A stretch of 57,253 nucleotides of DNA from the IMG/VR virus record IMGVR_UViG_3300046352_000133, positions 1 through 57,253 of that record; one strand, given 5' to 3'. Origin of the DNA: a virus. Made by a program: the position numbers and the translations under genes. Shown here in pieces: positions 1 to 57,253 of the stretch. The notes under the pieces were generated by a model. That model worked only from the letters and a program-made list of their open reading frames with translations. It was not told the origin of the DNA and did no database searches. The stretch's first letter is position 1. Each line of letters begins with the position of its first letter.

Positions 1-369
1 TTCAATGGGTTAGTTGTTGTAAAAAACCGAAAAGAGGAAGAAATTATAACAAAAAATGTAAAATTAGATGAACCAATTCGGCAAGATTCCGAATTAGTGG
101 AAAAAAATTATCAAATATACAATGATAGTGGAAAAAATTTGATAAAAGAAGAAGAATCCGAAGTTTTAGTGGAAAATATTTTACAAACGGAAACACTTGC
201 ACCACCTTTACAATGGGAAGAGTTTATGCATCCAGATTTCCAATGGAATAACAAAAAATTGTGGATAAATAATTCAAAAGCAGTAAATTATTGGTTAAAC
301 TCAAGAGGAGGAACTGCAAGAGAACTGAATAAAATCAAAAACGAAGAGGAAAACGTAAAAATTTACTAA
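1..369 (+). CDS. hypothetical protein, 5'-truncated by the window edge
   Basis: The reading frame is open from base 1 with no stop, so the gene starts upstream; a GTG at 97 could be misread as a start but the frame continues before it. The visible 122 residues are charged and Lys/Glu-rich at first, then carry a tryptophan-rich C-terminal stretch (HPDFQW, then LWINNSKAVNYWL) that looks like a small folded domain. I do not recognise the family with confidence; a DUF6434/SAP-associated type of domain is a weak possibility. Its TAA overlaps the ATG of the Fe-S carrier gene (TAATG), so the two are translationally coupled. Confidence 0.6.
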   Translation, partial: FNGLVVVKNRKEEEIITKNVKLDEPIRQDSELVEKNYQIYNDSGKNLIKEEESEVLVENILQTETLAPPLQWEEFMHPDFQWNNKKLWINNSKAVNYWLNSRGGTARELNKIKNEEENVKIY

Positions 370-701
370 TGATAACCGTTTCAGAAATAGCATTAAATCA
401 CATTACATCTTTGATGATGGAAAAAGGCATAAATATCGATACTCATTATTTGAGAGTTGGTGTTGAAGGTGGTGGTTGTAGTGGTTTATCGTATGTAATG
501 GATTTTGATGATAATATTAAAACAACAGATGATGTTGTAGATACATCAAATGGATTAAAAGTAATAATAGACCGTAAATCACTTCTATATCTAGCTGGCA
601 CAGAATTATCATATTCCGATGGATTAAATGGCAAAGGATTCCAATGGGGAAACCCCAACGCAAGTAGAACTTGTGGGTGTGGTGAAAGTTTTTCTATATA
701 A
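369..701 (+). CDS. A-type iron-sulfur cluster carrier (HesB/IscA/ErpA family)
   Basis: Small 110-residue protein of the HesB/IscA family, which accepts Fe-S clusters from a scaffold and passes them to apo-enzymes. The three family cysteines are present: Cys37 in GGGCSGLSY and Cys102/Cys104 in the C-terminal CGCGESF. Length and the GFQWGNPNAS segment before the last cysteines match bacterial IscA/ErpA. It starts inside the stop of the preceding gene. No scaffold (IscU) or desulfurase gene is visible, so it probably plugs into the host pathway. Two radical SAM enzymes later in the window need 4Fe-4S clusters and are plausible clients; that link is inference. Confidence 0.93.
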   Translation: MITVSEIALNHITSLMMEKGINIDTHYLRVGVEGGGCSGLSYVMDFDDNIKTTDDVVDTSNGLKVIIDRKSLLYLAGTELSYSDGLNGKGFQWGNPNASRTCGCGESFSI

Positions 702-702
702 G

Positions 703-734
703 CTTGGAATTATAAAATAAATTTCTTATATTTG
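703..734 (+). promoter_or_regulatory. Bacteroidota-type promoter of the UV endonuclease gene
   Basis: CTTG at 703-706 and TATATTTG at 727-734 are separated by exactly 20 bases, matching the Bacteroidota vegetative promoter (TTTG, about 19-20 bases, TAnnTTTG). The expected transcription start falls at about 739-741, on the ATG itself, so the mRNA may be leaderless. The same CTTGGAATT block recurs at 23153 before the primase gene. Confidence 0.7.
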
Positions 735-738
735 AATT

Positions 739-1635
739 ATGAATATAGGATATGCGTGCATCAATATGACATTAGGAGAACAAACTCCTAAAATTACTAC
801 AAATCGTAGTATGGTTAAGAAAACTTTTACACAAAAAGGTATTTCTTATGCTTCGGAACTAGCACTACAAAACTCTCGTGACTTATTTGAGATTCTCAAA
901 TGGAATGTAGCAAATAACATCAAATTATTTCGTACTTCATCGGATATGTTTCCGTGGGCAAGTGAATACAATTTAGAAGATTTGCCAGATTACAACAAAA
1001 TATCAAATATCCTAAAAGGTTGTGGTACTTATGCAAACAATAATGGTTTGCGTATAAATTCACATCCAGGTCCGTTCAATGTGTTAGTTTCTCCTAATCC
1101 AAAAGTAGTACAAAATACATTTGTAGATTTAGAAATACATGGTAAAGTATTTGATATGATGGGTTTATCTAAAACCCCATACAACAATATTAATATTCAT
1201 TGTAACGGTGTCTACGGAGATAAAATCTCTGCAATGGATAGATTCTGTGCTAACTTTGAGAAACTCTCTGACAGTGTAAGGAAACGATTGACAATAGAGA
1301 ATGATGATAAGGCATCTATGTACTCTGTTTCGGATTTGATGTATATTCACAAAAAGATTGGCATTCCAATCGTATTCGACTATCATCACCATCAGTTTTG
1401 TACCGGTGATTTATCAGAAAAACAAGCATTGGAGTTAGCATCTACAACTTGGCCAAAAGGTGTTACACCAGAAGTACATTATTCAGAATCAAAAGCTTTG
1501 CACGAAGAAAATAGTAAATTAAAACCACAAGCTCATTCTGATTATATTAAACAACTACCTAACTTATACGGTAATGTTGTAGATATTATGGTTGAGGCAA
1601 AAGCAAAAGAATTAGCAATATTACCCTTTTTATAA
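739..1635 (+). CDS. uvdE: UV damage endonuclease (UvdE/UvsE family)
   Basis: 298 residues, the normal length of bacterial UVDE enzymes, which nick DNA 5' of UV photoproducts and start an alternative excision repair. The TIM-barrel metal-site motifs are visible: INSHP (His109), NIHCNG (His154), RLTIENDD (Glu187 to Asp190) and DYHHH (214-218). It stands behind its own host-type promoter with almost no leader and is followed two bases after its stop by the next gene. It probably protects or repairs phage DNA and would not depend on the host UvrABC system. Confidence 0.95.
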   Translation: MNIGYACINMTLGEQTPKITTNRSMVKKTFTQKGISYASELALQNSRDLFEILKWNVANNIKLFRTSSDMFPWASEYNLEDLPDYNKISNILKGCGTYANNNGLRINSHPGPFNVLVSPNPKVVQNTFVDLEIHGKVFDMMGLSKTPYNNINIHCNGVYGDKISAMDRFCANFEKLSDSVRKRLTIENDDKASMYSVSDLMYIHKKIGIPIVFDYHHHQFCTGDLSEKQALELASTTWPKGVTPEVHYSESKALHEENSKLKPQAHSDYIKQLPNLYGNVVDIMVEAKAKELAILPFL

Positions 1636-1636
1636 T

Positions 1637-1975
1637 ATGAAAAAATACGCACTATTCATCGGAAGATGGCAAACTTGGCATGAAGGACACGATTGGTTAA
1701 TATCACAACAATACGATAACGGTAAAAATGTTTGGATAGCAATTAGAGATGTTCCACAGGATGAAAATAATCCTAAATCACCCAAAGAAGTATTGGATGA
1801 ACTAACGCATATATTACAAAATAAAATAGAAGAAGGTAGATTATATATTTCAATTATTCCTGATATTGAAAGTGTAAATTATGGTAGATATGTTGGGTAT
1901 GATGTTATATATCACGAACCACCAACTGAAATTGGTTTAATAAGTGGAACTTCAATAAGAAATGGTTCAGTATAA
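1637..1975 (+). CDS. mini HxGH nucleotidyltransferase (cytidylyltransferase-like fold)
   Basis: 112 residues with the two hallmarks of the HxGH nucleotidyltransferase superfamily: GRWQTWHEGH at residues 9-18 (normally GRFQPxHxGH), which binds the nucleotide triphosphate, and ISGTSIRN near the C-terminus (ISxTxxR type). It is shorter than glycerol-3-phosphate cytidylyltransferase (about 130 residues) and lacks any obvious second domain. The substrate cannot be read from the sequence. It overlaps the DUF2061 gene by 14 bases, so the two products are probably made together. A second, much larger protein with the same N-terminal fold begins at 55881. Confidence 0.8.
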   Translation: MKKYALFIGRWQTWHEGHDWLISQQYDNGKNVWIAIRDVPQDENNPKSPKEVLDELTHILQNKIEEGRLYISIIPDIESVNYGRYVGYDVIYHEPPTEIGLISGTSIRNGSV

Positions 1976-2183
1976 AAGACATATTGCAAAAACTATATCT
2001 TACAGAATTATTAGCACTCTTATAGGGTTTCTTTTAATGTGGTGGATAAGTGGTTCAATTAAAATAGGAACTGCATTTAGTATAATAGAAATAATTTACA
2101 AACCGATTCAATATTATGTTCACGAAAGAATATGGTATAGATTTATAAAATACGGATTAAACGATAAAACAAAAAGAAAATGA
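1962..2183 (+). CDS. DUF2061 small membrane protein
   Basis: 73 residues matching the DUF2061 pattern: a basic N-terminus (KAISWR-like, here AKTISYRI), two hydrophobic segments (about 17-30 and 36-48) and the conserved YYVHERIWYR. DUF2061 proteins are predicted inner-membrane proteins of unknown function; in bacteria they often lie near sulfate-activation genes, which I recall but cannot verify here. The start lies inside the nucleotidyltransferase gene and its TGA overlaps the deformylase ATG (ATGA). A membrane partner for the upstream nucleotidyltransferase is a reasonable guess only. Confidence 0.8.
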   Translation: MVQYKRHIAKTISYRIISTLIGFLLMWWISGSIKIGTAFSIIEIIYKPIQYYVHERIWYRFIKYGLNDKTKRK

Positions 2184-2821
2184 AATTAATTACAGACAAA
2201 GGAACAAACGGTTTAACCACCTCAGAATTTAAAAAGTTTCTTTTAAAACCAACTCCAAAAACAGAAATTACTGCAAAAGAAGCAGACGAGTTAGAGCAAT
2301 TACTTAAAGATGGTTTAGCACAATATCCAGGTTTGGGTATTTCTGCAACTCAATTGGGTATTAAAAAAAGAGCTTGTTATATTAAGTTTGGAGATGAAGA
2401 AAATGGTAGAGAACTATTCCTTTTAAATCCAGTTATTACATATCGTTCTAATGAAGGATTTATTTTCTATGAAGGTTGTTTATCTATTCCAAAAACAGTT
2501 GAGAACCCATTAAAAACTATTAGAGCTTGTAAAGTTGTAGTTGATACGGATAATTTGGGAACTTTGAAATTTGAAATTAACAAAGAAGGAGATAAAGATA
2601 TGGTTTCGGTAGAAACTATGATGACAGTTATTGTTCAGCATGAGATTGACCATTTAGATGGCATTACTATTAAAGATAGGGTATATTCAACAACTCGTAC
2701 AGTTAAAACAAAACCTGGCAGAAACTCAATTGTGGTTATGAAATCACCAGAAGGGGAGTTAGTTGAAGTTAAGTATAAGAAAGCAAATGATTATTATTTA
2801 CAAGGATACGAAATAGTTTAA
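2180..2821 (+). CDS. def: peptide deformylase with C-terminal extension
   Basis: Removes the formyl group from the N-terminal methionine of new proteins. All three family motifs are present: GLGISATQ (51-58, motif 1), EGCLS with metal ligand Cys100 (motif 2), and QHEIDH with His154, Glu155 and His158 (motif 3). At 213 residues it is longer than typical enzymes (about 165-190); roughly 40 residues follow the last motif. Phage deformylases are known mainly from marine T4-like phages, where they are thought to support fast phage protein synthesis. It overlaps the upstream gene by 4 bases. Confidence 0.95.
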   Translation: MKLITDKGTNGLTTSEFKKFLLKPTPKTEITAKEADELEQLLKDGLAQYPGLGISATQLGIKKRACYIKFGDEENGRELFLLNPVITYRSNEGFIFYEGCLSIPKTVENPLKTIRACKVVVDTDNLGTLKFEINKEGDKDMVSVETMMTVIVQHEIDHLDGITIKDRVYSTTRTVKTKPGRNSIVVMKSPEGELVEVKYKKANDYYLQGYEIV

Positions 2822-2823
2822 TT

Positions 2824-3063
2824 ATGGAAATTATACTAGGAATTGTAATTGTTTGTTTATTAGCAGCAATATACGGAATTTATAATCTTCTAAAAAAATT
2901 AGAAAGATACGAAGATTTTATCGAACAAGAAACAACTAAAAACCAGGCATTGCTGGAAGCATTAAGAGAGATTGATTCTCGTGAAATGTTTGAGAAGGAT
3001 GATGACGTAGGTTCTATATTTTATCAAATAAAAGAAACTATCGAAAGATTCAAAAACATTTAG
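2824..3063 (+). CDS. small membrane-anchored acidic protein, conserved phage hypothetical
   Basis: 79 residues with one N-terminal membrane segment (about residues 2-22), then a helical, charged region (KLERYEDFIEQE) and a C-terminal acidic motif MFEKDDDVGSIFYQI. I believe similar short proteins ending in a DDxVGxxF motif occur in many T4-like phages, but no function is established. It lies between the deformylase and the late sigma factor with 2- and 1-base gaps, so it is co-transcribed with them. Confidence 0.7.
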   Translation: MEIILGIVIVCLLAAIYGIYNLLKKLERYEDFIEQETTKNQALLEALREIDSREMFEKDDDVGSIFYQIKETIERFKNI

Positions 3064-3064
3064 A

Positions 3065-3754
3065 ATGGCAAGAAAAGCAAAAAGTAAACAATACTTTACA
3101 AAAGATACAGAAGATGCAATTATAGAATATAATTTATCGGATGAACAAAGAGTTAAAGATTTATTATACAGAGATAGAATAAAACCTGCATTTGATAAAC
3201 TTGCTGAAATAGTTTATAATAAATGGAAGTTTAGTTACTTTGATGATGGTCCGCAGGATGTGATGGCAGAAGTTGTTGCGTTTATGGTTGAAAAGATTCA
3301 TATGTATAAGAATGGTAAAGGTAAAGCATTTTCATACTTTACAATTGTTGCTAGAAATTATCTTATTTTAAATAATAACGCAAATTACAAAAGGTATAAG
3401 GATACTGATGTTTTATCTTCTTTACCAGAAACGTTTGATACTGAAAATAATTTCAAAGAAGAGGTTATAAACGATGAATTCCGTACATTTAATAAAAGAA
3501 TGTTAGCATATTGGGATGTTCATTTAGAAAATTATTTTCCAAAGAAACGTGATATGCAAATTGCCGATGCGGTTTTGGAATTATTTAGAAGAGCAGAATA
3601 TATAGAAAATTTCAATAAAAAATCTCTATACCTGCTTATTAGAGAAATGACAGGCCACCCAACTCATTACATAACAAAAGTTGTCAATAAAATGAAAGAA
3701 AGACAAATGGATTTATTTAATGAATTCCAAGATATAGGGGACATTAAAATTTAA
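3065..3754 (+). CDS. gp55: late-transcription sigma factor, gp55-like
   Basis: 229 residues resembling the gp55 sigma factors of marine T4-like phages. The recognisable core is FTKDTEDAIIEYN near the N-terminus, DVMAEVVAFMVEKIHMY and GKAFSYFTIVARNYLILNN (about 75-115), which corresponds to sigma region 2 binding to RNA polymerase. A C-terminal helical segment (MTGHPTHYITKVVNKMKE) could contact DNA or the sliding clamp. gp55 directs RNA polymerase to late promoters that have a -10 box but no -35 box. The repeated ATATTTAT motif before virion genes in this window is the candidate target (inference). Confidence 0.82.
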   Translation: MARKAKSKQYFTKDTEDAIIEYNLSDEQRVKDLLYRDRIKPAFDKLAEIVYNKWKFSYFDDGPQDVMAEVVAFMVEKIHMYKNGKGKAFSYFTIVARNYLILNNNANYKRYKDTDVLSSLPETFDTENNFKEEVINDEFRTFNKRMLAYWDVHLENYFPKKRDMQIADAVLELFRRAEYIENFNKKSLYLLIREMTGHPTHYITKVVNKMKERQMDLFNEFQDIGDIKI

Positions 3755-3758
3755 CACT

Positions 3759-5462
3759 ATGATTCAATTAGGGATTTCAGCTTTCTATCATGATTCAGCA
3801 GCTTCAATAGTAATAGATGGTAGAGTTATATGTGCAATAGAAGAAGAGAAGTTGTCAGGCATAAAGCATGACAACTCTTTTCCATTTAAGGCAATTGCTT
3901 GGTGTTTAAGCTACGCAAATATAACAATCGATGATGTTACTATGGTGTGTTGGTATGAGAACCCAGATTTGAAGTATGATAGGGTAAAACATACATTGGG
4001 TAAGAGGTGGATTCGTAATTTTAAGACTTGGTTTAAGTTTAAAAAAGAATTTAACGCAACAGAAGGCAATTTATCCCAATTTTTAGATAAAAACATCGGT
4101 TTTAGGGGTAAATTATACAAAGTTAAACACCATTTATCACATTTAGCACTATCTTTCTATACATCACCATATGATGATGCTATCGGGGTGTCTATTGATG
4201 GGGTGGGTGAATGGGATACTATTTCCATTGCAAAGTGTGATATTGGGGGTATTAGAGAGGTAAAATCGGTATATTTTCCCAATTCTTTGGGATTGGTGTA
4301 TTCAACTATAACTGCATATTTGGGATTCAAACCCAATGAAGGAGAATATAAGGTAATGGGGTTAGCTCCCTACGGAACTCCTAAAAACTACGAACACGTT
4401 TTTGATAAATTCACTAAATTAGGTGGAGATGATATTGTTAGTATAGACCAAAAGTATTTTACTTGGCAATATTCTAATACTGATATGTTTACTATGGATT
4501 TAGTAGACTTAATTGGGTTTGAACCAAGAACGCCAGATTCGGAAATAGAACTACATCATATGGAGTTAGCATCGGCTCTTCAAACTTGGTATGAAAAGTG
4601 TTTTTACTATTTAATCAACGTTTCAACCGAATACATTGATAGTAAGAATTTAGTATTAGGTGGTGGGTGTGCATATAATGGAACTGCTAATGGTAAGATA
4701 AAACAAAACACATCTATAAAGGATGTGTGGATTCCGTATGCTCCATCTGATGCAGGTTCTGCAATTGGTGCGTGTTTATATGTTTGGCATGATTGTTTAG
4801 GGCATCATAAAAAAAGAGGAGGTGATAACCAATCACCATATTTAGGACCTGAGTTTAGTGAAGAATATATTTTGGATATTATAAAAAAATCCAATAACTT
4901 AATGGTCGATATTATCGAAGATGAAGACGATTTATGTAGAATTACTGCTAATATTATAAATAATGGAAAAATCGTTGGTTGGTTTCAAGATAGAACTGAA
5001 TTTGGTGCAAGAGGGTTAGGTAATCGTTCTATATTAGGTAATCCACATATATCAGATATTAGAGATAGAATAAATAAAGTTGTAAAGAAAAGAGAAATGT
5101 TTAGACCATTTGCTCCATCTGTAACTTTTGAAGATTATGCAAAATACTTTGATTCAGAAGGAGAAGTGCCATATATGAATCAAGTTGTTAAAGTTACTGG
5201 ATATAAAGATATACCATCTGTAACACACATTGACCGTTCAGCAAGAATACATACGGTTAGAAGAGAACAAAACCCATTATATTATAAACTCTTAAAAGAA
5301 TTTGAAAAAATAAGTGGAACTCCTATATTATTAAATACATCTTTTAATTTAAAAGGACATACTACAACTAACGACCCACATAAAGCAATTTGGACATTTG
5401 AAAATTGTGATATGGATTATTTGGTTATGGGAAACTGTATAATCAGTAAATTAAAGAAATAA
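3759..5462 (+). CDS. carbamoyltransferase (NodU/CmcH family)
   Basis: 567 residues, the usual length of NodU/CmcH/TobZ O-carbamoyltransferases, which use carbamoyl phosphate and ATP to carbamoylate a hydroxyl group. The N-terminal ASKHA domain begins GISAFYHDSAAS (residues 5-16) and contains the HHLSH metal site (124-128) and SIDGVGEWDT. GGGCAYNG and the C-terminal domain WFQDRTEFGARGLGNRS and REMFRPFAPS follow. Substrate is not evident: a sugar made by the downstream island or a hydroxymethylated DNA base are both possible. It follows gp55 by 4 bases and precedes the virion genes. Confidence 0.93.
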   Translation: MIQLGISAFYHDSAASIVIDGRVICAIEEEKLSGIKHDNSFPFKAIAWCLSYANITIDDVTMVCWYENPDLKYDRVKHTLGKRWIRNFKTWFKFKKEFNATEGNLSQFLDKNIGFRGKLYKVKHHLSHLALSFYTSPYDDAIGVSIDGVGEWDTISIAKCDIGGIREVKSVYFPNSLGLVYSTITAYLGFKPNEGEYKVMGLAPYGTPKNYEHVFDKFTKLGGDDIVSIDQKYFTWQYSNTDMFTMDLVDLIGFEPRTPDSEIELHHMELASALQTWYEKCFYYLINVSTEYIDSKNLVLGGGCAYNGTANGKIKQNTSIKDVWIPYAPSDAGSAIGACLYVWHDCLGHHKKRGGDNQSPYLGPEFSEEYILDIIKKSNNLMVDIIEDEDDLCRITANIINNGKIVGWFQDRTEFGARGLGNRSILGNPHISDIRDRINKVVKKREMFRPFAPSVTFEDYAKYFDSEGEVPYMNQVVKVTGYKDIPSVTHIDRSARIHTVRREQNPLYYKLLKEFEKISGTPILLNTSFNLKGHTTTNDPHKAIWTFENCDMDYLVMGNCIISKLKK

Positions 5463-5466
5463 ATAA

Positions 5467-5482
5467 TTATTAGTATATAAAC
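5467..5482 (+). promoter_or_regulatory. weak candidate late-promoter motif
   Basis: The 26-base gap before the gene at 5489 contains TTATTAGT, four bases, then AAACAATA. The second half is identical to the site at 22501 but the first half departs from ATATTTAT, so this is the weakest member of the set. A TATAAACA reading, closer to the T4 late box, is also possible. Confidence 0.3.
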
Positions 5483-5488
5483 AATATT

Positions 5489-5893
5489 ATGGCATCGGAA
5501 TTCCAGTTATTTGATGGTAAAAACTTATCATCACTATTTAAAGATATTTACGAAAATCAACAAGCAAAAAAGAAGAATATTTCAGAAATGATTGAATCTC
5601 TTCGTAAGTTGATTCGTAATGTAGGTGAAGCAACAGTTCTTGCTCCAATTATTAGAGATTTGATTGATTCATCTATTAAGAATGACGACCATTTAATTAA
5701 ATTGGCAACAATTGCCCAAAGATTAGCATCTGCGGAAGCAAAGGGAATTGGTGAAGATGGGTGGTTGAGTGAAGCAGAAAAAGCACAATTAGTAGGTGAT
5801 ATGGAAGATACTATAAATGAAATTGAAAAAAAGAACGATGAACGGTTATTAGATATTCAAGTTGAAATAGAAGATATAAAAACAAAAATATAA
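5489..5893 (+). CDS. alpha-helical protein at the head of the virion gene block, unknown
   Basis: 134 residues, predicted almost entirely helical: amphipathic helices at about 13-60 and 65-90, and a charged, coiled-coil-like C-terminus (EDTINEIEKKNDERLLDIQVE). No family is recognised. It ends directly against the ATG of the gp5-like spike gene (no gap), which suggests a structural or assembly role for that protein, such as a baseplate-hub partner. This is contextual inference. Confidence 0.65.
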   Translation: MASEFQLFDGKNLSSLFKDIYENQQAKKKNISEMIESLRKLIRNVGEATVLAPIIRDLIDSSIKNDDHLIKLATIAQRLASAEAKGIGEDGWLSEAEKAQLVGDMEDTINEIEKKNDERLLDIQVEIEDIKTKI

Positions 5894-7096
5894 ATGGAAG
5901 CATTTTTAGCAACGGTTGATAAAGTATATCCAACTAATACTGATTTTTTAAAAAAAGATGTTGATAAAATATCAATATATAATGATAATACAAAATTTTC
6001 GGATTTAGATGCTAGACGGTATGGTGTTATAACGTATTTATCAGAAACCGGTGTTGAAACTGACCCTGCACAACCATTTGATAAAAATAATTTTACATTT
6101 CCAATTAAAGGTGAGACGGTTGTAATATTCAAAATTGCAAATCAAACATTTTGGATGCCATACACAAATACACCATATGTAAATTATAGAAAAGATTATA
6201 TTACAAAAACAGCAACCAACGCAGAAGATATAACCGAAGTTGGTGGAAATACAACTGCAAAAAAACATAGAGAAACGGTAAATGTAGGTGGGACTACTAC
6301 AAACGCAGCTGCTGGAAACCCTTCGGATAAAAAGGAATATAAAGTAAATGAAAAAATTAAATTTTTAAATCCAAAAGAAGGTGATACTATTTTAAGTGGT
6401 AGAGTTGGTAATACAATTCGTTTATCCGAATTCTTTTTATCTTCAGATGGTAAATCTTATCCTGGTATATTCATTCGTAATAAACAAAATGCAGAATTAG
6501 ATTCTAAACCTATTGGAGAACTTATAGATGAGGATATAAATAAAGATGGAACATCTGTTTACTTTGTATCGGGTAAAACCAAAGTTCCGTTTAAAGAAAC
6601 AATATCTAAAACTAAAATAGGATTTAAAGAATATCCATCTGATTTTAGTGGAGAACAATTATTTATAAATTCGGATAGAATAATCCTTTCAGCAAAAGCA
6701 AAAGAGTTTATTATATATGGAAAAGGAAACACAGGTGTAATTACAGATGGTAACTATTCGGTAGATGCGGGTAAAGATGTTTATATAAATTCCAATAAAA
6801 ATATTATAATACATTCCAATAAATCAAATCAAATATTTTTAAATTCAGAAAATGGTAAGATATTTTTAGGAAAGAATGAACCTCCCGGTGATGCAGATGC
6901 ATCAGTTCAAAAAATGGTATTAGGAGGAGAGTTAGTACAAATACTTACAGAATTAATAGATACAATAACACAACAGGTATATCTAACACCCGCAGGACCA
7001 TCTGCACCAGGACCAACTAATGTTGCTCAATTTAATGCTATAAAATCAAAATTACAAACAATACTATCTGCTAATAATTATTTGAGTAAAAACTAA
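5894..7096 (+). CDS. baseplate central spike protein, gp5-like without lysozyme
   Basis: 400 residues. The N-terminal 100 or so, including FPIKGETVVIFKIANQTFW, look like the gp5/gpV OB-fold that seats the spike in the hub. The C-terminal part has the short, polar beta repeats of a triple-stranded beta-helix (DVYINSNKNIIIHSNKSN, QIFLNSENGKIFLG; about 293-330). T4 gp5 carries a lysozyme domain between these parts; here I see a beta-rich, glycine- and threonine-rich linker and no lysozyme signature. Likely role: membrane-puncturing tail tip. Its TAATG overlaps the next gene. Confidence 0.75.
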   Translation: MEAFLATVDKVYPTNTDFLKKDVDKISIYNDNTKFSDLDARRYGVITYLSETGVETDPAQPFDKNNFTFPIKGETVVIFKIANQTFWMPYTNTPYVNYRKDYITKTATNAEDITEVGGNTTAKKHRETVNVGGTTTNAAAGNPSDKKEYKVNEKIKFLNPKEGDTILSGRVGNTIRLSEFFLSSDGKSYPGIFIRNKQNAELDSKPIGELIDEDINKDGTSVYFVSGKTKVPFKETISKTKIGFKEYPSDFSGEQLFINSDRIILSAKAKEFIIYGKGNTGVITDGNYSVDAGKDVYINSNKNIIIHSNKSNQIFLNSENGKIFLGKNEPPGDADASVQKMVLGGELVQILTELIDTITQQVYLTPAGPSAPGPTNVAQFNAIKSKLQTILSANNYLSKN

Positions 7097-7647
7097 TGTC
7101 TTGGAATACTTTTAAATCTACACTATTACCCGCTATGCAATCAAATGTATATGGGAATAATATTGCCGGATTTTCAAAAGTATTTACAACATCATATGAT
7201 ATTACTATAAAGAGTGGATTTGATTCATTGAATAAAGTACCACTTGCAAAAGGTAATACTACTTTAATGGAATCAACCATAACTGCATTATTAACACAAA
7301 CTCAATTATCAACATCATTAACATTTTTAGATGTGGTAGGTCCTGCTATAATTGGATATTGGGTAGGTGCTGAATTATCACATTTTCCACCACCGATGAT
7401 ACCTGCGGTTGGGACTATACAAAATATATCAACATTATCTGCGATTGTATTATCACCCGGTGTATGGACACCATTACCGGTTGTTCCTACTAATAATTCA
7501 TCTATATTTTTAGATTCTTTTATAAGTTCTGCAAAAATACATTTAACAACTATTAGTGGTATTTTTTCAGTAATAGGACAATATCCACCACCTGCACCCG
7601 CAGCACCTGCCATATTATCCTGGTCTGGATATAATGTTATTGGGTAA
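7096..7647 (+). CDS. putative baseplate/tail protein, unknown
   Basis: 183 residues, poor in charge and rich in Thr, Ser, Pro and hydrophobics, with a Pro/Ala tract near the end (PPPAPAAPA). No signal peptide is evident although the middle (LDVVGPAIIGYWVGAE) is hydrophobic. I do not recognise a family. Its start overlaps the stop of the spike gene and it is the last gene before a 44-base gap with a late-type motif, so it belongs to the spike transcription unit and is probably a virion component. Confidence 0.6.
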   Translation: MSWNTFKSTLLPAMQSNVYGNNIAGFSKVFTTSYDITIKSGFDSLNKVPLAKGNTTLMESTITALLTQTQLSTSLTFLDVVGPAIIGYWVGAELSHFPPPMIPAVGTIQNISTLSAIVLSPGVWTPLPVVPTNNSSIFLDSFISSAKIHLTTISGIFSVIGQYPPPAPAAPAILSWSGYNVIG

Positions 7648-7659
7648 ATTTTAAGTTAT

Positions 7660-7676
7660 TATATTTATTACTAAAC
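7660..7676 (+). promoter_or_regulatory. candidate late promoter (ATATTTAT-N4-AAAC)
   Basis: ATATTTAT at 7661-7668, four bases, AAACAAAC from 7673; the ATG follows at 7692. No TTTG lies 20 bases upstream of the box. Same layout as sites at 14228, 19323 and 22501. If the box is a -10 element, transcription would start about at the AAAC. Confidence 0.5.
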
Positions 7677-7691
7677 AAACAATTTTTTTTT

Positions 7692-8198
7692 ATGAAATCA
7701 GACATTTTAGTAACCCTTATCAAAGAGGTTGTAAAAAACGAAGTTAAACAACAAGTTAAAGAAGAACTTGTTAAACTTATCAAATCTGGTGTAGTTACAT
7801 TAAACTCACAAAACAAATCAACACCATCGTTAGCAGAATTAACGGAGGTTAGAACCGCTCCTGTTAAAAAACAAACAGTAGCACCTACTCAACAAAGAAC
7901 TCAACAAACACAGAGGGAATTTACAAAAGACCCAATGATAAATGAGATTCTTAATATGACAACTCCATTTACATCTGCACAAAGAGTAGAAGGTGGACAA
8001 GGTGGTGGTAGTGTATTAGATATGATACAACCAAAAATGAGTGTTGAAGAAGATGGTTGGGAAACTATGGATTTTAGTGGAGCAGGTGTTCCACAAAATA
8101 TTCCACAACAATTTGAATCAACGGGTGATGATTTACAAGATGCAACAATGAAAGCATTAACAAGGGATTATTCAGAGTTAGTTAAAAGATTTAAATAA
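7692..8198 (+). CDS. virion-block protein with disordered Gln/Thr-rich middle
   Basis: 168 residues: a basic-acidic helical N-terminus (about 5-32, KEVVKNEVKQQVKEELVKL), a low-complexity Gln/Thr/Pro segment (about 55-75), then FTKDPMINEILNMTTPF and an acidic C-terminal stretch ending in a helix (ALTRDYSELVKRF). Short proteins with such a linear-motif layout near gp25 are seen in other T4-like phages but have no known function. Stop and next start overlap as TAATG with gp25, implying coupled synthesis. Assembly chaperone or minor structural protein are both possible. Confidence 0.6.
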   Translation: MKSDILVTLIKEVVKNEVKQQVKEELVKLIKSGVVTLNSQNKSTPSLAELTEVRTAPVKKQTVAPTQQRTQQTQREFTKDPMINEILNMTTPFTSAQRVEGGQGGGSVLDMIQPKMSVEEDGWETMDFSGAGVPQNIPQQFESTGDDLQDATMKALTRDYSELVKRFK

Positions 8199-8635
8199 TG
8201 GCAATAGAGCTTGGTAAGGTAAATGTAGTAGATTTAGCGGAAAATGATTATAAAGTATTAGGTATTGGAATAAATAACACTTCCAATTCTAATGGTATTT
8301 TTGCTGTCAATTATACTACACTTACTCAAGCAAAAGATAATCTTAAAAATCTTATCTTAACTAGAAAAGGTGAAAGATTAATGCAACCTGAATTTGGGTG
8401 TGATGTTTGGGGAGTGTTATTTGAGCAAATGGGTGGTAATGTAATAGAAACAAGTATAGAAACTTCAATATTAGATGCAGTATCTATTTGGTTACCATAT
8501 TTAAATATAGATACTATCGTATTCGATTACGATGAAAATGACATAGATAATAATAGAATAGCTTTGGATATTAAATTTTCATTAGTTTCAAATAAGAATC
8601 TATCCGAATCAATACAAATAACTGTAAATAACTAA
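8198..8635 (+). CDS. gp25: baseplate wedge protein gp25
   Basis: 145 residues, the typical gp25/GpW (phage lysozyme-like fold, not enzymatic) size. The diagnostic block is LILTRKGERLMQPEFGCDVW (about 51-70), containing the family's R-x-G-E-R and EFG motifs. gp25 sits at the inner ring of the baseplate where it nucleates the sheath and binds gp6. It is followed two bases after its stop by gp6, the same order as in marine T4-like phages. Confidence 0.93.
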   Translation: MAIELGKVNVVDLAENDYKVLGIGINNTSNSNGIFAVNYTTLTQAKDNLKNLILTRKGERLMQPEFGCDVWGVLFEQMGGNVIETSIETSILDAVSIWLPYLNIDTIVFDYDENDIDNNRIALDIKFSLVSNKNLSESIQITVNN

Positions 8636-8637
8636 TA

Positions 8638-10674
8638 ATGGCAATCAAACCGTTGGATAAGAATTTTGGAAGTAATAACAAAAACATAAATTATGTTGGT
8701 AAAGATTTTGCTGCATTAAAGCAAAATCTTATTGATTACACCAAAACATATTTCCCAAACACATATTCAGATTTTAATGAAGCATCGCCAGGTATGGTGT
8801 TTGTTGAGCAAGCAGCTGCAATTGGAGATATACTTTCATTTTATCAAGATACACAATTAAAAGAATCTATATTATCATATGCTTCCGAAAAGAAGAATGT
8901 GATGGCATTGGCACAAAATATGGGATACAAACCAAAGGTAACATCACCTGCGGTTACAACCTTAACTGTATATCAAATAGTACCATCAATCAATAGTGGT
9001 AGTCTTAATGCACCAGATGAGAGATACCTTTTTAAAATAAAAGATGGAATGGAAGTTGAATCAACATCTAATTCAAACATTATTTTTAGAACAGTTGATA
9101 CTGTTGATTTTGCAAATACTACAAATAGAGATGTAGAAGTTTACGAAAGAGATACACAAACAGGAGCACCAACTAGGTATTTAGTAACTAAAACTGTAAA
9201 GGCGATTTCTGCAAAAGAAGTATCAACATCTATTACATTCTTAGATGATACCGATTACCCAACAGGAACTTTAACTGATACCAATATTATCGGTATATCA
9301 TCTGTTACTGATAATAATGGAAATGTTGTTTATTACGAAGTTCCATATTTGGCACAAGAAAGTATATTTGCTGAGCAATCTAATACAGATTACAATTCTG
9401 AATTATCTGAATATTCAAACACAGTTCCTTATATCTTAGAAGTAAAAACTGTTCCTTATAGATTTTCTGTAAAGGTAAACTCTGATAATACGGTGGATTT
9501 ACAATTTGGTAGTGGTGATACAAGATTAAATGATGAGCAAATATTACCAAATACAAAAAATGTAGGATTGGGATTAGCTAATTCAGTTCAACGATTAAAT
9601 CAAGGTATTGACCCATCCAATTTCTTAAAAACAAATACATTTGGTATAGCACCTATAAATACTTCTTTAATTGTAAAATATTTAGTTGGTGGTGGTATTG
9701 CATCAAATGTAAATAGTGGTGATTTAACTACAATTAGAAGAGTGGAATTTGAAGAAGACCTTTTATCTATTCCAGCTGATTTACTAAATTCATATAATGA
9801 TACTAAATCAACAATAGCAGTTGAGAACTTAGAACCCGCTATTGGCGGAAGAGGTGCAGAATCGATTGAAGAAATAAGACAGAATGCATTAGCAACATTT
9901 GGTTCTCAAAACAGAGCAGTAACTAGACAAGATTACATTGTAAGAGCATTGAGTATGCCAGAACGATATGGTAGTGTTGCAAAGGTACATGTTTCACCTG
10001 ATGGTGAGGTTGATGTAAATTCTCCCGCATCCATTCTTTCCAATCCAAAAAATATTACAGAATTCACAACAGAATTCGTAGGAGTAGTTGAAGGATTAAA
10101 AAACAAATCAAAAACAGAAATACAAAACGAATTAACAAACTATTTAAGAAAGAAAAAATCATCATTAACAGTTGATAATAACCCATTTGCTATCAATATG
10201 TATGTATTGGGTTATGATGTAAATAAGAATCTTTCAAACTTAAATAATGCAATCAAACAAAATCTTAAAACTTATTTAGGTGAGTATAGAATGCTAACCG
10301 ATGGCGTAAATATAATCGATGGTTTTGTAATAAACATTGGTTGTGATTTTGAAGTTATTTGTTATTCAAACTATAATAAAAGAGAAGTTCTTGCTAATTG
10401 TTTAGTAGCATTACAAAGTTACTTTAATATAGATAATTGGACATTCAACAAATCAATAAATATTTCAGAAATAGAATTGATATTGGCAAATGTAGAAGGT
10501 GTAATGAGTGTTCCATCTGTAAAGATTTCTAATCTATGTTGCACAGATAATTACTCAAATCATAGTTACAATATAGAGCAAGCAACCAAAGGTAAGATTG
10601 TATATCCATCTTTAGACCCTTGCGTTTTTGAAGTTAAATATCCAAATAAAGACATTAAAGGGAGGGCTATATAA
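8638..10674 (+). CDS. gp6: baseplate wedge protein gp6 (baseplate J-like)
   Basis: 678 residues, close to T4 gp6 (660). The N-terminus has the typical YVGKDFAALKQNLIDYT and SPGMVFVEQAAAIGDILSFY (about 19-85). The middle has the baseplate-J landmark AVTRQDYIVRALSMPERYG. A C-terminal cysteine pair (NLCCTDNY) is unusual but of unclear meaning. gp6 forms the ring that links the wedges around the hub. The TAATG at its end couples it to the next gene. Confidence 0.93.
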   Translation: MAIKPLDKNFGSNNKNINYVGKDFAALKQNLIDYTKTYFPNTYSDFNEASPGMVFVEQAAAIGDILSFYQDTQLKESILSYASEKKNVMALAQNMGYKPKVTSPAVTTLTVYQIVPSINSGSLNAPDERYLFKIKDGMEVESTSNSNIIFRTVDTVDFANTTNRDVEVYERDTQTGAPTRYLVTKTVKAISAKEVSTSITFLDDTDYPTGTLTDTNIIGISSVTDNNGNVVYYEVPYLAQESIFAEQSNTDYNSELSEYSNTVPYILEVKTVPYRFSVKVNSDNTVDLQFGSGDTRLNDEQILPNTKNVGLGLANSVQRLNQGIDPSNFLKTNTFGIAPINTSLIVKYLVGGGIASNVNSGDLTTIRRVEFEEDLLSIPADLLNSYNDTKSTIAVENLEPAIGGRGAESIEEIRQNALATFGSQNRAVTRQDYIVRALSMPERYGSVAKVHVSPDGEVDVNSPASILSNPKNITEFTTEFVGVVEGLKNKSKTEIQNELTNYLRKKKSSLTVDNNPFAINMYVLGYDVNKNLSNLNNAIKQNLKTYLGEYRMLTDGVNIIDGFVINIGCDFEVICYSNYNKREVLANCLVALQSYFNIDNWTFNKSINISEIELILANVEGVMSVPSVKISNLCCTDNYSNHSYNIEQATKGKIVYPSLDPCVFEVKYPNKDIKGRAI

Positions 10675-11750
10675 TGCATAAATTTTATACATCATCATAC
10701 GATGCGAGTATCTACTTACAACAACCAGACCAAAATGCGGGTAGAGATGAGATATTAGAGGTTGGTAAATTATATTATGGAACTATGAAAGATATTTATA
10801 GAACCTTAATAAAATTTGATGTATCTACTTTGGAAACTGGTAGTGGATGGAAAGCATATTTAAATTTAAAAGCAGCTAACTCAGAAGAATTACCTTTAGA
10901 ATATACAATATATGCAAATGCTCTTTCTTCAAGTTGGAGTATGGGAACTGGTACTAAATTTGATAATATAACATCGGATGGTGTTAGTTGGAAATATAGA
11001 GATGGTGAAACAAAATGGGTTGGATACGATACAACGGGAGGAACTGCGGTTTATCCTACAACGGGAAATACAACAACGGGTTCAGCAAATGCTGAGGGTG
11101 GTGTATGGTATTTAAGTGGTTCATCATCCCAATCATTTAATTATGAAAGTGATGATATTAGAATGGATGTAACCAATATGGTAAATATATGGTTAAGTGG
11201 TTCGATTTCTAATAACGGTTTGGTTATTCATCATAGTTTGAGTGCAGAAAATGATACATTGGATTATGGTGTTCTTAAATTCTTTTCAAAAGAAACTAAT
11301 ACAATATATCAACCCAAATTAGAAATTGTATGGGATGATAGTTCTATCGTTACAGGTAGTTTAGCACCTGTTACGGGTTCAGCGGAAGACGGATATAAAG
11401 TTATTGTTACAAACTTAAAGACACAATACGAAGTAAATACAAAAGTAAAGGTTAGAGTAAAAGGTAGGGATAAGTATCCATCTAAATTATTTGCAACTAC
11501 ATTCGCATATGACCAATCTAAATATTTACCATCTGGTTCAACATATTACCAATTAGAAGATTATACTACGCAAGAAATTATATTCCCATTTGGAAATTAT
11601 ACAAAGGTTAGTTGTGATTCAACTTCGAATTACTTTATAATGGATTTATCAACATTGCCTATAAACAGAACATACTTACTAAAATTAAAAATAGTTGAAG
11701 GTGGTATTTCTACTATAATAGATGATAAATTAAAATTTGAAATAATATAA
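10674..11750 (+). CDS. DNRLRE-like beta-rich virion protein
   Basis: 358 residues. The first 215 or so resemble DNRLRE modules found in secreted and surface proteins: DASIYLQQPDQNAGRDEILEV, then YRTLIKFDVS, and later MDVTNMVNIWLSG and NGLVIHH. The rest is beta-rich and ends in a DDKLKFEI strand. It occupies the place of gp7/gp8 after gp6 but shows no similarity to them that I can see. A receptor- or glycan-contacting baseplate component is plausible. Coupled on both sides by TAATG overlaps. Confidence 0.65.
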   Translation: MHKFYTSSYDASIYLQQPDQNAGRDEILEVGKLYYGTMKDIYRTLIKFDVSTLETGSGWKAYLNLKAANSEELPLEYTIYANALSSSWSMGTGTKFDNITSDGVSWKYRDGETKWVGYDTTGGTAVYPTTGNTTTGSANAEGGVWYLSGSSSQSFNYESDDIRMDVTNMVNIWLSGSISNNGLVIHHSLSAENDTLDYGVLKFFSKETNTIYQPKLEIVWDDSSIVTGSLAPVTGSAEDGYKVIVTNLKTQYEVNTKVKVRVKGRDKYPSKLFATTFAYDQSKYLPSGSTYYQLEDYTTQEIIFPFGNYTKVSCDSTSNYFIMDLSTLPINRTYLLKLKIVEGGISTIIDDKLKFEII

Positions 11751-12889
11751 TGACATCATTAGAAGCAATTGCGGAAAAGTTAGCAGATAAACGAAAAAAA
11801 GATTTAGAATCTATTTTAAGTATATCCGGTTCTTCTGCTATTTCAAAAAACAATTATGGAGTAACAATTGTAGATGAGCAAAATATTGCATCATCTTTGA
11901 TATTCAAATCCCTAACCAAAGTAAAACAAGATGATGTAGAATTGGTTAAAGCAGTTGATGTTGTGGTTAAAGAATTAAAACCAAACATACCAATTCCTAA
12001 TTTAGATTTAGTTCCAAAACCATTATATACAGAGCAAGTTACAATAAATGAAGATTTAAGAAAACAAGTTGCTGATTTAAATATAGAGGTAACCGATTTA
12101 ACTGGACAAGTTACTACATTAAAATCAGAAGTTAAAACTCAAATAAATAACAGATTAAACATAGAGCAAACAAACGATGCTCTTGTAAATCAAACCGAAT
12201 CACTTATAAAAGTAGTTGGTGATTTTTCAACACAGATACAGAATGCGGTTCAAAAATCAGTTGATGAATCTATTTTAAGAGCATCCTTACAAGCACAGAA
12301 CACAGGTTTCAAAGCACAGATAAATGCGTTAATTAAACAAATCGATTCATTAAACGCAATCATTGAAGGTTTGCAATCCCAATTAGGGGCAGTTCAACAA
12401 CAACAAGCAATTCAACAATCAACTGCGGCAAATGCAGCAGCAGCGGGTGCAGATGCTTTTGTAAATGCAGTTATTGTTAAATTTGAAGGTGAGAGTCAAT
12501 GGACTAAACAAACGACAGGTTTATTTGCGTATGTAAATGCAAAAACATATGAAAGTAAATGGATGAGAAATGGAACTCTTAAACTCACAAATAATGATAA
12601 ATCATCTGTTAAAATAAATATGGTATTTAAATCTGCAAATAGTTGGAATTGGTTAGTTATACCTAAAAATAATTTTGATTTAGCAGCAGGTGGTAGTGAT
12701 GATATTGTATTTGGTATAAATTCAAGAGCAGTTCCAGAAAGAGCCGAAGCTACATCTAAACTTTTCGGTTGGGGTGGTAGTACGGAGTATCAAGGAACAT
12801 TAAAATTAACTATAACAAAAGCAGACGGAACAAGTCAATCAAAAGATTATCCCGCTGGTTTCCAAAAAACTGCACCTGGTAGCTATTAA
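11750..12889 (+). CDS. coiled-coil fibre protein with C-terminal beta domain
   Basis: 379 residues. Residues about 95-225 have heptad-like hydrophobic spacing (EDLRKQVADLNIEVTDL, QINALIKQIDSLNAIIEGL) followed by a Gln/Ala-rich hinge (about 215-235). Residues 240-379 form a compact beta-rich domain (KWMRNGTLKLTNNDKSS, WNWLVIPKNNF) reminiscent of an Ig-like fold. The shape suggests a trimeric short fibre or connector in the baseplate. No named family recognised. Confidence 0.65.
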   Translation: MTSLEAIAEKLADKRKKDLESILSISGSSAISKNNYGVTIVDEQNIASSLIFKSLTKVKQDDVELVKAVDVVVKELKPNIPIPNLDLVPKPLYTEQVTINEDLRKQVADLNIEVTDLTGQVTTLKSEVKTQINNRLNIEQTNDALVNQTESLIKVVGDFSTQIQNAVQKSVDESILRASLQAQNTGFKAQINALIKQIDSLNAIIEGLQSQLGAVQQQQAIQQSTAANAAAAGADAFVNAVIVKFEGESQWTKQTTGLFAYVNAKTYESKWMRNGTLKLTNNDKSSVKINMVFKSANSWNWLVIPKNNFDLAAGGSDDIVFGINSRAVPERAEATSKLFGWGGSTEYQGTLKLTITKADGTSQSKDYPAGFQKTAPGSY

Positions 12890-12894
12890 AAAAT

Positions 12895-14223
12895 ATGGCA
12901 ATTAAAAAATATACAAATTTTGATGCAGTAAATGCAAAAACTACGAATGAAGGTAAATACCTACAATCGGAAGACTTGTTTATTGTATCCAAAAACGAAA
13001 TAGAAGATACTGATTTTGGTGATTGTAAGTATGATGTAATGGAAGTATCTGTATATGATATAAACAATAACTTATTGCCTCATAAAAGTGGTAAAAATGT
13101 TGAGAATGTTAAATATCAACATATTGGAGAGTATTTACATTCTATGACAAACAAAGGAGGCCAGAAAGAAATTGCTATTGATGCTGAAAAGTTATTAAAC
13201 GATTTAGGTTTTACAAATGGTGTTCTTAAATTGAATATAAACTTTGTCCGTCAGAGAGTTGGTTCAGATAATGAATTACAGAGAGTTTGGATACAAGAAA
13301 TATCACCATCGAGAGAAGAGATTAGAGTTGTTCCTTTAAAAACAAAAGATAATAATATAAATGGAATTGTAAATAGAGAATTTAAAAATTTAGATAATCT
13401 TACAAAGGATTTTAAATACTATAAGAAAAATATATTAGATTCATTAGATTCATTCGAATTTAATTTTTTAACTACAATAGATGATGCTTTGGTTGCTAAA
13501 TTTGGAAACGATTTTAGAGCAACAGTTAGAAAAGATTTTGGTTTAAGAGATTTAGATGCTTTCAATAAAAGAGTATTTGAAAATTTTAGAGATAGTGTAA
13601 AAAATTGGGTAAATAACAGATATTATGATGTATCACAATCTAATTTTGGAGCAGCATCTGAAATAAGATTTGATGATTGTGAGCAATATCCATTTGCAGG
13701 ATTATTAAATGAAATACAAAATATATTAAATAACTGTATTGCATTTAATATAAAATCATTAAAAAGAAGAAGTGTAAATTATACACAGATTCCAAAGGAG
13801 TTTGGTATAGTTGAATTGAGAAAACAAATACAAGATAATTTAGATTCATTCCAAACAAGATTAGATATTAAAAAGAATGTGTATTCACCTGGTGCAGCAG
13901 CTGCTACGGTAAGTGGAACTCAACTTTTACCACCAATTACAACCGTTATAGAAGTACCAATTGCAGTAGACCCACCAATAACTCCAATTATTAAAAAACC
14001 AATAGAAAAAGTACAGGTACAAGAACCCAAAACTCCACCTGTAAAAGTTGCACCACCAAATGTAGAACCTGCACCGGTTATAGAACAACCGTTTATAGGT
14101 GGAGGTAGTTCTACTAAATATATACCTGTGGGATTAGATGGGACAACTAACTATTACAACGGGTTTGATACCAGAGGATTTGAAAATTTGGATACCGATA
14201 TAACAGGTAGAGATTTTGGATAA
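12895..14223 (+). CDS. virion structural protein with Pro-rich C-terminal tail
   Basis: 442 residues. The first 160 are beta-rich, with VWIQEISPSREEIRVVPLK (about 136-154); residues 165-310 are helical and end in Cys/Tyr-bearing segments; about 330-420 is a Pro/Val/Lys-rich linker, followed by a short Gly/Asp C-terminus. The SPSREEIRV type motif recurs in phage baseplate proteins known to me only as hypothetical. It lies between the coiled-coil fibre and the giant structural protein and so is most likely a baseplate or tail protein. Confidence 0.6.
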   Translation: MAIKKYTNFDAVNAKTTNEGKYLQSEDLFIVSKNEIEDTDFGDCKYDVMEVSVYDINNNLLPHKSGKNVENVKYQHIGEYLHSMTNKGGQKEIAIDAEKLLNDLGFTNGVLKLNINFVRQRVGSDNELQRVWIQEISPSREEIRVVPLKTKDNNINGIVNREFKNLDNLTKDFKYYKKNILDSLDSFEFNFLTTIDDALVAKFGNDFRATVRKDFGLRDLDAFNKRVFENFRDSVKNWVNNRYYDVSQSNFGAASEIRFDDCEQYPFAGLLNEIQNILNNCIAFNIKSLKRRSVNYTQIPKEFGIVELRKQIQDNLDSFQTRLDIKKNVYSPGAAAATVSGTQLLPPITTVIEVPIAVDPPITPIIKKPIEKVQVQEPKTPPVKVAPPNVEPAPVIEQPFIGGGSSTKYIPVGLDGTTNYYNGFDTRGFENLDTDITGRDFG

Positions 14224-14227
14224 TACC

Positions 14228-14243
14228 ATATTTATATTAAAAC
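14228..14243 (+). promoter_or_regulatory. candidate late promoter (ATATTTAT-N4-AAAC)
   Basis: ATATTTAT at 14228-14235, four bases, AAAC at 14240-14243, and the ATG of the large structural gene at 14257. The layout is identical to the other late-type sites; no upstream TTTG at the host spacing. Confidence 0.5.
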
Positions 14244-14256
14244 AACATAATAATTA

Positions 14257-17200
14257 ATGTCAGCACCGAGAGAGATAGGGTATAATGAAAGTGGTAACTC
14301 ACCAATGAACGATTCAGCTGCATTTCAGGCATCATTTGATGGTGGCGGAGGTGGAGGAGGAAATCCAATTTCTGCAACGCCAAATCCTGTAATACCAATC
14401 ATACCATATGTTCCACCATTAGAACAAAGTCCTTTAAAGATTTTTTTAACAACAAAGGATGGTTCTGCGGTAGAGTTTTTTGAAGATAGTAAATCAAAAG
14501 GTATTGGTGATAATATAACAGTAACACACAACCCATCTACTGCGTTTGGTTCAAGAAGAGAATATACTGCCAGTATAAATGGTGGAAAAATACTTTCTAA
14601 ATTTATAGTTTCTATCATTAATTTTGATTCTTTCAATTACGATGGAAGTGCTAGATACACCGAAGGTATTAGAATAATTGAATATAAATGGGAAAACGAC
14701 CAATGGGCTGAACAACAATTTCCACGTACATTTAATTTTACAGCAGGAACTATAACATTAAATTTCGGTGTTGAAAAAACAAAGGTATCAGAACCACAAC
14801 CTGCGCCTACACCATCAAAGCCAACAACGGCAATTGTATCAAATCCAAATCCAAACTCACAATACGAAGTATCATTTGGTAGTAATCTAAATGGAGAGTT
14901 AGGAAATTCTTTAAATTTGGTTTACAATATATTCTATGGAACTAATATAGTTTCAAGTGGGATATTGGGATTAGGGCAAAATAAAATAGAAGAATTATCC
15001 GATGAAGTTTTATTAAATTCAACTGTAAACTTTTCCGTAGAGGGTAATTTACCAGATGGTATATCAATAGAACAAATATATGGTGGTTTATCATCTCAAT
15101 TATTGGGTGGTGATTTTTCAAAATTAGAAAAGTTTCCATATGCGTTTAGTGTTCCTGCATCTAGATTAAAAAGTTCATTTGTAGTAGTAGTAGATGCTGC
15201 AAAAGAAATCAAATTTGCAGAACCAAAAGTATTTTTACCTCAAACTCAATTTAATATCGGTGTAAAAGAATCCGATTTAGAAAGAGAAGTAAGCATTCCA
15301 TTTAACACAGAATCAGCTGATAGTGTATTAGTTTATACATCAACTGATAAATTTATAGAAATCCCTGCATCTAATGGTAGAGTTTCATTATTTTTTCAAA
15401 AAGATTTTAATGAAATATACGGAACTAAAAAAGTAATATTAGTTGCTCAGAGTAATAATTTTGGAACTGGCCAAAAAGCAGAAGCACTTATTACATTTAC
15501 TGCAATAAATGATTATCCATCATTAACAGAGGTAACGTTTGCAGATGCAATAGATGTTCCATCATTCTCTGATTTTAATATTGGGTTTGATGTTAAATGG
15601 AATTCATTTGCAACAACGAGTGTAGATATTTACTTAAAATTAAAAGATGGTTCGTATGTTTTATTATTTGGTAATCAATCTTCAAATGGTGGAATATTAA
15701 TAAACCTAAAAACTTTAAGAGAAAAATATCCTAATTGGGAAGGTAGTGATAATGTAACATTAAAATTAAAACCATTTAATAGAGGTGGTGTAGAAGAATT
15801 GGTTGGTAATGATTATGAAGTTGTTACTAAATTAACTCTACCAACTTTGTATTTAGATGATGATATATTAAAAAGTGCATTGTTTCAAGCATTTGGTGAA
15901 AAATTAAGTGTAATAGAACCAGAACCAAATAGTAAGTATCTAACACATCTTGCTAACTTTGGAAATAACGAGCAAATTTTAATTTCATCTTGGGAAAATG
16001 ATAATTGGTCATTATCTAAAAAATCGGTTGATAATTTAGGAAACGAATTTGTTAAAGATACTGATAAAGTAGAATCTGTAATATTAAAATTATACTCTCC
16101 TTTAAATGCGGAGATAATAAACAATTCTACATTTTGGATTACTAGATTAATGAGTAACCCATTAATTGAAACTGTTGTTTTAACAGAACAAGCTGATATA
16201 TTATGTCCTCCATTAAAAGGACCTAATTTTGCAGCTGATATAGATTTCACAACAGGTCAATCAACTAATTACGAATCATTAGATAATTTGATATTATCTG
16301 CATCCGTATCAACTTCTTCTACATTAGTTAGTACATATTTAAGTGCATCTTTAATAGATACAACACCATTAAATATAGAATATACGGATGGTTCAACATA
16401 TTTATGGGATAATTTTGTTCATTTTAGTTCTGCAAAAGAAAGAGTAGATAATTTTGCATATAAAGTTCAATTGATTGAAACATATGAAAATTTATATGTA
16501 AGTGCATCTGCAAGTGGTTCACATAACCAATCGGTAGCTGCTTCAAATGAGAGAGAAAGGCAATTATTAAAGAAAAACCAATTAATAAATAATTTTGATG
16601 GGTTTGAAAAGTTTTTATATACATCTTCTTCAATGTCTTGGCCGTATAGTGGTGGTAATAGATTATCATCTACAAACCCCACCGTATCCAATTGGTATGA
16701 TGATGTAATATCATTAGCAGAAGTATTTGATACAGAAAACCCCAACTTTGTTCAAAATAATATACCACAATATATTGTAAATAATACCGATAATCAAAGT
16801 TTATTGTTATTCTTTGCAATGGTTGGGCAACATTTTGACAACATCTACTATCACACAAAAGCAATTGAAAAAAGTAGAGGTTTAGGGTATAAATCAAAAG
16901 ATGGTATATCAGATAAACTATTATTTGAAGCATTAAAATCATTCGGTTGGGATGCTAAAAGTTTAGCATCGGATACTAAATTATGGTCTTATGTATTTGA
17001 AAATCAAAATAATGAAACAGAATTAAATCCTGCAAAACAAAGAACATATGCAGTTTGGAAAAGAATTATAAACAACTTACCTTATTTATTAAAACATAAG
17101 GGAACAAGAAGAGGGGTTTATGCTTTAATGAGTTGTTATGGCATCCCATCATCTAATCTTAGTATTTTAGAATTTGGTGGACCAGAAATAACTACTGATA

Positions 17201-19305
17201 CCCAAACAAAAAGTAAGTTAGTAATGTCAAATATTACAACTGCTCTTAAATTTAATAATACCGCATCAATTTCTATGGATTGGAAAGACACTGAAAGAAG
17301 TAGAAGACCAGATACCATTGAATTTTTTGTAAAACCTACAACAAGTGGTATATACACTTTAATTTCAGGTAATGGTTGGGATGTAAAATTAAGTGGTTCT
17401 GTTGATAATAATTATGGTCGTGTAATATTTAATTATTCCGGCTCAAATTCAATTACTTCTTCTATATTACCAATATTTAATGGTTCATTCTTTGGTGTAT
17501 CGGTAAGTAGAGAAGTTAGTGGTAGTTTACATAATTTTGAATTAAATGTTAGACAAGCAAATAAAGAAAGAACTTTATTTCAAAATAGTATATCTGCAAG
17601 TGTTGCAAGTAGTAGTTCTAATTGGAATAGTGGTTCTTTAATTACATTAGGTGGAAATTTTGTAGGTAGTATAGATGAATTCCGTTTATGGTCTACTCCA
17701 TTGGATAAAGAAAGATTTTATGAGCATGTTTCATTTCCTGAAATGATAAATGGTAATCATATTTCATCTTCAACGGATGATTTGTATTTCCGTTTAGATT
17801 TTGAATATCCAAAAAATTTATATGCAACCGCTTCTTTAATAAATGTTGATACAAATATTTATTTTGAAAGTGGATATACTAGAAATGATTATGAAAGTGG
17901 TTCGTTGATACAATTAAAATCTACTAACACATCACCATTGTTATATGCTAGTGCAAGTGGATTTGCAGATATTGATACATACCCACATCAATTTGAAGCA
18001 ATTGATAGAAGTTTTGTTCTAGAAGTGCCAGATTTAGGTTCAGGTAGATATTCGACTAATAAAGTTAGATTTGAATCACAAGAGTTAGTTTCCGATTTAT
18101 CATCAAAACATCGTTCAACTGTTAAAGCATATGATAAATCCCCAACAGATTCAAATAGAGTTGGTTTATTCTTTTCACCTACAAAAGAATTAAATTTTGA
18201 TATTGCTAAATCATTTGGTGGAATCAATTTAGATAATTATATTGGTAATCCTGCTGACATTTATAAATCAAATTATTCAAAATTAGATGGTTTAAGAAAA
18301 TATTATTTTAAAAGATTTAATAATAGAGATATTTATGAGTACATTAACTTAATCAAACTATATGAGAAATCTATGTTTGAAGATATTAAGAAGATGTTAC
18401 CTGCAAGAGTTAAAGCAACTACTGGTTTATTAATTGAACCACATATTTTAGAAAGAAGTAAAATTGCTTATAAAAGACCATCGGGAGAAGATTATCAACA
18501 AGAAGTAAATATTAATTATTCGGATACAACTGTAATGACATCCGAAAACAACCAATACGATGCATTTGTAGATGCTGATATGGGTGGTATTTTAACTGCT
18601 GAAAACAATCAATACGATGCTTTAATTACAACTGCATCCGTTGAAACTGTAATTGCAGAAAATTATCAACAAGAATCTATAATAGATGCTAATTCTAATT
18701 TTATTTTAGAAACGGATTATTATCAAAAAGAAGTTGTAATTGATGCAGGATTGGGTGAACCTACAATACTAACTGAAATTTCATTGGGTATTGAAACATA
18801 CGGTCAAACTGATTACGAAACAATTGGATTTGGTTTATATGCACAAAGTGGTTCAGCAATTAGAACATATTTTGATAAAGGTAATAGAGTAGTTAAAGAA
18901 AGAGTAAGAGTTAATTTAGTAACAGAAGAAAAAACAAAATTAGTAGATAAATTTAATGTTGTAATTAACGGCCAAGGAGACCCACGTGGTGGATTTTATA
19001 TTGGAACACAGACATATACTGAAACTAAATTAAATATTCAACCATTTAGTGGTTCATCTATACCAGTTGTTAAAGGTAATATAATTGATGTTAAACCTTT
19101 AAATGGATATTTATCTACTCACAATAAATTTACTTCTGATTTAACGAGAGGATTACAAAATTCTTTTTATAAAGGTTCTAAGAATACGGCAGCAACTACA
19201 TTAGATGGAACTCCACCTATTGAAACATTTACTTCAAACCCTAATACATTAAAAGTAAATAAAGCAGGTAGAACGGCAAATGAACCAATTTTGGAAGTTG
19301 AGTAA
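14257..19305 (+). CDS. giant baseplate/tail structural protein with LamG-like domain
   Basis: 1682 residues. The N-terminus is disordered with a Gly run (about 30-37); several beta-rich, Ig-like stretches follow to about residue 650. A helical core holds LKSFGWDAKSLASDTKLW and LLKHKGTRRGVYALMSCYG (about 905-975), a block I have seen in other large phages' structural proteins. A LamG/concanavalin-like domain follows (about 998-1160: TIEFFVKPTTSGIYTLIS, GSIDEFRLWSTPL). Residues 1411-1505 are five tandem 19-residue repeats. Likely a wedge or tail-surface protein that may bind glycans; no enzymatic motif seen. Confidence 0.7.
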   Translation: MSAPREIGYNESGNSPMNDSAAFQASFDGGGGGGGNPISATPNPVIPIIPYVPPLEQSPLKIFLTTKDGSAVEFFEDSKSKGIGDNITVTHNPSTAFGSRREYTASINGGKILSKFIVSIINFDSFNYDGSARYTEGIRIIEYKWENDQWAEQQFPRTFNFTAGTITLNFGVEKTKVSEPQPAPTPSKPTTAIVSNPNPNSQYEVSFGSNLNGELGNSLNLVYNIFYGTNIVSSGILGLGQNKIEELSDEVLLNSTVNFSVEGNLPDGISIEQIYGGLSSQLLGGDFSKLEKFPYAFSVPASRLKSSFVVVVDAAKEIKFAEPKVFLPQTQFNIGVKESDLEREVSIPFNTESADSVLVYTSTDKFIEIPASNGRVSLFFQKDFNEIYGTKKVILVAQSNNFGTGQKAEALITFTAINDYPSLTEVTFADAIDVPSFSDFNIGFDVKWNSFATTSVDIYLKLKDGSYVLLFGNQSSNGGILINLKTLREKYPNWEGSDNVTLKLKPFNRGGVEELVGNDYEVVTKLTLPTLYLDDDILKSALFQAFGEKLSVIEPEPNSKYLTHLANFGNNEQILISSWENDNWSLSKKSVDNLGNEFVKDTDKVESVILKLYSPLNAEIINNSTFWITRLMSNPLIETVVLTEQADILCPPLKGPNFAADIDFTTGQSTNYESLDNLILSASVSTSSTLVSTYLSASLIDTTPLNIEYTDGSTYLWDNFVHFSSAKERVDNFAYKVQLIETYENLYVSASASGSHNQSVAASNERERQLLKKNQLINNFDGFEKFLYTSSSMSWPYSGGNRLSSTNPTVSNWYDDVISLAEVFDTENPNFVQNNIPQYIVNNTDNQSLLLFFAMVGQHFDNIYYHTKAIEKSRGLGYKSKDGISDKLLFEALKSFGWDAKSLASDTKLWSYVFENQNNETELNPAKQRTYAVWKRIINNLPYLLKHKGTRRGVYALMSCYGIPSSNLSILEFGGPEITTDTQTKSKLVMSNITTALKFNNTASISMDWKDTERSRRPDTIEFFVKPTTSGIYTLISGNGWDVKLSGSVDNNYGRVIFNYSGSNSITSSILPIFNGSFFGVSVSREVSGSLHNFELNVRQANKERTLFQNSISASVASSSSNWNSGSLITLGGNFVGSIDEFRLWSTPLDKERFYEHVSFPEMINGNHISSSTDDLYFRLDFEYPKNLYATASLINVDTNIYFESGYTRNDYESGSLIQLKSTNTSPLLYASASGFADIDTYPHQFEAIDRSFVLEVPDLGSGRYSTNKVRFESQELVSDLSSKHRSTVKAYDKSPTDSNRVGLFFSPTKELNFDIAKSFGGINLDNYIGNPADIYKSNYSKLDGLRKYYFKRFNNRDIYEYINLIKLYEKSMFEDIKKMLPARVKATTGLLIEPHILERSKIAYKRPSGEDYQQEVNINYSDTTVMTSENNQYDAFVDADMGGILTAENNQYDALITTASVETVIAENYQQESIIDANSNFILETDYYQKEVVIDAGLGEPTILTEISLGIETYGQTDYETIGFGLYAQSGSAIRTYFDKGNRVVKERVRVNLVTEEKTKLVDKFNVVINGQGDPRGGFYIGTQTYTETKLNIQPFSGSSIPVVKGNIIDVKPLNGYLSTHNKFTSDLTRGLQNSFYKGSKNTAATTLDGTPPIETFTSNPNTLKVNKAGRTANEPILEVE
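18487..18771 (+). repeat. five tandem 57-bp units encoding 19-residue repeats
   Basis: Residues 1411-1505 of the giant structural protein consist of five consecutive 19-residue units, each starting E/D-x-x-Q followed by acidic and beta-branched residues (for example ENNQYDAFVDADMGGILTA). Units 2 and 3 share their first seven residues; the others are diverged, so the array is old. The 19-residue period would suit stacked beta-hairpins. Confidence 0.8.
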
Positions 19306-19321
19306 TAATTTTTATAAAAAC

Positions 19322-19338
19322 TATATTTATTAACAAAC
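19322..19338 (+). promoter_or_regulatory. candidate late promoter (ATATTTAT-N4-AAAC)
   Basis: ATATTTAT at 19323-19330, four bases, AAAC at 19335-19338, ATG at 19354. A TTG lies 21 bases upstream of the TATATTTA box (19298-19300), inside the preceding gene, so a host-type promoter reading is not excluded. Confidence 0.5.
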
Positions 19339-19353
19339 GAATTAATAAACACT

Positions 19354-19977
19354 ATGGGATATTTAAGTAATGCCGAATTAACGGTAGATGCAATTCTTAC
19401 AAAAAAAGGTAGAGAAAAACTTGCAGCAGGTCAAGGATTAAACATTACTCAATTTGCATTAGCAGATGATGAGATTGATTATTCATTATATGAGCCAGCT
19501 CATCCACTTGGTTCTGCTTACTATGATGCGGCAATTAAAAATATGCCAGTATTAGAAGCAAATCCTGATGAAACGCAGGTAATGAAATATAAATTGGTAA
19601 CACTTCCAAAGAATACAACTCGTATTCCTGTGGTAGAATTTGGTATTCCAAATGTATCAGTTAATCAAAAGAGTGGTGAAGTTGCTTTATCACCAACAAC
19701 ATCTCCAGCAGGAAACAGAAGTTTAGGATACACTATTGTATTATCTAACAAAAATGCAGGAGATATTGTAGGAGAAGGTGTAACATCCGATGTAGGTTCA
19801 GTACCAATCTTTATAGGAGATGATGTATCTGCAACTGCAGCAATCGCAAAAGGATTAACATTCAAATTTATTCCAAACCCATCTTTAACTTCAACTATCA
19901 AAACTACAATTACAGTTTATGGTAACGAAACAGGTGGTTCACAAACGATTCCAGTAACCGTAACATACGTTCAATAA
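19354..19977 (+). CDS. virion structural protein, unknown
   Basis: 207 residues. The N-terminus (LTVDAILTKKGREKLAAGQG, then ITQFALADDEIDYSLYEPAH) matches a structural protein seen in several large myoviruses, where it is annotated only as a virion protein. The last 90 residues are an Ig-like beta domain (LTFKFIPNPSLTSTIKTT). It has its own late-type motif and is followed 8 bases later by the next structural gene. Confidence 0.65.
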   Translation: MGYLSNAELTVDAILTKKGREKLAAGQGLNITQFALADDEIDYSLYEPAHPLGSAYYDAAIKNMPVLEANPDETQVMKYKLVTLPKNTTRIPVVEFGIPNVSVNQKSGEVALSPTTSPAGNRSLGYTIVLSNKNAGDIVGEGVTSDVGSVPIFIGDDVSATAAIAKGLTFKFIPNPSLTSTIKTTITVYGNETGGSQTIPVTVTYVQ

Positions 19978-19985
19978 GATAGACA

Positions 19986-21230
19986 ATGGCATTAATTAGA
20001 GACAATAGAGGAGCACTTTTAGCAAGTAATATATCACAATACTTGGCAGGAGCAGCGAATACCGCAGGAACTCCCGTAGATACTAACGAATTAGTTAGAC
20101 TAGTAAACCAATTTTTAGGACAAGGTGAACAAATCAGTTCAGATTTGACAACCGTAACTAATGGTGTTTACAAAAAATTTGGAGCAATTGATAAAGTAAC
20201 TAACAGAACAGAAATCGTAACATCTGGAATTTGGAGTGGTGATACTGGTTCATTAAATGTATTCTTTACTTCATCTACTCAATTAAATTCTGTAAGTGGT
20301 AAATATTATTTAGATGTTTATAATGTAGCAACATCATCCGATGCAGCAGAGGTTCAATTCTCAATTGCATATGGTGATGTAGATGGTTACGGAGCACCTA
20401 CATTAACACAAAACGATAATTCTAATTTACAAACTACTGCGGTTTATAACCAATTTAAGAATGTTTTATTAAATTCATCAGACCCATATTTTTCTGTTTT
20501 AAGTGGACCAACTGGTAGTGCAACTGCTACTATTGATTTACGTGAATTTTATGCAATCAACATTAATAGAGCAAGATACAAAGAAAAATTAGACCCAGGT
20601 AATGTTCAAATTACACTATCTGGTTCAAATGGTATAATCACTTTAATAGATGATTCGGGTGGAACTGATGCAAATGTAACAACTGCGGGTAGAGTTTATA
20701 ACATCGTTAGTGGTGCATTAAATATTGGTACGGCATTAACCGCAACAATAAAACAATATACAGATAAATCAACTCAACAAGGATATGGTTTATTCTATCC
20801 AGATATGGGTATTATTTTATTGAATCCAAGTGCATTAACTGGTTCCGTTCAAGGTACATTAGCACCAGCAGCGGGTTCAACAACATCATTATATCACCAA
20901 TCGGGTTCAGCATCTGGTTCATTAAAACTATTTGAAGCATTAAAAGGTGGTGCAGACTTCCAAGCAAGAAGAACAGAGAATGTATCTACATCTCACTATT
21001 TCGTAAGAGCAAACAACAGAGAATTTAACTTCTCAAACAACCCAACATTTGTAACGGGGTCAGTTGGAGCTTTTGTACAACCATTATTTGAAAGAGACCC
21101 GAAAGTTTACATAACAACAGTAGGTTTATACGATGATGCTAACGAATTATTAGCAGTAGCAAAAACTTCTAAACCAATTGAAAAATCATTTGATAAAGAA
21201 GTAGCAATAAAAGTAAAGTTAGATTTTTAA
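19986..21230 (+). CDS. virion structural protein, paralogue of the next gene
   Basis: 414 residues: a helical N-terminus (to about 60), then beta-rich Ser/Thr/Gly-rich sequence, and a conserved C-terminal module with REFNFSNNP and ITTVGLYDDANELLAVAK. The gene at 21301 has the same module (DEFNVSQNP, ITTIGLYDDSCELVAVAK), so the two arose by duplication. The family occurs in other large phages as a structural protein; an exact place in the virion is not known to me. A rho-independent terminator follows. Confidence 0.7.
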   Translation: MALIRDNRGALLASNISQYLAGAANTAGTPVDTNELVRLVNQFLGQGEQISSDLTTVTNGVYKKFGAIDKVTNRTEIVTSGIWSGDTGSLNVFFTSSTQLNSVSGKYYLDVYNVATSSDAAEVQFSIAYGDVDGYGAPTLTQNDNSNLQTTAVYNQFKNVLLNSSDPYFSVLSGPTGSATATIDLREFYAININRARYKEKLDPGNVQITLSGSNGIITLIDDSGGTDANVTTAGRVYNIVSGALNIGTALTATIKQYTDKSTQQGYGLFYPDMGIILLNPSALTGSVQGTLAPAAGSTTSLYHQSGSASGSLKLFEALKGGADFQARRTENVSTSHYFVRANNREFNFSNNPTFVTGSVGAFVQPLFERDPKVYITTVGLYDDANELLAVAKTSKPIEKSFDKEVAIKVKLDF

Positions 21231-21255
21231 TAGAGAATAACTTATAAACTACTGA

Positions 21256-21276
21256 CCCACCTTTTGGTGGGTTTTT
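21256..21276 (+). terminator. rho-independent terminator
   Basis: CCCACC (21256-21261), loop TTTT, GGTGGG (21266-21271), then five T. This is the only clear intrinsic terminator in the window. It ends the transcript of the structural protein at 19986 and insulates its paralogue, which has its own late-type box just downstream. Confidence 0.85.
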
Positions 21277-21285
21277 AGTTTTATG

Positions 21286-21293
21286 ATATTTAT
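21286..21293 (+). promoter_or_regulatory. candidate late box, no AAAC leader
   Basis: ATATTTAT lies 10 bases after the terminator's T run and 15 bases before the ATG at 21301. If it is a -10 box the transcript would start about two bases before that ATG, so this supports 21301 rather than 21283 as the start and suggests a nearly leaderless mRNA. The AAAC element of the other sites is missing. Confidence 0.35.
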
Positions 21294-21300
21294 TAGTGAT

Positions 21301-22497
21301 ATGTTAAAAAGAATTCCCAAATCAGATATTAGTATAAGACCTTTTAAGGCATACAAAGAATGGAGTTTTAATCAAGACTCTACTGAAATTGATGTTTTAT
21401 CTGCATCCGATGCCGTTTCATCATATTCATCTGGTGATAATCTATCTTTCCAACAAACTGCAATATATGCTCAATTAAAAGCACAATTTTACAACGGTAA
21501 TGAAAACAACCCATTTACAAGAGTTGGAGCAGCGGGTTTAGTTTATAACATTTCCGATATAACCAAAGATAGATTTTTAAATGGTAGTGCAAAAATAATA
21601 TCAATACCACAAACTTGTATAGGAGAAGGAATTAAAAAAGGAACTGTTACATTAACGGATGATACAACTATATATGGTGATGATAAATATGGTAATTTAA
21701 TATCAATTGTAGGAGATACTTTATCTGTTGGGTATATTGGTACTCCAATTTCAGATACAGAATCTTTGGGATATTTGTATTTTTCAGATGTAGCAAACAA
21801 TACATATACTGCTTCTATTGTAGAGTATGATGTTAATACGCGTATAATAGATTTGATTTATGAAGGAACAAATTATAACGGACTCCAAGTTTTAAGTTTT
21901 AATTTACAATATGGTAGTATGGTTATAGATGAAGTTCCATTTTTAACAGGTATAGGAACTAATAGAATTGGTAATGTATTTTATAATCAAGGAATTATTG
22001 TTTTAACAAGAGATTCGGATTTATATTTAAATGGTAGTTGGAATTTAACATACAAATCAACTCAAACTATTTATGAAAATGAATATCTTTTAATTGTAAA
22101 TGAAGATGAATTTAATGTTTCACAAAACCCTTCTGCAATTTATGCATTAGGACAAGAAACTGGTTCATTTGCAGATACATCCGGGAGAATTATTAAAACA
22201 ATTACAAATCCAGGTGTAAAATATATTCGTAAAAAATCTACATTAGAAAATGGTGAATTATTGGATTATAGATTTACAGGTTCATATAGTGGTTCTAATT
22301 CGGCATCATATGCGGGGTTTGAACATTATGATTTAAGTGGTTCAGTAGATTCAACCGGTTCATTCTTAGCACCATTTATTACAACAATTGGATTGTATGA
22401 TGATAGTTGTGAATTAGTAGCAGTAGCCAAATTACCACAACCCATCAAATCCGAACCAGATATTACTGTTAATTTTATTGTTCGTTTTGACACATAA
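21301..22497 (+). CDS. virion structural protein, paralogue of the preceding one
   Basis: 398 residues from the ATG at 21301 (MLKRIPKSDISIRPFKAYKEW). An in-frame ATG at 21283 would add six residues, but it lies upstream of the presumed transcription start. The beta-rich body and the C-terminal module DEFNVSQNP, ITTIGLYDDSCELVAVAK and FIVRFDT align with the end of the protein at 19986. Both also share a 'FY-x-x-GII-L' segment. Two related copies suggest a heteromeric ring or two neighbouring rings in the tail or neck. Confidence 0.7.
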   Translation: MLKRIPKSDISIRPFKAYKEWSFNQDSTEIDVLSASDAVSSYSSGDNLSFQQTAIYAQLKAQFYNGNENNPFTRVGAAGLVYNISDITKDRFLNGSAKIISIPQTCIGEGIKKGTVTLTDDTTIYGDDKYGNLISIVGDTLSVGYIGTPISDTESLGYLYFSDVANNTYTASIVEYDVNTRIIDLIYEGTNYNGLQVLSFNLQYGSMVIDEVPFLTGIGTNRIGNVFYNQGIIVLTRDSDLYLNGSWNLTYKSTQTIYENEYLLIVNEDEFNVSQNPSAIYALGQETGSFADTSGRIIKTITNPGVKYIRKKSTLENGELLDYRFTGSYSGSNSASYAGFEHYDLSGSVDSTGSFLAPFITTIGLYDDSCELVAVAKLPQPIKSEPDITVNFIVRFDT

Positions 22498-22499
22498 TC

Positions 22500-22516
22500 T
22501 ATATTTATATATAAAC
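22500..22516 (+). promoter_or_regulatory. candidate late promoter (ATATTTAT-N4-AAAC)
   Basis: ATATTTAT at 22501-22508, four bases, AAAC at 22513-22516, ATG at 22527. TTG at 22478-22480 lies 19 bases upstream of the TATATTTA box, so a host-type promoter is possible here; it would suit the DNA-metabolism genes that follow. Confidence 0.5.
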
Positions 22517-22526
22517 AATACAAACT

Positions 22527-22733
22527 ATGCCTACAATAGAGGAATTATACAAAGCACAACAATCAGCATTAGGTGTTGATAAGATTGGATTTGCAGCAGG
22601 TGAAAATGCTAAAACTCCATACACTACAAACGATTTGAAAAAAGCAGATGAGCAAGTTTTAACTGCTGAAAAATTCAAAACAGGTAGAGGTGGTGCAATA
22701 AACGAAAAAATGTATTCTGATACATTTAAGTAA
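22527..22733 (+). CDS. small hypothetical protein
   Basis: 68 residues, Lys- and Ala-rich, with a helical start (TIEELYKAQQSALG) and a disordered Gly-rich end. No family recognised. It follows a late-type motif and precedes the endonuclease gene by two bases; its position between virion and DNA genes does not settle its role. Confidence 0.55.
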   Translation: MPTIEELYKAQQSALGVDKIGFAAGENAKTPYTTNDLKKADEQVLTAEKFKTGRGGAINEKMYSDTFK

Positions 22734-22735
22734 TA

Positions 22736-23152
22736 ATGGCTAAAAAAGTTACTGCTAAAAAATCCAAGTCTTCTTGGGTTGGTAGAAAGTACGGATTCAA
22801 ATCTGGTTTAGAAGAATCTGTATCTACTCAAATAGAATCAAAAGGAATCGTAGTGGATTATGAATCTGAAAAGATTCCATACATAGTTCCTGCATCCAAC
22901 CATACCTACAATCCTGATTTCAAATTACCCAATGGCATCTTTGTAGAAACCAAAGGAAGATTTGTTGCAGCAGATAGAAAGAAACATCTATTAGTGAAGC
23001 AACAAAATCCAGAGTTGGATATACGGTTTGTATTTACATCATCAAAGAACAAAATAAGCAAAGTATCTAAAACATCATATGGTGATTGGTGTGATAAAAA
23101 CGGATACAAATACGCAGACAAGTTCATTCCAGACGAATGGTTTAACGAATAG
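22736..23152 (+). CDS. T7-type endonuclease I (Holliday junction resolvase)
   Basis: 138 residues, closely resembling T7 gp3 endonuclease I (149 residues), which cleaves four-way junctions and branched DNA as a dimer. The catalytic residues are Glu26 (SGLEES), Asp61 (YNPDF), Glu71 and Lys73 (VETKG), with spacings 35, 10 and 2 exactly as in T7 (Glu20, Asp55, Glu65, Lys67). ASNHTYNPDF and LPNGIFVETKG are near-identical to T7. In T4 the equivalent job is done by the unrelated endonuclease VII (gp49), so this is a functional substitution. It probably trims recombination branches before packaging. Confidence 0.95.
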   Translation: MAKKVTAKKSKSSWVGRKYGFKSGLEESVSTQIESKGIVVDYESEKIPYIVPASNHTYNPDFKLPNGIFVETKGRFVAADRKKHLLVKQQNPELDIRFVFTSSKNKISKVSKTSYGDWCDKNGYKYADKFIPDEWFNE

Positions 23153-23184
23153 CTTGGAATTTTCAATTTTTATTCGTATATTTA
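23153..23184 (+). promoter_or_regulatory. Bacteroidota-type promoter of the primase gene
   Basis: CTTG at 23153-23156, 20 bases, TATATTTA at 23177-23184. The first nine bases (CTTGGAATT) are identical to those of the promoter at 703 and the spacing is the same. The predicted transcript start is about 23189-23191, on the GTG start codon, so the primase mRNA may be leaderless. Confidence 0.65.
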
Positions 23185-23188
23185 CATT

Positions 23189-24130
23189 GTGTTGAATAGT
23201 ACAGATAAAAATAAAGTAACAAATGCGTTGTCTACATCGTTAGGTAGTTATTCCGTATTGCGGGGTAATGAGTTGGCATTTTACTGCCCTTTCTGTAATC
23301 ACCATAAACAAAAACTTCAAGTCAATTTAGAATCACAAAAATGGCATTGTTGGACGTGTAATAGTGGTGGTAAGAAACTCACATCCTTATTAAAGAAGTT
23401 AGATGTTGATAGAAAAACTATTTCTATGGTTAGGGAAATCTACGGAGATTCCAACTACAATCCACAAACGGAGGATGCTGACACAAAGGTATTTATTTCA
23501 TTACCAAAAGAATTTATTTCATTAGTAGAAAAGCCAAAAGGTTTTAATCCTGAATATAAGAATGCATTGCATTATCTTACAGAAAGAGGAATTACTATGA
23601 AGCAGATTGTTAAGTATAATATAGGTTATTGTAAAGAAGGTTTATATAGTAGAAGAGTAATTATACCATCTTACAATTGCGATGGGCAATTAAATTACTT
23701 TGTTTCTCGTTCGTATTATCCAGAAGAGAAAATGAAATATAAAAACCCACCAATCAGTAAGAATGTGATTTGTTTAGAATCTCAAATAGATTGGAATGAA
23801 CCTATTATATTATGTGAGGGTGTGTTTGATGCAATTACAATCAGAAGAAATGCAATTCCACTATTAGGTAAGTTTCCATCAAAGTTGTTGATTGAAAAAA
23901 TCTTTATGAGTGGTGTTAGTGATATTGTTATTTCATTAGATAATGATGCTAAAACAGAAGCATTGAGAGTATCGGAGTATCTTCGTAAGCAAGGTATAAA
24001 TGTTAGGTTTATGGATTTAAAAGATAAGGATGCGGCAGATATGGGGTATCAAAAGTTTTATGAGGAGTTAAATAATACAAAAGAGTTTGGGGAAGAAGAT
24101 TTGTTATTAAGCAAGATTAGTAGTTTATGA
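23189..24130 (+). CDS. DNA primase (zinc-ribbon plus Toprim)
   Basis: 313 residues from a GTG start placed directly after the promoter. An N-terminal CHC2-like zinc ribbon (YCPFCNHH and WHCWTCNSGGK, about 31-58) binds the template. The Toprim domain holds IILCEGVFDAI (catalytic Glu) and VISLDNDAK (Asp-x-Asp), residues about 207-255. This is the gp61-type primase that makes RNA primers for the lagging strand together with a gp41 helicase not in this window. It overlaps the recombination nuclease gene by 4 bases (ATGA). Confidence 0.88.
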   Translation: MLNSTDKNKVTNALSTSLGSYSVLRGNELAFYCPFCNHHKQKLQVNLESQKWHCWTCNSGGKKLTSLLKKLDVDRKTISMVREIYGDSNYNPQTEDADTKVFISLPKEFISLVEKPKGFNPEYKNALHYLTERGITMKQIVKYNIGYCKEGLYSRRVIIPSYNCDGQLNYFVSRSYYPEEKMKYKNPPISKNVICLESQIDWNEPIILCEGVFDAITIRRNAIPLLGKFPSKLLIEKIFMSGVSDIVISLDNDAKTEALRVSEYLRKQGINVRFMDLKDKDAADMGYQKFYEELNNTKEFGEEDLLLSKISSL

Positions 24131-27100
24131 AATTAAAAAAGATTTACCACATTGCCGATGTGCATATCCGTAATGTGAAAAGACACAATGAGTATCGTCA
24201 AGTATTTGAAAAGATGTTTGATGAAATTCGTAAAAGAGGAACTGATGATTCTATTATTTATTTAGCAGGAGATATTGCTCACGCTAAATTAGAAATGTCT
24301 CCTGAATTACTAAAAGAAATTAGTTGGTTATTTACAGAGTGTTCTAAACTATGTGATACTATCCTTATTACAGGTAATCACGATTGTAATATGAATAATT
24401 TGGATAGATTGGATGTTCTTACTCCAATTGTAGAGGCATTAAACCTACCAAACTTTCATTATTTAAGAGATACACAAGTTTACTCTATTGGTGGAGTAGA
24501 TTTTGGTGTATTCTCTATATTTGATAATAAAAACAATTGGCCAAAAGCAGATACTTTATTTGGAAACAAAAAGATTGCTTTATTTCACGGACCAGTTGAT
24601 AATTCCCAAACAGATATTGGGTATGTGGTATCTTCACGTCATTTTACAACTGAAATGTTTGATGGTTATGATTTAGCACTATTGGGTGATATTCATAAAC
24701 GACAAGAGATGATTTCTCCTAAAGGGTGTAAGATTGCTTACGCGGGTTCATTGGTTCAACAAAACTTTGGTGAAACTTTGGATAAACATGGCTTCCTTGT
24801 TTGGGATTTGGATACAATGAGTTATGAAGGAGTTGATATTCAAAACGATTATGGATATTATACATTAGATGTTGATAATGGGGTTGTTCCGATTGTTAAT
24901 AATATGCCAGTAAAACCTCGTTTAAGAGTTCGTTTATCTAATACAGATACTGCGGATACTAAAAAGGTAATAACTGAAATTAAAATGAGATATGGTGTTG
25001 ATGATTTTACAATTATCAGAACAGACTCACTTGCCAAATCCAAAACAGGAGATAGAGATAATAAATTAGATTTTGAAGATGTATCGGATGTAAATTATCA
25101 GAACTCACTATTGAAAGAATATGTTGAGAGAATGATGCCGTTTACAACACCTGAAGATATTGAAGGATTGTATGAAATAAATCAAGATATAAATAGTAGA
25201 ATCATTCACGATGATATTCAAAGGAATATCAATTGGAAACCTATTAAATTTACATTCTCAAATATGTTTTCTTATGGTGAGAACAATAAAATTGATTTTA
25301 CCAAAGTAGGTGGGTTGATGGGATTATTTGCACCAAATGCATCTGGTAAATCATCTTTATTTGATGCAGTATCATTCTGTTTATATGATAAGTGTAGTAG
25401 GGCATTCAAAGCATCTAATATTCTAAACAATCGTAAACAAGATTTTGATTGTCAATTACATTTCCAAGTTAATGGTATAGATTATCATATTAAAAGAACT
25501 GCCAAAACAATTAACAAAGGAAAGAATGTTAAAGTTGATGTGCAGTTTTGGAGAGAGGATGATGGGAGAACTACATTATTAAACGGAACAGAAAGAAGAG
25601 ATACGAATCAAATCATAGAACAATATGTAGGTAAGTATGAAGATTTTGTTCTAACCGCTCTTTCATTGCAAGGTAATAACTCAATCTTTATTGATAAATC
25701 ACAATCAGAAAGAAAAGATTTATTAGCACAATTTATGGGATTGAATGTATTTGATAAATTGTATGAAACTGCAACTGAAGATATTAAAGAAGTTTCTGTA
25801 TTGATTAAAAACTTTAAGAAAACCGATTTTACAACAGAACTTGCTGAAAAAGGAATAGAATTAAAAGATAAGAAAAACGAACTTAAAGAATTAGAAAAAT
25901 CCTTAAAACTTAAATCGGATGATGTAATTGATTTGGGAGAAAGGATTATTGGGTTAAGTACTCAATTAGTTCCAATGGATGGTAATCTAAATATAGATGA
26001 ATTAAATACAAATAAATCTAAATTAGAAACTACATTAAATACTTACACATCTTCATTTGAAACAAAAAAAGGTACTATTACCGATTATAATAACTTAGTT
26101 GGGGAAGTTTCTCAATCAATGGAAAATACTAAAAAGTTTTTCATTTCGGAAGAAGAGTATATTGATGTTGAAGAAGCACACTCTAATTATGTTCAAGCAG
26201 AAAAAGATTTTAGTGAAGCAGATACTAAACACCAATTATTAAAACAAAAGATTCAATCTATTAAAGATAAGATTGCTCATTTGGAAAAGCATGAATATGA
26301 CCCTAATTGTAAGTTCTGTTGTGATAATGTTTTTGTAAAAGATGCATTAAAAGCAAAGGAAGAGTTAGAAGGATTAGAAGATAGTTTGGATTATAGTTTA
26401 GATGATGTAAGTGGTTATCTAAATGTAATAAATATGTTTGAAACATCCAAAGAACAATACAAAAATTTACAAACATTAAAATTAAAATATCAAAAAGGAT
26501 ATTCTACAATAGAAACTGAAAAAGCAGAACTAAACGGATTGACAACTAAAATACAATTGGCACAACACCAATTAGAAGTAGTTGAAGCAAATATTAGTAA
26601 ATACTATGAGAATGAGGAAACGATTAAACGAAATACTCAAATCGAAACTGTAATAAATGGGTTGCAAAGAACCAAAAAAGAAATAGAATTAGAAGTTGTT
26701 GCAGTCAATAAACAAATTAGTAGTTTGAATGGTTCTATTTCTTCAATAGTTGCCTTTGTAGAGGAGATAAAGAGGAAGATGAATGAAGTTAAAGACTTAG
26801 AGGAAAAGAATCGTTTATACACCTACTATTTAGATTCTGTAAAGAGAGATGGGATACCATATGAATTAATTTCTAAAGCTCTACCTGTTATTGAAAATGA
26901 AATAAATAATATTTTAGGACAGGTTGTAGATTTTGGTATTGTAATGGATGTAGATGGTAAATCAATCAATGCTAAAATAGTTTATGATGACCAAGAGTGG
27001 CCATTGGAGATGTGTAGTGGTATGGAGAAATTTGTAAGTGGGTTAGCAATCAGAGTTGCTCTTATTAACATATGTAACTTACCCCGTCCAAACTTCTTAG

Positions 27101-27285
27101 TAATTGATGAAGGATTTGGTACATTGGATAGTGATAACTTATCATCCCTATTTATGATGATGCAATATTTAAAGACACAGTTTGACTTTATTTGGATGAT
27201 TTCTCACTTAGAACAAATGAGAGATATTGTAGATGGATTAATTGAAATTAAAAAAGAAAACGGATTTAGTAAAATTGATTTTTAA
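24127..27285 (+). CDS. 46/47: one-piece gp47-gp46 (SbcD-SbcC, Mre11-Rad50-like) nuclease
   Basis: 1052 residues that join what are two T4 proteins. Residues 1-340 are the Mre11/gp47 phosphoesterase: DVH (11-13), GD (48-49), GNHD (83-86), His154 and GDIH (187-190). Residues from 372 are the Rad50/gp46 ATPase: a Walker A APNASGKS (402-409) with Ala for the first Gly, a long coiled coil, a CxxC zinc hook (Cys728, Cys731), signature LEMCSGMEKFVSG (about 960) and Walker B NFLVIDEGFGTLD (about 988-1000). It resects double-strand breaks for recombination-dependent replication. No frameshift or stop separates the halves. Confidence 0.93.
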   Translation: MKLKKIYHIADVHIRNVKRHNEYRQVFEKMFDEIRKRGTDDSIIYLAGDIAHAKLEMSPELLKEISWLFTECSKLCDTILITGNHDCNMNNLDRLDVLTPIVEALNLPNFHYLRDTQVYSIGGVDFGVFSIFDNKNNWPKADTLFGNKKIALFHGPVDNSQTDIGYVVSSRHFTTEMFDGYDLALLGDIHKRQEMISPKGCKIAYAGSLVQQNFGETLDKHGFLVWDLDTMSYEGVDIQNDYGYYTLDVDNGVVPIVNNMPVKPRLRVRLSNTDTADTKKVITEIKMRYGVDDFTIIRTDSLAKSKTGDRDNKLDFEDVSDVNYQNSLLKEYVERMMPFTTPEDIEGLYEINQDINSRIIHDDIQRNINWKPIKFTFSNMFSYGENNKIDFTKVGGLMGLFAPNASGKSSLFDAVSFCLYDKCSRAFKASNILNNRKQDFDCQLHFQVNGIDYHIKRTAKTINKGKNVKVDVQFWREDDGRTTLLNGTERRDTNQIIEQYVGKYEDFVLTALSLQGNNSIFIDKSQSERKDLLAQFMGLNVFDKLYETATEDIKEVSVLIKNFKKTDFTTELAEKGIELKDKKNELKELEKSLKLKSDDVIDLGERIIGLSTQLVPMDGNLNIDELNTNKSKLETTLNTYTSSFETKKGTITDYNNLVGEVSQSMENTKKFFISEEEYIDVEEAHSNYVQAEKDFSEADTKHQLLKQKIQSIKDKIAHLEKHEYDPNCKFCCDNVFVKDALKAKEELEGLEDSLDYSLDDVSGYLNVINMFETSKEQYKNLQTLKLKYQKGYSTIETEKAELNGLTTKIQLAQHQLEVVEANISKYYENEETIKRNTQIETVINGLQRTKKEIELEVVAVNKQISSLNGSISSIVAFVEEIKRKMNEVKDLEEKNRLYTYYLDSVKRDGIPYELISKALPVIENEINNILGQVVDFGIVMDVDGKSINAKIVYDDQEWPLEMCSGMEKFVSGLAIRVALINICNLPRPNFLVIDEGFGTLDSDNLSSLFMMMQYLKTQFDFIWMISHLEQMRDIVDGLIEIKKENGFSKIDF

Positions 27286-27485
27286 TGGAAAGTGTAGAAA
27301 ATTACAGAAATAGCGGATATATTTACGGTAAGTTAAAAGATTATTCCGATTTAATAGATTTAGATGCATTTAAACAAATAAAAAATTATATAGATAATAC
27401 AAACTTTGTAAGGCATTCAAAATATGAATATCTATTTAAATACAATCAATGCTCATATATTGAAGAAATATTATATGAGGATTAA
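27285..27485 (+). CDS. small hypothetical protein
   Basis: 66 residues, acidic, Tyr- and Asn-rich, probably helical (LIDLDAFKQIKNYIDN). No family recognised. It starts in the stop of the nuclease gene (TAATG) and ends tail-to-tail with the leftward gene, their stop codons overlapping on a TTAA. Confidence 0.55.
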   Translation: MESVENYRNSGYIYGKLKDYSDLIDLDAFKQIKNYIDNTNFVRHSKYEYLFKYNQCSYIEEILYED

Positions 27486-27655
27486 AATGATTTAATTTTA
27501 TCTGCTTTTAATGTAGAAGATTGTGGTTTAGTTACCCCAATGTGTTTTTTAATTAAGTTTTCTACCAAGCTTCCCATTTTAAACCCATGTTCTTCACAAT
27601 ATTCTTTGAGAAGTTCGTGGGTTTCTTTTTTTATTTGTAACATTGCGTACTTCAT
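27482..27655 (-). CDS. small ribbon-helix-helix-like protein, only leftward gene
   Basis: 57 residues read from ATG at 27655 to TAA at 27482. The sequence starts MKYAMLQIKKETHELLKEYC, a beta strand then helix, continues HGFKMGSLVENLIKKHIG, a turn and second helix, and ends in a Lys/Ser-rich tail. Strand-helix-helix with a MG-S-L turn is the layout of Arc/CopG-type repressors, which bind DNA as dimers. It lies divergent to the tail-fibre gene at 27747, sharing a 91-base AT-rich intergenic region, so it may control that gene and itself. Assignment is by pattern only. Confidence 0.75.
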   Translation of the reverse strand: MKYAMLQIKKETHELLKEYCEEHGFKMGSLVENLIKKHIGVTKPQSSTLKADKIKSF

Positions 27656-27746
27656 AATTTTAGTTTTATTTAGTAATTATTAGTTTTCTAAATATAAATA
27701 TCATACTTTAATTTTTTAAGATATTTATGGTAAAAGAAATCGGATA
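27656..27746. promoter_or_regulatory. divergent AT-rich control region
   Basis: This 91-base gap is the longest in the window and the only divergent one. It must contain the start signals of the leftward repressor-like gene and of the tail-fibre gene. ATATTTAT occurs on both strands: 27721-27728 rightward and 27701-27694 leftward. I see no clear TTTG box at the host spacing on either strand. Confidence 0.5.
27720..27736 (+). promoter_or_regulatory. candidate late promoter (ATATTTAT-N4-AAAG)
   Basis: ATATTTAT at 27721-27728, four bases, AAAG at 27733-27736, ATG of the tail-fibre gene at 27747. It differs from the other sites only in AAAG for AAAC. Confidence 0.45.
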
Positions 27747-30700
27747 ATGTCTGTAATTAAAAAAACCCTATTTGATGAAAAGCTAGAAAAAGTAAATGTA
27801 TTAATAAATGATACAGATGCTAATAGTAAGTATTTCAAAATAACCGAACTTAATGATACATTTACTGGCGGTAAAAATGCATTCCTTATTCAAGGTTCTG
27901 AATATTTGGTAAGTGATACTATAATCAAAATCCAAATAAAAGATGCAAATGGTAATACTATTTATTATGAACCAGGAGAAGGTATGGTTTCCTCTTCTGT
28001 AAATGGAGAACCGTTTGTATCAGAATATTATGAAGGAACATCAAAAGTAGTTTCGGTTTACATCTACCCAAACAAAACAATAGATACAAATGGCAATCCA
28101 TCGGATGGAACTGCATTTGGACCTGCTACGATTACCATATTAGGTGAATTAAAAGAATACGAATCAAACGGATTAGTATTACCAATTCCACCCGAATGGG
28201 AGGGGCAGTATAGTGTAAAATGGACAAGAACGGTAAATATAAATCCATCATTACCGAATGTTACAAAGATTCGTTTTTACAAAAGACCAACTGCAACTAT
28301 TAAAGAATTGTTGCAACCATTGTATAGTATTGATGGTGGTACTGGATTAAAAGTAGATTCTGGAATAAGTCAATCATTTGCTCAAATAAACCTTTCCAAT
28401 TTAGAAACATTTGCAGGTGATGTAAAAAGAGTAAAAGTTTTTAGAACATCGCAAGGTGATATTTCTGATTACGATTTAATACAAGATGTTTTATTAGAAT
28501 CAAAAGAATTACTAACTACATATGGGTTAAGTGGTAGTGTAATTGGAGAAACAGGTATATTTACATCGGAAACTTTACAAAATTATTGGAATACAGGTTC
28601 TTTAAGAGCAGAACTTACTTCAAGTAGAATAGAAAGTGGATTAAAATTATCAGGTAGTGGTATATTTGCATATACTCAATCATTAGATTTAAGTTCTACC
28701 AATACATACGAATTAAATTTAGATGCATTTTATTCATCATCTGTAAGTTCTAATTTAGGAATATATTTAAGTTATACTACTGAATCAAAAACAGTTAGTA
28801 GTAGTATTGGAACTTTATATGGATTAGCACCAACAAAAAACCTTTTAGATACAGTAATACCATTTACTATTGGAAGTAATTACCCATCTGCATCTTTATA
28901 TTTTTCTCAATCAAGAGGAGAATGGCATTTAGGTAATATAAGTTTAAAACTATCAGAGGATACGGCATTCTCACCAGATAGTGTTTCGTTTATTACAACG
29001 ATGCCAACTATATTAGGAAATGATTTATTTAATTTTAAATTTGAGTTTTATGATTTAAATAACAACTATGTTCCGGTATTTGTAACTCAAAGTGCAACAT
29101 TCGTTGGTAGTCAAAGAGCAATAAATACGGATGCAATTATAAGCGCATCACTTTCACAATCATTAGATGCTTTGTATAAAGTATCATCTTCTATTAGTGG
29201 AACAATGACTACATACAGTTCATCAGCTAGTGGTAGTATTACAGTAGTTAGTGGTTCTGTATTTAGTTTAAGTGGTTCGGTAAGTACATCAGTATTACTA
29301 TTAACTGGTTCAATTAGTTCATCATTATCATCTTCATTTGGATTTACAAGTAGTTCCGTTTATACATTAAGTGGTAGTGTTAGTTCATCATTATCATCGT
29401 TGAGTTCATCCGTAAGTCAAAGTATATATCAAGGATTATTACCCGCATTTACAAAAGTTCAACAATTAGCAGATGGTAATTATAGTGGTTCATTTATAAG
29501 TGGTAATATAATTTACGCACCTGTAATAGGTGGCCAGTTAGGATATTTTAGTACGTTATTTAAAGTTGGACAATCACCTAATTCAATTTATTTAGATGCA
29601 AGACAAACTCCTAGAAAAATATTCATAGGTGGGGTAGTACCAGGTGGAGGAGATACGGAATCATCAGGAGCATACAATAATACAAATACATCTGTTTACT
29701 TAGATAGTGCAGGTCAATTCTCATTAGGTAATAAATTATCATATGATGGAACAAACTTATCAGTAAATGGAACTATAAATGTAACTGGTGGTGATGCGGC
29801 AACTGATGCAAATGCTTTATTATATTCACAAAGAGCAGCTGCTTCGGCATCAATATCGGCATCAACTGCATATACAAGGTTACAATCTTTGGCAGATGGT
29901 GGATATAGTGGCTCGTTTATAGGTAGTACAACCATTTATTCTCCAAATATTGGTGGACAAAACGGATACATTTCAAACATATTAAAAGTTGGACAAAATG
30001 GTATAACATTAGATGGTGGTAATAGAAAAATATATGTAGGAACAGGAACTTATGGAAATGCAAATACTCCATTTTATTTTGCATCAGGTTCTACAAATGT
30101 ATTTTCATTAGGTGATAAACTTACATTTGATGGAAGTAATTTAAGTGTTAATGGTAATGGAACATTTAGTGGTAATTTATCAGCAGCAGGTGGTTCATTT
30201 ACCGGAACATTGGTTGCAGCGGGTGGTTCATTTTCAGGACAAATAAGTGCAGCAAGTGGGCAAATTGGAGGCTGGACAATTGATAACTCTTCAATATATG
30301 TTCCAAATGCAATTTCATTCAACTCTTCTGCAAAAACTATAACAATTTCCGAATCAAGTGGAACACCTAGAATATTAATCAATCAAAATACTTCATTTAG
30401 TTCTTTGACTGCGGGTTCTCCATCAACCGTATCCGCTGGAACTACTGTTAATAGTGGTGTGTATTCATTTGGTGATTATGATAGAACATTAGGAACGATT
30501 GCAACCGTTAGTGGTAGAAGTTACAATATTACAAGTACATTTACTGCTACAAATGGTATAAATGCTATAACATTGAGTGCGGGTGCATATTCAATTAGTG
30601 TATATTCTAAAATTATAATAGATAATGGTGTAACTACTATTGAAGTTGCACAAGAATCAGATGGTGTATCTGGTTACAATACTACGGCAACATGGAGTGC

Positions 30701-31328
30701 TATAAATGGTGCAGTTCATAATTCAACTCTTACGGGTAATGGAAATACTTGGACAGTAATTCAAAGATTTTCAATGAACATTATGGGTGCACCTGGTGGT
30801 ACATATGCTTCATCATATACCCAACCTGCGGTTAGTGTAACAATGGCAGGGGCAAACTCATTTGTTGAAATTATTGCAGGTGGTATTCAAGTTGGTAGAG
30901 ATTCTGCAAACTATGTAATTATGGATAGAACTGGTACTAATCCTATGTTGCAAGTTGGTGGAGATGGTACATTTACAGGTGATGTAACGGCAAATACTTC
31001 GGATAGACGATTAAAGAATAATATTAGAGTAATAGATAATCCATTAGAAAAATTATCAAAAATAAATGGTGTATATTTTAATTGGAATGATGTTGCTAAG
31101 GAATTGGCAAATAAAAGTGATGTTGAAGAAGTTGGATTTTTAGCACAAGAAGTTCAATCTGTATTACCACATATTATTAAACCTGCTCCTTTTGATATTG
31201 ATACAAAAACAGGAGAATCTAAAAGTGGTGAAAATTATCTGACAATTCAGTATGAAAAAATAGTTCCATTATTAGTGGAAGCAATAAAAGAATTAAAAAA
31301 AGAAATTGACGAATTAAAGAATAAGTAA
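27747..31328 (+). CDS. tail fibre with C-terminal S74 self-cleaving chaperone
   Basis: 1193 residues. The N-terminal half is beta-rich; about 480-570 is a Ser-rich, repetitive shaft ([18 protein letters not shown]); about 600-880 contains two similar modules ([15 protein letters not shown] and [28 protein letters not shown] and [13 protein letters not shown]) and Gly/Ser-rich collagen-like turns. The last 110 residues are an S74 intramolecular chaperone: [10 protein letters not shown] at about 1083, [20 protein letters not shown], then a C-terminal coiled coil ([16 protein letters not shown]). S74 domains trimerise the fibre and then cleave themselves off before the Ser of the TSDRRLK motif. 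Host-recognition fibre. Confidence 0.88.
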
Positions 31329-32755
31329 TGGCATTACCACCATCGGGAACAATTAAAATGTCGCAAATAAAAGCTGAATTGAGTTCAACATCGAATTCAT
31401 TGAGAGCATATAACGTCATTGCAAAAGCTGCTACATCTAATGTAAAATTTGATGCTCCTGATAAATTAAGTGATTTTTATTCGTATTTAAGTGGAACTAC
31501 AACTACAACTGTTACACCAACCGTAACACCTACTCTAACACCAACAGTTACACCAACGGCTTCACCAACTACAACTATACCACCATTAACTATAACAAAT
31601 AGTGGTGTAACTTGTTCTGGTGCACTTGGTGCATTCACTTCAACAATTGCAGGGGGCAGTGGTACATATAGTTTTATTGCAATTGCAACCTCACAAGCAG
31701 ATGCATCTAACGCGGTTAATGATATTAGTGGTACAAGATATTCAGTATCATCTAATCCATATTTATGGACTAATATATCAAACGGTACTTATTATGTTGC
31801 GGTAAAAGATTCGTTGGGTACGGTAACGGTTCAAGGAGCATCAGTAACAGTAAATTGTATTCCACCAACAGTTACTCCAACAGTTACACCAACTGCAACG
31901 CCTACTTTAACACCTACTCTAACACCAACTATTATACCAACGGCTTCTCCAACTACAACTATACCACCATTGACATTATCAAATAGTGGTGTAACTTGTT
32001 CTGGCGCAGTAGGTTCGTTTACTTCAACAATCGCAGGAGGTACTGAAACATATAGTTTTATTGCAATAGCAACTTCTCAAGCAAATGCAGATAATGCAGT
32101 AAAAGGAATTAGTGGAACAAGATATTCTATATCACAAAATCCATACCCTTGGAATAGTATTTCAAATGGTACTTACTATGTAGCGGTAATGGATTCGGCA
32201 GGAACTGTTACAGTTCAAGGTGCATCGGTAACAGTAAATTGTATTCAGCCAACTGTAACACCAACTGCAACACCAACGGTTACTCCAACAGTTACACCTA
32301 CGAATACACCGACTGTTACACCTACGGCTACACCAACGGATACACCAACTACTAGTACCACTACGGCTACACCAACTGTAACACCAACTGCAACACCAAC
32401 GGTTACTCCAACAGTTACACCTACGAATACACCGACTGTTACACCTACGGCTACACCAACGGATACACCAACTACTAGTACCACTACGGCTACACCAACT
32501 GTAACACCAACTGCAACACCAACGGTTACTCCAACAGTTACACCAACGGCTGCACCAAATGATTGCCAACAATATAATTTGTATAATGGTGATAGTCAAT
32601 ATTCAGATTTTTATACTTATCAGTCTTGTGATGGGAATTGGAATTACGATGTTGAATTACAATATAGTGGGTTTGTATATATTTGTGCAAGAACTGGAAC
32701 AGTTAGTGCAGGTGGTGCAATAGATGTAAGTGCTGCACTAGGTGCATGTTCATAA
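31328..32755 (+). CDS. tail adhesin with two SprB-like domains and Pro-Thr stalk
   Basis: 475 residues. The N-terminus ([18 protein letters not shown], then LSDFYSY) is a virion-attachment segment seen in tail proteins of other T4-like phages. Two 91-residue copies of one beta domain (87-177 and 215-305; [22 protein letters not shown]) follow, each preceded by a Pro-Thr linker; they resemble SprB repeats of Bacteroidota gliding adhesins. Residues 308-406 form a (PTxT)n stalk, and a Cys-bearing C-terminal domain ([26 protein letters not shown]) ends the protein. The Thr-rich stalk would be a natural site for O-glycosylation by the enzymes encoded just downstream (inference). Confidence 0.75.
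31586..32242 (+). repeat. direct repeat of a 273-bp domain-coding unit
   Basis: The units at 31586-31858 and 31970-32242 each encode 91 residues and align without gaps over their length, separated by a Pro-Thr linker. Many codons differ silently, so this duplication is older than the 123-bp tandem array downstream. Confidence 0.85.
32249..32544 (+). repeat. exact 123-bp tandem repeat, 2.4 copies
   Basis: Copies start at 32249, 32372 and 32495. By eye the first two are identical base for base and the third matches for 50 bases before diverging. Each unit encodes 41 residues of (PTxT)n ending in PTTSTTTAT. Identity at silent positions shows a very recent expansion, so copy number is probably variable between relatives. 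Confidence 0.92.
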
Positions 32756-32786
32756 TACAAATATACTAATTAAAAATAAAAAAGTT

Positions 32787-33758
32787 ATGAAAAATTTAAG
32801 ATTTATATGTGCTCAACCTGCTATTACTTATTACGTTTGGCAAGTTGAAACTATGATAAACAATTTTATGGAGATGGGTATAAACCCTAATCAAATTGAT
32901 ATTGTTTGTAGTATTGGAGATGATGGGATTCCATCGGATTGGTCAAAATTGGCTAATAGGTATCCCGCAAGATTTCTTTTCTATAAAGATATTCGTGTAA
33001 CTAAACACTATGTTTCATCTATCAGACCTAATATACTTAAACAACATTGGTTAAGATTTCCTGAATTAAAAGATGAAGTAATTCTTTATCACGATTGTGA
33101 TATACTTTTAACAAAACCACCTAAAGATTGGATTACCGAAGAAATGCTTACTGATGATAATTGGTATGGTAGTGATACAAACTCATATATTTCTTATGAT
33201 TATATCAAAGAAAAAGGTGATGATGTATTGGACTTAATATGCACAATAGCAGGCATTAGCAAAGAACTACTTAAAGAAAATAATCTAAATTGTATAGGAG
33301 CTCAATATCTTATGAAAGGTATTACTAATTGGTATTGGGAAAGAGTTGAGTTTGATTGTGAATTAATGTTCAAATATGTTACTGAATTAAATAATCAAAA
33401 AATTATTGAGGATAGAAGAACAATGCCACCCGAAGAAGACAGAATACCATACCACCCTTTACAAATTTGGTGTGCCGATATGTGGGCGGTATTATGGGGA
33501 GGTTGGAAAATGGGAAAGAAAACAATTTGCCATCCTAACTTTGAGTTTAGTTGGGGAACACATAGTGAAGATGATTGGAATAAGTTTAATATATTTCACA
33601 ATGCAGGAGTTTTAAATACTATGGATGAACTATTTTACAAAGGTAATTGGATGAATGAATTACCATATGGTAAGGAGTTAAATATTAAAGAAAATACAGC
33701 ATCATTAAAATATTGGGAATGGGTTAGTAAAACGGGAACTACATCATGTTTGATTTAA
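32787..33758 (+). CDS. glycosyltransferase-like protein with DxD motif
   Basis: 323 residues starting at ATG 32787; an in-frame ATG at 32742 would overlap the adhesin gene and add residues with no family look, while 32787 is preceded by the A-rich tract typical here. GT-A-like features: an N-terminal strand (LRFICAQPAITYYVWQVETM), and YHDCDILLTK with Asp103-x-Asp105, the usual metal and nucleotide-sugar site. CADMWAVLWGGW and a WGTH motif suggest an acceptor site. First gene of the glycan island; overlaps the next by 13 bases. No specific GT family assigned. Confidence 0.7.
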   Translation: MKNLRFICAQPAITYYVWQVETMINNFMEMGINPNQIDIVCSIGDDGIPSDWSKLANRYPARFLFYKDIRVTKHYVSSIRPNILKQHWLRFPELKDEVILYHDCDILLTKPPKDWITEEMLTDDNWYGSDTNSYISYDYIKEKGDDVLDLICTIAGISKELLKENNLNCIGAQYLMKGITNWYWERVEFDCELMFKYVTELNNQKIIEDRRTMPPEEDRIPYHPLQIWCADMWAVLWGGWKMGKKTICHPNFEFSWGTHSEDDWNKFNIFHNAGVLNTMDELFYKGNWMNELPYGKELNIKENTASLKYWEWVSKTGTTSCLI

Positions 33759-34741
33759 GACCTATATTTTTTTATTGGGATGGGTTTATTCATTCGGATA
33801 GATTACAAATATTAAAAGATTGCATATATTCAACAAGATTATGGAATCCAAAACACAATATAGTTTTAATTTCAAATAATTTAACACAAGACTTATTTGA
33901 TGATAGATTTGCAATAGAAGTTCGTAAATGGGATAAATCATTTTTTAGTGGATTACCTATACCTGAAGAGAAATTAGATAAATACATTAATTCACATCCT
34001 AGAGATTTTAGTGATTTATTTAGATTAGTTCTACTATATCAATTTGGTGGTAGTTACATCGATACTGATGATTTAGGTATTAAGGCAATATCGGATACAC
34101 CAAACTTAATTTGTAGAAGTTATGACCCACATACATCATTTTATTCTAAAATAGATGCAGATGGTTGTGTGCCAGGTTGGACAAGAGAATTAAGAGGATG
34201 GGATAACATCAATATGTTTCCACGCAATGATTGTTGGCATAACTTTGAACCTAAATCTGAATTCATAAAAGATTTACTTTGGAATGATAACTTCTTATCT
34301 AATAAGGATATTGTTTCTATATGTGGAGAGTTAAGTTGGCAAGGTTTAACTAATGATACTTGCATTAAAAGATTAGAAGGATTTGGAACGGAATGGAACT
34401 TTGGTTTAACTTTACTTTATTTATTTGAAGATTTTATATCAGTAAGTTCACAATGGGATAGATGTGTATTAGGTGGGGAAATGTGTGAACTATGGAAAAA
34501 ATTACCAAATGTAAACGATTACGATTGGGGGTTTTATAAATGTAAACGGGATGATGCATTAGAATTTTATAATATAATATATAACTTATACCCAAATCTT
34601 TCACATATGTGGCTTCATCATAAAAATGAAAAAGCTGAGTGGATGTTAAATGAATTAGATGAGGATGGTTTATATTCAGTTTCTACTTGGATATATTGGG
34701 ATATAAAACAAAAAATAAAAAAATATGAGCGAAAAATGTAA
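33746..34741 (+). CDS. GT32-like glycosyltransferase (Gly_transf_sug, DxD)
   Basis: 331 residues. The motif FSDLFRLVLLYQFGGSYIDT followed by Asp-Asp (about 88-109) is the signature of the GT32/Och1-like sugar-binding region: Asp90 contacts the nucleotide sugar and DTDD (106-109) the metal. The rest is Trp-rich and helical, with HHKNEKAEWMLNEL at the end. It transfers a hexose or similar sugar from a nucleotide donor; donor and acceptor unknown. It overlaps both neighbours by 13-17 bases. Confidence 0.85.
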   Translation: MFDLRPIFFYWDGFIHSDRLQILKDCIYSTRLWNPKHNIVLISNNLTQDLFDDRFAIEVRKWDKSFFSGLPIPEEKLDKYINSHPRDFSDLFRLVLLYQFGGSYIDTDDLGIKAISDTPNLICRSYDPHTSFYSKIDADGCVPGWTRELRGWDNINMFPRNDCWHNFEPKSEFIKDLLWNDNFLSNKDIVSICGELSWQGLTNDTCIKRLEGFGTEWNFGLTLLYLFEDFISVSSQWDRCVLGGEMCELWKKLPNVNDYDWGFYKCKRDDALEFYNIIYNLYPNLSHMWLHHKNEKAEWMLNELDEDGLYSVSTWIYWDIKQKIKKYERKM

Positions 34742-35351
34742 ATTTTCAATAATAATACCTACAATGTGGTGCAGTGATTTAATTTTTAAATTATTGGATT
34801 TACTAAACGATTCCACATTTGTTGGAGAGATAATACTAATTGATAACGATAAGTCAAAGAGACCATCTCAAATCAATTCTACAAAAAAACTAAGAATCAT
34901 AGAGCAAGAAAAAAACATTTATGTCAATCCTGCCTGGAATTTAGGTGTTGAATTAGCGAATTATCCAAACATTTGTATATCGAATGATGATTTAGTTTGG
35001 AATGTACAAATACTCCCTATTATTTTTGAAAACATACATTTAGGAATTATAGGACAAGCTACATCAAATTACTTTGAAGGAGATACTGAAATAAAAATAG
35101 AAGCTATTACTGAAAGGAATTGCGGATGGGGATGTTGTTTTTTTTTACATAAAGATAATTGGATTCCAATACCTTCAGAACTTAAAGTTGCGTATGGTGA
35201 TGATTGGTTAATTAGTAAAATAAAACCATATCAGATAAGTGGAACAATGGTAGAAACAGAACCACACCCGTGGGGATTATCTCGTACTGCAAGTAAGAAT
35301 GAATTTGTAGAAATATCATTTAGAGATGAGGAGGCATTTAAGAAATTATGA
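34725..35351 (+). CDS. GT2-family glycosyltransferase, short
   Basis: 208 residues with a GT-A Rossmann-like N-terminus (FSIIIPTMWCSDLIFKLLDL), EIILIDND (35-42), NPAWNLGVELANY (68-80) and SNDDL (86-90) in place of a DxD. Length is short but includes the full donor-binding half. It ends overlapping the next GT2 gene by four bases. Probably adds one sugar in the island's pathway. Confidence 0.82.
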   Translation: MSEKCKFSIIIPTMWCSDLIFKLLDLLNDSTFVGEIILIDNDKSKRPSQINSTKKLRIIEQEKNIYVNPAWNLGVELANYPNICISNDDLVWNVQILPIIFENIHLGIIGQATSNYFEGDTEIKIEAITERNCGWGCCFFLHKDNWIPIPSELKVAYGDDWLISKIKPYQISGTMVETEPHPWGLSRTASKNEFVEISFRDEEAFKKL

Positions 35352-36034
35352 TTTCAGTTTTAACATTAACATACCAAAGAAAAGATTTATTAGAAGAAGC
35401 AATATACTCATTTCTAAATCAAAATAAATTAGAAAATGCTGAAATGGTAATAATAAATGATTCACCAATAGTAGAATATCGAATAGATAATCCAAAGGTA
35501 AAAATAATAAATCTAAATAAAAGATTTAGTTCTGTTGGAAAAAAATTAGAATGGGGATTTACTCAATGTAATGGTGATGTAATATATCGTTTAGATGATG
35601 ATGATTTACTTACACCTTGGGCATTAGAATTACAAAGAGAATATCATATTGATTCACCTGCTAGTGATATATACCGATGTCAAAAACATTATTTCTTTTC
35701 TAATAACCACTATGAAGGAATTTCCGATTCTGTAAATAATGGTAATGCATATAAAAATAAATGGATTAAAGGAATTGATATTATTGATAAATCTATTGGT
35801 GAAGATAATTGGCTAACGTTTCATACAAATGCCAATATACATATAGGAGATAAAGGTAGATACTCTATGATTTATAGGTGGGGTATGGGTGTATATCATA
35901 TATCAGGAATGGGTGACAGACCTAATGAAGAAATATATAAAAAAACTGATGAATCTAATAAAGAGTCTGGTGTAATATATTTAGAACCAAAATTTAAAGA
36001 AGAATATTGGTCACAATTACCACATTTATTTTAA
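35348..36034 (+). CDS. GT2-family glycosyltransferase
   Basis: 228 residues. The GT2 core is clear: ISVLTLTYQRKDLLEEAIYS at the N-terminus, EMVIINDSP (32-40) and VIYRLDDDDLLTP with Asp83-Asp86 as the metal site. A C-terminal helical part with WGMGVYHISGMGD may hold the acceptor site. Followed by a 40-base gap in which I see no clear hairpin or host-type promoter. Confidence 0.87.
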   Translation: MISVLTLTYQRKDLLEEAIYSFLNQNKLENAEMVIINDSPIVEYRIDNPKVKIINLNKRFSSVGKKLEWGFTQCNGDVIYRLDDDDLLTPWALELQREYHIDSPASDIYRCQKHYFFSNNHYEGISDSVNNGNAYKNKWIKGIDIIDKSIGEDNWLTFHTNANIHIGDKGRYSMIYRWGMGVYHISGMGDRPNEEIYKKTDESNKESGVIYLEPKFKEEYWSQLPHLF

Positions 36035-36074
36035 TAAAAACACCCGTTTTGTTGTAAATTAAATAATTATAAGT

Positions 36075-37058
36075 ATGATTGTATTTATCACAACAGGTTA
36101 CGGAAAAAACATAGTAGGAGGTTCGGATATATGGTGTAACAACTTTGTAGAGAACATCTTACCATTAGTTACAGAAGATTACAAAATTGTAGTTGATGGT
36201 AGACCTTTGTTGCCAGAAAAAGATGCAATCTACACTTTTGGAAACGATGAGGAAATAGATAGCATATTAGATGAGTGTGATAAGATAGTGTTTCTACATC
36301 ATTCTTACAAACCAAATCCTATAATCAAAAAGTATCTTCACAAAACTCACACAACTTTTGTTCATGCTTTTATTCCTGATATGTTAGGATTAAACGATGA
36401 ATACGAAAACCTAATGACAAGAATGGATTGGCATTGGCAAAAGGATATTTTAGATAATTCTAAAAATATCGTATGGATAGGGTATGATAAAGATACAATA
36501 CACACATACTACCCAAATACAATTACTATACCAAACTACTATGAATGGAAACACAACAAACCATATACGGAGGTAGTAAGTAATAAGATTGGTTATGCTG
36601 CAAGATGTGAAACGAGAAAGAATGCTCATTACTTAGATGGGATACCTGCTTTTATATTCTCAAACAAATATGATTACAAACGAATGTTGGAGGGGAGTAA
36701 GATAAATGCAGATGTGCATACTTTTATAGAGTTTGATTATCGTTTTCATAACACATTTTTTCAAAAACAATTTAAAATATTTCACGGTTGTTACACCAAA
36801 GAACCATTTGGGTATGCTATATTTGATGCAATAGATAATGGAAAACTTCCAATTATACATTCTGATTGGATGAAAGATATTAAATACAGATACAGAGCAA
36901 TGAATAAAAAACAATTTCACTATCAGTATCTCAGAATATTAGAAGATGGGTTTGAAAAAAATAAAAAACAATTTGATAGATTAAAAAAAGGATTAGAAAA
37001 ATTTACAAACAAACAAAATTGGATAAATGAGGTCGTTAAATATATTAGCAACATATAA
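36075..37058 (+). CDS. GT-B fold glycosyltransferase (GT4-like)
   Basis: 327 residues. The N-terminus (IVFITTGYGKNIVGGSDIW) resembles GT-B enzymes with a Gly-rich donor loop. The C-terminal half has NKIGYAARCETRKNAHYLDG (about 170-190) and a EPFGYAIFDAIDNGKLPI block near residue 242, corresponding to the E-x7-E nucleotide-sugar site of GT4/GT1 enzymes. HHSY at about 75-78 may be part of the acceptor site. T4 alpha-glucosyltransferase is also GT-B, so DNA as acceptor cannot be excluded. Confidence 0.78.
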   Translation: MIVFITTGYGKNIVGGSDIWCNNFVENILPLVTEDYKIVVDGRPLLPEKDAIYTFGNDEEIDSILDECDKIVFLHHSYKPNPIIKKYLHKTHTTFVHAFIPDMLGLNDEYENLMTRMDWHWQKDILDNSKNIVWIGYDKDTIHTYYPNTITIPNYYEWKHNKPYTEVVSNKIGYAARCETRKNAHYLDGIPAFIFSNKYDYKRMLEGSKINADVHTFIEFDYRFHNTFFQKQFKIFHGCYTKEPFGYAIFDAIDNGKLPIIHSDWMKDIKYRYRAMNKKQFHYQYLRILEDGFEKNKKQFDRLKKGLEKFTNKQNWINEVVKYISNI

Positions 37059-38349
37059 TGAGTTACAAAATTTGTTTCCAGAAGCAAATTTAATTTCAAT
37101 AAATGATATTACTCGTAATACACACCATAAACTTATTATAAATAATAATGGTGAAGATATTGAAATACATCATCATATACAAAACCCATATGATATACTT
37201 AATGAATTAAAATCATTTGATAATATAACTTCAATTGATTTGTTATATATTAATCCAATAGATGATTTGATAATAGTGGTTGATAGAAAAATATGGAGTG
37301 AGTTTTATTTACCACTAATGAAATCAAACACAATTGAATTTTCTAAATTAGAACAATTATATGTTGAAAAAAATGTAAAAGTTTTATTTAATTTTGCATT
37401 TTTAGAAGCAAATGAATATGAAATAGATGAAAAATATTTTAGATATGATTTTAAATTTAATCATATTAAAATGATAGATTATGAATTATTTGATGGTGGT
37501 AAAAATTTTCATTACGATTCATTCTATTCTATGTTTCATTTAATGGCAGAAGGACAGTTTACACATTTTTTATTTCCAGATTATACTACTGGTAAATTAC
37601 CATATAATAATAATTTTTATGATGTATTTGAAAATCTTAATATATCACATAGTATAGACAAACCATATGTTTATTGTAGCCAGGCATTAAAACCAAGATT
37701 TCATAGAGTTCAGTTTTTGTTAAAAGCAAAGGAATCGGATATATTAAAAAGTGGTTTAAATTGCATAAATGAAAAATTCTTATCAGAATATTTACAAGCA
37801 ACTAGTGAAGGACATATTTATACAGACCATACAACAACTCATACCGATAATCATATAAAATATTTTACAAAAGAAAATTTTAATAAATTACAATCTATAC
37901 GAAATGAAATAAATGTTACACCTTTGAATGCTCCATTTGAGTTTGACCATTTACTTTATTATTTTAAAGAAAGAGAATACGATTTATCATATTTTGAAGT
38001 GATTGGTGAAACACATTGTATTTTTAATTTAAAATATGGATTCTTTACAGAAAAATCTATAAAACCAATATTATCGGAAAAACTTCCATTGATATTTGGT
38101 TCTAATAAAGTATATAGTGAATATGAAAGAATTGGCATAGATTTATTTTTAGATGAATTTGGTTTACAAGGAATTCAAACAAAAAATGAATTAGAACAAA
38201 TTGATATGATAATTGATTTTTTAAAAAACAAAAATATAAATGATGCTAAAAATATATTCATTCAAAAAACACCAATATTAAAAGAAAATAAAGAAAAAAT
38301 TACAAAACATTATTGTAAAATAATGAACAATATAAATAAATTATTATGA
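37027..38349 (+). CDS. putative glycosyltransferase, relative of the gene at 50727
   Basis: 440 residues, very Asn/Ile/Tyr-rich. The C-terminal third has FEVIGETHC and FFTEKSIKPILSEKLPLIFG (about 338-357), the layout of the donor site in GT10/exostosin-like enzymes (TEK-x-KP-x-PLIFG). The protein encoded at 50727 has the same block (VTETFFG, LSEKIFKPISNLQPFLVFG), so the two are divergent paralogues. Start at 37027 overlaps the preceding gene by 32 bases; no better in-frame start is visible. Function by analogy only. Confidence 0.6.
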   Translation: MRSLNILATYNELQNLFPEANLISINDITRNTHHKLIINNNGEDIEIHHHIQNPYDILNELKSFDNITSIDLLYINPIDDLIIVVDRKIWSEFYLPLMKSNTIEFSKLEQLYVEKNVKVLFNFAFLEANEYEIDEKYFRYDFKFNHIKMIDYELFDGGKNFHYDSFYSMFHLMAEGQFTHFLFPDYTTGKLPYNNNFYDVFENLNISHSIDKPYVYCSQALKPRFHRVQFLLKAKESDILKSGLNCINEKFLSEYLQATSEGHIYTDHTTTHTDNHIKYFTKENFNKLQSIRNEINVTPLNAPFEFDHLLYYFKEREYDLSYFEVIGETHCIFNLKYGFFTEKSIKPILSEKLPLIFGSNKVYSEYERIGIDLFLDEFGLQGIQTKNELEQIDMIIDFLKNKNINDAKNIFIQKTPILKENKEKITKHYCKIMNNINKLL

Positions 38350-39209
38350 TACTAACAAACGGTTGTTCATATACCGCAGAAGGTGATAATTGGCCAAACG
38401 GATTTGTAAATTATGGTTATACCTTTTATGACAATTTTAATAAAGAAAATAAGCATGATATTGTAAATATAGCAGCCGGTGGTGCAGGTAATACTTTAAT
38501 CCGAAGAAAAACTTTTCACGCACTACATGGAACAAAATACAAAAACAATGTGCATTATGCAATAATCCAATGGTCTACGATTGATAGGTGGGATTACCCT
38601 ATTTTTGTTTCGGAAGATAAAGCAAATAACTTTCCAAGAATGAATCAATTTCCAGAAAGAATAAACAAAATAAATTATATGCATAACGGAACGGATACGG
38701 AAGGGTATGCAAAAGAATTTTATGAAAAGTATTACTCAATTCATGGTGCAGTTATTGATACATTAGAAAACATATACCATACACAGATATATTTAAAAGA
38801 TGCAAACATACCATATAAGATGATTACTATTGGTAATTTGTTTGCAATGGATGCTAGTATAAGTAAATTAATTGAATTGCAGGATGATAATGAAAGAGGA
38901 AATTATTCAAATTTAAAAATTAATAATATATTAGAACAACTAGAAGATTACGAAGATTCTTTTTATGAAGTTAATATAATAAAAGAATTATTAGAAAAAA
39001 TAGATTTTAGTAATTTTTTATTTACTAATAATAATATAATAGGTGGATTTGGTGGAGGAATAATAGAGTGGCTAACTGATAATAATGAATCAATGCATAA
39101 ATACGGATACCATCCAACTTTAAAACAATCTACTAGATTTTTTGATGAATTTTTATGGCCTAAAATTAAAAATGAAGTAGAAGCAAGTTATACTAAAATA
39201 AATCAATAA
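38346..39209 (+). CDS. SGNH-hydrolase-like protein
   Basis: 287 residues. ILTNGCSYT at the N-terminus puts a Ser8 in the GDS-like position; NIAAGGAGNTLIRR (about 44-57) is the Gly block, and YHPTLKQS near residue 260 supplies a candidate catalytic His. These are the marks of SGNH/GDSL esterases and of related acetyltransferase domains. A GGGIIEW motif is shared with the gene at 53139. In a glycan island it may add or remove acyl groups on sugars. Overlaps the upstream gene by 4 bases. Confidence 0.7.
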   Translation: MILTNGCSYTAEGDNWPNGFVNYGYTFYDNFNKENKHDIVNIAAGGAGNTLIRRKTFHALHGTKYKNNVHYAIIQWSTIDRWDYPIFVSEDKANNFPRMNQFPERINKINYMHNGTDTEGYAKEFYEKYYSIHGAVIDTLENIYHTQIYLKDANIPYKMITIGNLFAMDASISKLIELQDDNERGNYSNLKINNILEQLEDYEDSFYEVNIIKELLEKIDFSNFLFTNNNIIGGFGGGIIEWLTDNNESMHKYGYHPTLKQSTRFFDEFLWPKIKNEVEASYTKINQ

Positions 39210-39212
39210 AGT

Positions 39213-39244
39213 TTTGTAAATATAGATTTTTTTTCGTATATTAG
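39213..39244 (+). promoter_or_regulatory. Bacteroidota-type promoter inside the glycan island
   Basis: TTTG at 39213-39216, 20 bases, TATATTAG at 39237-39244, in the 63-base gap before the methyltransferase gene. Predicted start about 39250 leaves a leader of about 20 bases before ATG 39273. Same spacing as the other three host-type promoters. Confidence 0.6.
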
Positions 39245-39272
39245 TGTTACTTTATAACTTATTCATTAAAGC

Positions 39273-40031
39273 ATGCTACAAGACTTAATATACATAAAGA
39301 ATACTCTAACAAATAATATTGAATTTAATGAGTACCAGGAACAAGAAGAAATACCAATCCCTTACAGATGGTCTCACGGAGCTACTGATACTCATTTAGG
39401 AGATGGTTTAATTATCTATTCTCTTATTCAGTATATGAGAGCAAAAGTTTGCGTTTGTTTAGGTAGTGGTGGGGGGTTTGTACCTAGACTAATGACACAG
39501 GCAAGAATAGATTTACACAGGCAACATATATTCGAAGGTAATGATGATTTAAATTGGGGAGATATTGGATGCACTTATGTAGTTGATGCTATGAATGGTA
39601 TTGGTGGTAAGGTAGATTGGTTCAAAGAAGAATCATTTTTCAGAAGAACATTTCATCCTCGTATTTTAGGAACTACAACAGAGGAAGCTTTTCATAACCA
39701 CTTTGTATTAAATGATATTAAAATTGATTACTTACATATAGATGCAGGACATAGCTATGAAAATGTTAAAGAAGATTTTGAATTATATTCCCAACTCCTA
39801 TCCCCAAATGGAATTATTTCTATTCACGATACTGACCCTAATTTTGCGGATAGTTACTTAGTTACAAACGAAGTTAAAGATAGAAACGACCATGAAGATT
39901 GGAATGGTCCTATTCAGTTTGTAAAAGAATTAAAAGATAATCCGAAATGGGAAACATTTGATTTGTTTAACTTTGGAATAGTAAAAAATAAACCATCATC
40001 AACAGGTCTTACATTAGTTAAAAGAAAATGA
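39273..40031 (+). CDS. class I SAM-dependent methyltransferase
   Basis: 252 residues. CVCLGSGGGFVPRLM (60-74) is the SAM-binding motif I; IDYLHIDAGHSYENVKEDF (about 150-168) and SPNGIISIHDTDP match motifs of the Methyltransf_24 type enzymes, many of which O-methylate sugars. His-Asp residues in DAGHSY and IHDTD could bind a metal. It opens a sub-operon behind its own host-type promoter and overlaps the following GT gene by 4 bases. Likely methylates a sugar hydroxyl made in this island (inference). Confidence 0.82.
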   Translation: MLQDLIYIKNTLTNNIEFNEYQEQEEIPIPYRWSHGATDTHLGDGLIIYSLIQYMRAKVCVCLGSGGGFVPRLMTQARIDLHRQHIFEGNDDLNWGDIGCTYVVDAMNGIGGKVDWFKEESFFRRTFHPRILGTTTEEAFHNHFVLNDIKIDYLHIDAGHSYENVKEDFELYSQLLSPNGIISIHDTDPNFADSYLVTNEVKDRNDHEDWNGPIQFVKELKDNPKWETFDLFNFGIVKNKPSSTGLTLVKRK

Positions 40032-40876
40032 TTAGATTAGTTACAGTAACGGGTTCTAGAACAACAACATTAAAACATATGTTAAACCATTATACAGATA
40101 TGGTTGATGAAATGTATATTGTTGTATATGATTGGGAAGAGCAATCCAATTTAGCAGAGGTTCAAAATATTGTATCCGAATTCCGAAATGCTAAAATTGT
40201 AAAAACTGTAATTGAAGAAAAATACAATTGGGAAAAAGTAACCCAATTATATAACGAAGTTAAACTAACTCACCCAAACGATTGGTGGGTAATATCAGAT
40301 GATGATGAGTTTCACTCTTATTCATATTCACTTAAATCAATTATATGCGATTGCGATATGAACGGATGGGATATGGTTAGAGGTGGATTCGTAGATAGAA
40401 TTGGTATAGACGGAGATATGGTTGAACTATTGGATACGGATGATATATTTGAAAAGTTTCCATATGCTGGTTTTTTTAGACATCCATTAAGTGGAGCAAA
40501 CCCTAATAAGATTTGTATCGCAAAAGGATATGTTGAAATTACAAACGGGCAACATTATGCAAAGATAGATGGCCATACGACTTGGAAATGGCAAGGTTGG
40601 AATCATCCATTGATTGCACCAATTGATAAATACAATGTGCAAGTTCATCATTTTAAATGGGATAGCACCTGTGGAAAAAGAATTAGAGCAGTTGCAAATA
40701 TACAAAAAGATTACTCTTATTCGGAAGAATATAGAAAAATGTACAGAGAATTAGCAAAGTATAGATTTAAATTACCATTAGATGATGAAAGGTTTGGGTT
40801 TGAATTATCCCCAACTTATCATTATTTGGGATATGAAAAATGGGAGCAACTAATTAAAAAAATAATATCCATATAA
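40028..40876 (+). CDS. glycosyltransferase-like protein, GT2/GT92 type
   Basis: 282 residues. MIRLVTVTGSRTTTLKHMLN, then EMYIVVYDW (28-36) and WWVISDDDEFH with Asp91-Asp93, the layout of GT-A enzymes of the GT2/GT92 type. A His-rich C-terminal part (VQVHHFKW) resembles the metal-binding VHHF motif of this group. Sugar and acceptor unknown. Confidence 0.78.
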   Translation: MIRLVTVTGSRTTTLKHMLNHYTDMVDEMYIVVYDWEEQSNLAEVQNIVSEFRNAKIVKTVIEEKYNWEKVTQLYNEVKLTHPNDWWVISDDDEFHSYSYSLKSIICDCDMNGWDMVRGGFVDRIGIDGDMVELLDTDDIFEKFPYAGFFRHPLSGANPNKICIAKGYVEITNGQHYAKIDGHTTWKWQGWNHPLIAPIDKYNVQVHHFKWDSTCGKRIRAVANIQKDYSYSEEYRKMYRELAKYRFKLPLDDERFGFELSPTYHYLGYEKWEQLIKKIISI

Positions 40877-40908
40877 TTTGGAAATATCAATTAAAAATAG
40901 TATTTTTA
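40877..40908 (+). promoter_or_regulatory. Bacteroidota-type promoter
   Basis: TTTG at 40877-40880, 20 bases, TATTTTTA at 40901-40908. TTTGGAAAT resembles the CTTGGAATT of the sites at 703 and 23153. Predicted start about 40914, ATG at 40925, with an A-rich leader. Confidence 0.6.
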
Positions 40909-40924
40909 CTAAAATAATAAAGTT

Positions 40925-41113
40925 ATGACAGAAGAAGAATTATCATTAGAAAAAAGAAAAGTAAAAGCATTAGAAAAGATTGCAACTACAATGGATGCAC
41001 TTACCGTTTGGTTTGAAGAAATTGAAAAAGATGAGTGGGGTGATAGAATACAATGGTATTTAGCTGAATTTTTAAAAACAACGCAGCCAAAAGACCCAAC
41101 AATTGATGGATAA
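40925..41113 (+). CDS. small acidic conserved phage protein
   Basis: 62 residues, helical: EKRKVKALEKIATTMDALTVW then WFEEIEKDEWGDRIQWYLAEF. I recall short proteins with DALxxWFEEI and DRIQWYLxEF in marine T4-like phages, always unannotated. It is the first gene after a host-type promoter and overlaps the GT7 gene downstream. Confidence 0.68.
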   Translation: MTEEELSLEKRKVKALEKIATTMDALTVWFEEIEKDEWGDRIQWYLAEFLKTTQPKDPTIDG

Positions 41114-42404
41114 AAAATTAGGAATAATTGTTCCTTATAGAAATCGTTTTGAACATCTTGAAGAATTTAAACAATCAATAGTTAAATATCTTAATGATAA
41201 TGGTTATACAAATTATACAATCATTATTGTTGAACAAGATGATGCAAAGTTGTTTAATCGTGGAATGCTACTTAATATTGGATTTAAGGAATCAAAAAAA
41301 CTTAAATGTGATTATGTAGTATTCCACGATATTGATATGCTACCAATTGATGTAGATTATTCTTTTTCAGATGTGCCTATACATTTGGCAACTGATAATA
41401 TACCTTTTGAATCTTACTTTGGAGGGATGGCATTATTTCCCTCACAGATATTCGAACAAATAAATGGCTTTTCTAATTTATATTGGGGTTGGGGATTTGA
41501 AGATGATGATTTGAGATATAGATGTGTAAAAAATAATGTATCTTTTGAAAAATATATAGTACCACAAACCACAGAATCAAAATTACCAATCTTTAATGGA
41601 GTTGATGCATATGCAACAATTTCAAATATTATAAATTACAATAGAAGTTTTAAAATAAAATTAGATATTAATTTAGATAGAGTTGTTTATGATGTAGATA
41701 AGCAATTTGATATATTTCCTATTTTATCAATAAAAGGTTACGATTTTAAACTTTTTTATAATTCTTTTAATAGATTTTATTTGCAACTTTTTGATAAAAA
41801 AGGTAATTATTACGATGTTTATTCTGATATTGTATCTACATCACATAATACTATAAAAATTGAATATGATAGAAATGAGAACATAATTAATTTTTTAGTA
41901 AATGAAAAATTAAATACTATCTATTTTTCAAATAGCATATATAATTATTCTAATGTAGATAAAATTATAATTGGTTCGGATGATGAAAAAAAAGATTTTT
42001 TTAAAGGAAGTATAAATGAATTTTTATTAGAACAAAACGATGAAATAAAGATACATTATAAAAATTATAATATTAAAAATTATTACTTTACTGATATTTC
42101 GGGTAATAAAAACAATGGTGAATTATTTAATGTTTATTTAGATTATTTTAAAGATTTTAAAAATTATTATTCATATGTGCCATTTAGAAGAAATAGTAAA
42201 TTATTAAAATTAAAACATGATGACTGTGGATTTAATGATGGACGATGGAGAGATGATAATAGTAGATGGAATCAGTTGAGATATAATAATGAAGTTCAAA
42301 ACGGATATAGAGATGATATAGAAGATGGATTATCTACATTAAAGTATCAGCTTTATGCAAAAATAAAAGAAGATAAAATAACTCATTTAAATGTTGGGAT
42401 ATGA
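41106..42404 (+). CDS. GT7 (beta-1,4-galactosyltransferase-like) enzyme with inserted LamG domain
   Basis: 432 residues from ATG 41106 (a TTG three bases earlier is less likely). The GT7 donor half is clear: PYRNRFEHL (10-18), LFNRGMLLNIGF (49-60), FHDIDM (73-78, metal) and WGWGFEDDDLRYRC (127-140). A beta-rich concanavalin/LamG-like domain follows (about 168-330). The protein then returns to GT7 sequence: EDGLSTLKYQL near the C-terminus equals the SDGLNSLxYxV of animal beta4GalT. So the lectin-like domain sits inside the catalytic domain. The next gene has the same architecture. Confidence 0.88.
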   Translation: MDKKLGIIVPYRNRFEHLEEFKQSIVKYLNDNGYTNYTIIIVEQDDAKLFNRGMLLNIGFKESKKLKCDYVVFHDIDMLPIDVDYSFSDVPIHLATDNIPFESYFGGMALFPSQIFEQINGFSNLYWGWGFEDDDLRYRCVKNNVSFEKYIVPQTTESKLPIFNGVDAYATISNIINYNRSFKIKLDINLDRVVYDVDKQFDIFPILSIKGYDFKLFYNSFNRFYLQLFDKKGNYYDVYSDIVSTSHNTIKIEYDRNENIINFLVNEKLNTIYFSNSIYNYSNVDKIIIGSDDEKKDFFKGSINEFLLEQNDEIKIHYKNYNIKNYYFTDISGNKNNGELFNVYLDYFKDFKNYYSYVPFRRNSKLLKLKHDDCGFNDGRWRDDNSRWNQLRYNNEVQNGYRDDIEDGLSTLKYQLYAKIKEDKITHLNVGI

Positions 42405-43807
42405 AATTAGGTGTATGTGTTCCGTATAGAAACAGAGAGGAGCACTTAAAGGAGTTTGTACCGATTGTATCAAAGTTTTTAGAATCAAAAGATATTGATT
42501 TTAAAATATACTTTGCCCATCAAACTGATGACAAACTATTTAATAGAGGCGCAATGAAAAACATTGCTGCTAAACACGCATTTGAAGATGGTTGTGATTA
42601 CATCGTATGGCACGATATAGATATGGTTCCAGAGGATGACACTTGCGATTATTCGTTTCCTAATGATAACCCCCAACACATTGCAGTTCGTATCTCACAA
42701 TCCGATTATCAACTAAAATATGAAGAATACTTTGGAGGTGCGGTTCTATTCTCAAAAGAGCAAGTAGAACGAACAAACGGATACTCTAATGATTATTGGG
42801 ATTGGGGTATGGAAGATGATGATTTGTTTTGGAGATGTGTAAAAGAAGGATATGCAAACAAAACTAAATTAGATTACAATGAAGAGCAAGTTGTAGCATA
42901 TTTTAATGGTGTAGATTCTAAAATTGAATTCAAACCATCCAGAGAACAAAGAGCATGTTTATCGGATTCACATACCGTTTCTATATTAGTAAAAGCAGAC
43001 CAACAGATAGAAAAAGTTCCTATTTGGTTGATTGGTGATTCTGAAAGACAATTTGTAGAGTACCCAATATTCAGAAAGCCAGGTTACGATTGGGGTTTAT
43101 CATTTAACAACAGTAGAGCATATACAATGCAACTTTGGGATAGAATGAAAAATCATATATACCAATGGATTAAGAGATATGAAAACCAATGGACTTGGGT
43201 TACGATGGCAGTTGATGCTGAAACTAAAAAAATACATTTCTACTTAAATGGTAGAGAAAGTGATGCAAGATTGGGAACAGGAACACAATCTCCTTTTACT
43301 TACGAAGAACCATTAAAAAGATACGGAACGGAGCCGTTTTATGTTGGGTATTCAAACTCACCAAACGAATCATTTTTTAAAGGAGGAATTGCATCAATTG
43401 CAATGTGGAATAGGCGTTTAACTCCTGATGAAATAAAAAACATACACACCGAATTTCCAAATGATGGGTTAGTATTAGACCTTTTTACTATGGGATTGGA
43501 TTTTGGAGAATCTACAAATATAGAATTTAAAAAAGAAAATATAGAAATCCCACACACCATATTACCACATAGAATAAATGGTAAATTTAGATGTTTGCCT
43601 CACCAAACGGAGGGGTTAATAAATGAGGGTGGAATTGATAAATGGGCAAAGGGAGAAACAACTGCAAAAAATGAAAGAAGATATATATTAGAAATGCAGC
43701 AGGATAAAATTGATTACAAATCCGATGGCATAAATTCAGTTAGTTATCAGTTGGTATCCGTTGATACGATTGATGGAAAACATCAAATGATAAATGTAAA
43801 ATTATAG
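42401..43807 (+). CDS. GT7 (beta-1,4-galactosyltransferase-like) enzyme with inserted LamG domain, second copy
   Basis: 468 residues, paralogue of the preceding gene. GT7 motifs: VPYRNREEHL (7-16), LFNRGAMKNIA (46-56), WHDIDMVP (70-77), YWDWGMEDDDLFWRC (132-146). The LamG domain (about 168-365) is better kept here: HTVSILVKAD, WTWVTMAVDAETKKIHFYLN, GGIASIAMWNRRLTPDEI. From about 423 the GT7 C-terminus resumes: NERRYILEMQQ and KSDGINSVSYQLVSV, matching the end of beta4GalT. It probably transfers galactose or GalNAc, with the lectin domain holding the acceptor glycan. Overlaps its twin by 4 bases. Confidence 0.9.
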   Translation: MKLGVCVPYRNREEHLKEFVPIVSKFLESKDIDFKIYFAHQTDDKLFNRGAMKNIAAKHAFEDGCDYIVWHDIDMVPEDDTCDYSFPNDNPQHIAVRISQSDYQLKYEEYFGGAVLFSKEQVERTNGYSNDYWDWGMEDDDLFWRCVKEGYANKTKLDYNEEQVVAYFNGVDSKIEFKPSREQRACLSDSHTVSILVKADQQIEKVPIWLIGDSERQFVEYPIFRKPGYDWGLSFNNSRAYTMQLWDRMKNHIYQWIKRYENQWTWVTMAVDAETKKIHFYLNGRESDARLGTGTQSPFTYEEPLKRYGTEPFYVGYSNSPNESFFKGGIASIAMWNRRLTPDEIKNIHTEFPNDGLVLDLFTMGLDFGESTNIEFKKENIEIPHTILPHRINGKFRCLPHQTEGLINEGGIDKWAKGETTAKNERRYILEMQQDKIDYKSDGINSVSYQLVSVDTIDGKHQMINVKL

Positions 43808-43809
43808 TT

Positions 43810-45225
43810 ATGGCAGAAGAAAAAACATATTCGGAAAACCCGATATATTTACAGGTAAAAGATGATTTAGATAGTGTAGGTCCTGGTATGTGTTTAGCAA
43901 AATGGACACAGGTTACATTACAATTACAAAATGGACACAACCACTCTTGCCACCACCCTACAACTCACAAAATTTCAGAAGCGGAAATAGCAAGAAATCC
44001 ATCTGCATTACATAATACAAGACATAAAAAACTTCGTAGAAAAGAAATGTTGCAAGGTGCAAGGCCTACGGAGTGTGATTATTGTTGGAAGGTGGAAGAT
44101 AATTCAGACCGTTTTTCTGATAGAATATTTAAGTCGGGTGAAAGTTGGTCTTGGGATTATAAAGAAGAAATATTTAATTCAGATTGGAGAGAAGACTATA
44201 CCCCAAAATATGTAGAAGTTGCATTTTCTAATGCATGTAATTTTAAATGCTCTTATTGTGGACCTGCATATAGTTCTAAGTGGGTAGAAGAAATTGAAAA
44301 ATATGGTGGATACCCTACAACAGATAATTTTAATTCTAATGAGTGGTTAAAAACAGAAAACAAATTTCCTATTCTACATAGTGAATATAATCCATATATT
44401 GAAGCATTTTGGAAATGGTGGCCTGATTTGTATAGAGAGTTGCATACATTCAGAATTACAGGTGGAGAACCTTTATTATCAAAAGATACTTGGGGAGTAT
44501 TAGATTATATATTAGAACACCCTAATCCAAATAGAGAATTAAAATTGGCAATTAATTCTAACTTAGGTGTTCCAGATAAGTTAATTGATAGGCTAATTGA
44601 AAAAATTAAAAGATTAGAAGATGAAGGTCGGGTGAAAGAACTTATAATTTTTACATCAACAGATGGTTGGGGTAAACAAGTTGAATATGTTAGAACCGGT
44701 ATGGAATTTAATAAATTTTGGGATAATGTAAACAAAATATTGGCTGCATCAAATAGGACGAATGTAACAGTTATGTCTACATACAATGCATTAAGTGTAT
44801 TTAGTTATCCAAAATTAATTCAAGAAATATATTCATTAAAAGATAGTTTTGCAAGTACCGATAGATATTGGAACTCAGCAGTATTTTTGGATTCATCTTA
44901 TTTAAGACATCCACAACATCAAACTGTTCAAGTTTTACCCCATCAGTTTTCTAATAACATATTGGACCAATCTAAATTAATTACATATTACGCAGCACCA
45001 TCTTTTAGTCCCAAACATATTGGATATTCGGATGTTGAAGTTCAAAAAGTAAAAAGAATTTATGATTGGATGGTTTCACCGCAAGATGCATCAGAACAAA
45101 TGAAAAATAGGTACAACTTTTATAAATACTTTACGGAGCATGATAAAAGAAGAGGATTGAATTTTTGCAAAACATTTCCTGAATTAGAAGAATTTTATAA
45201 CTTTTGTGGAACAATACAGATATGA
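43810..45225 (+). CDS. twitch-type radical SAM enzyme
   Basis: 471 residues. The 4Fe-4S/SAM site is Cys143-x3-Cys147-x2-Cys150 in SNACNFKCSYCGP, followed by RITGGEPLL. N-terminal cysteines (CHHP, ECDYCWKVED) could hold an auxiliary cluster, as in the 'twitch domain' radical SAM proteins found in marine T4-like phages. The product is unknown for the whole phage family. In this island, radical dehydration, epimerisation or deoxygenation of a sugar is plausible. Overlaps the LamG gene by 4 bases. Confidence 0.87.
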   Translation: MAEEKTYSENPIYLQVKDDLDSVGPGMCLAKWTQVTLQLQNGHNHSCHHPTTHKISEAEIARNPSALHNTRHKKLRRKEMLQGARPTECDYCWKVEDNSDRFSDRIFKSGESWSWDYKEEIFNSDWREDYTPKYVEVAFSNACNFKCSYCGPAYSSKWVEEIEKYGGYPTTDNFNSNEWLKTENKFPILHSEYNPYIEAFWKWWPDLYRELHTFRITGGEPLLSKDTWGVLDYILEHPNPNRELKLAINSNLGVPDKLIDRLIEKIKRLEDEGRVKELIIFTSTDGWGKQVEYVRTGMEFNKFWDNVNKILAASNRTNVTVMSTYNALSVFSYPKLIQEIYSLKDSFASTDRYWNSAVFLDSSYLRHPQHQTVQVLPHQFSNNILDQSKLITYYAAPSFSPKHIGYSDVEVQKVKRIYDWMVSPQDASEQMKNRYNFYKYFTEHDKRRGLNFCKTFPELEEFYNFCGTIQI

Positions 45226-45971
45226 GTTTAAGAGTAGATAAAAATAATATATATTTTATATTACCAGAAAGTAGATATTCCGTTTCTAATAAAATAGATG
45301 GATATATGGAAGAAGATTTTACTTTGCATATTACTGCAAAATTATTTCCAGAAACCATAACGAATACTGAATCATTTTTAATAGCTAGAAATGGAATGCA
45401 TAGTGGTGTTTCCACATTTAAAGATGAACACAACATTGTAAATATTATGTTTACATATTGGTTTAATGATAAAAATGGTAATCCAAAAGTAAAACAAATA
45501 ACATATAAAGTACCTGATTTGTTACTTAACGGGTTTAACAGATACACTATGATTTGTGACCATAATAACGAAAAAAAAATTAGTTGTTATGTAAATGATG
45601 AAATTGTTGGTGAAATGTTATATGGGGATGATGTAAAACAAACTTATGAAAACGGATTTTATTGGTTTGGTTGTGGAAGTATGATTGGTCCAGAAGAACA
45701 TAGAGCATTTGGTGTTTTTGAATATAGACTTTCTTTTGTTTCAAACAAAAATCTTTCATTGCAAGAATTAAAAGATTTTACTGGTAGTTACAAAAGTAAA
45801 TACTCAGAAGTAATTTTTGGTGATTTGCGTAGATTAAACAATGATTGCCCTTATATAGAAAATTTTGCATTTGTATGTGATTTTGAACATTGCAATAGAT
45901 ACAAAGTTTGGGATTTAAGTTTTAGTGGAAATTACCCACAATTTTATATAAAAGATAATATATATTTCTAA
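45222..45971 (+). CDS. stand-alone LamG/concanavalin-like protein
   Basis: 249 residues from ATG 45222, which overlaps the previous stop as ATGA; an upstream TTG at 45204 is unlikely. Beta-sandwich features: EEDFTLHITAKLFPE, NRYTMICDHNNEKKISCYVN and FGVFEYRLSFVSNKNLSLQEL follow the strand pattern of LamG domains (the last resembles the 'RLWNRALSxxEI' edge strand). It has no signal peptide. It may be a carbohydrate-recognition partner for the island's transferases or a leftover of another GT7-LamG gene. Confidence 0.7.
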   Translation: MSLRVDKNNIYFILPESRYSVSNKIDGYMEEDFTLHITAKLFPETITNTESFLIARNGMHSGVSTFKDEHNIVNIMFTYWFNDKNGNPKVKQITYKVPDLLLNGFNRYTMICDHNNEKKISCYVNDEIVGEMLYGDDVKQTYENGFYWFGCGSMIGPEEHRAFGVFEYRLSFVSNKNLSLQELKDFTGSYKSKYSEVIFGDLRRLNNDCPYIENFAFVCDFEHCNRYKVWDLSFSGNYPQFYIKDNIYF

Positions 45972-45979
45972 AAGGTTAT

Positions 45980-46951
45980 ATGAAAATATTAATTACAGGT
46001 GGTGCAGGTTATTTGGGTTCTGTTATTACTGGCAGAATGCTAGAAGAAGGACATGAAGTTGTTGTTTTGGATAAATTATTATTCAATCAAACTTCTTTGT
46101 TACAATACACTTCAAATCCAAAATTCAAATTTATTTATGGAGATGTTAGGAACTACGAACTCCTAAGAGGACTTTGCACAGATGCAGAAGTTATTATTCC
46201 ATTGGCAGCAATCGTAGGATTTCCTGCTTGTGCAGCAGACCCAAAGTTAGCAAAAGAAATTAATTTTGAGCAAATCCTAAACATTATTAAAATAACAAAA
46301 GGAAAAGGCAAAAAGATTTTATATCCAAATACAAATAGTGGTTATGGATTAGGAGAAGGTGAATTAGAATGTACGGAAGAATCTCCATTAAAACCAATAT
46401 CAGTTTATGGAACTACAAAGGTAGAAGCGGAAAAGTATTTAAAAACAAATACTGATGCAATTATATTCAGATTAGCAACTGTATTTGGTGTATCACCTAG
46501 AATGAGAACCGATTTGTTGGTAAATGATTTTACTTACAAAGCAATTACAGATAAATACATTGTTGTTTTTGAAAGAGAATTTAAAAGAAACTTTATTCAT
46601 ATTCAGGATGTAGCAGATGCTTTTGTGTTTATGTTAAACAACTATGATACACACAAAGGACAAGTATTCAATGTAGGATTGAGCGATGCAAATTTAAATA
46701 AACAACAATTGTTAGAAACTATACAAGGACACGTTACCGATTTTGCAATATCTTACAATGATTTCTATGAAGACCCTGATAAAAGAGATTACATAGTTTC
46801 TAATGCAAAAATAGAAGCAACTGGTTGGTATCCTAAATGGAGTTTAGATATGGGTATTGCCGAACTTATAATGGCATACCAAATGATAGTTCCAAAAATG
46901 GGAGCAGAGTTTAGAAACGGATTCCCATTAGGTTACGCAAAAAATACATAA
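45980..46951 (+). CDS. NAD-dependent sugar epimerase/dehydratase (extended SDR)
   Basis: 323 residues. ILITGGAGYLGSV (3-15) is the NAD(P)-binding Gly-x-x-Gly-x-x-Gly loop; PLAAIVG, NTNSGYG and SVYGTTK (YxxxK active site) follow, as in UDP-glucose/dTDP-sugar SDRs. Complete in length. It lies directly before RmlC, so a nucleotide-4-keto-sugar pathway is likely. Of the three SDRs in the island it is the only one with a standard YxxxK. Confidence 0.9.
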   Translation: MKILITGGAGYLGSVITGRMLEEGHEVVVLDKLLFNQTSLLQYTSNPKFKFIYGDVRNYELLRGLCTDAEVIIPLAAIVGFPACAADPKLAKEINFEQILNIIKITKGKGKKILYPNTNSGYGLGEGELECTEESPLKPISVYGTTKVEAEKYLKTNTDAIIFRLATVFGVSPRMRTDLLVNDFTYKAITDKYIVVFEREFKRNFIHIQDVADAFVFMLNNYDTHKGQVFNVGLSDANLNKQQLLETIQGHVTDFAISYNDFYEDPDKRDYIVSNAKIEATGWYPKWSLDMGIAELIMAYQMIVPKMGAEFRNGFPLGYAKNT

Positions 46952-46952
46952 T

Positions 46953-47489
46953 ATGAGTTCAAATTGGAAAGAGTTTGAAATAACTCCATCAAAGAAATTC
47001 CGAAACGAAGTAGAAACATACACACCATCAATTTATAGAGAATACAGAGGTGAGATATTTACAACATTTCATTCAGAGGAACATCCTGTAATGTTAAAAC
47101 TTGCACCATATGTTTCAGTACATGGGAGATTCTCTCGTTCTTATAAAGGAGTATTGAGAGGATTACACTATGATACTAAAACTTGGAAGTTAGTTCAAGC
47201 AGTAGTTGGAGATATATACCTCATTGTTTTGGATGTAAGAGAAGATTCTCCTACTTATGGAGATTGGGAATCATTCATTATATCTGAACGTAACAGACAA
47301 CAGGTATTAGTTCCTCCTGGGTTCGCAAATGGTCACTTTGCACTTACTGATTGTATGTTTCATTATAATTTATTTTACGATGGACAGTATGTGGATGCAA
47401 ATGAGCAAGGTGTAATCAAATGGAATGACCCCGAGTTTCAAATGGAATGGCCTAATAATCACCCAATTTTACAAAAAAGAGATAGATGA
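46953..47489 (+). CDS. rmlC: dTDP-4-dehydrorhamnose 3,5-epimerase-like (RmlC)
   Basis: 178 residues, the normal RmlC length. GVLRGLHYD with His72 (the catalytic base), KLVQAVVGDIYLIVLDVRED, YGDWESFIIS and VPPGFANGHFAL mark the RmlC cupin. It epimerises C3 and/or C5 of a 4-keto-6-deoxy sugar nucleotide. RmlA, B and D are not next to it; the flanking SDRs or host enzymes may supply them. Overlaps the TPP-enzyme gene by 4 bases. Confidence 0.92.
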   Translation: MSSNWKEFEITPSKKFRNEVETYTPSIYREYRGEIFTTFHSEEHPVMLKLAPYVSVHGRFSRSYKGVLRGLHYDTKTWKLVQAVVGDIYLIVLDVREDSPTYGDWESFIISERNRQQVLVPPGFANGHFALTDCMFHYNLFYDGQYVDANEQGVIKWNDPEFQMEWPNNHPILQKRDR

Positions 47490-48121
47490 TACAAAACATA
47501 AAAAAATACAAAACTTTAGATGAGGTAGATACCAACCTCACATCACAAGATTTAATCGATTTTGAAAATGGAATAGTAGAGCAATGGGAAGGTGGTAAAA
47601 TACGAGGACCTATACATTTATCAAATGGAAATGAAGAGCAACTAATAGAGATATTTAAAAGAATATCTGCAAACGATTGGGTGTTTTCAACTTGGAGGTC
47701 TCACTATCATGCATTATTACATGGTATTTCACCTGAATGGATTACAAACGAAATATTAGATGGCAAATCTATCACTCTTTGTAATTTAGATGAGAAGTTT
47801 TATTCATCCGCAATTGTAGGTGGAACGTTATCTATTGCATTGGGTGTAGCAATGGGATTAAAACAAAAAGGAAGTGATGAGAAAGTTTGGTGTTTTATAG
47901 GAGATATGTCTTTTGAAAGTGGTATATTCTATGAAGTTCACAAATATGCAAGAAACTTTGATTTACCTATTTATTTTGTTATTGAAGATAATGATGTTTC
48001 AACTTACACTCCAACGGAAGCAACTTGGAGTACAAAAAGAGAAATACCAAAAGATGTAATTTACTACAAATATAAATCTAAATATCCACACTACGGAAGT
48101 GGTAAATGGGTAGTTTTTTAA
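47486..48121 (+). CDS. thiamine diphosphate enzyme, E1-alpha-like subunit
   Basis: 211 residues. STWRSHYHALLHG (68-80) and VGGTLSIALGVAMGL (111-125) are typical of E1-alpha subunits of 2-oxo acid/acetoin dehydrogenases, and FIGDMSFESG with Asn169 (GD, 29 residues, N) is the Mg-diphosphate motif. It stops about 40 residues after that motif, far shorter than the 320-400 of metabolic E1-alpha, and lacks the phosphorylation-loop region. The matching beta-like half is encoded 7 kb away at 55180. Such pairs can attach two-carbon branches to sugars (AviB1/AviB2 of avilamycin synthesis). Confidence 0.85.
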   Translation: MIQNIKKYKTLDEVDTNLTSQDLIDFENGIVEQWEGGKIRGPIHLSNGNEEQLIEIFKRISANDWVFSTWRSHYHALLHGISPEWITNEILDGKSITLCNLDEKFYSSAIVGGTLSIALGVAMGLKQKGSDEKVWCFIGDMSFESGIFYEVHKYARNFDLPIYFVIEDNDVSTYTPTEATWSTKREIPKDVIYYKYKSKYPHYGSGKWVVF

Positions 48122-48122
48122 T

Positions 48123-49313
48123 ATGTTATACAATTCGGAATTAAATAGTTTTAAAAGGTTTATATCAGAATGGGATATTGATTCCGAATATGTTTTATTC
48201 GGTGCTAGTAAGGAGTGTGTCCAATTCATTAGAACTATGGACTTCTTATTTGGTTCTGAAAAATTAAAGATAAAATGTATTGTAGACCATAGTGTAAAAA
48301 CTGGTATTGCAAACAATCTAAATGAGGTAAGTGAATATTACCACCAATCAAAAGATTTTAATAATAGCAGAACCAATATACAATTGGTAAACATAAATGA
48401 TTTTGATAAACAAGGGGATGTTATTATAACAACTGATGAGTTTAGAAAAAATTATCAAATCTATTTAGAAGAGCACAAAATAAAACACACTTGGTATAAA
48501 AACATTGCTGCTATCTGGCCGTATGATTATCTAAACAAAGTTCATATATTCCAAAGTGATGTATTAGTAACGGAGAAATGCAACTTAAATTGTTCTCATT
48601 GTAATATGTTTATTCCACACTTTGAAATGCCAAAACATAGAGAGTTAGATACGATGATAAAAGATATTGATTCTTATTTCAATATCGTTGATTATGTTAG
48701 TGTATTTCATTTAGTAGGGGGAGAGCCATTTTTACATCCACAAATTGAAAATGTTATTCAACATATTTTATCAAACTACATAGATAAAATTGACAAGTTT
48801 ATAATAACAACTAACGGTAGTATTGCTCCCAAACCATCTACAATTGAATTACTAAAGAGTAGTAATGTGATTTTGAGTGTAAGTAATTATTCAGATAAAT
48901 TACAAAAACTAAAAACTAAAGTTGAAAAAGTAATTGGTATTTACAAATCAAATGGTATCAAACACTATGTTAGAAATGAAATAGAGTGGTATGATTTTGG
49001 TGATTTAAGAGTTAAAAAGAATCTACCAACAGATAAACTAATCAAACACTTTGATTCTTGCACTGCTCCATTTAGAGGATTAAATGATGGTAAATTTTAT
49101 TACTGTCATTTAAATACGGGTGCAGTTTTGACAAAGTTATTCCCATTAGATAAAAACGATTATGTTGAAATAGATAAAATATCAAAAGAAGATTTACTTA
49201 AATTTGATTTAGGATATACTGATTTAGGATATATTACTTTTTGTGATAATTGCAATGGTTGTAATACAGGAATTAAAATACCTGTAAGTTATGAAAAGCA
49301 AGGGGTAAGATGA
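48123..49313 (+). CDS. radical SAM enzyme with N-terminal nucleotide-binding-like domain
   Basis: 396 residues. Residues 1-135 look like a Rossmann-type sensor domain (YVLFGASKECVQFIRTM, KCIVDHS). The radical SAM core has Cys153-x3-Cys157-x2-Cys160 (EKCNLNCSHCNMF) and HLVGGEPFLHP. C-terminal cysteines (DSCTAPF, YCHLN, FCDNCNGC) form a SPASM-like auxiliary cluster region. Similar proteins occur in polysaccharide gene clusters. Substrate unknown; it overlaps the HAD gene by 4 bases. Confidence 0.87.
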   Translation: MLYNSELNSFKRFISEWDIDSEYVLFGASKECVQFIRTMDFLFGSEKLKIKCIVDHSVKTGIANNLNEVSEYYHQSKDFNNSRTNIQLVNINDFDKQGDVIITTDEFRKNYQIYLEEHKIKHTWYKNIAAIWPYDYLNKVHIFQSDVLVTEKCNLNCSHCNMFIPHFEMPKHRELDTMIKDIDSYFNIVDYVSVFHLVGGEPFLHPQIENVIQHILSNYIDKIDKFIITTNGSIAPKPSTIELLKSSNVILSVSNYSDKLQKLKTKVEKVIGIYKSNGIKHYVRNEIEWYDFGDLRVKKNLPTDKLIKHFDSCTAPFRGLNDGKFYYCHLNTGAVLTKLFPLDKNDYVEIDKISKEDLLKFDLGYTDLGYITFCDNCNGCNTGIKIPVSYEKQGVR

Positions 49314-50725
49314 TAATAGTTGATATAGATAATACACTTGCTAACAATTTAGATAGATACAAACTAGCAACTAACTCTGATGGTACTATAAATTGGGATG
49401 TGTTGTATGATTACAATAATGTTATATTAGATAAACCGATTCAATATATAATAGATTCTGTTAAAATATGGAAACGTTTGGGGTATAGAGTTCTTTTATT
49501 TACAAGCAGACCAGAACAAATTAGAGAGGCAACCGAATATTGGTTAAACAAATACGATGTTCCATATGACGAATTACATATGAGAAGTATTGAAGAACAC
49601 TATATTAAAGATACAGAATTAAAAAGAAAAATGCATGACAAATTTGTAAATGAAGAAGTTTTATTTGCAATAGATGATAAGCAGGAAATAATAGATTTGT
49701 GGGAGCAATTGGGAATCAGATGCTACAAAGTAGATTCAATAGAATACCATACGGATTTATTATTGGAAGAAAAAAATTGGGAAAATCCTAAATCATTAAA
49801 AGAATTAGGATACATTTATTTTGGACCTTTATTATTTAATTATTTTGCTTGGTTAAAATCCGAATTAAATGGATGTGATAAAGTTTTGTTTAATTCAAGA
49901 GAAGGTTTATTTTTATTAGAAATTTACAATATATTTAAACAAAAATTTGATTTACCGGATGGGGTTTATTTTAAAACATCACGCAAACTTTCATTGGTAG
50001 CATCTCTTTTTAATAAAAACGATGTCTATGATTCTTTTAAATTACATAGATACAAAGGTAAATTATCCAATCTATTAAAAGATAGATTTAATATTATAGC
50101 AAGTGAATCCGATGTTGAAGTAGATACTCATATTGAATTACCAGATTTAAGTTTTTGTATGAATCAAATATTGCAAAAAGCAGAAGATACACGAAAACAA
50201 TATGGTGAATACATTAAGAGTATTATGGCAGATTCTAAAAATGTAGTAATGGTTGATAGTGGTTATCAAGGAACTACTCAACAAAATATAGAAAAAACTT
50301 ACAAATTAAAATTTAAAGGTAGGTATATAATTTACAAAAGTAATAATCTGTTAGAAGATGTAAAAGGTTTATATGATTTTAAAAAGTCTAAATTAAAAGA
50401 AAATTTAATTTTTTTAGAATCCGTATTCATAGATAGAGTAGGCAGTTATATTGATATTATAAATGGAGAATTTAAAAACGAAGAAATAAATAAAACACAT
50501 AAACACTTTGAAGATAAAATAGAAATAATAGAAGGTGTTAAACGTTTTGTTTTAGATATGTTAAAATTTGATATTGATACAAATAATGTTTCTTATCAAA
50601 AACCTGCTTATATATTTGATTTAATGTGTAACAAAGATTTTGTAAAAAACGATGTATTGTTTGAAAGTTTTTATCACGATAATTTATATGTTAGAGAAGG
50701 AGTAAAACGAATAGAAAGAAAATAA
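49310..50725 (+). CDS. two-domain HAD-family protein
   Basis: 471 residues. Residues 1-145 are a HAD phosphatase with nucleophile motif VDIDNTLAN (Asp5, Asp7), LLFTSRPEQIREATEYWL and FAIDDKQEI, as in polynucleotide-kinase 3'-phosphatase domains. From about 165 a second domain starts with IYFGPLLFNYFAWL and KVLFNSREGLFLLEIY, the pattern of the COG5610 'predicted HAD hydrolase' proteins of capsule and LPS loci, with a later VVMVDSGYQGTTQQNI. I infer a role in sugar-phosphate metabolism or glycan transfer rather than DNA repair. Confidence 0.78.
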   Translation: MIIVDIDNTLANNLDRYKLATNSDGTINWDVLYDYNNVILDKPIQYIIDSVKIWKRLGYRVLLFTSRPEQIREATEYWLNKYDVPYDELHMRSIEEHYIKDTELKRKMHDKFVNEEVLFAIDDKQEIIDLWEQLGIRCYKVDSIEYHTDLLLEEKNWENPKSLKELGYIYFGPLLFNYFAWLKSELNGCDKVLFNSREGLFLLEIYNIFKQKFDLPDGVYFKTSRKLSLVASLFNKNDVYDSFKLHRYKGKLSNLLKDRFNIIASESDVEVDTHIELPDLSFCMNQILQKAEDTRKQYGEYIKSIMADSKNVVMVDSGYQGTTQQNIEKTYKLKFKGRYIIYKSNNLLEDVKGLYDFKKSKLKENLIFLESVFIDRVGSYIDIINGEFKNEEINKTHKHFEDKIEIIEGVKRFVLDMLKFDIDTNNVSYQKPAYIFDLMCNKDFVKNDVLFESFYHDNLYVREGVKRIERK

Positions 50726-50726
50726 T

Positions 50727-52136
50727 ATGGGAGCAGTACACGGTCATAATTTTAAATTGGTTTATACGGATTGGTTTATTGCACATAATCAACTAAAACC
50801 ATTTGGTAATGGGATACATCCTATTATTAGAGAATTTGTTCAAGATGTATTTAAAAGAAATTTAAATATAAATTGGTTTGATATGTTGCAATACCAATAT
50901 GAAGAAAAAGCATTTAAGTTTGACCATTCGGAATTGATAAATTATTTTACAAGAAACTATCCAAATAATATATTATCTTTAAATCAAATCAAAGATGATA
51001 ATTCTATTTACATATACCCATTAGAAATAAAAGCAACACTTGGTGCATTGAATGATGAAAATGGATTCGTATTAAATGATGTAAAATATAAGTGGTATTT
51101 AAAAGATATAATCCCATCAGAAATTATAGAATATGCTAAATCCGGTAAAGTAAAAATTTTAATCAATATAATCCATGACCCATTATACGATGATAATAGC
51201 ATAAGAAAATTTGAATTACAAATGAATGAATTTGGAATAGATGGTTCAAATATTATATTTTTAGGTGGTAGTAATTTTTCAGAGTATTATGATAAACACC
51301 CAAGTAGTAGTGTAAAAATATACAATGGACATTTATTTATAAGAGGATATGCTGATGAAATAAATTCATTTCCAATGATTGGTAATTTGGGATATTTGTG
51401 TGAATTGTTTGAAGAAAAAGATTTGGATTCTACTAAAATTAGAAAACATAAATTTTTATCTCCAAATAGAACAATGGAAAAAGTACAAAGAACCATGTTA
51501 GGGTATTTTGCATTAAAATATGAATTTTTAAATGATGGATTATTTACATTTATACAAAAACTACCAAAAGATAGATTGAGTAGTATAGTAAAACAGGTGT
51601 ATGATGATACGGTTGAAAATATAGAAAAATACACATCTGAGTTAGAGTTGATGTTACCATATGAAGATGATACAACAGACGTACCAGCTGATAAAAAACA
51701 ACAATTTGGTGTTAGAAATAACAAAAAAGAATGGTACGAAAATTCATATTTTCATTTAGTTACAGAAACATTTTTTGGACCAAATGTATTTCTTTCAGAA
51801 AAAATATTTAAACCAATATCAAATCTACAACCATTTTTAGTATTTGGTGATTATTTAACTTTGGCAGAATTAAAAAAATTAGGATTCAAAACATTTGAAC
51901 CATTTATAGATGAGAGTTATGATTTGGAAAAAGACCCAAAGAAAAGAATGTTACTTTTAGAAAAAGAACTAATTAAATTAAAAAATATGCCAATAGAAGA
52001 ATTACATAATTGGTATTATTCAATAACTGATATATTATTACACAATCAAAAACACATATATACATTTGAAAACTATGAGTGTTTTGATGAAATATTTGGA
52101 AAAATAAAAATAGATTATACACAAAAACTAATATAA
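50727..52136 (+). CDS. putative glycosyltransferase, relative of the gene at 37027
   Basis: 469 residues. The last third contains FHLVTETFFG and LSEKIFKPISNLQPFLVFG (about 345-376), the donor-site layout of GT10/exostosin-like enzymes, followed by LKKLGFKTFEPFIDESYD. The N-terminal half is less conserved but has a Rossmann-like strand (VKILINIIHDPLYDD). Proteins with this block occur in other large phages as hypothetical. It lies between the HAD fusion and an SDR with 1-base gaps. Confidence 0.65.
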   Translation: MGAVHGHNFKLVYTDWFIAHNQLKPFGNGIHPIIREFVQDVFKRNLNINWFDMLQYQYEEKAFKFDHSELINYFTRNYPNNILSLNQIKDDNSIYIYPLEIKATLGALNDENGFVLNDVKYKWYLKDIIPSEIIEYAKSGKVKILINIIHDPLYDDNSIRKFELQMNEFGIDGSNIIFLGGSNFSEYYDKHPSSSVKIYNGHLFIRGYADEINSFPMIGNLGYLCELFEEKDLDSTKIRKHKFLSPNRTMEKVQRTMLGYFALKYEFLNDGLFTFIQKLPKDRLSSIVKQVYDDTVENIEKYTSELELMLPYEDDTTDVPADKKQQFGVRNNKKEWYENSYFHLVTETFFGPNVFLSEKIFKPISNLQPFLVFGDYLTLAELKKLGFKTFEPFIDESYDLEKDPKKRMLLLEKELIKLKNMPIEELHNWYYSITDILLHNQKHIYTFENYECFDEIFGKIKIDYTQKLI

Positions 52137-52137
52137 A

Positions 52138-53139
52138 ATGGAATTTAAAGGAAAAACGGTTTTAATTACCGGAGCAAATGGATTGGTAGGATTACCCGCA
52201 GTTAAAAAATGTTTAGAAGAAGGTGCTGATAAAGTATATGCAGTAGACCTTAAATTTAGTGAAAATTTAGAATTTTTACAAAAACAATATCTACACGGTA
52301 AATTAACATTGATAAAAACCGATTTAACTTATTTATCACATTGTGAAGAATTATTTACAATGGATAAAATTGATATTGTATTACACATAGCAGGGGTTAA
52401 GGGTTCACCTGCAAGGTCTTCAACACAACCTGCAGATTATCTATTCCCAATGTTGATGTTTAATACCAATATGATTAAAGCATCATTTGATGCCAAAGTT
52501 GATTGGTTTGTATATCTTTCATCGGTTGGAGTTTATAAGCCAGCAGATGTAATGAATGAAGAGGATATTTGGTCACAAGAAGAAACTTGGGCATCAACTC
52601 CATCTCGTTTAGATTGGCATCCAGGTTGGACAAAAAGAATGGGTGAATTAACATTAGATTCTTTAAGAGTTCAGTACGGTTGGGATAATTGGACTGTAAT
52701 TAGACCTTCTAACATCTACGGAACAAACGATAATTTTGCACAAGATGCAACTGTAATTTCTTCTAACATTTGGAAATTATTCAATGTAGAAGGTGAAGAG
52801 ATGGTTTGTTGGGGAGATGGTTCATCAAAAAGAGATTTTGTATTTGGAGATGATGTAGCACAGGCATCTATTGATGTGGTTAAAAAAGAAGTTAAAGATA
52901 TTATAAACTTTGGATGTGCAGAGGCAGTAACAATTAAAGATACGATTGAAACAATTGTTGAATGTTACAAAGAAATCACAGGTAAAACAAAAGTTATAAC
53001 TTGGGATTCTACAAAAACAAACGGAGATGCTATTAGATGTTTAGGTTCTAAAAAACAAAAACAATATGGAATCTTACCACAAACTACATTAAAAGAAGGA
53101 TTAACAAAATCAATTTTAGAATATAAAAGTAGATTATAA
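52138..53139 (+). CDS. extended SDR, sugar epimerase/reductase with altered active site
   Basis: 333 residues. TVLITGANGLVGLPAV (7-22) binds NAD(P); HIAGVKGS, VYLSSVGVY (125-133) and IRPSNIYG mark an extended SDR of the GDP-fucose synthase/NDP-sugar epimerase group. The catalytic Lys166 lies in GWTKRMGE, but four residues before it, where Tyr is expected, stands Pro162. Either another residue acts as acid or the enzyme has another chemistry. Ends overlapping the SGNH-like gene by one base. Confidence 0.87.
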   Translation: MEFKGKTVLITGANGLVGLPAVKKCLEEGADKVYAVDLKFSENLEFLQKQYLHGKLTLIKTDLTYLSHCEELFTMDKIDIVLHIAGVKGSPARSSTQPADYLFPMLMFNTNMIKASFDAKVDWFVYLSSVGVYKPADVMNEEDIWSQEETWASTPSRLDWHPGWTKRMGELTLDSLRVQYGWDNWTVIRPSNIYGTNDNFAQDATVISSNIWKLFNVEGEEMVCWGDGSSKRDFVFGDDVAQASIDVVKKEVKDIINFGCAEAVTIKDTIETIVECYKEITGKTKVITWDSTKTNGDAIRCLGSKKQKQYGILPQTTLKEGLTKSILEYKSRL

Positions 53140-54182
53140 TGAAACATATAGTAGTATCGGGATGTTCATTTACAAATAATTTTAGAATTAATATTGGGGA
53201 TGAAAGACGGTGGGAAAGAGACCCAATTCAAGATTGGACTTGGGCACATTGGTTGCAAAACTCGTTAAAGAAAACACATGAATTACATAATTACGCAACA
53301 GTAACTAATGATAATAAAACCATTGCTCGTTCTATTATTTACAAAGTTTCGGATTTATTAAAACAAGGTGTAGACCCAAATGATATATCAGTAGTTGCTC
53401 AATGGACAACTTTAACTAGGAATTCATTTTTTATTTCACCAGAAAAATATCAAAACGATAAAAACCCATCAAATAGTTATATTAAAAACCGCGATAGTTG
53501 GGCACATACTTGTGATTATTTAATAGGTGGTAAGGATAAATCTTCGGAATATTCAGAAGGTTATTTTCATTTAACTGGTGGATTTAATCCAACCAATAAT
53601 CCTTTAAATATAGACCCTGTTGTGTTTGAGTGGTTTGATAAAGTTATGTCTAATGATGAGCGATATTTGGAATGGTTTGAGTATATTTTATTATTACTTA
53701 GTTTTTTAGAAGTAAATGGGATTACAAAGATAAAGTTTTTTAATATGAGTAACAACTTTTCTAAAAATTATTTAAGAGAAGGTAAAACTCCACCATTCTA
53801 TAATACACCCGTAGATAAATCAGTATATGAGTGTATAGTTACAAATAGAGATATATGTAATACTTGGGAACAAAAGGAATTGGAATTTGATAATGCTTAT
53901 GTAAAAAGTTATGCAGATAAGATAAATTTTAGTAAATATTTTTGGTTTTTTGAAGAAAATTCCGTATCTTTGTACGGAGGAATTATAGAATGGAGTATTA
54001 GAAACTTTAATTCTGAATTAGAGACTGATAATCTACCAAAAGTTTTATGGAGAGAAATGAATGGTATGAGTATTGATGAACAAAGCGCATATTTAGAAAG
54101 AAGTTGGTATGGACACACATCATCCATATTAGCACACAAATTTGTAAAAGATGTAGTATTAAATTGGAATATTTTTAATTAA
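53139..54182 (+). CDS. SGNH-hydrolase-like protein, second copy
   Basis: 347 residues. IVVSGCSFT puts Ser10 in the GDS-like position; ISVVAQWTTLTRN resembles the strand found in the gene at 38346 (AIIQWSTIDRW), and LYGGIIEWS matches its GGGIIEW. HTSSILAHKF at the end gives candidate catalytic His. The two proteins are therefore one family, fairly diverged. Likely acyl or related modification of a sugar; no signal peptide, so it acts in the cytoplasm or in the virion. Confidence 0.7.
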   Translation: MKHIVVSGCSFTNNFRINIGDERRWERDPIQDWTWAHWLQNSLKKTHELHNYATVTNDNKTIARSIIYKVSDLLKQGVDPNDISVVAQWTTLTRNSFFISPEKYQNDKNPSNSYIKNRDSWAHTCDYLIGGKDKSSEYSEGYFHLTGGFNPTNNPLNIDPVVFEWFDKVMSNDERYLEWFEYILLLLSFLEVNGITKIKFFNMSNNFSKNYLREGKTPPFYNTPVDKSVYECIVTNRDICNTWEQKELEFDNAYVKSYADKINFSKYFWFFEENSVSLYGGIIEWSIRNFNSELETDNLPKVLWREMNGMSIDEQSAYLERSWYGHTSSILAHKFVKDVVLNWNIFN

Positions 54183-54187
54183 AGAAA

Positions 54188-55180
54188 ATGAAAAAAACAG
54201 ACAAAATTTTAGTTACGGGTGCAAGTGGATTTATTGGTTCACATTTATTACGGTTGTTACACCTAAAAGGTTATACAAATTTAAGAGCAACATCTTATAG
54301 TAGAAATTTAAGACATGATTTTGATGGTAGCAGAGATATTCCTTTTTTTAAAGGTAATTTACAGGATGCTAAATTCTGTCAAGAAGTCTCAGAAGGAGTT
54401 GATGTAGTATTTCATTGTGCAGCAAACACATCAAATGCATTAGATACTAAATTCAATCCATTATTACACGTTACACCAAACGTAGAAATGAATGTAAATT
54501 TAATGGAACAAAGTTGGAAAAACAAAGTTCGTAAATTTTTATTTATTTCATCAAATACAACTTATCCAGATATGGGTACTGAATTTTGTACCGAAGATAT
54601 TGACGTTCATGCAACTCCAATGTTACCTGTTTACAAAGCAGTTGGTGGTATGAAGAGATATGGTGAAATGCTATGTGATTTCTTTTCTAATCAGATTCAC
54701 GAACCGATGCAATGTTTGATTGTTAGACCTTCAAACGCATTTGGACCTAATGATAAGTTTGATTTTGAAAAGTGCCACGTTACTCCTGCAAACATTCGTA
54801 AAGTAGCAGATGGGTTGAATCCAATTCCAGTTTGGGGTGATGGTACGGAAGTAAGAGATTTATTGCATGTTGAAGATATGGCAGATGGTTTTATCTTTGT
54901 AGCAGAGAATAACGATACATATGACATCTTTAATGTATGTTATGGTGAAGGATTTACAGTAAATGAAACACTTGAAACAATTAAAGAATTAGATGGTAAT
55001 ACCAATCCAATTGAATATGTAAATAATAAAGCACCAATGATTCCTATCCGATTATTATCTTCTAAAAAGATTAATGCATTAGGATGGAAACCAAAAAGAA
55101 ATCTAAAAGAAGCTTTAAAAGAAACCATTGAGTGGTATAAAGCACATAAAAGAGAATTTAACCCAAATTCAAAACCATAA
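54188..55180 (+). CDS. extended SDR, GDP-fucose synthase-like, with altered active site
   Basis: 330 residues. ILVTGASGFIGSHLL (7-21), FHCAANTSNA, FISSNTTYP (119-127) and VRPSNAFGPND are standard extended-SDR landmarks. The active-site Lys156 is in GGMKRYGEM, yet the residue four before it is Val152; a Tyr149 lies three residues further back. Some SDR groups with a 'VGxMKRYxE' pattern exist in my memory, so this may be a family trait. The stop overlaps the start of the TPP beta-like gene. Confidence 0.87.
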   Translation: MKKTDKILVTGASGFIGSHLLRLLHLKGYTNLRATSYSRNLRHDFDGSRDIPFFKGNLQDAKFCQEVSEGVDVVFHCAANTSNALDTKFNPLLHVTPNVEMNVNLMEQSWKNKVRKFLFISSNTTYPDMGTEFCTEDIDVHATPMLPVYKAVGGMKRYGEMLCDFFSNQIHEPMQCLIVRPSNAFGPNDKFDFEKCHVTPANIRKVADGLNPIPVWGDGTEVRDLLHVEDMADGFIFVAENNDTYDIFNVCYGEGFTVNETLETIKELDGNTNPIEYVNNKAPMIPIRLLSSKKINALGWKPKRNLKEALKETIEWYKAHKREFNPNSKP

Positions 55181-55722
55181 TGAGCACACCTCAATTTTCT
55201 CCATACAAAGATGAACTAACAAAAGCAATGACATTTCTTGCTCAAAAAGAAGATACAATCTTTATTGGACAACAAATAGTTTATGCGGGAAACCCTATGA
55301 GTACAACTTTGGGGGAAGTTCCAAAAGAAAAAATGATTGAAGTTCCTGTGATGGAAGAAACGCAAATGGGAATGAGTTTAGGAATGGCAATGACGGGTAA
55401 AACCGTCATTACCTTTTATCCTCGTTGGGATTTTTTAGTATCGGCAACAAACCAATTGGTAAACCACGCTGATAAGTTTGAAAATATGACAGGTAAAAAG
55501 GCAAACATCATTATTAGAGTTGGTGTTGGTAGTACAAACCCATTAGACCCTGGTATCCAACATAGAAACAATTATACAAAAGAATTTAAATCTATCTTAC
55601 AATTTACAAAAATTTGGGAATTAAAAAATCCAAATGATATTTATAAGATATACACAGATGCGTATAACGAAGGTGGGGTTCACATTATAGTAGAATGGCC
55701 TGGATTATACTACGAAAACTAA
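55180..55722 (+). CDS. thiamine diphosphate enzyme, E1-beta-like subunit
   Basis: 180 residues. VMEETQMGMSLGMAMTGK (57-74) aligns with the E1-beta block that carries the glutamate needed to activate the cofactor, here Glu59; YPRWDFLVSATNQLVNHADK matches the 'FxDFxxxAxDQIxNxAAK' helix, and GIQHRNNY the HSQ region. Only the pyrimidine-binding domain is present; the C-terminal transketolase domain of full-length E1-beta is absent. It must pair with the alpha-like subunit encoded at 47486 to bind cofactor between them. Last gene of the island. Confidence 0.85.
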   Translation: MSTPQFSPYKDELTKAMTFLAQKEDTIFIGQQIVYAGNPMSTTLGEVPKEKMIEVPVMEETQMGMSLGMAMTGKTVITFYPRWDFLVSATNQLVNHADKFENMTGKKANIIIRVGVGSTNPLDPGIQHRNNYTKEFKSILQFTKIWELKNPNDIYKIYTDAYNEGGVHIIVEWPGLYYEN

Positions 55723-55727
55723 CTCAT

Positions 55728-55853
55728 ATGAAAAATTTACCTATTATCTCATTCTTTATAAAATGGTATGAATCATACAAAACAAAGAAAAAAATCCAAA
55801 AAAAATTAGAAGAACTTAAAAAAAGAGACCCATTTGTTTACAAAAATTTCTAA
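55728..55853 (+). CDS. 41-residue conserved phage protein
   Basis: ATG 55728 to TAA 55853. MKNLPIISFFIKWYESYKTK is amphipathic and possibly membrane-associated, followed by a Lys-rich helix and ending in KRDPFVYKNF. Very short proteins ending in KRDPFxY are, to my memory, common in marine T4-like phages, which supports a real gene. It lies 5 bases after the TPP gene. Function unknown. Confidence 0.65.
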   Translation: MKNLPIISFFIKWYESYKTKKKIQKKLEELKKRDPFVYKNF

Positions 55854-55867
55854 TCTGTCAAATTTAA

Positions 55868-55876
55868 GATATTTAT
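55868..55876 (+). promoter_or_regulatory. candidate late box, no AAAC leader
   Basis: ATATTTAT at 55869-55876, only four bases before ATG 55881. As at 21286 there is no AAAC and transcription would begin close to the start codon. Weak on its own; listed because it lies in one of the few gaps. Confidence 0.3.
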
Positions 55877-55880
55877 ATGT

Positions 55881-57253
55881 ATGAATTTGAAAGAAGTAGA
55901 TAAACCAGAAGTAAAAAAGACCGTTGTAGTTTATTCGGGTCGGTTTCAACCATTCCATAGTGGACATTATATTTCTTATTTAAAACTTGCAAAAAAGTTT
56001 GGTAAAGATAATGTCTACATTGCTACGTCTAATGATACCTCTGGACCTAAATCTCCTTTTAATTTTAATGAAAAAGTAAAAATAATTACTACAATGTTCG
56101 GTGTTCCATCGGACAAGATAATTCAAGTTCGGAATCCATATGCTCCAAAAGAAATATTATCATCATTAAATGGTAAAACTACTGCTTATATTGCAGCAGT
56201 TGGAGAAAAGGATGCAAATAGATTATCGGGTAAATACTTTAAACCATACAATGGAAAAACAGGATATGGTTATGATGAAATCGGTTATGTATATGCAGTC
56301 CCTTCTGAAAAGAATCCAATTAGTGGAACGGATGTTCGTAGTTGGTTAGGCAAAGGAGATGAAGAAGAAAAAAAGAAAGGATTTTTAAAAGCATATCCTA
56401 AATATGATAAAGAAATATTCAATATGATAACTGGTAAATTAAATGAGTCTGTAAACACAGAACCATCTTCTGCGATGAGACCTGAGCCAACTCCAATAAG
56501 ACATGATATAGAACATCCAGAAGATGAAAAGAAAGCATTTGATGGAAATTCAGCACCGTATGACCCGATTGGAGAAATCATTCATGAGTATATTACAAAC
56601 GACTTATTTGAAGAATTTATCCAAAATTATTTAGGAGAAGCACCAAATGCAAATTTAGACCAAGATATATCATATACAGATACAAAAGGAAAACCTCAAA
56701 AAATAAAAGCAAGAAGTGCATTACGATTAGCAAAAGACCATCCTGCTCATATTCAAGCAGCAAAATTAGTTGGTAGTGATAAAGGTGCAAAGATGGCAAA
56801 AGGACCAACAGATGCTCCTATAAACCAACCAAAGAAAAAAGAAGAACCTGGTAAAGCAGCAACGCAAGCAGCAAAACCATCCGTTCCAGGTCAACCAGTT
56901 AAAAAAGACCAAACACAACAAGGTAAAGCAGATAAAGCGGGAGCATCTACTAATAAAGGAGGAGCAGAAGCAGGTGGAGCACCACAACAGGTAGACCCAC
57001 AAAAGTTAAGTGGTGCAGAATTAAAATCAAAAGCAGAAAAATCACCCGCTGATAAAGCAAAAGAATTAGCAAAAAAAATTGCAAAGAAAAATACTGAAAC
57101 TTTAAAATCAATTATTAAAGATGATTTTAATAAAGAAGAATCACACGATGCACACGAAGTAAGTAATCTAAATTCAGAAACAAGAAAAGGTTGGGGAGAA
57201 AGAATTGGAAACTTTTTAAAATCAGCACCTGCTAATATAATAAAAGGAGCATA
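55881..57253 (+). CDS. large protein with N-terminal HxGH nucleotidyltransferase domain, 3'-truncated
   Basis: 457 residues are visible and the frame is open to the window edge. Residues 14-160 are an HxGH nucleotidyltransferase: VVYSGRFQPFHSGHY (16-30), YIATSNDTSGPKSPF, AAVGEKDANRLSG and ISGTDVRSWL (147-156). A linker (about 180-230), a short helical domain (IGEIIHEYITNDLFEEFI), and a long Lys/Ala/Gln/Pro-rich disordered segment (about 300-400) follow, then GWGERIGNFLKSAPANI. Cyanophages carry annotated cytidylyltransferase-like genes near virion genes; this may be a structural protein carrying an enzyme. It complements the mini enzyme at 1637. Confidence 0.85.
   Translation, partial: MNLKEVDKPEVKKTVVVYSGRFQPFHSGHYISYLKLAKKFGKDNVYIATSNDTSGPKSPFNFNEKVKIITTMFGVPSDKIIQVRNPYAPKEILSSLNGKTTAYIAAVGEKDANRLSGKYFKPYNGKTGYGYDEIGYVYAVPSEKNPISGTDVRSWLGKGDEEEKKKGFLKAYPKYDKEIFNMITGKLNESVNTEPSSAMRPEPTPIRHDIEHPEDEKKAFDGNSAPYDPIGEIIHEYITNDLFEEFIQNYLGEAPNANLDQDISYTDTKGKPQKIKARSALRLAKDHPAHIQAAKLVGSDKGAKMAKGPTDAPINQPKKKEEPGKAATQAAKPSVPGQPVKKDQTQQGKADKAGASTNKGGAEAGGAPQQVDPQKLSGAELKSKAEKSPADKAKELAKKIAKKNTETLKSIIKDDFNKEESHDAHEVSNLNSETRKGWGERIGNFLKSAPANIIKGA

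Follow-up and report, generated by a model that had tools for sequence, protein, structure and literature searches.

A LamG domain nested in the catalytic fold of paired GT7-type glycosyltransferases encoded by a conserved cassette of uncultured phages

The stretch of DNA analysed here (the window) is a viral record of 57,253 bp. It carries a cassette with the gene order methyltransferase, GT2-like glycosyltransferase candidate, 62-aa protein, P1 (A clade), P2 (B clade) and twitch-domain radical SAM protein, followed by a stand-alone LamG-like gene (Table 1). The open reading frame of P1 spans 41103-42404, with a TTG at 41103 and an ATG at 41106. The coordinates, the reading frames and the 4-base overlap of P1 and P2 reported by the first-pass annotation were correct when checked against the open reading frames; the 62-aa ORF (MTEEELSLEKRKVKALEKIATTMDALTVWFEEIEKDEWGDRIQWYLAEFLKTTQPKDPTIDG), the third paralog of relatives and the cassette were not mentioned there. 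Numbers of single conserved residues are those of P2.

Table 1. Features of the cassette and of the adjoining LamG-like gene in the window.
Feature	Coordinates	Strand	Evidence
Methyltransferase (Methyltransf_24), first cassette gene	39273..40031	+	Pfam E 6e-11; best-hit homologue in 151/159 viral loci
GT2-like (GT-A type) glycosyltransferase candidate	40028..40876	+	Sub-threshold Glyco_tranf_2_4; homologue in 154/159 loci
62-aa conserved protein	40925..41113	+	Between the GT2-like gene and P1; overlaps the P1 start by 8 bases
P1 (A clade), GT7 enzyme with nested LamG: GT7 N ~1-150, LamG ~157-352, GT7 C ~360-433	41106..42404	+	Pfam, AlphaFold model, beta4GalT1 superposition
P2 (B clade), GT7 enzyme with nested LamG: GT7 N ~1-155, LamG ~158-386, GT7 C ~387-468	42401..43807	+	Pfam, AlphaFold model, beta4GalT1 superposition
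P2 inserted LamG (residues 158-386)	42872..43558	+	Pfam, structure alignment, empty site in bacterial homologues
Twitch-domain radical SAM protein	43810..45225	+	NCBIfam NF033640, 341.5 bits (cut-off 170); homologue in 153/159 loci
Stand-alone LamG-like protein, without GT7 part	45204..45971	+	Family LamG profile matches 30/59 blastp relatives

The 5' neighbours of the cassette encode a Peptidase_S74 fibre-type protein and a baseplate protein. On the 3' side lie the LamG-only gene, epimerase/dehydratases, an RmlC-type epimerase and a subunit of a TPP enzyme; the sugar-pathway neighbours comprise an enzyme of the dTDP-sugar 3,5-epimerase type, three SDR epimerase/dehydratases, and GT2 and Gly_transf_sug glycosyltransferases. 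The E1-type TPP subunit (47486-48121) and a transketolase pyrimidine-domain protein (55180-55722) belong to the same cluster and are possibly two halves of one TPP enzyme. The LamG-only product itself had no Pfam match, and LamG-only genes recurred 3' of the GT7-LamG pair in many loci. A T4 late promoter before P1 was considered and rejected: the motif TATAAATA was absent from the gap in the window and was present in only 7 of 154 gaps. Scans for sigma-70-type promoters and for terminators gave no excess over shuffled sequences.

Both proteins were assigned to GT7 by Pfam, with bit scores of 67.9 (Glyco_transf_7N, cut-off 27) and 59.5 (Glyco_transf_7C, cut-off 23) for P1 and of 70.4 and 70.1 for P2. 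Their best relatives in the PDB were B4GALT1 and B4GALT7 (phmmer, E 7e-31 and 1e-25); a second, C-terminal segment around SDGLNSLTYQ was matched weakly in this search and was by itself not significant. Between the two GT7 parts, residues 188-346 of P2 matched Laminin_G_3 (E 1e-11, 45.5 bits, cut-off 27.6). The corresponding domain of P1 is too divergent to reach the Pfam Laminin_G_3 threshold; it was detected with a family profile (which includes P1) and, independently, in the structure model. P1 and P2 share 31% identity from end to end.

AlphaFold models built from an alignment of relatives had a mean pLDDT of 94.1 and a pTM of 0.90 for P1, and of 93.6 and 0.87 for P2. When superposed on beta4GalT1 (1tvy, VIA-align), P2 1-468 aligned with residues 180-398 (Z 27.8, rmsd 2.0, 215 residues) and P1 1-433 gave Z 25.8 and rmsd 2.2 over 208 residues. 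In both models a GT-A fold matching beta4GalT extends across the two end segments; since the match aligns only about 210 residues yet reaches the last residue, the C-terminal segment is part of the GT7 fold. The middle domain is in each case a beta-sandwich that aligns with solved LamG/pentraxin structures: P2 162-388 aligned separately with the LamG of PAPP-A (Z 21) and with SAP (Z 18), and P1 ~158-352 with a laminin LG module (Z 16.6; all VIA-align). The superposition proposed as a check by the first-pass annotation thus placed the C-terminal segment within the GT7 fold and a beta-sandwich in the middle.

The insertion site was located by alignment with bacterial GT7 proteins that lack LamG and are only about 220 aa long (among them L168 from Parachlamydiaceae and L169 from Halieaceae), which have the same N- and C-terminal blocks (at most 47% identity in the N-terminal part) and in which the site is empty. 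The LamG domain lies between the helix that follows WGxEDDD and the R-x-G-x-[FY]-x-x-L-x-H strand bearing the predicted metal-ligand His, and the insert has a median length of 241 residues, given the cut points that we set. In the model of P2 the chain enters the insert through a long strand at 152-169 and leaves it through another at 375-389. The claim that the LamG is nested rather than appended therefore held on three counts: the joint superposition of the end segments on beta4GalT1/beta4GalT7, the beta-sandwich in the middle and the empty bacterial site. The conservation of C-terminal residues across the family (P389, N424, G443, R391 and H401, see below) points the same way. The position of a Y-D-F...D-x-S-G-x-x-N-x-G motif after an FNG motif prompted us to consider a circularly permuted LamG. 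This was ruled out by structure alignment, in which the insert was collinear with pentraxins, PAPP-A and a Bacteroidota carbohydrate-binding protein, and by ordinary Bacteroidota LamG domains, which matched over model positions 160-383.

The catalytic set is intact. D72, D74, W135, E138, D139 and D141 were found in 155 of 155 A and B copies and H401 in 154 of 155; across 177 non-redundant copies P389, N424 and G443 were invariant, and R391 and H401 nearly so. The DxD metal motif, WGxEDDD and the metal-ligand His are accordingly conserved, H401 being assigned as ligand by alignment only. R49, W135 and C398 align with Arg228, Trp314 and Met344 of beta4GalT1, three positions at which mutants exist in solved structures (according to the structure titles). 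The Met344 position is not conserved (Cys in the B clade, variable in the A clade), a point against the reading favoured below. Tyr110, a position that hardly varies among the A and B copies, aligns with the donor-selecting Tyr289 of beta4GalT1.

Relatives were collected with pattern scans of IMG/VR, from which 159 loci on about 137 distinct contigs (judged by contig names) were kept; the scans yielded 227 and 177 relatives, and the locus and contig counts are a lower bound. Among 355 GT7 hits, 348 had the full-length nested size (400-510 aa), the others being contig-end cuts, run-together frames or shorter pieces. Two GT7-LamG copies were found in 123 sources, three in 35 and one in four, the copies mostly being arranged in tandem, and homologues of A and B were present in 158 of the 159 loci. 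Both GT7 families were detected in all of 50 sampled relatives and Laminin_G_3 in 44 of the 50 (Pfam, E 0.001), so that the nested layout is not due to chance.

The bacteriophages carrying the pair form a large group that is uncultured and aquatic. The T4-type capsid protein Gp23 was encoded on 22 of 34 tested contigs, some of which reach 288 kb. For the baseplate wedge protein of the window, the nearest counterparts were in Microcystis phage Mel-JY01 (42%) and in Flavobacterium phages (40%), so a Bacteroidota host is no more than plausible. No homologues of P1, P2, the methyltransferase, the GT2-like protein or the 62-aa protein were found in isolate phages by tblastn, a search in which the carbamoyltransferase was recovered as a positive control; the 62-aa protein likewise had no match in PHROGs or INPHARED.

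Nested copies were also present in genome bins, where they mostly adjoin the same cassette genes; most of these are probably misbinned phage contigs. In the phylum of a Flavobacteriales bin (395 genomes), full-length matches were found only in the phage-like contigs of that bin. The surroundings of the nested GT7-LamG gene at L166 (5941-13407) are cellular, with flanking genes for an SNF2 helicase, a kinase, a GT2 protein, an ABC transporter and an HlyD-like protein; among 168 genomes of that phylum the protein occurred in two only, the sources of L166 and L165. Given this context, the layout is mainly, not exclusively, viral.

In a quick tree of the GT7 parts, one branch (support 85) separated the LamG-free bacterial proteins from the LamG-containing sequences. 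The first copies (A) and the last copies (B) grouped largely apart from each other, which bears out the earlier proposal that P1 and P2 arose by duplication. The simplest history consistent with the split and with the A and B groups is one insertion, an old duplication and joint inheritance. Most simply, the LamG would have been inserted once, in a common ancestor, with only moderate branch support (85); the A/B duplication is older than the radiation of these phages.

The nested fold, the insertion site, the intact catalytic set, the pairing and the cassette were computed directly. On this basis we favour a reading to which we assign a probability of roughly 0.55: P1 and P2 would be active, metal-dependent, inverting GT7 enzymes with a UDP-Gal-type donor that act one after the other, their LamG domains binding the acceptor, and the cassette would build a glycan. 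As judged from sequence and fold, both would be beta4GalT-type enzymes of GT-A fold in which a complete LamG/pentraxin-fold domain was inserted at the tip of a beta-hairpin, just before the predicted metal-ligand His. Duplication would have given the adjacent paralogs A and B, which are probably co-translated and have long been conserved as a pair. The donor of both is probably UDP-Gal or a closely related sugar nucleotide, because nearly every A and B copy has Tyr at the position of Tyr289, the residue that favours UDP-Gal in beta4GalT1; some members of the GT7 family, however, differ in donor and acceptor. The LamG may bind the growing acceptor glycan, in which case we propose that it sets acceptor specificity; it could also face away from the acceptor site. 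The product would be a decorated glycan on a surface structure of the phage or the host, and the target could be the virion or a host surface polysaccharide. Parallels exist for both, namely the virions reported as the target in mycobacteriophages (PMC12619734, citing Freeman 2023) and the host surface polysaccharide proposed as the target of cyanophage clusters (PMC7824862).

Alternatively, the same enzymes could use the LamG as a docking module for a protein (a virion protein, the 62-aa protein or a partner enzyme) that guides them to a protein target, an explanation which we regard as possible, at odds of about one in four. LamG domains are often protein-binding rather than glycan-binding, and among the nearest solved structures are PAPP-A, neurexin and laminin LG modules, a set in which protein binding is common. 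The 62-aa protein also co-occurs with the A copy: a relative of it accompanies the A-type GT7-LamG gene in nearly every locus that has one, mostly as the gene immediately before it; at L108, A and the 62-aa protein occur without B, and at L077, B occurs with neither A nor the 62-aa protein. The other GT7-bearing sources without the small protein were a cut-off piece of the window and two contig-end loci. Against docking, for jumbo phages LamG has been discussed as a lectin-type module that serves adhesion in tail fibres and elsewhere in the virion (PMC7824862).

It is unlikely that the LamG has no ligand and serves only as a spacer or for oligomerisation, being tolerated because it sits at the tip of a hairpin. 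The insertion point is indeed a hairpin outside the core motifs, and sequence changes faster in the LamG than in the catalytic part, with median pairwise identities of 30.6 (LamG) and 59.4 (N-terminal catalytic part) in the A clade, and of 43.4 and 72.1 in the B clade. At the level of sequence, such divergence is expected of a specificity module and equally of a neutral spacer; it fits the former and does not prove it. However, no LamG-free GT7 copy was seen among the approximately 350 copies read in viral loci, and many polar and aromatic positions never vary in the LamG of the B clade (N236, N237, S238, Y254, W256, W264 and N283).

Some loci (L022, L032, L051 and L066 among them) have three GT7-LamG copies. 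In the third, upstream copy, R49 is replaced by Y and R427 by I in 19 of 19 non-redundant copies, and the E138, D139 and H401 positions are altered in many; given these changes it is probably not an active enzyme, and is likely a pseudoenzyme. The window has no such degenerate copy. In a more elaborate and rather speculative scheme, two lectin-nested GT7 enzymes would read and extend a glycan sequentially while the 62-aa partner steers them, and in some phages the dead third paralog would regulate or scaffold; the control of beta4GalT1 by alpha-lactalbumin offers a loose functional parallel. That P1 and P2 are themselves catalytically dead and act as lectins is very improbable: the third copy lacks part of the catalytic set, but the set is retained almost without exception in clades A and B, which include P1 and P2.

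The likeness to B4GALT1 and B4GALT7 (CAZy GT7) comprises the GT-A fold over both end segments and shared motifs (FNR, HDIDM with the DxD, WGxEDDD, the metal-ligand His, N-x-x-R-[FY] and DGLxxLxY). In contrast, B4GALT1 and B4GALT7 are Golgi membrane proteins without an insert, as the LamG-free bacterial proteins also lack one, whereas P1 and P2 are phage proteins with about 230 additional LamG residues in mid-chain. Laminin_G_3/pentraxin-fold domains have the same fold, and Bacteroidota LamG domains have boundaries equal to those of the insert; unlike the LamG of a fibre or adhesin, that of P1 and P2 lies inside an enzyme fold. Lectin domains tune acceptor choice or activity in GALNT (GT27), GnT-IVa (GT54) and POMGnT1 (PMC9296478), but these enzymes belong to other glycosyltransferase families and their lectin is terminal (C or N) rather than nested. 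Glycosyltransferases are likewise clustered with sugar-nucleotide enzymes in the glycan clusters of cyanophages and jumbo phages (PMC7824862) and around the core glycosyltransferases of moraphages (PMC12619734), the texts of both of which contain neither the word LamG nor the words radical SAM.

No description of a LamG joined with GT7, of a lectin nested in a glycosyltransferase or of the conserved cassette was found in the open-access literature, and the LamG-nested GT7 layout was not found in PHROGs or isolate phages. The statement of the first-pass annotation that no GT7 with this layout has been described stands within these sources. In the lectin-bearing glycosyltransferases known to us, the lectin is terminal. 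The LamG-nested GT7 is a widespread and apparently undescribed form of a known enzyme family, and a lectin nested beside the metal-ligand strand would be a compact natural design for acceptor-guided galactosylation that could be expressed in bacteria. The cassette provides a conserved marker by which these aquatic T4-type phages, a large and uncultured group, can be recognised, and raises the testable question of which glycan these phages build, and on what.

Further observations were made in the loci examined. At positions 322-5594 of L077, four radical SAM proteins related to the twitch-domain protein of the window are encoded in a row upstream of the lone B gene. The window encodes a Nol-like carbamoyltransferase (3759-5462), common in cyanophages, about 36 kb upstream of the GT7 pair. 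A 1052-aa protein (24127-27285) combines Metallophos (5-191) with AAA_23/SMC_N (376-1047), and resembles SbcD and SbcC (T4 gp47 and gp46) fused in one chain.
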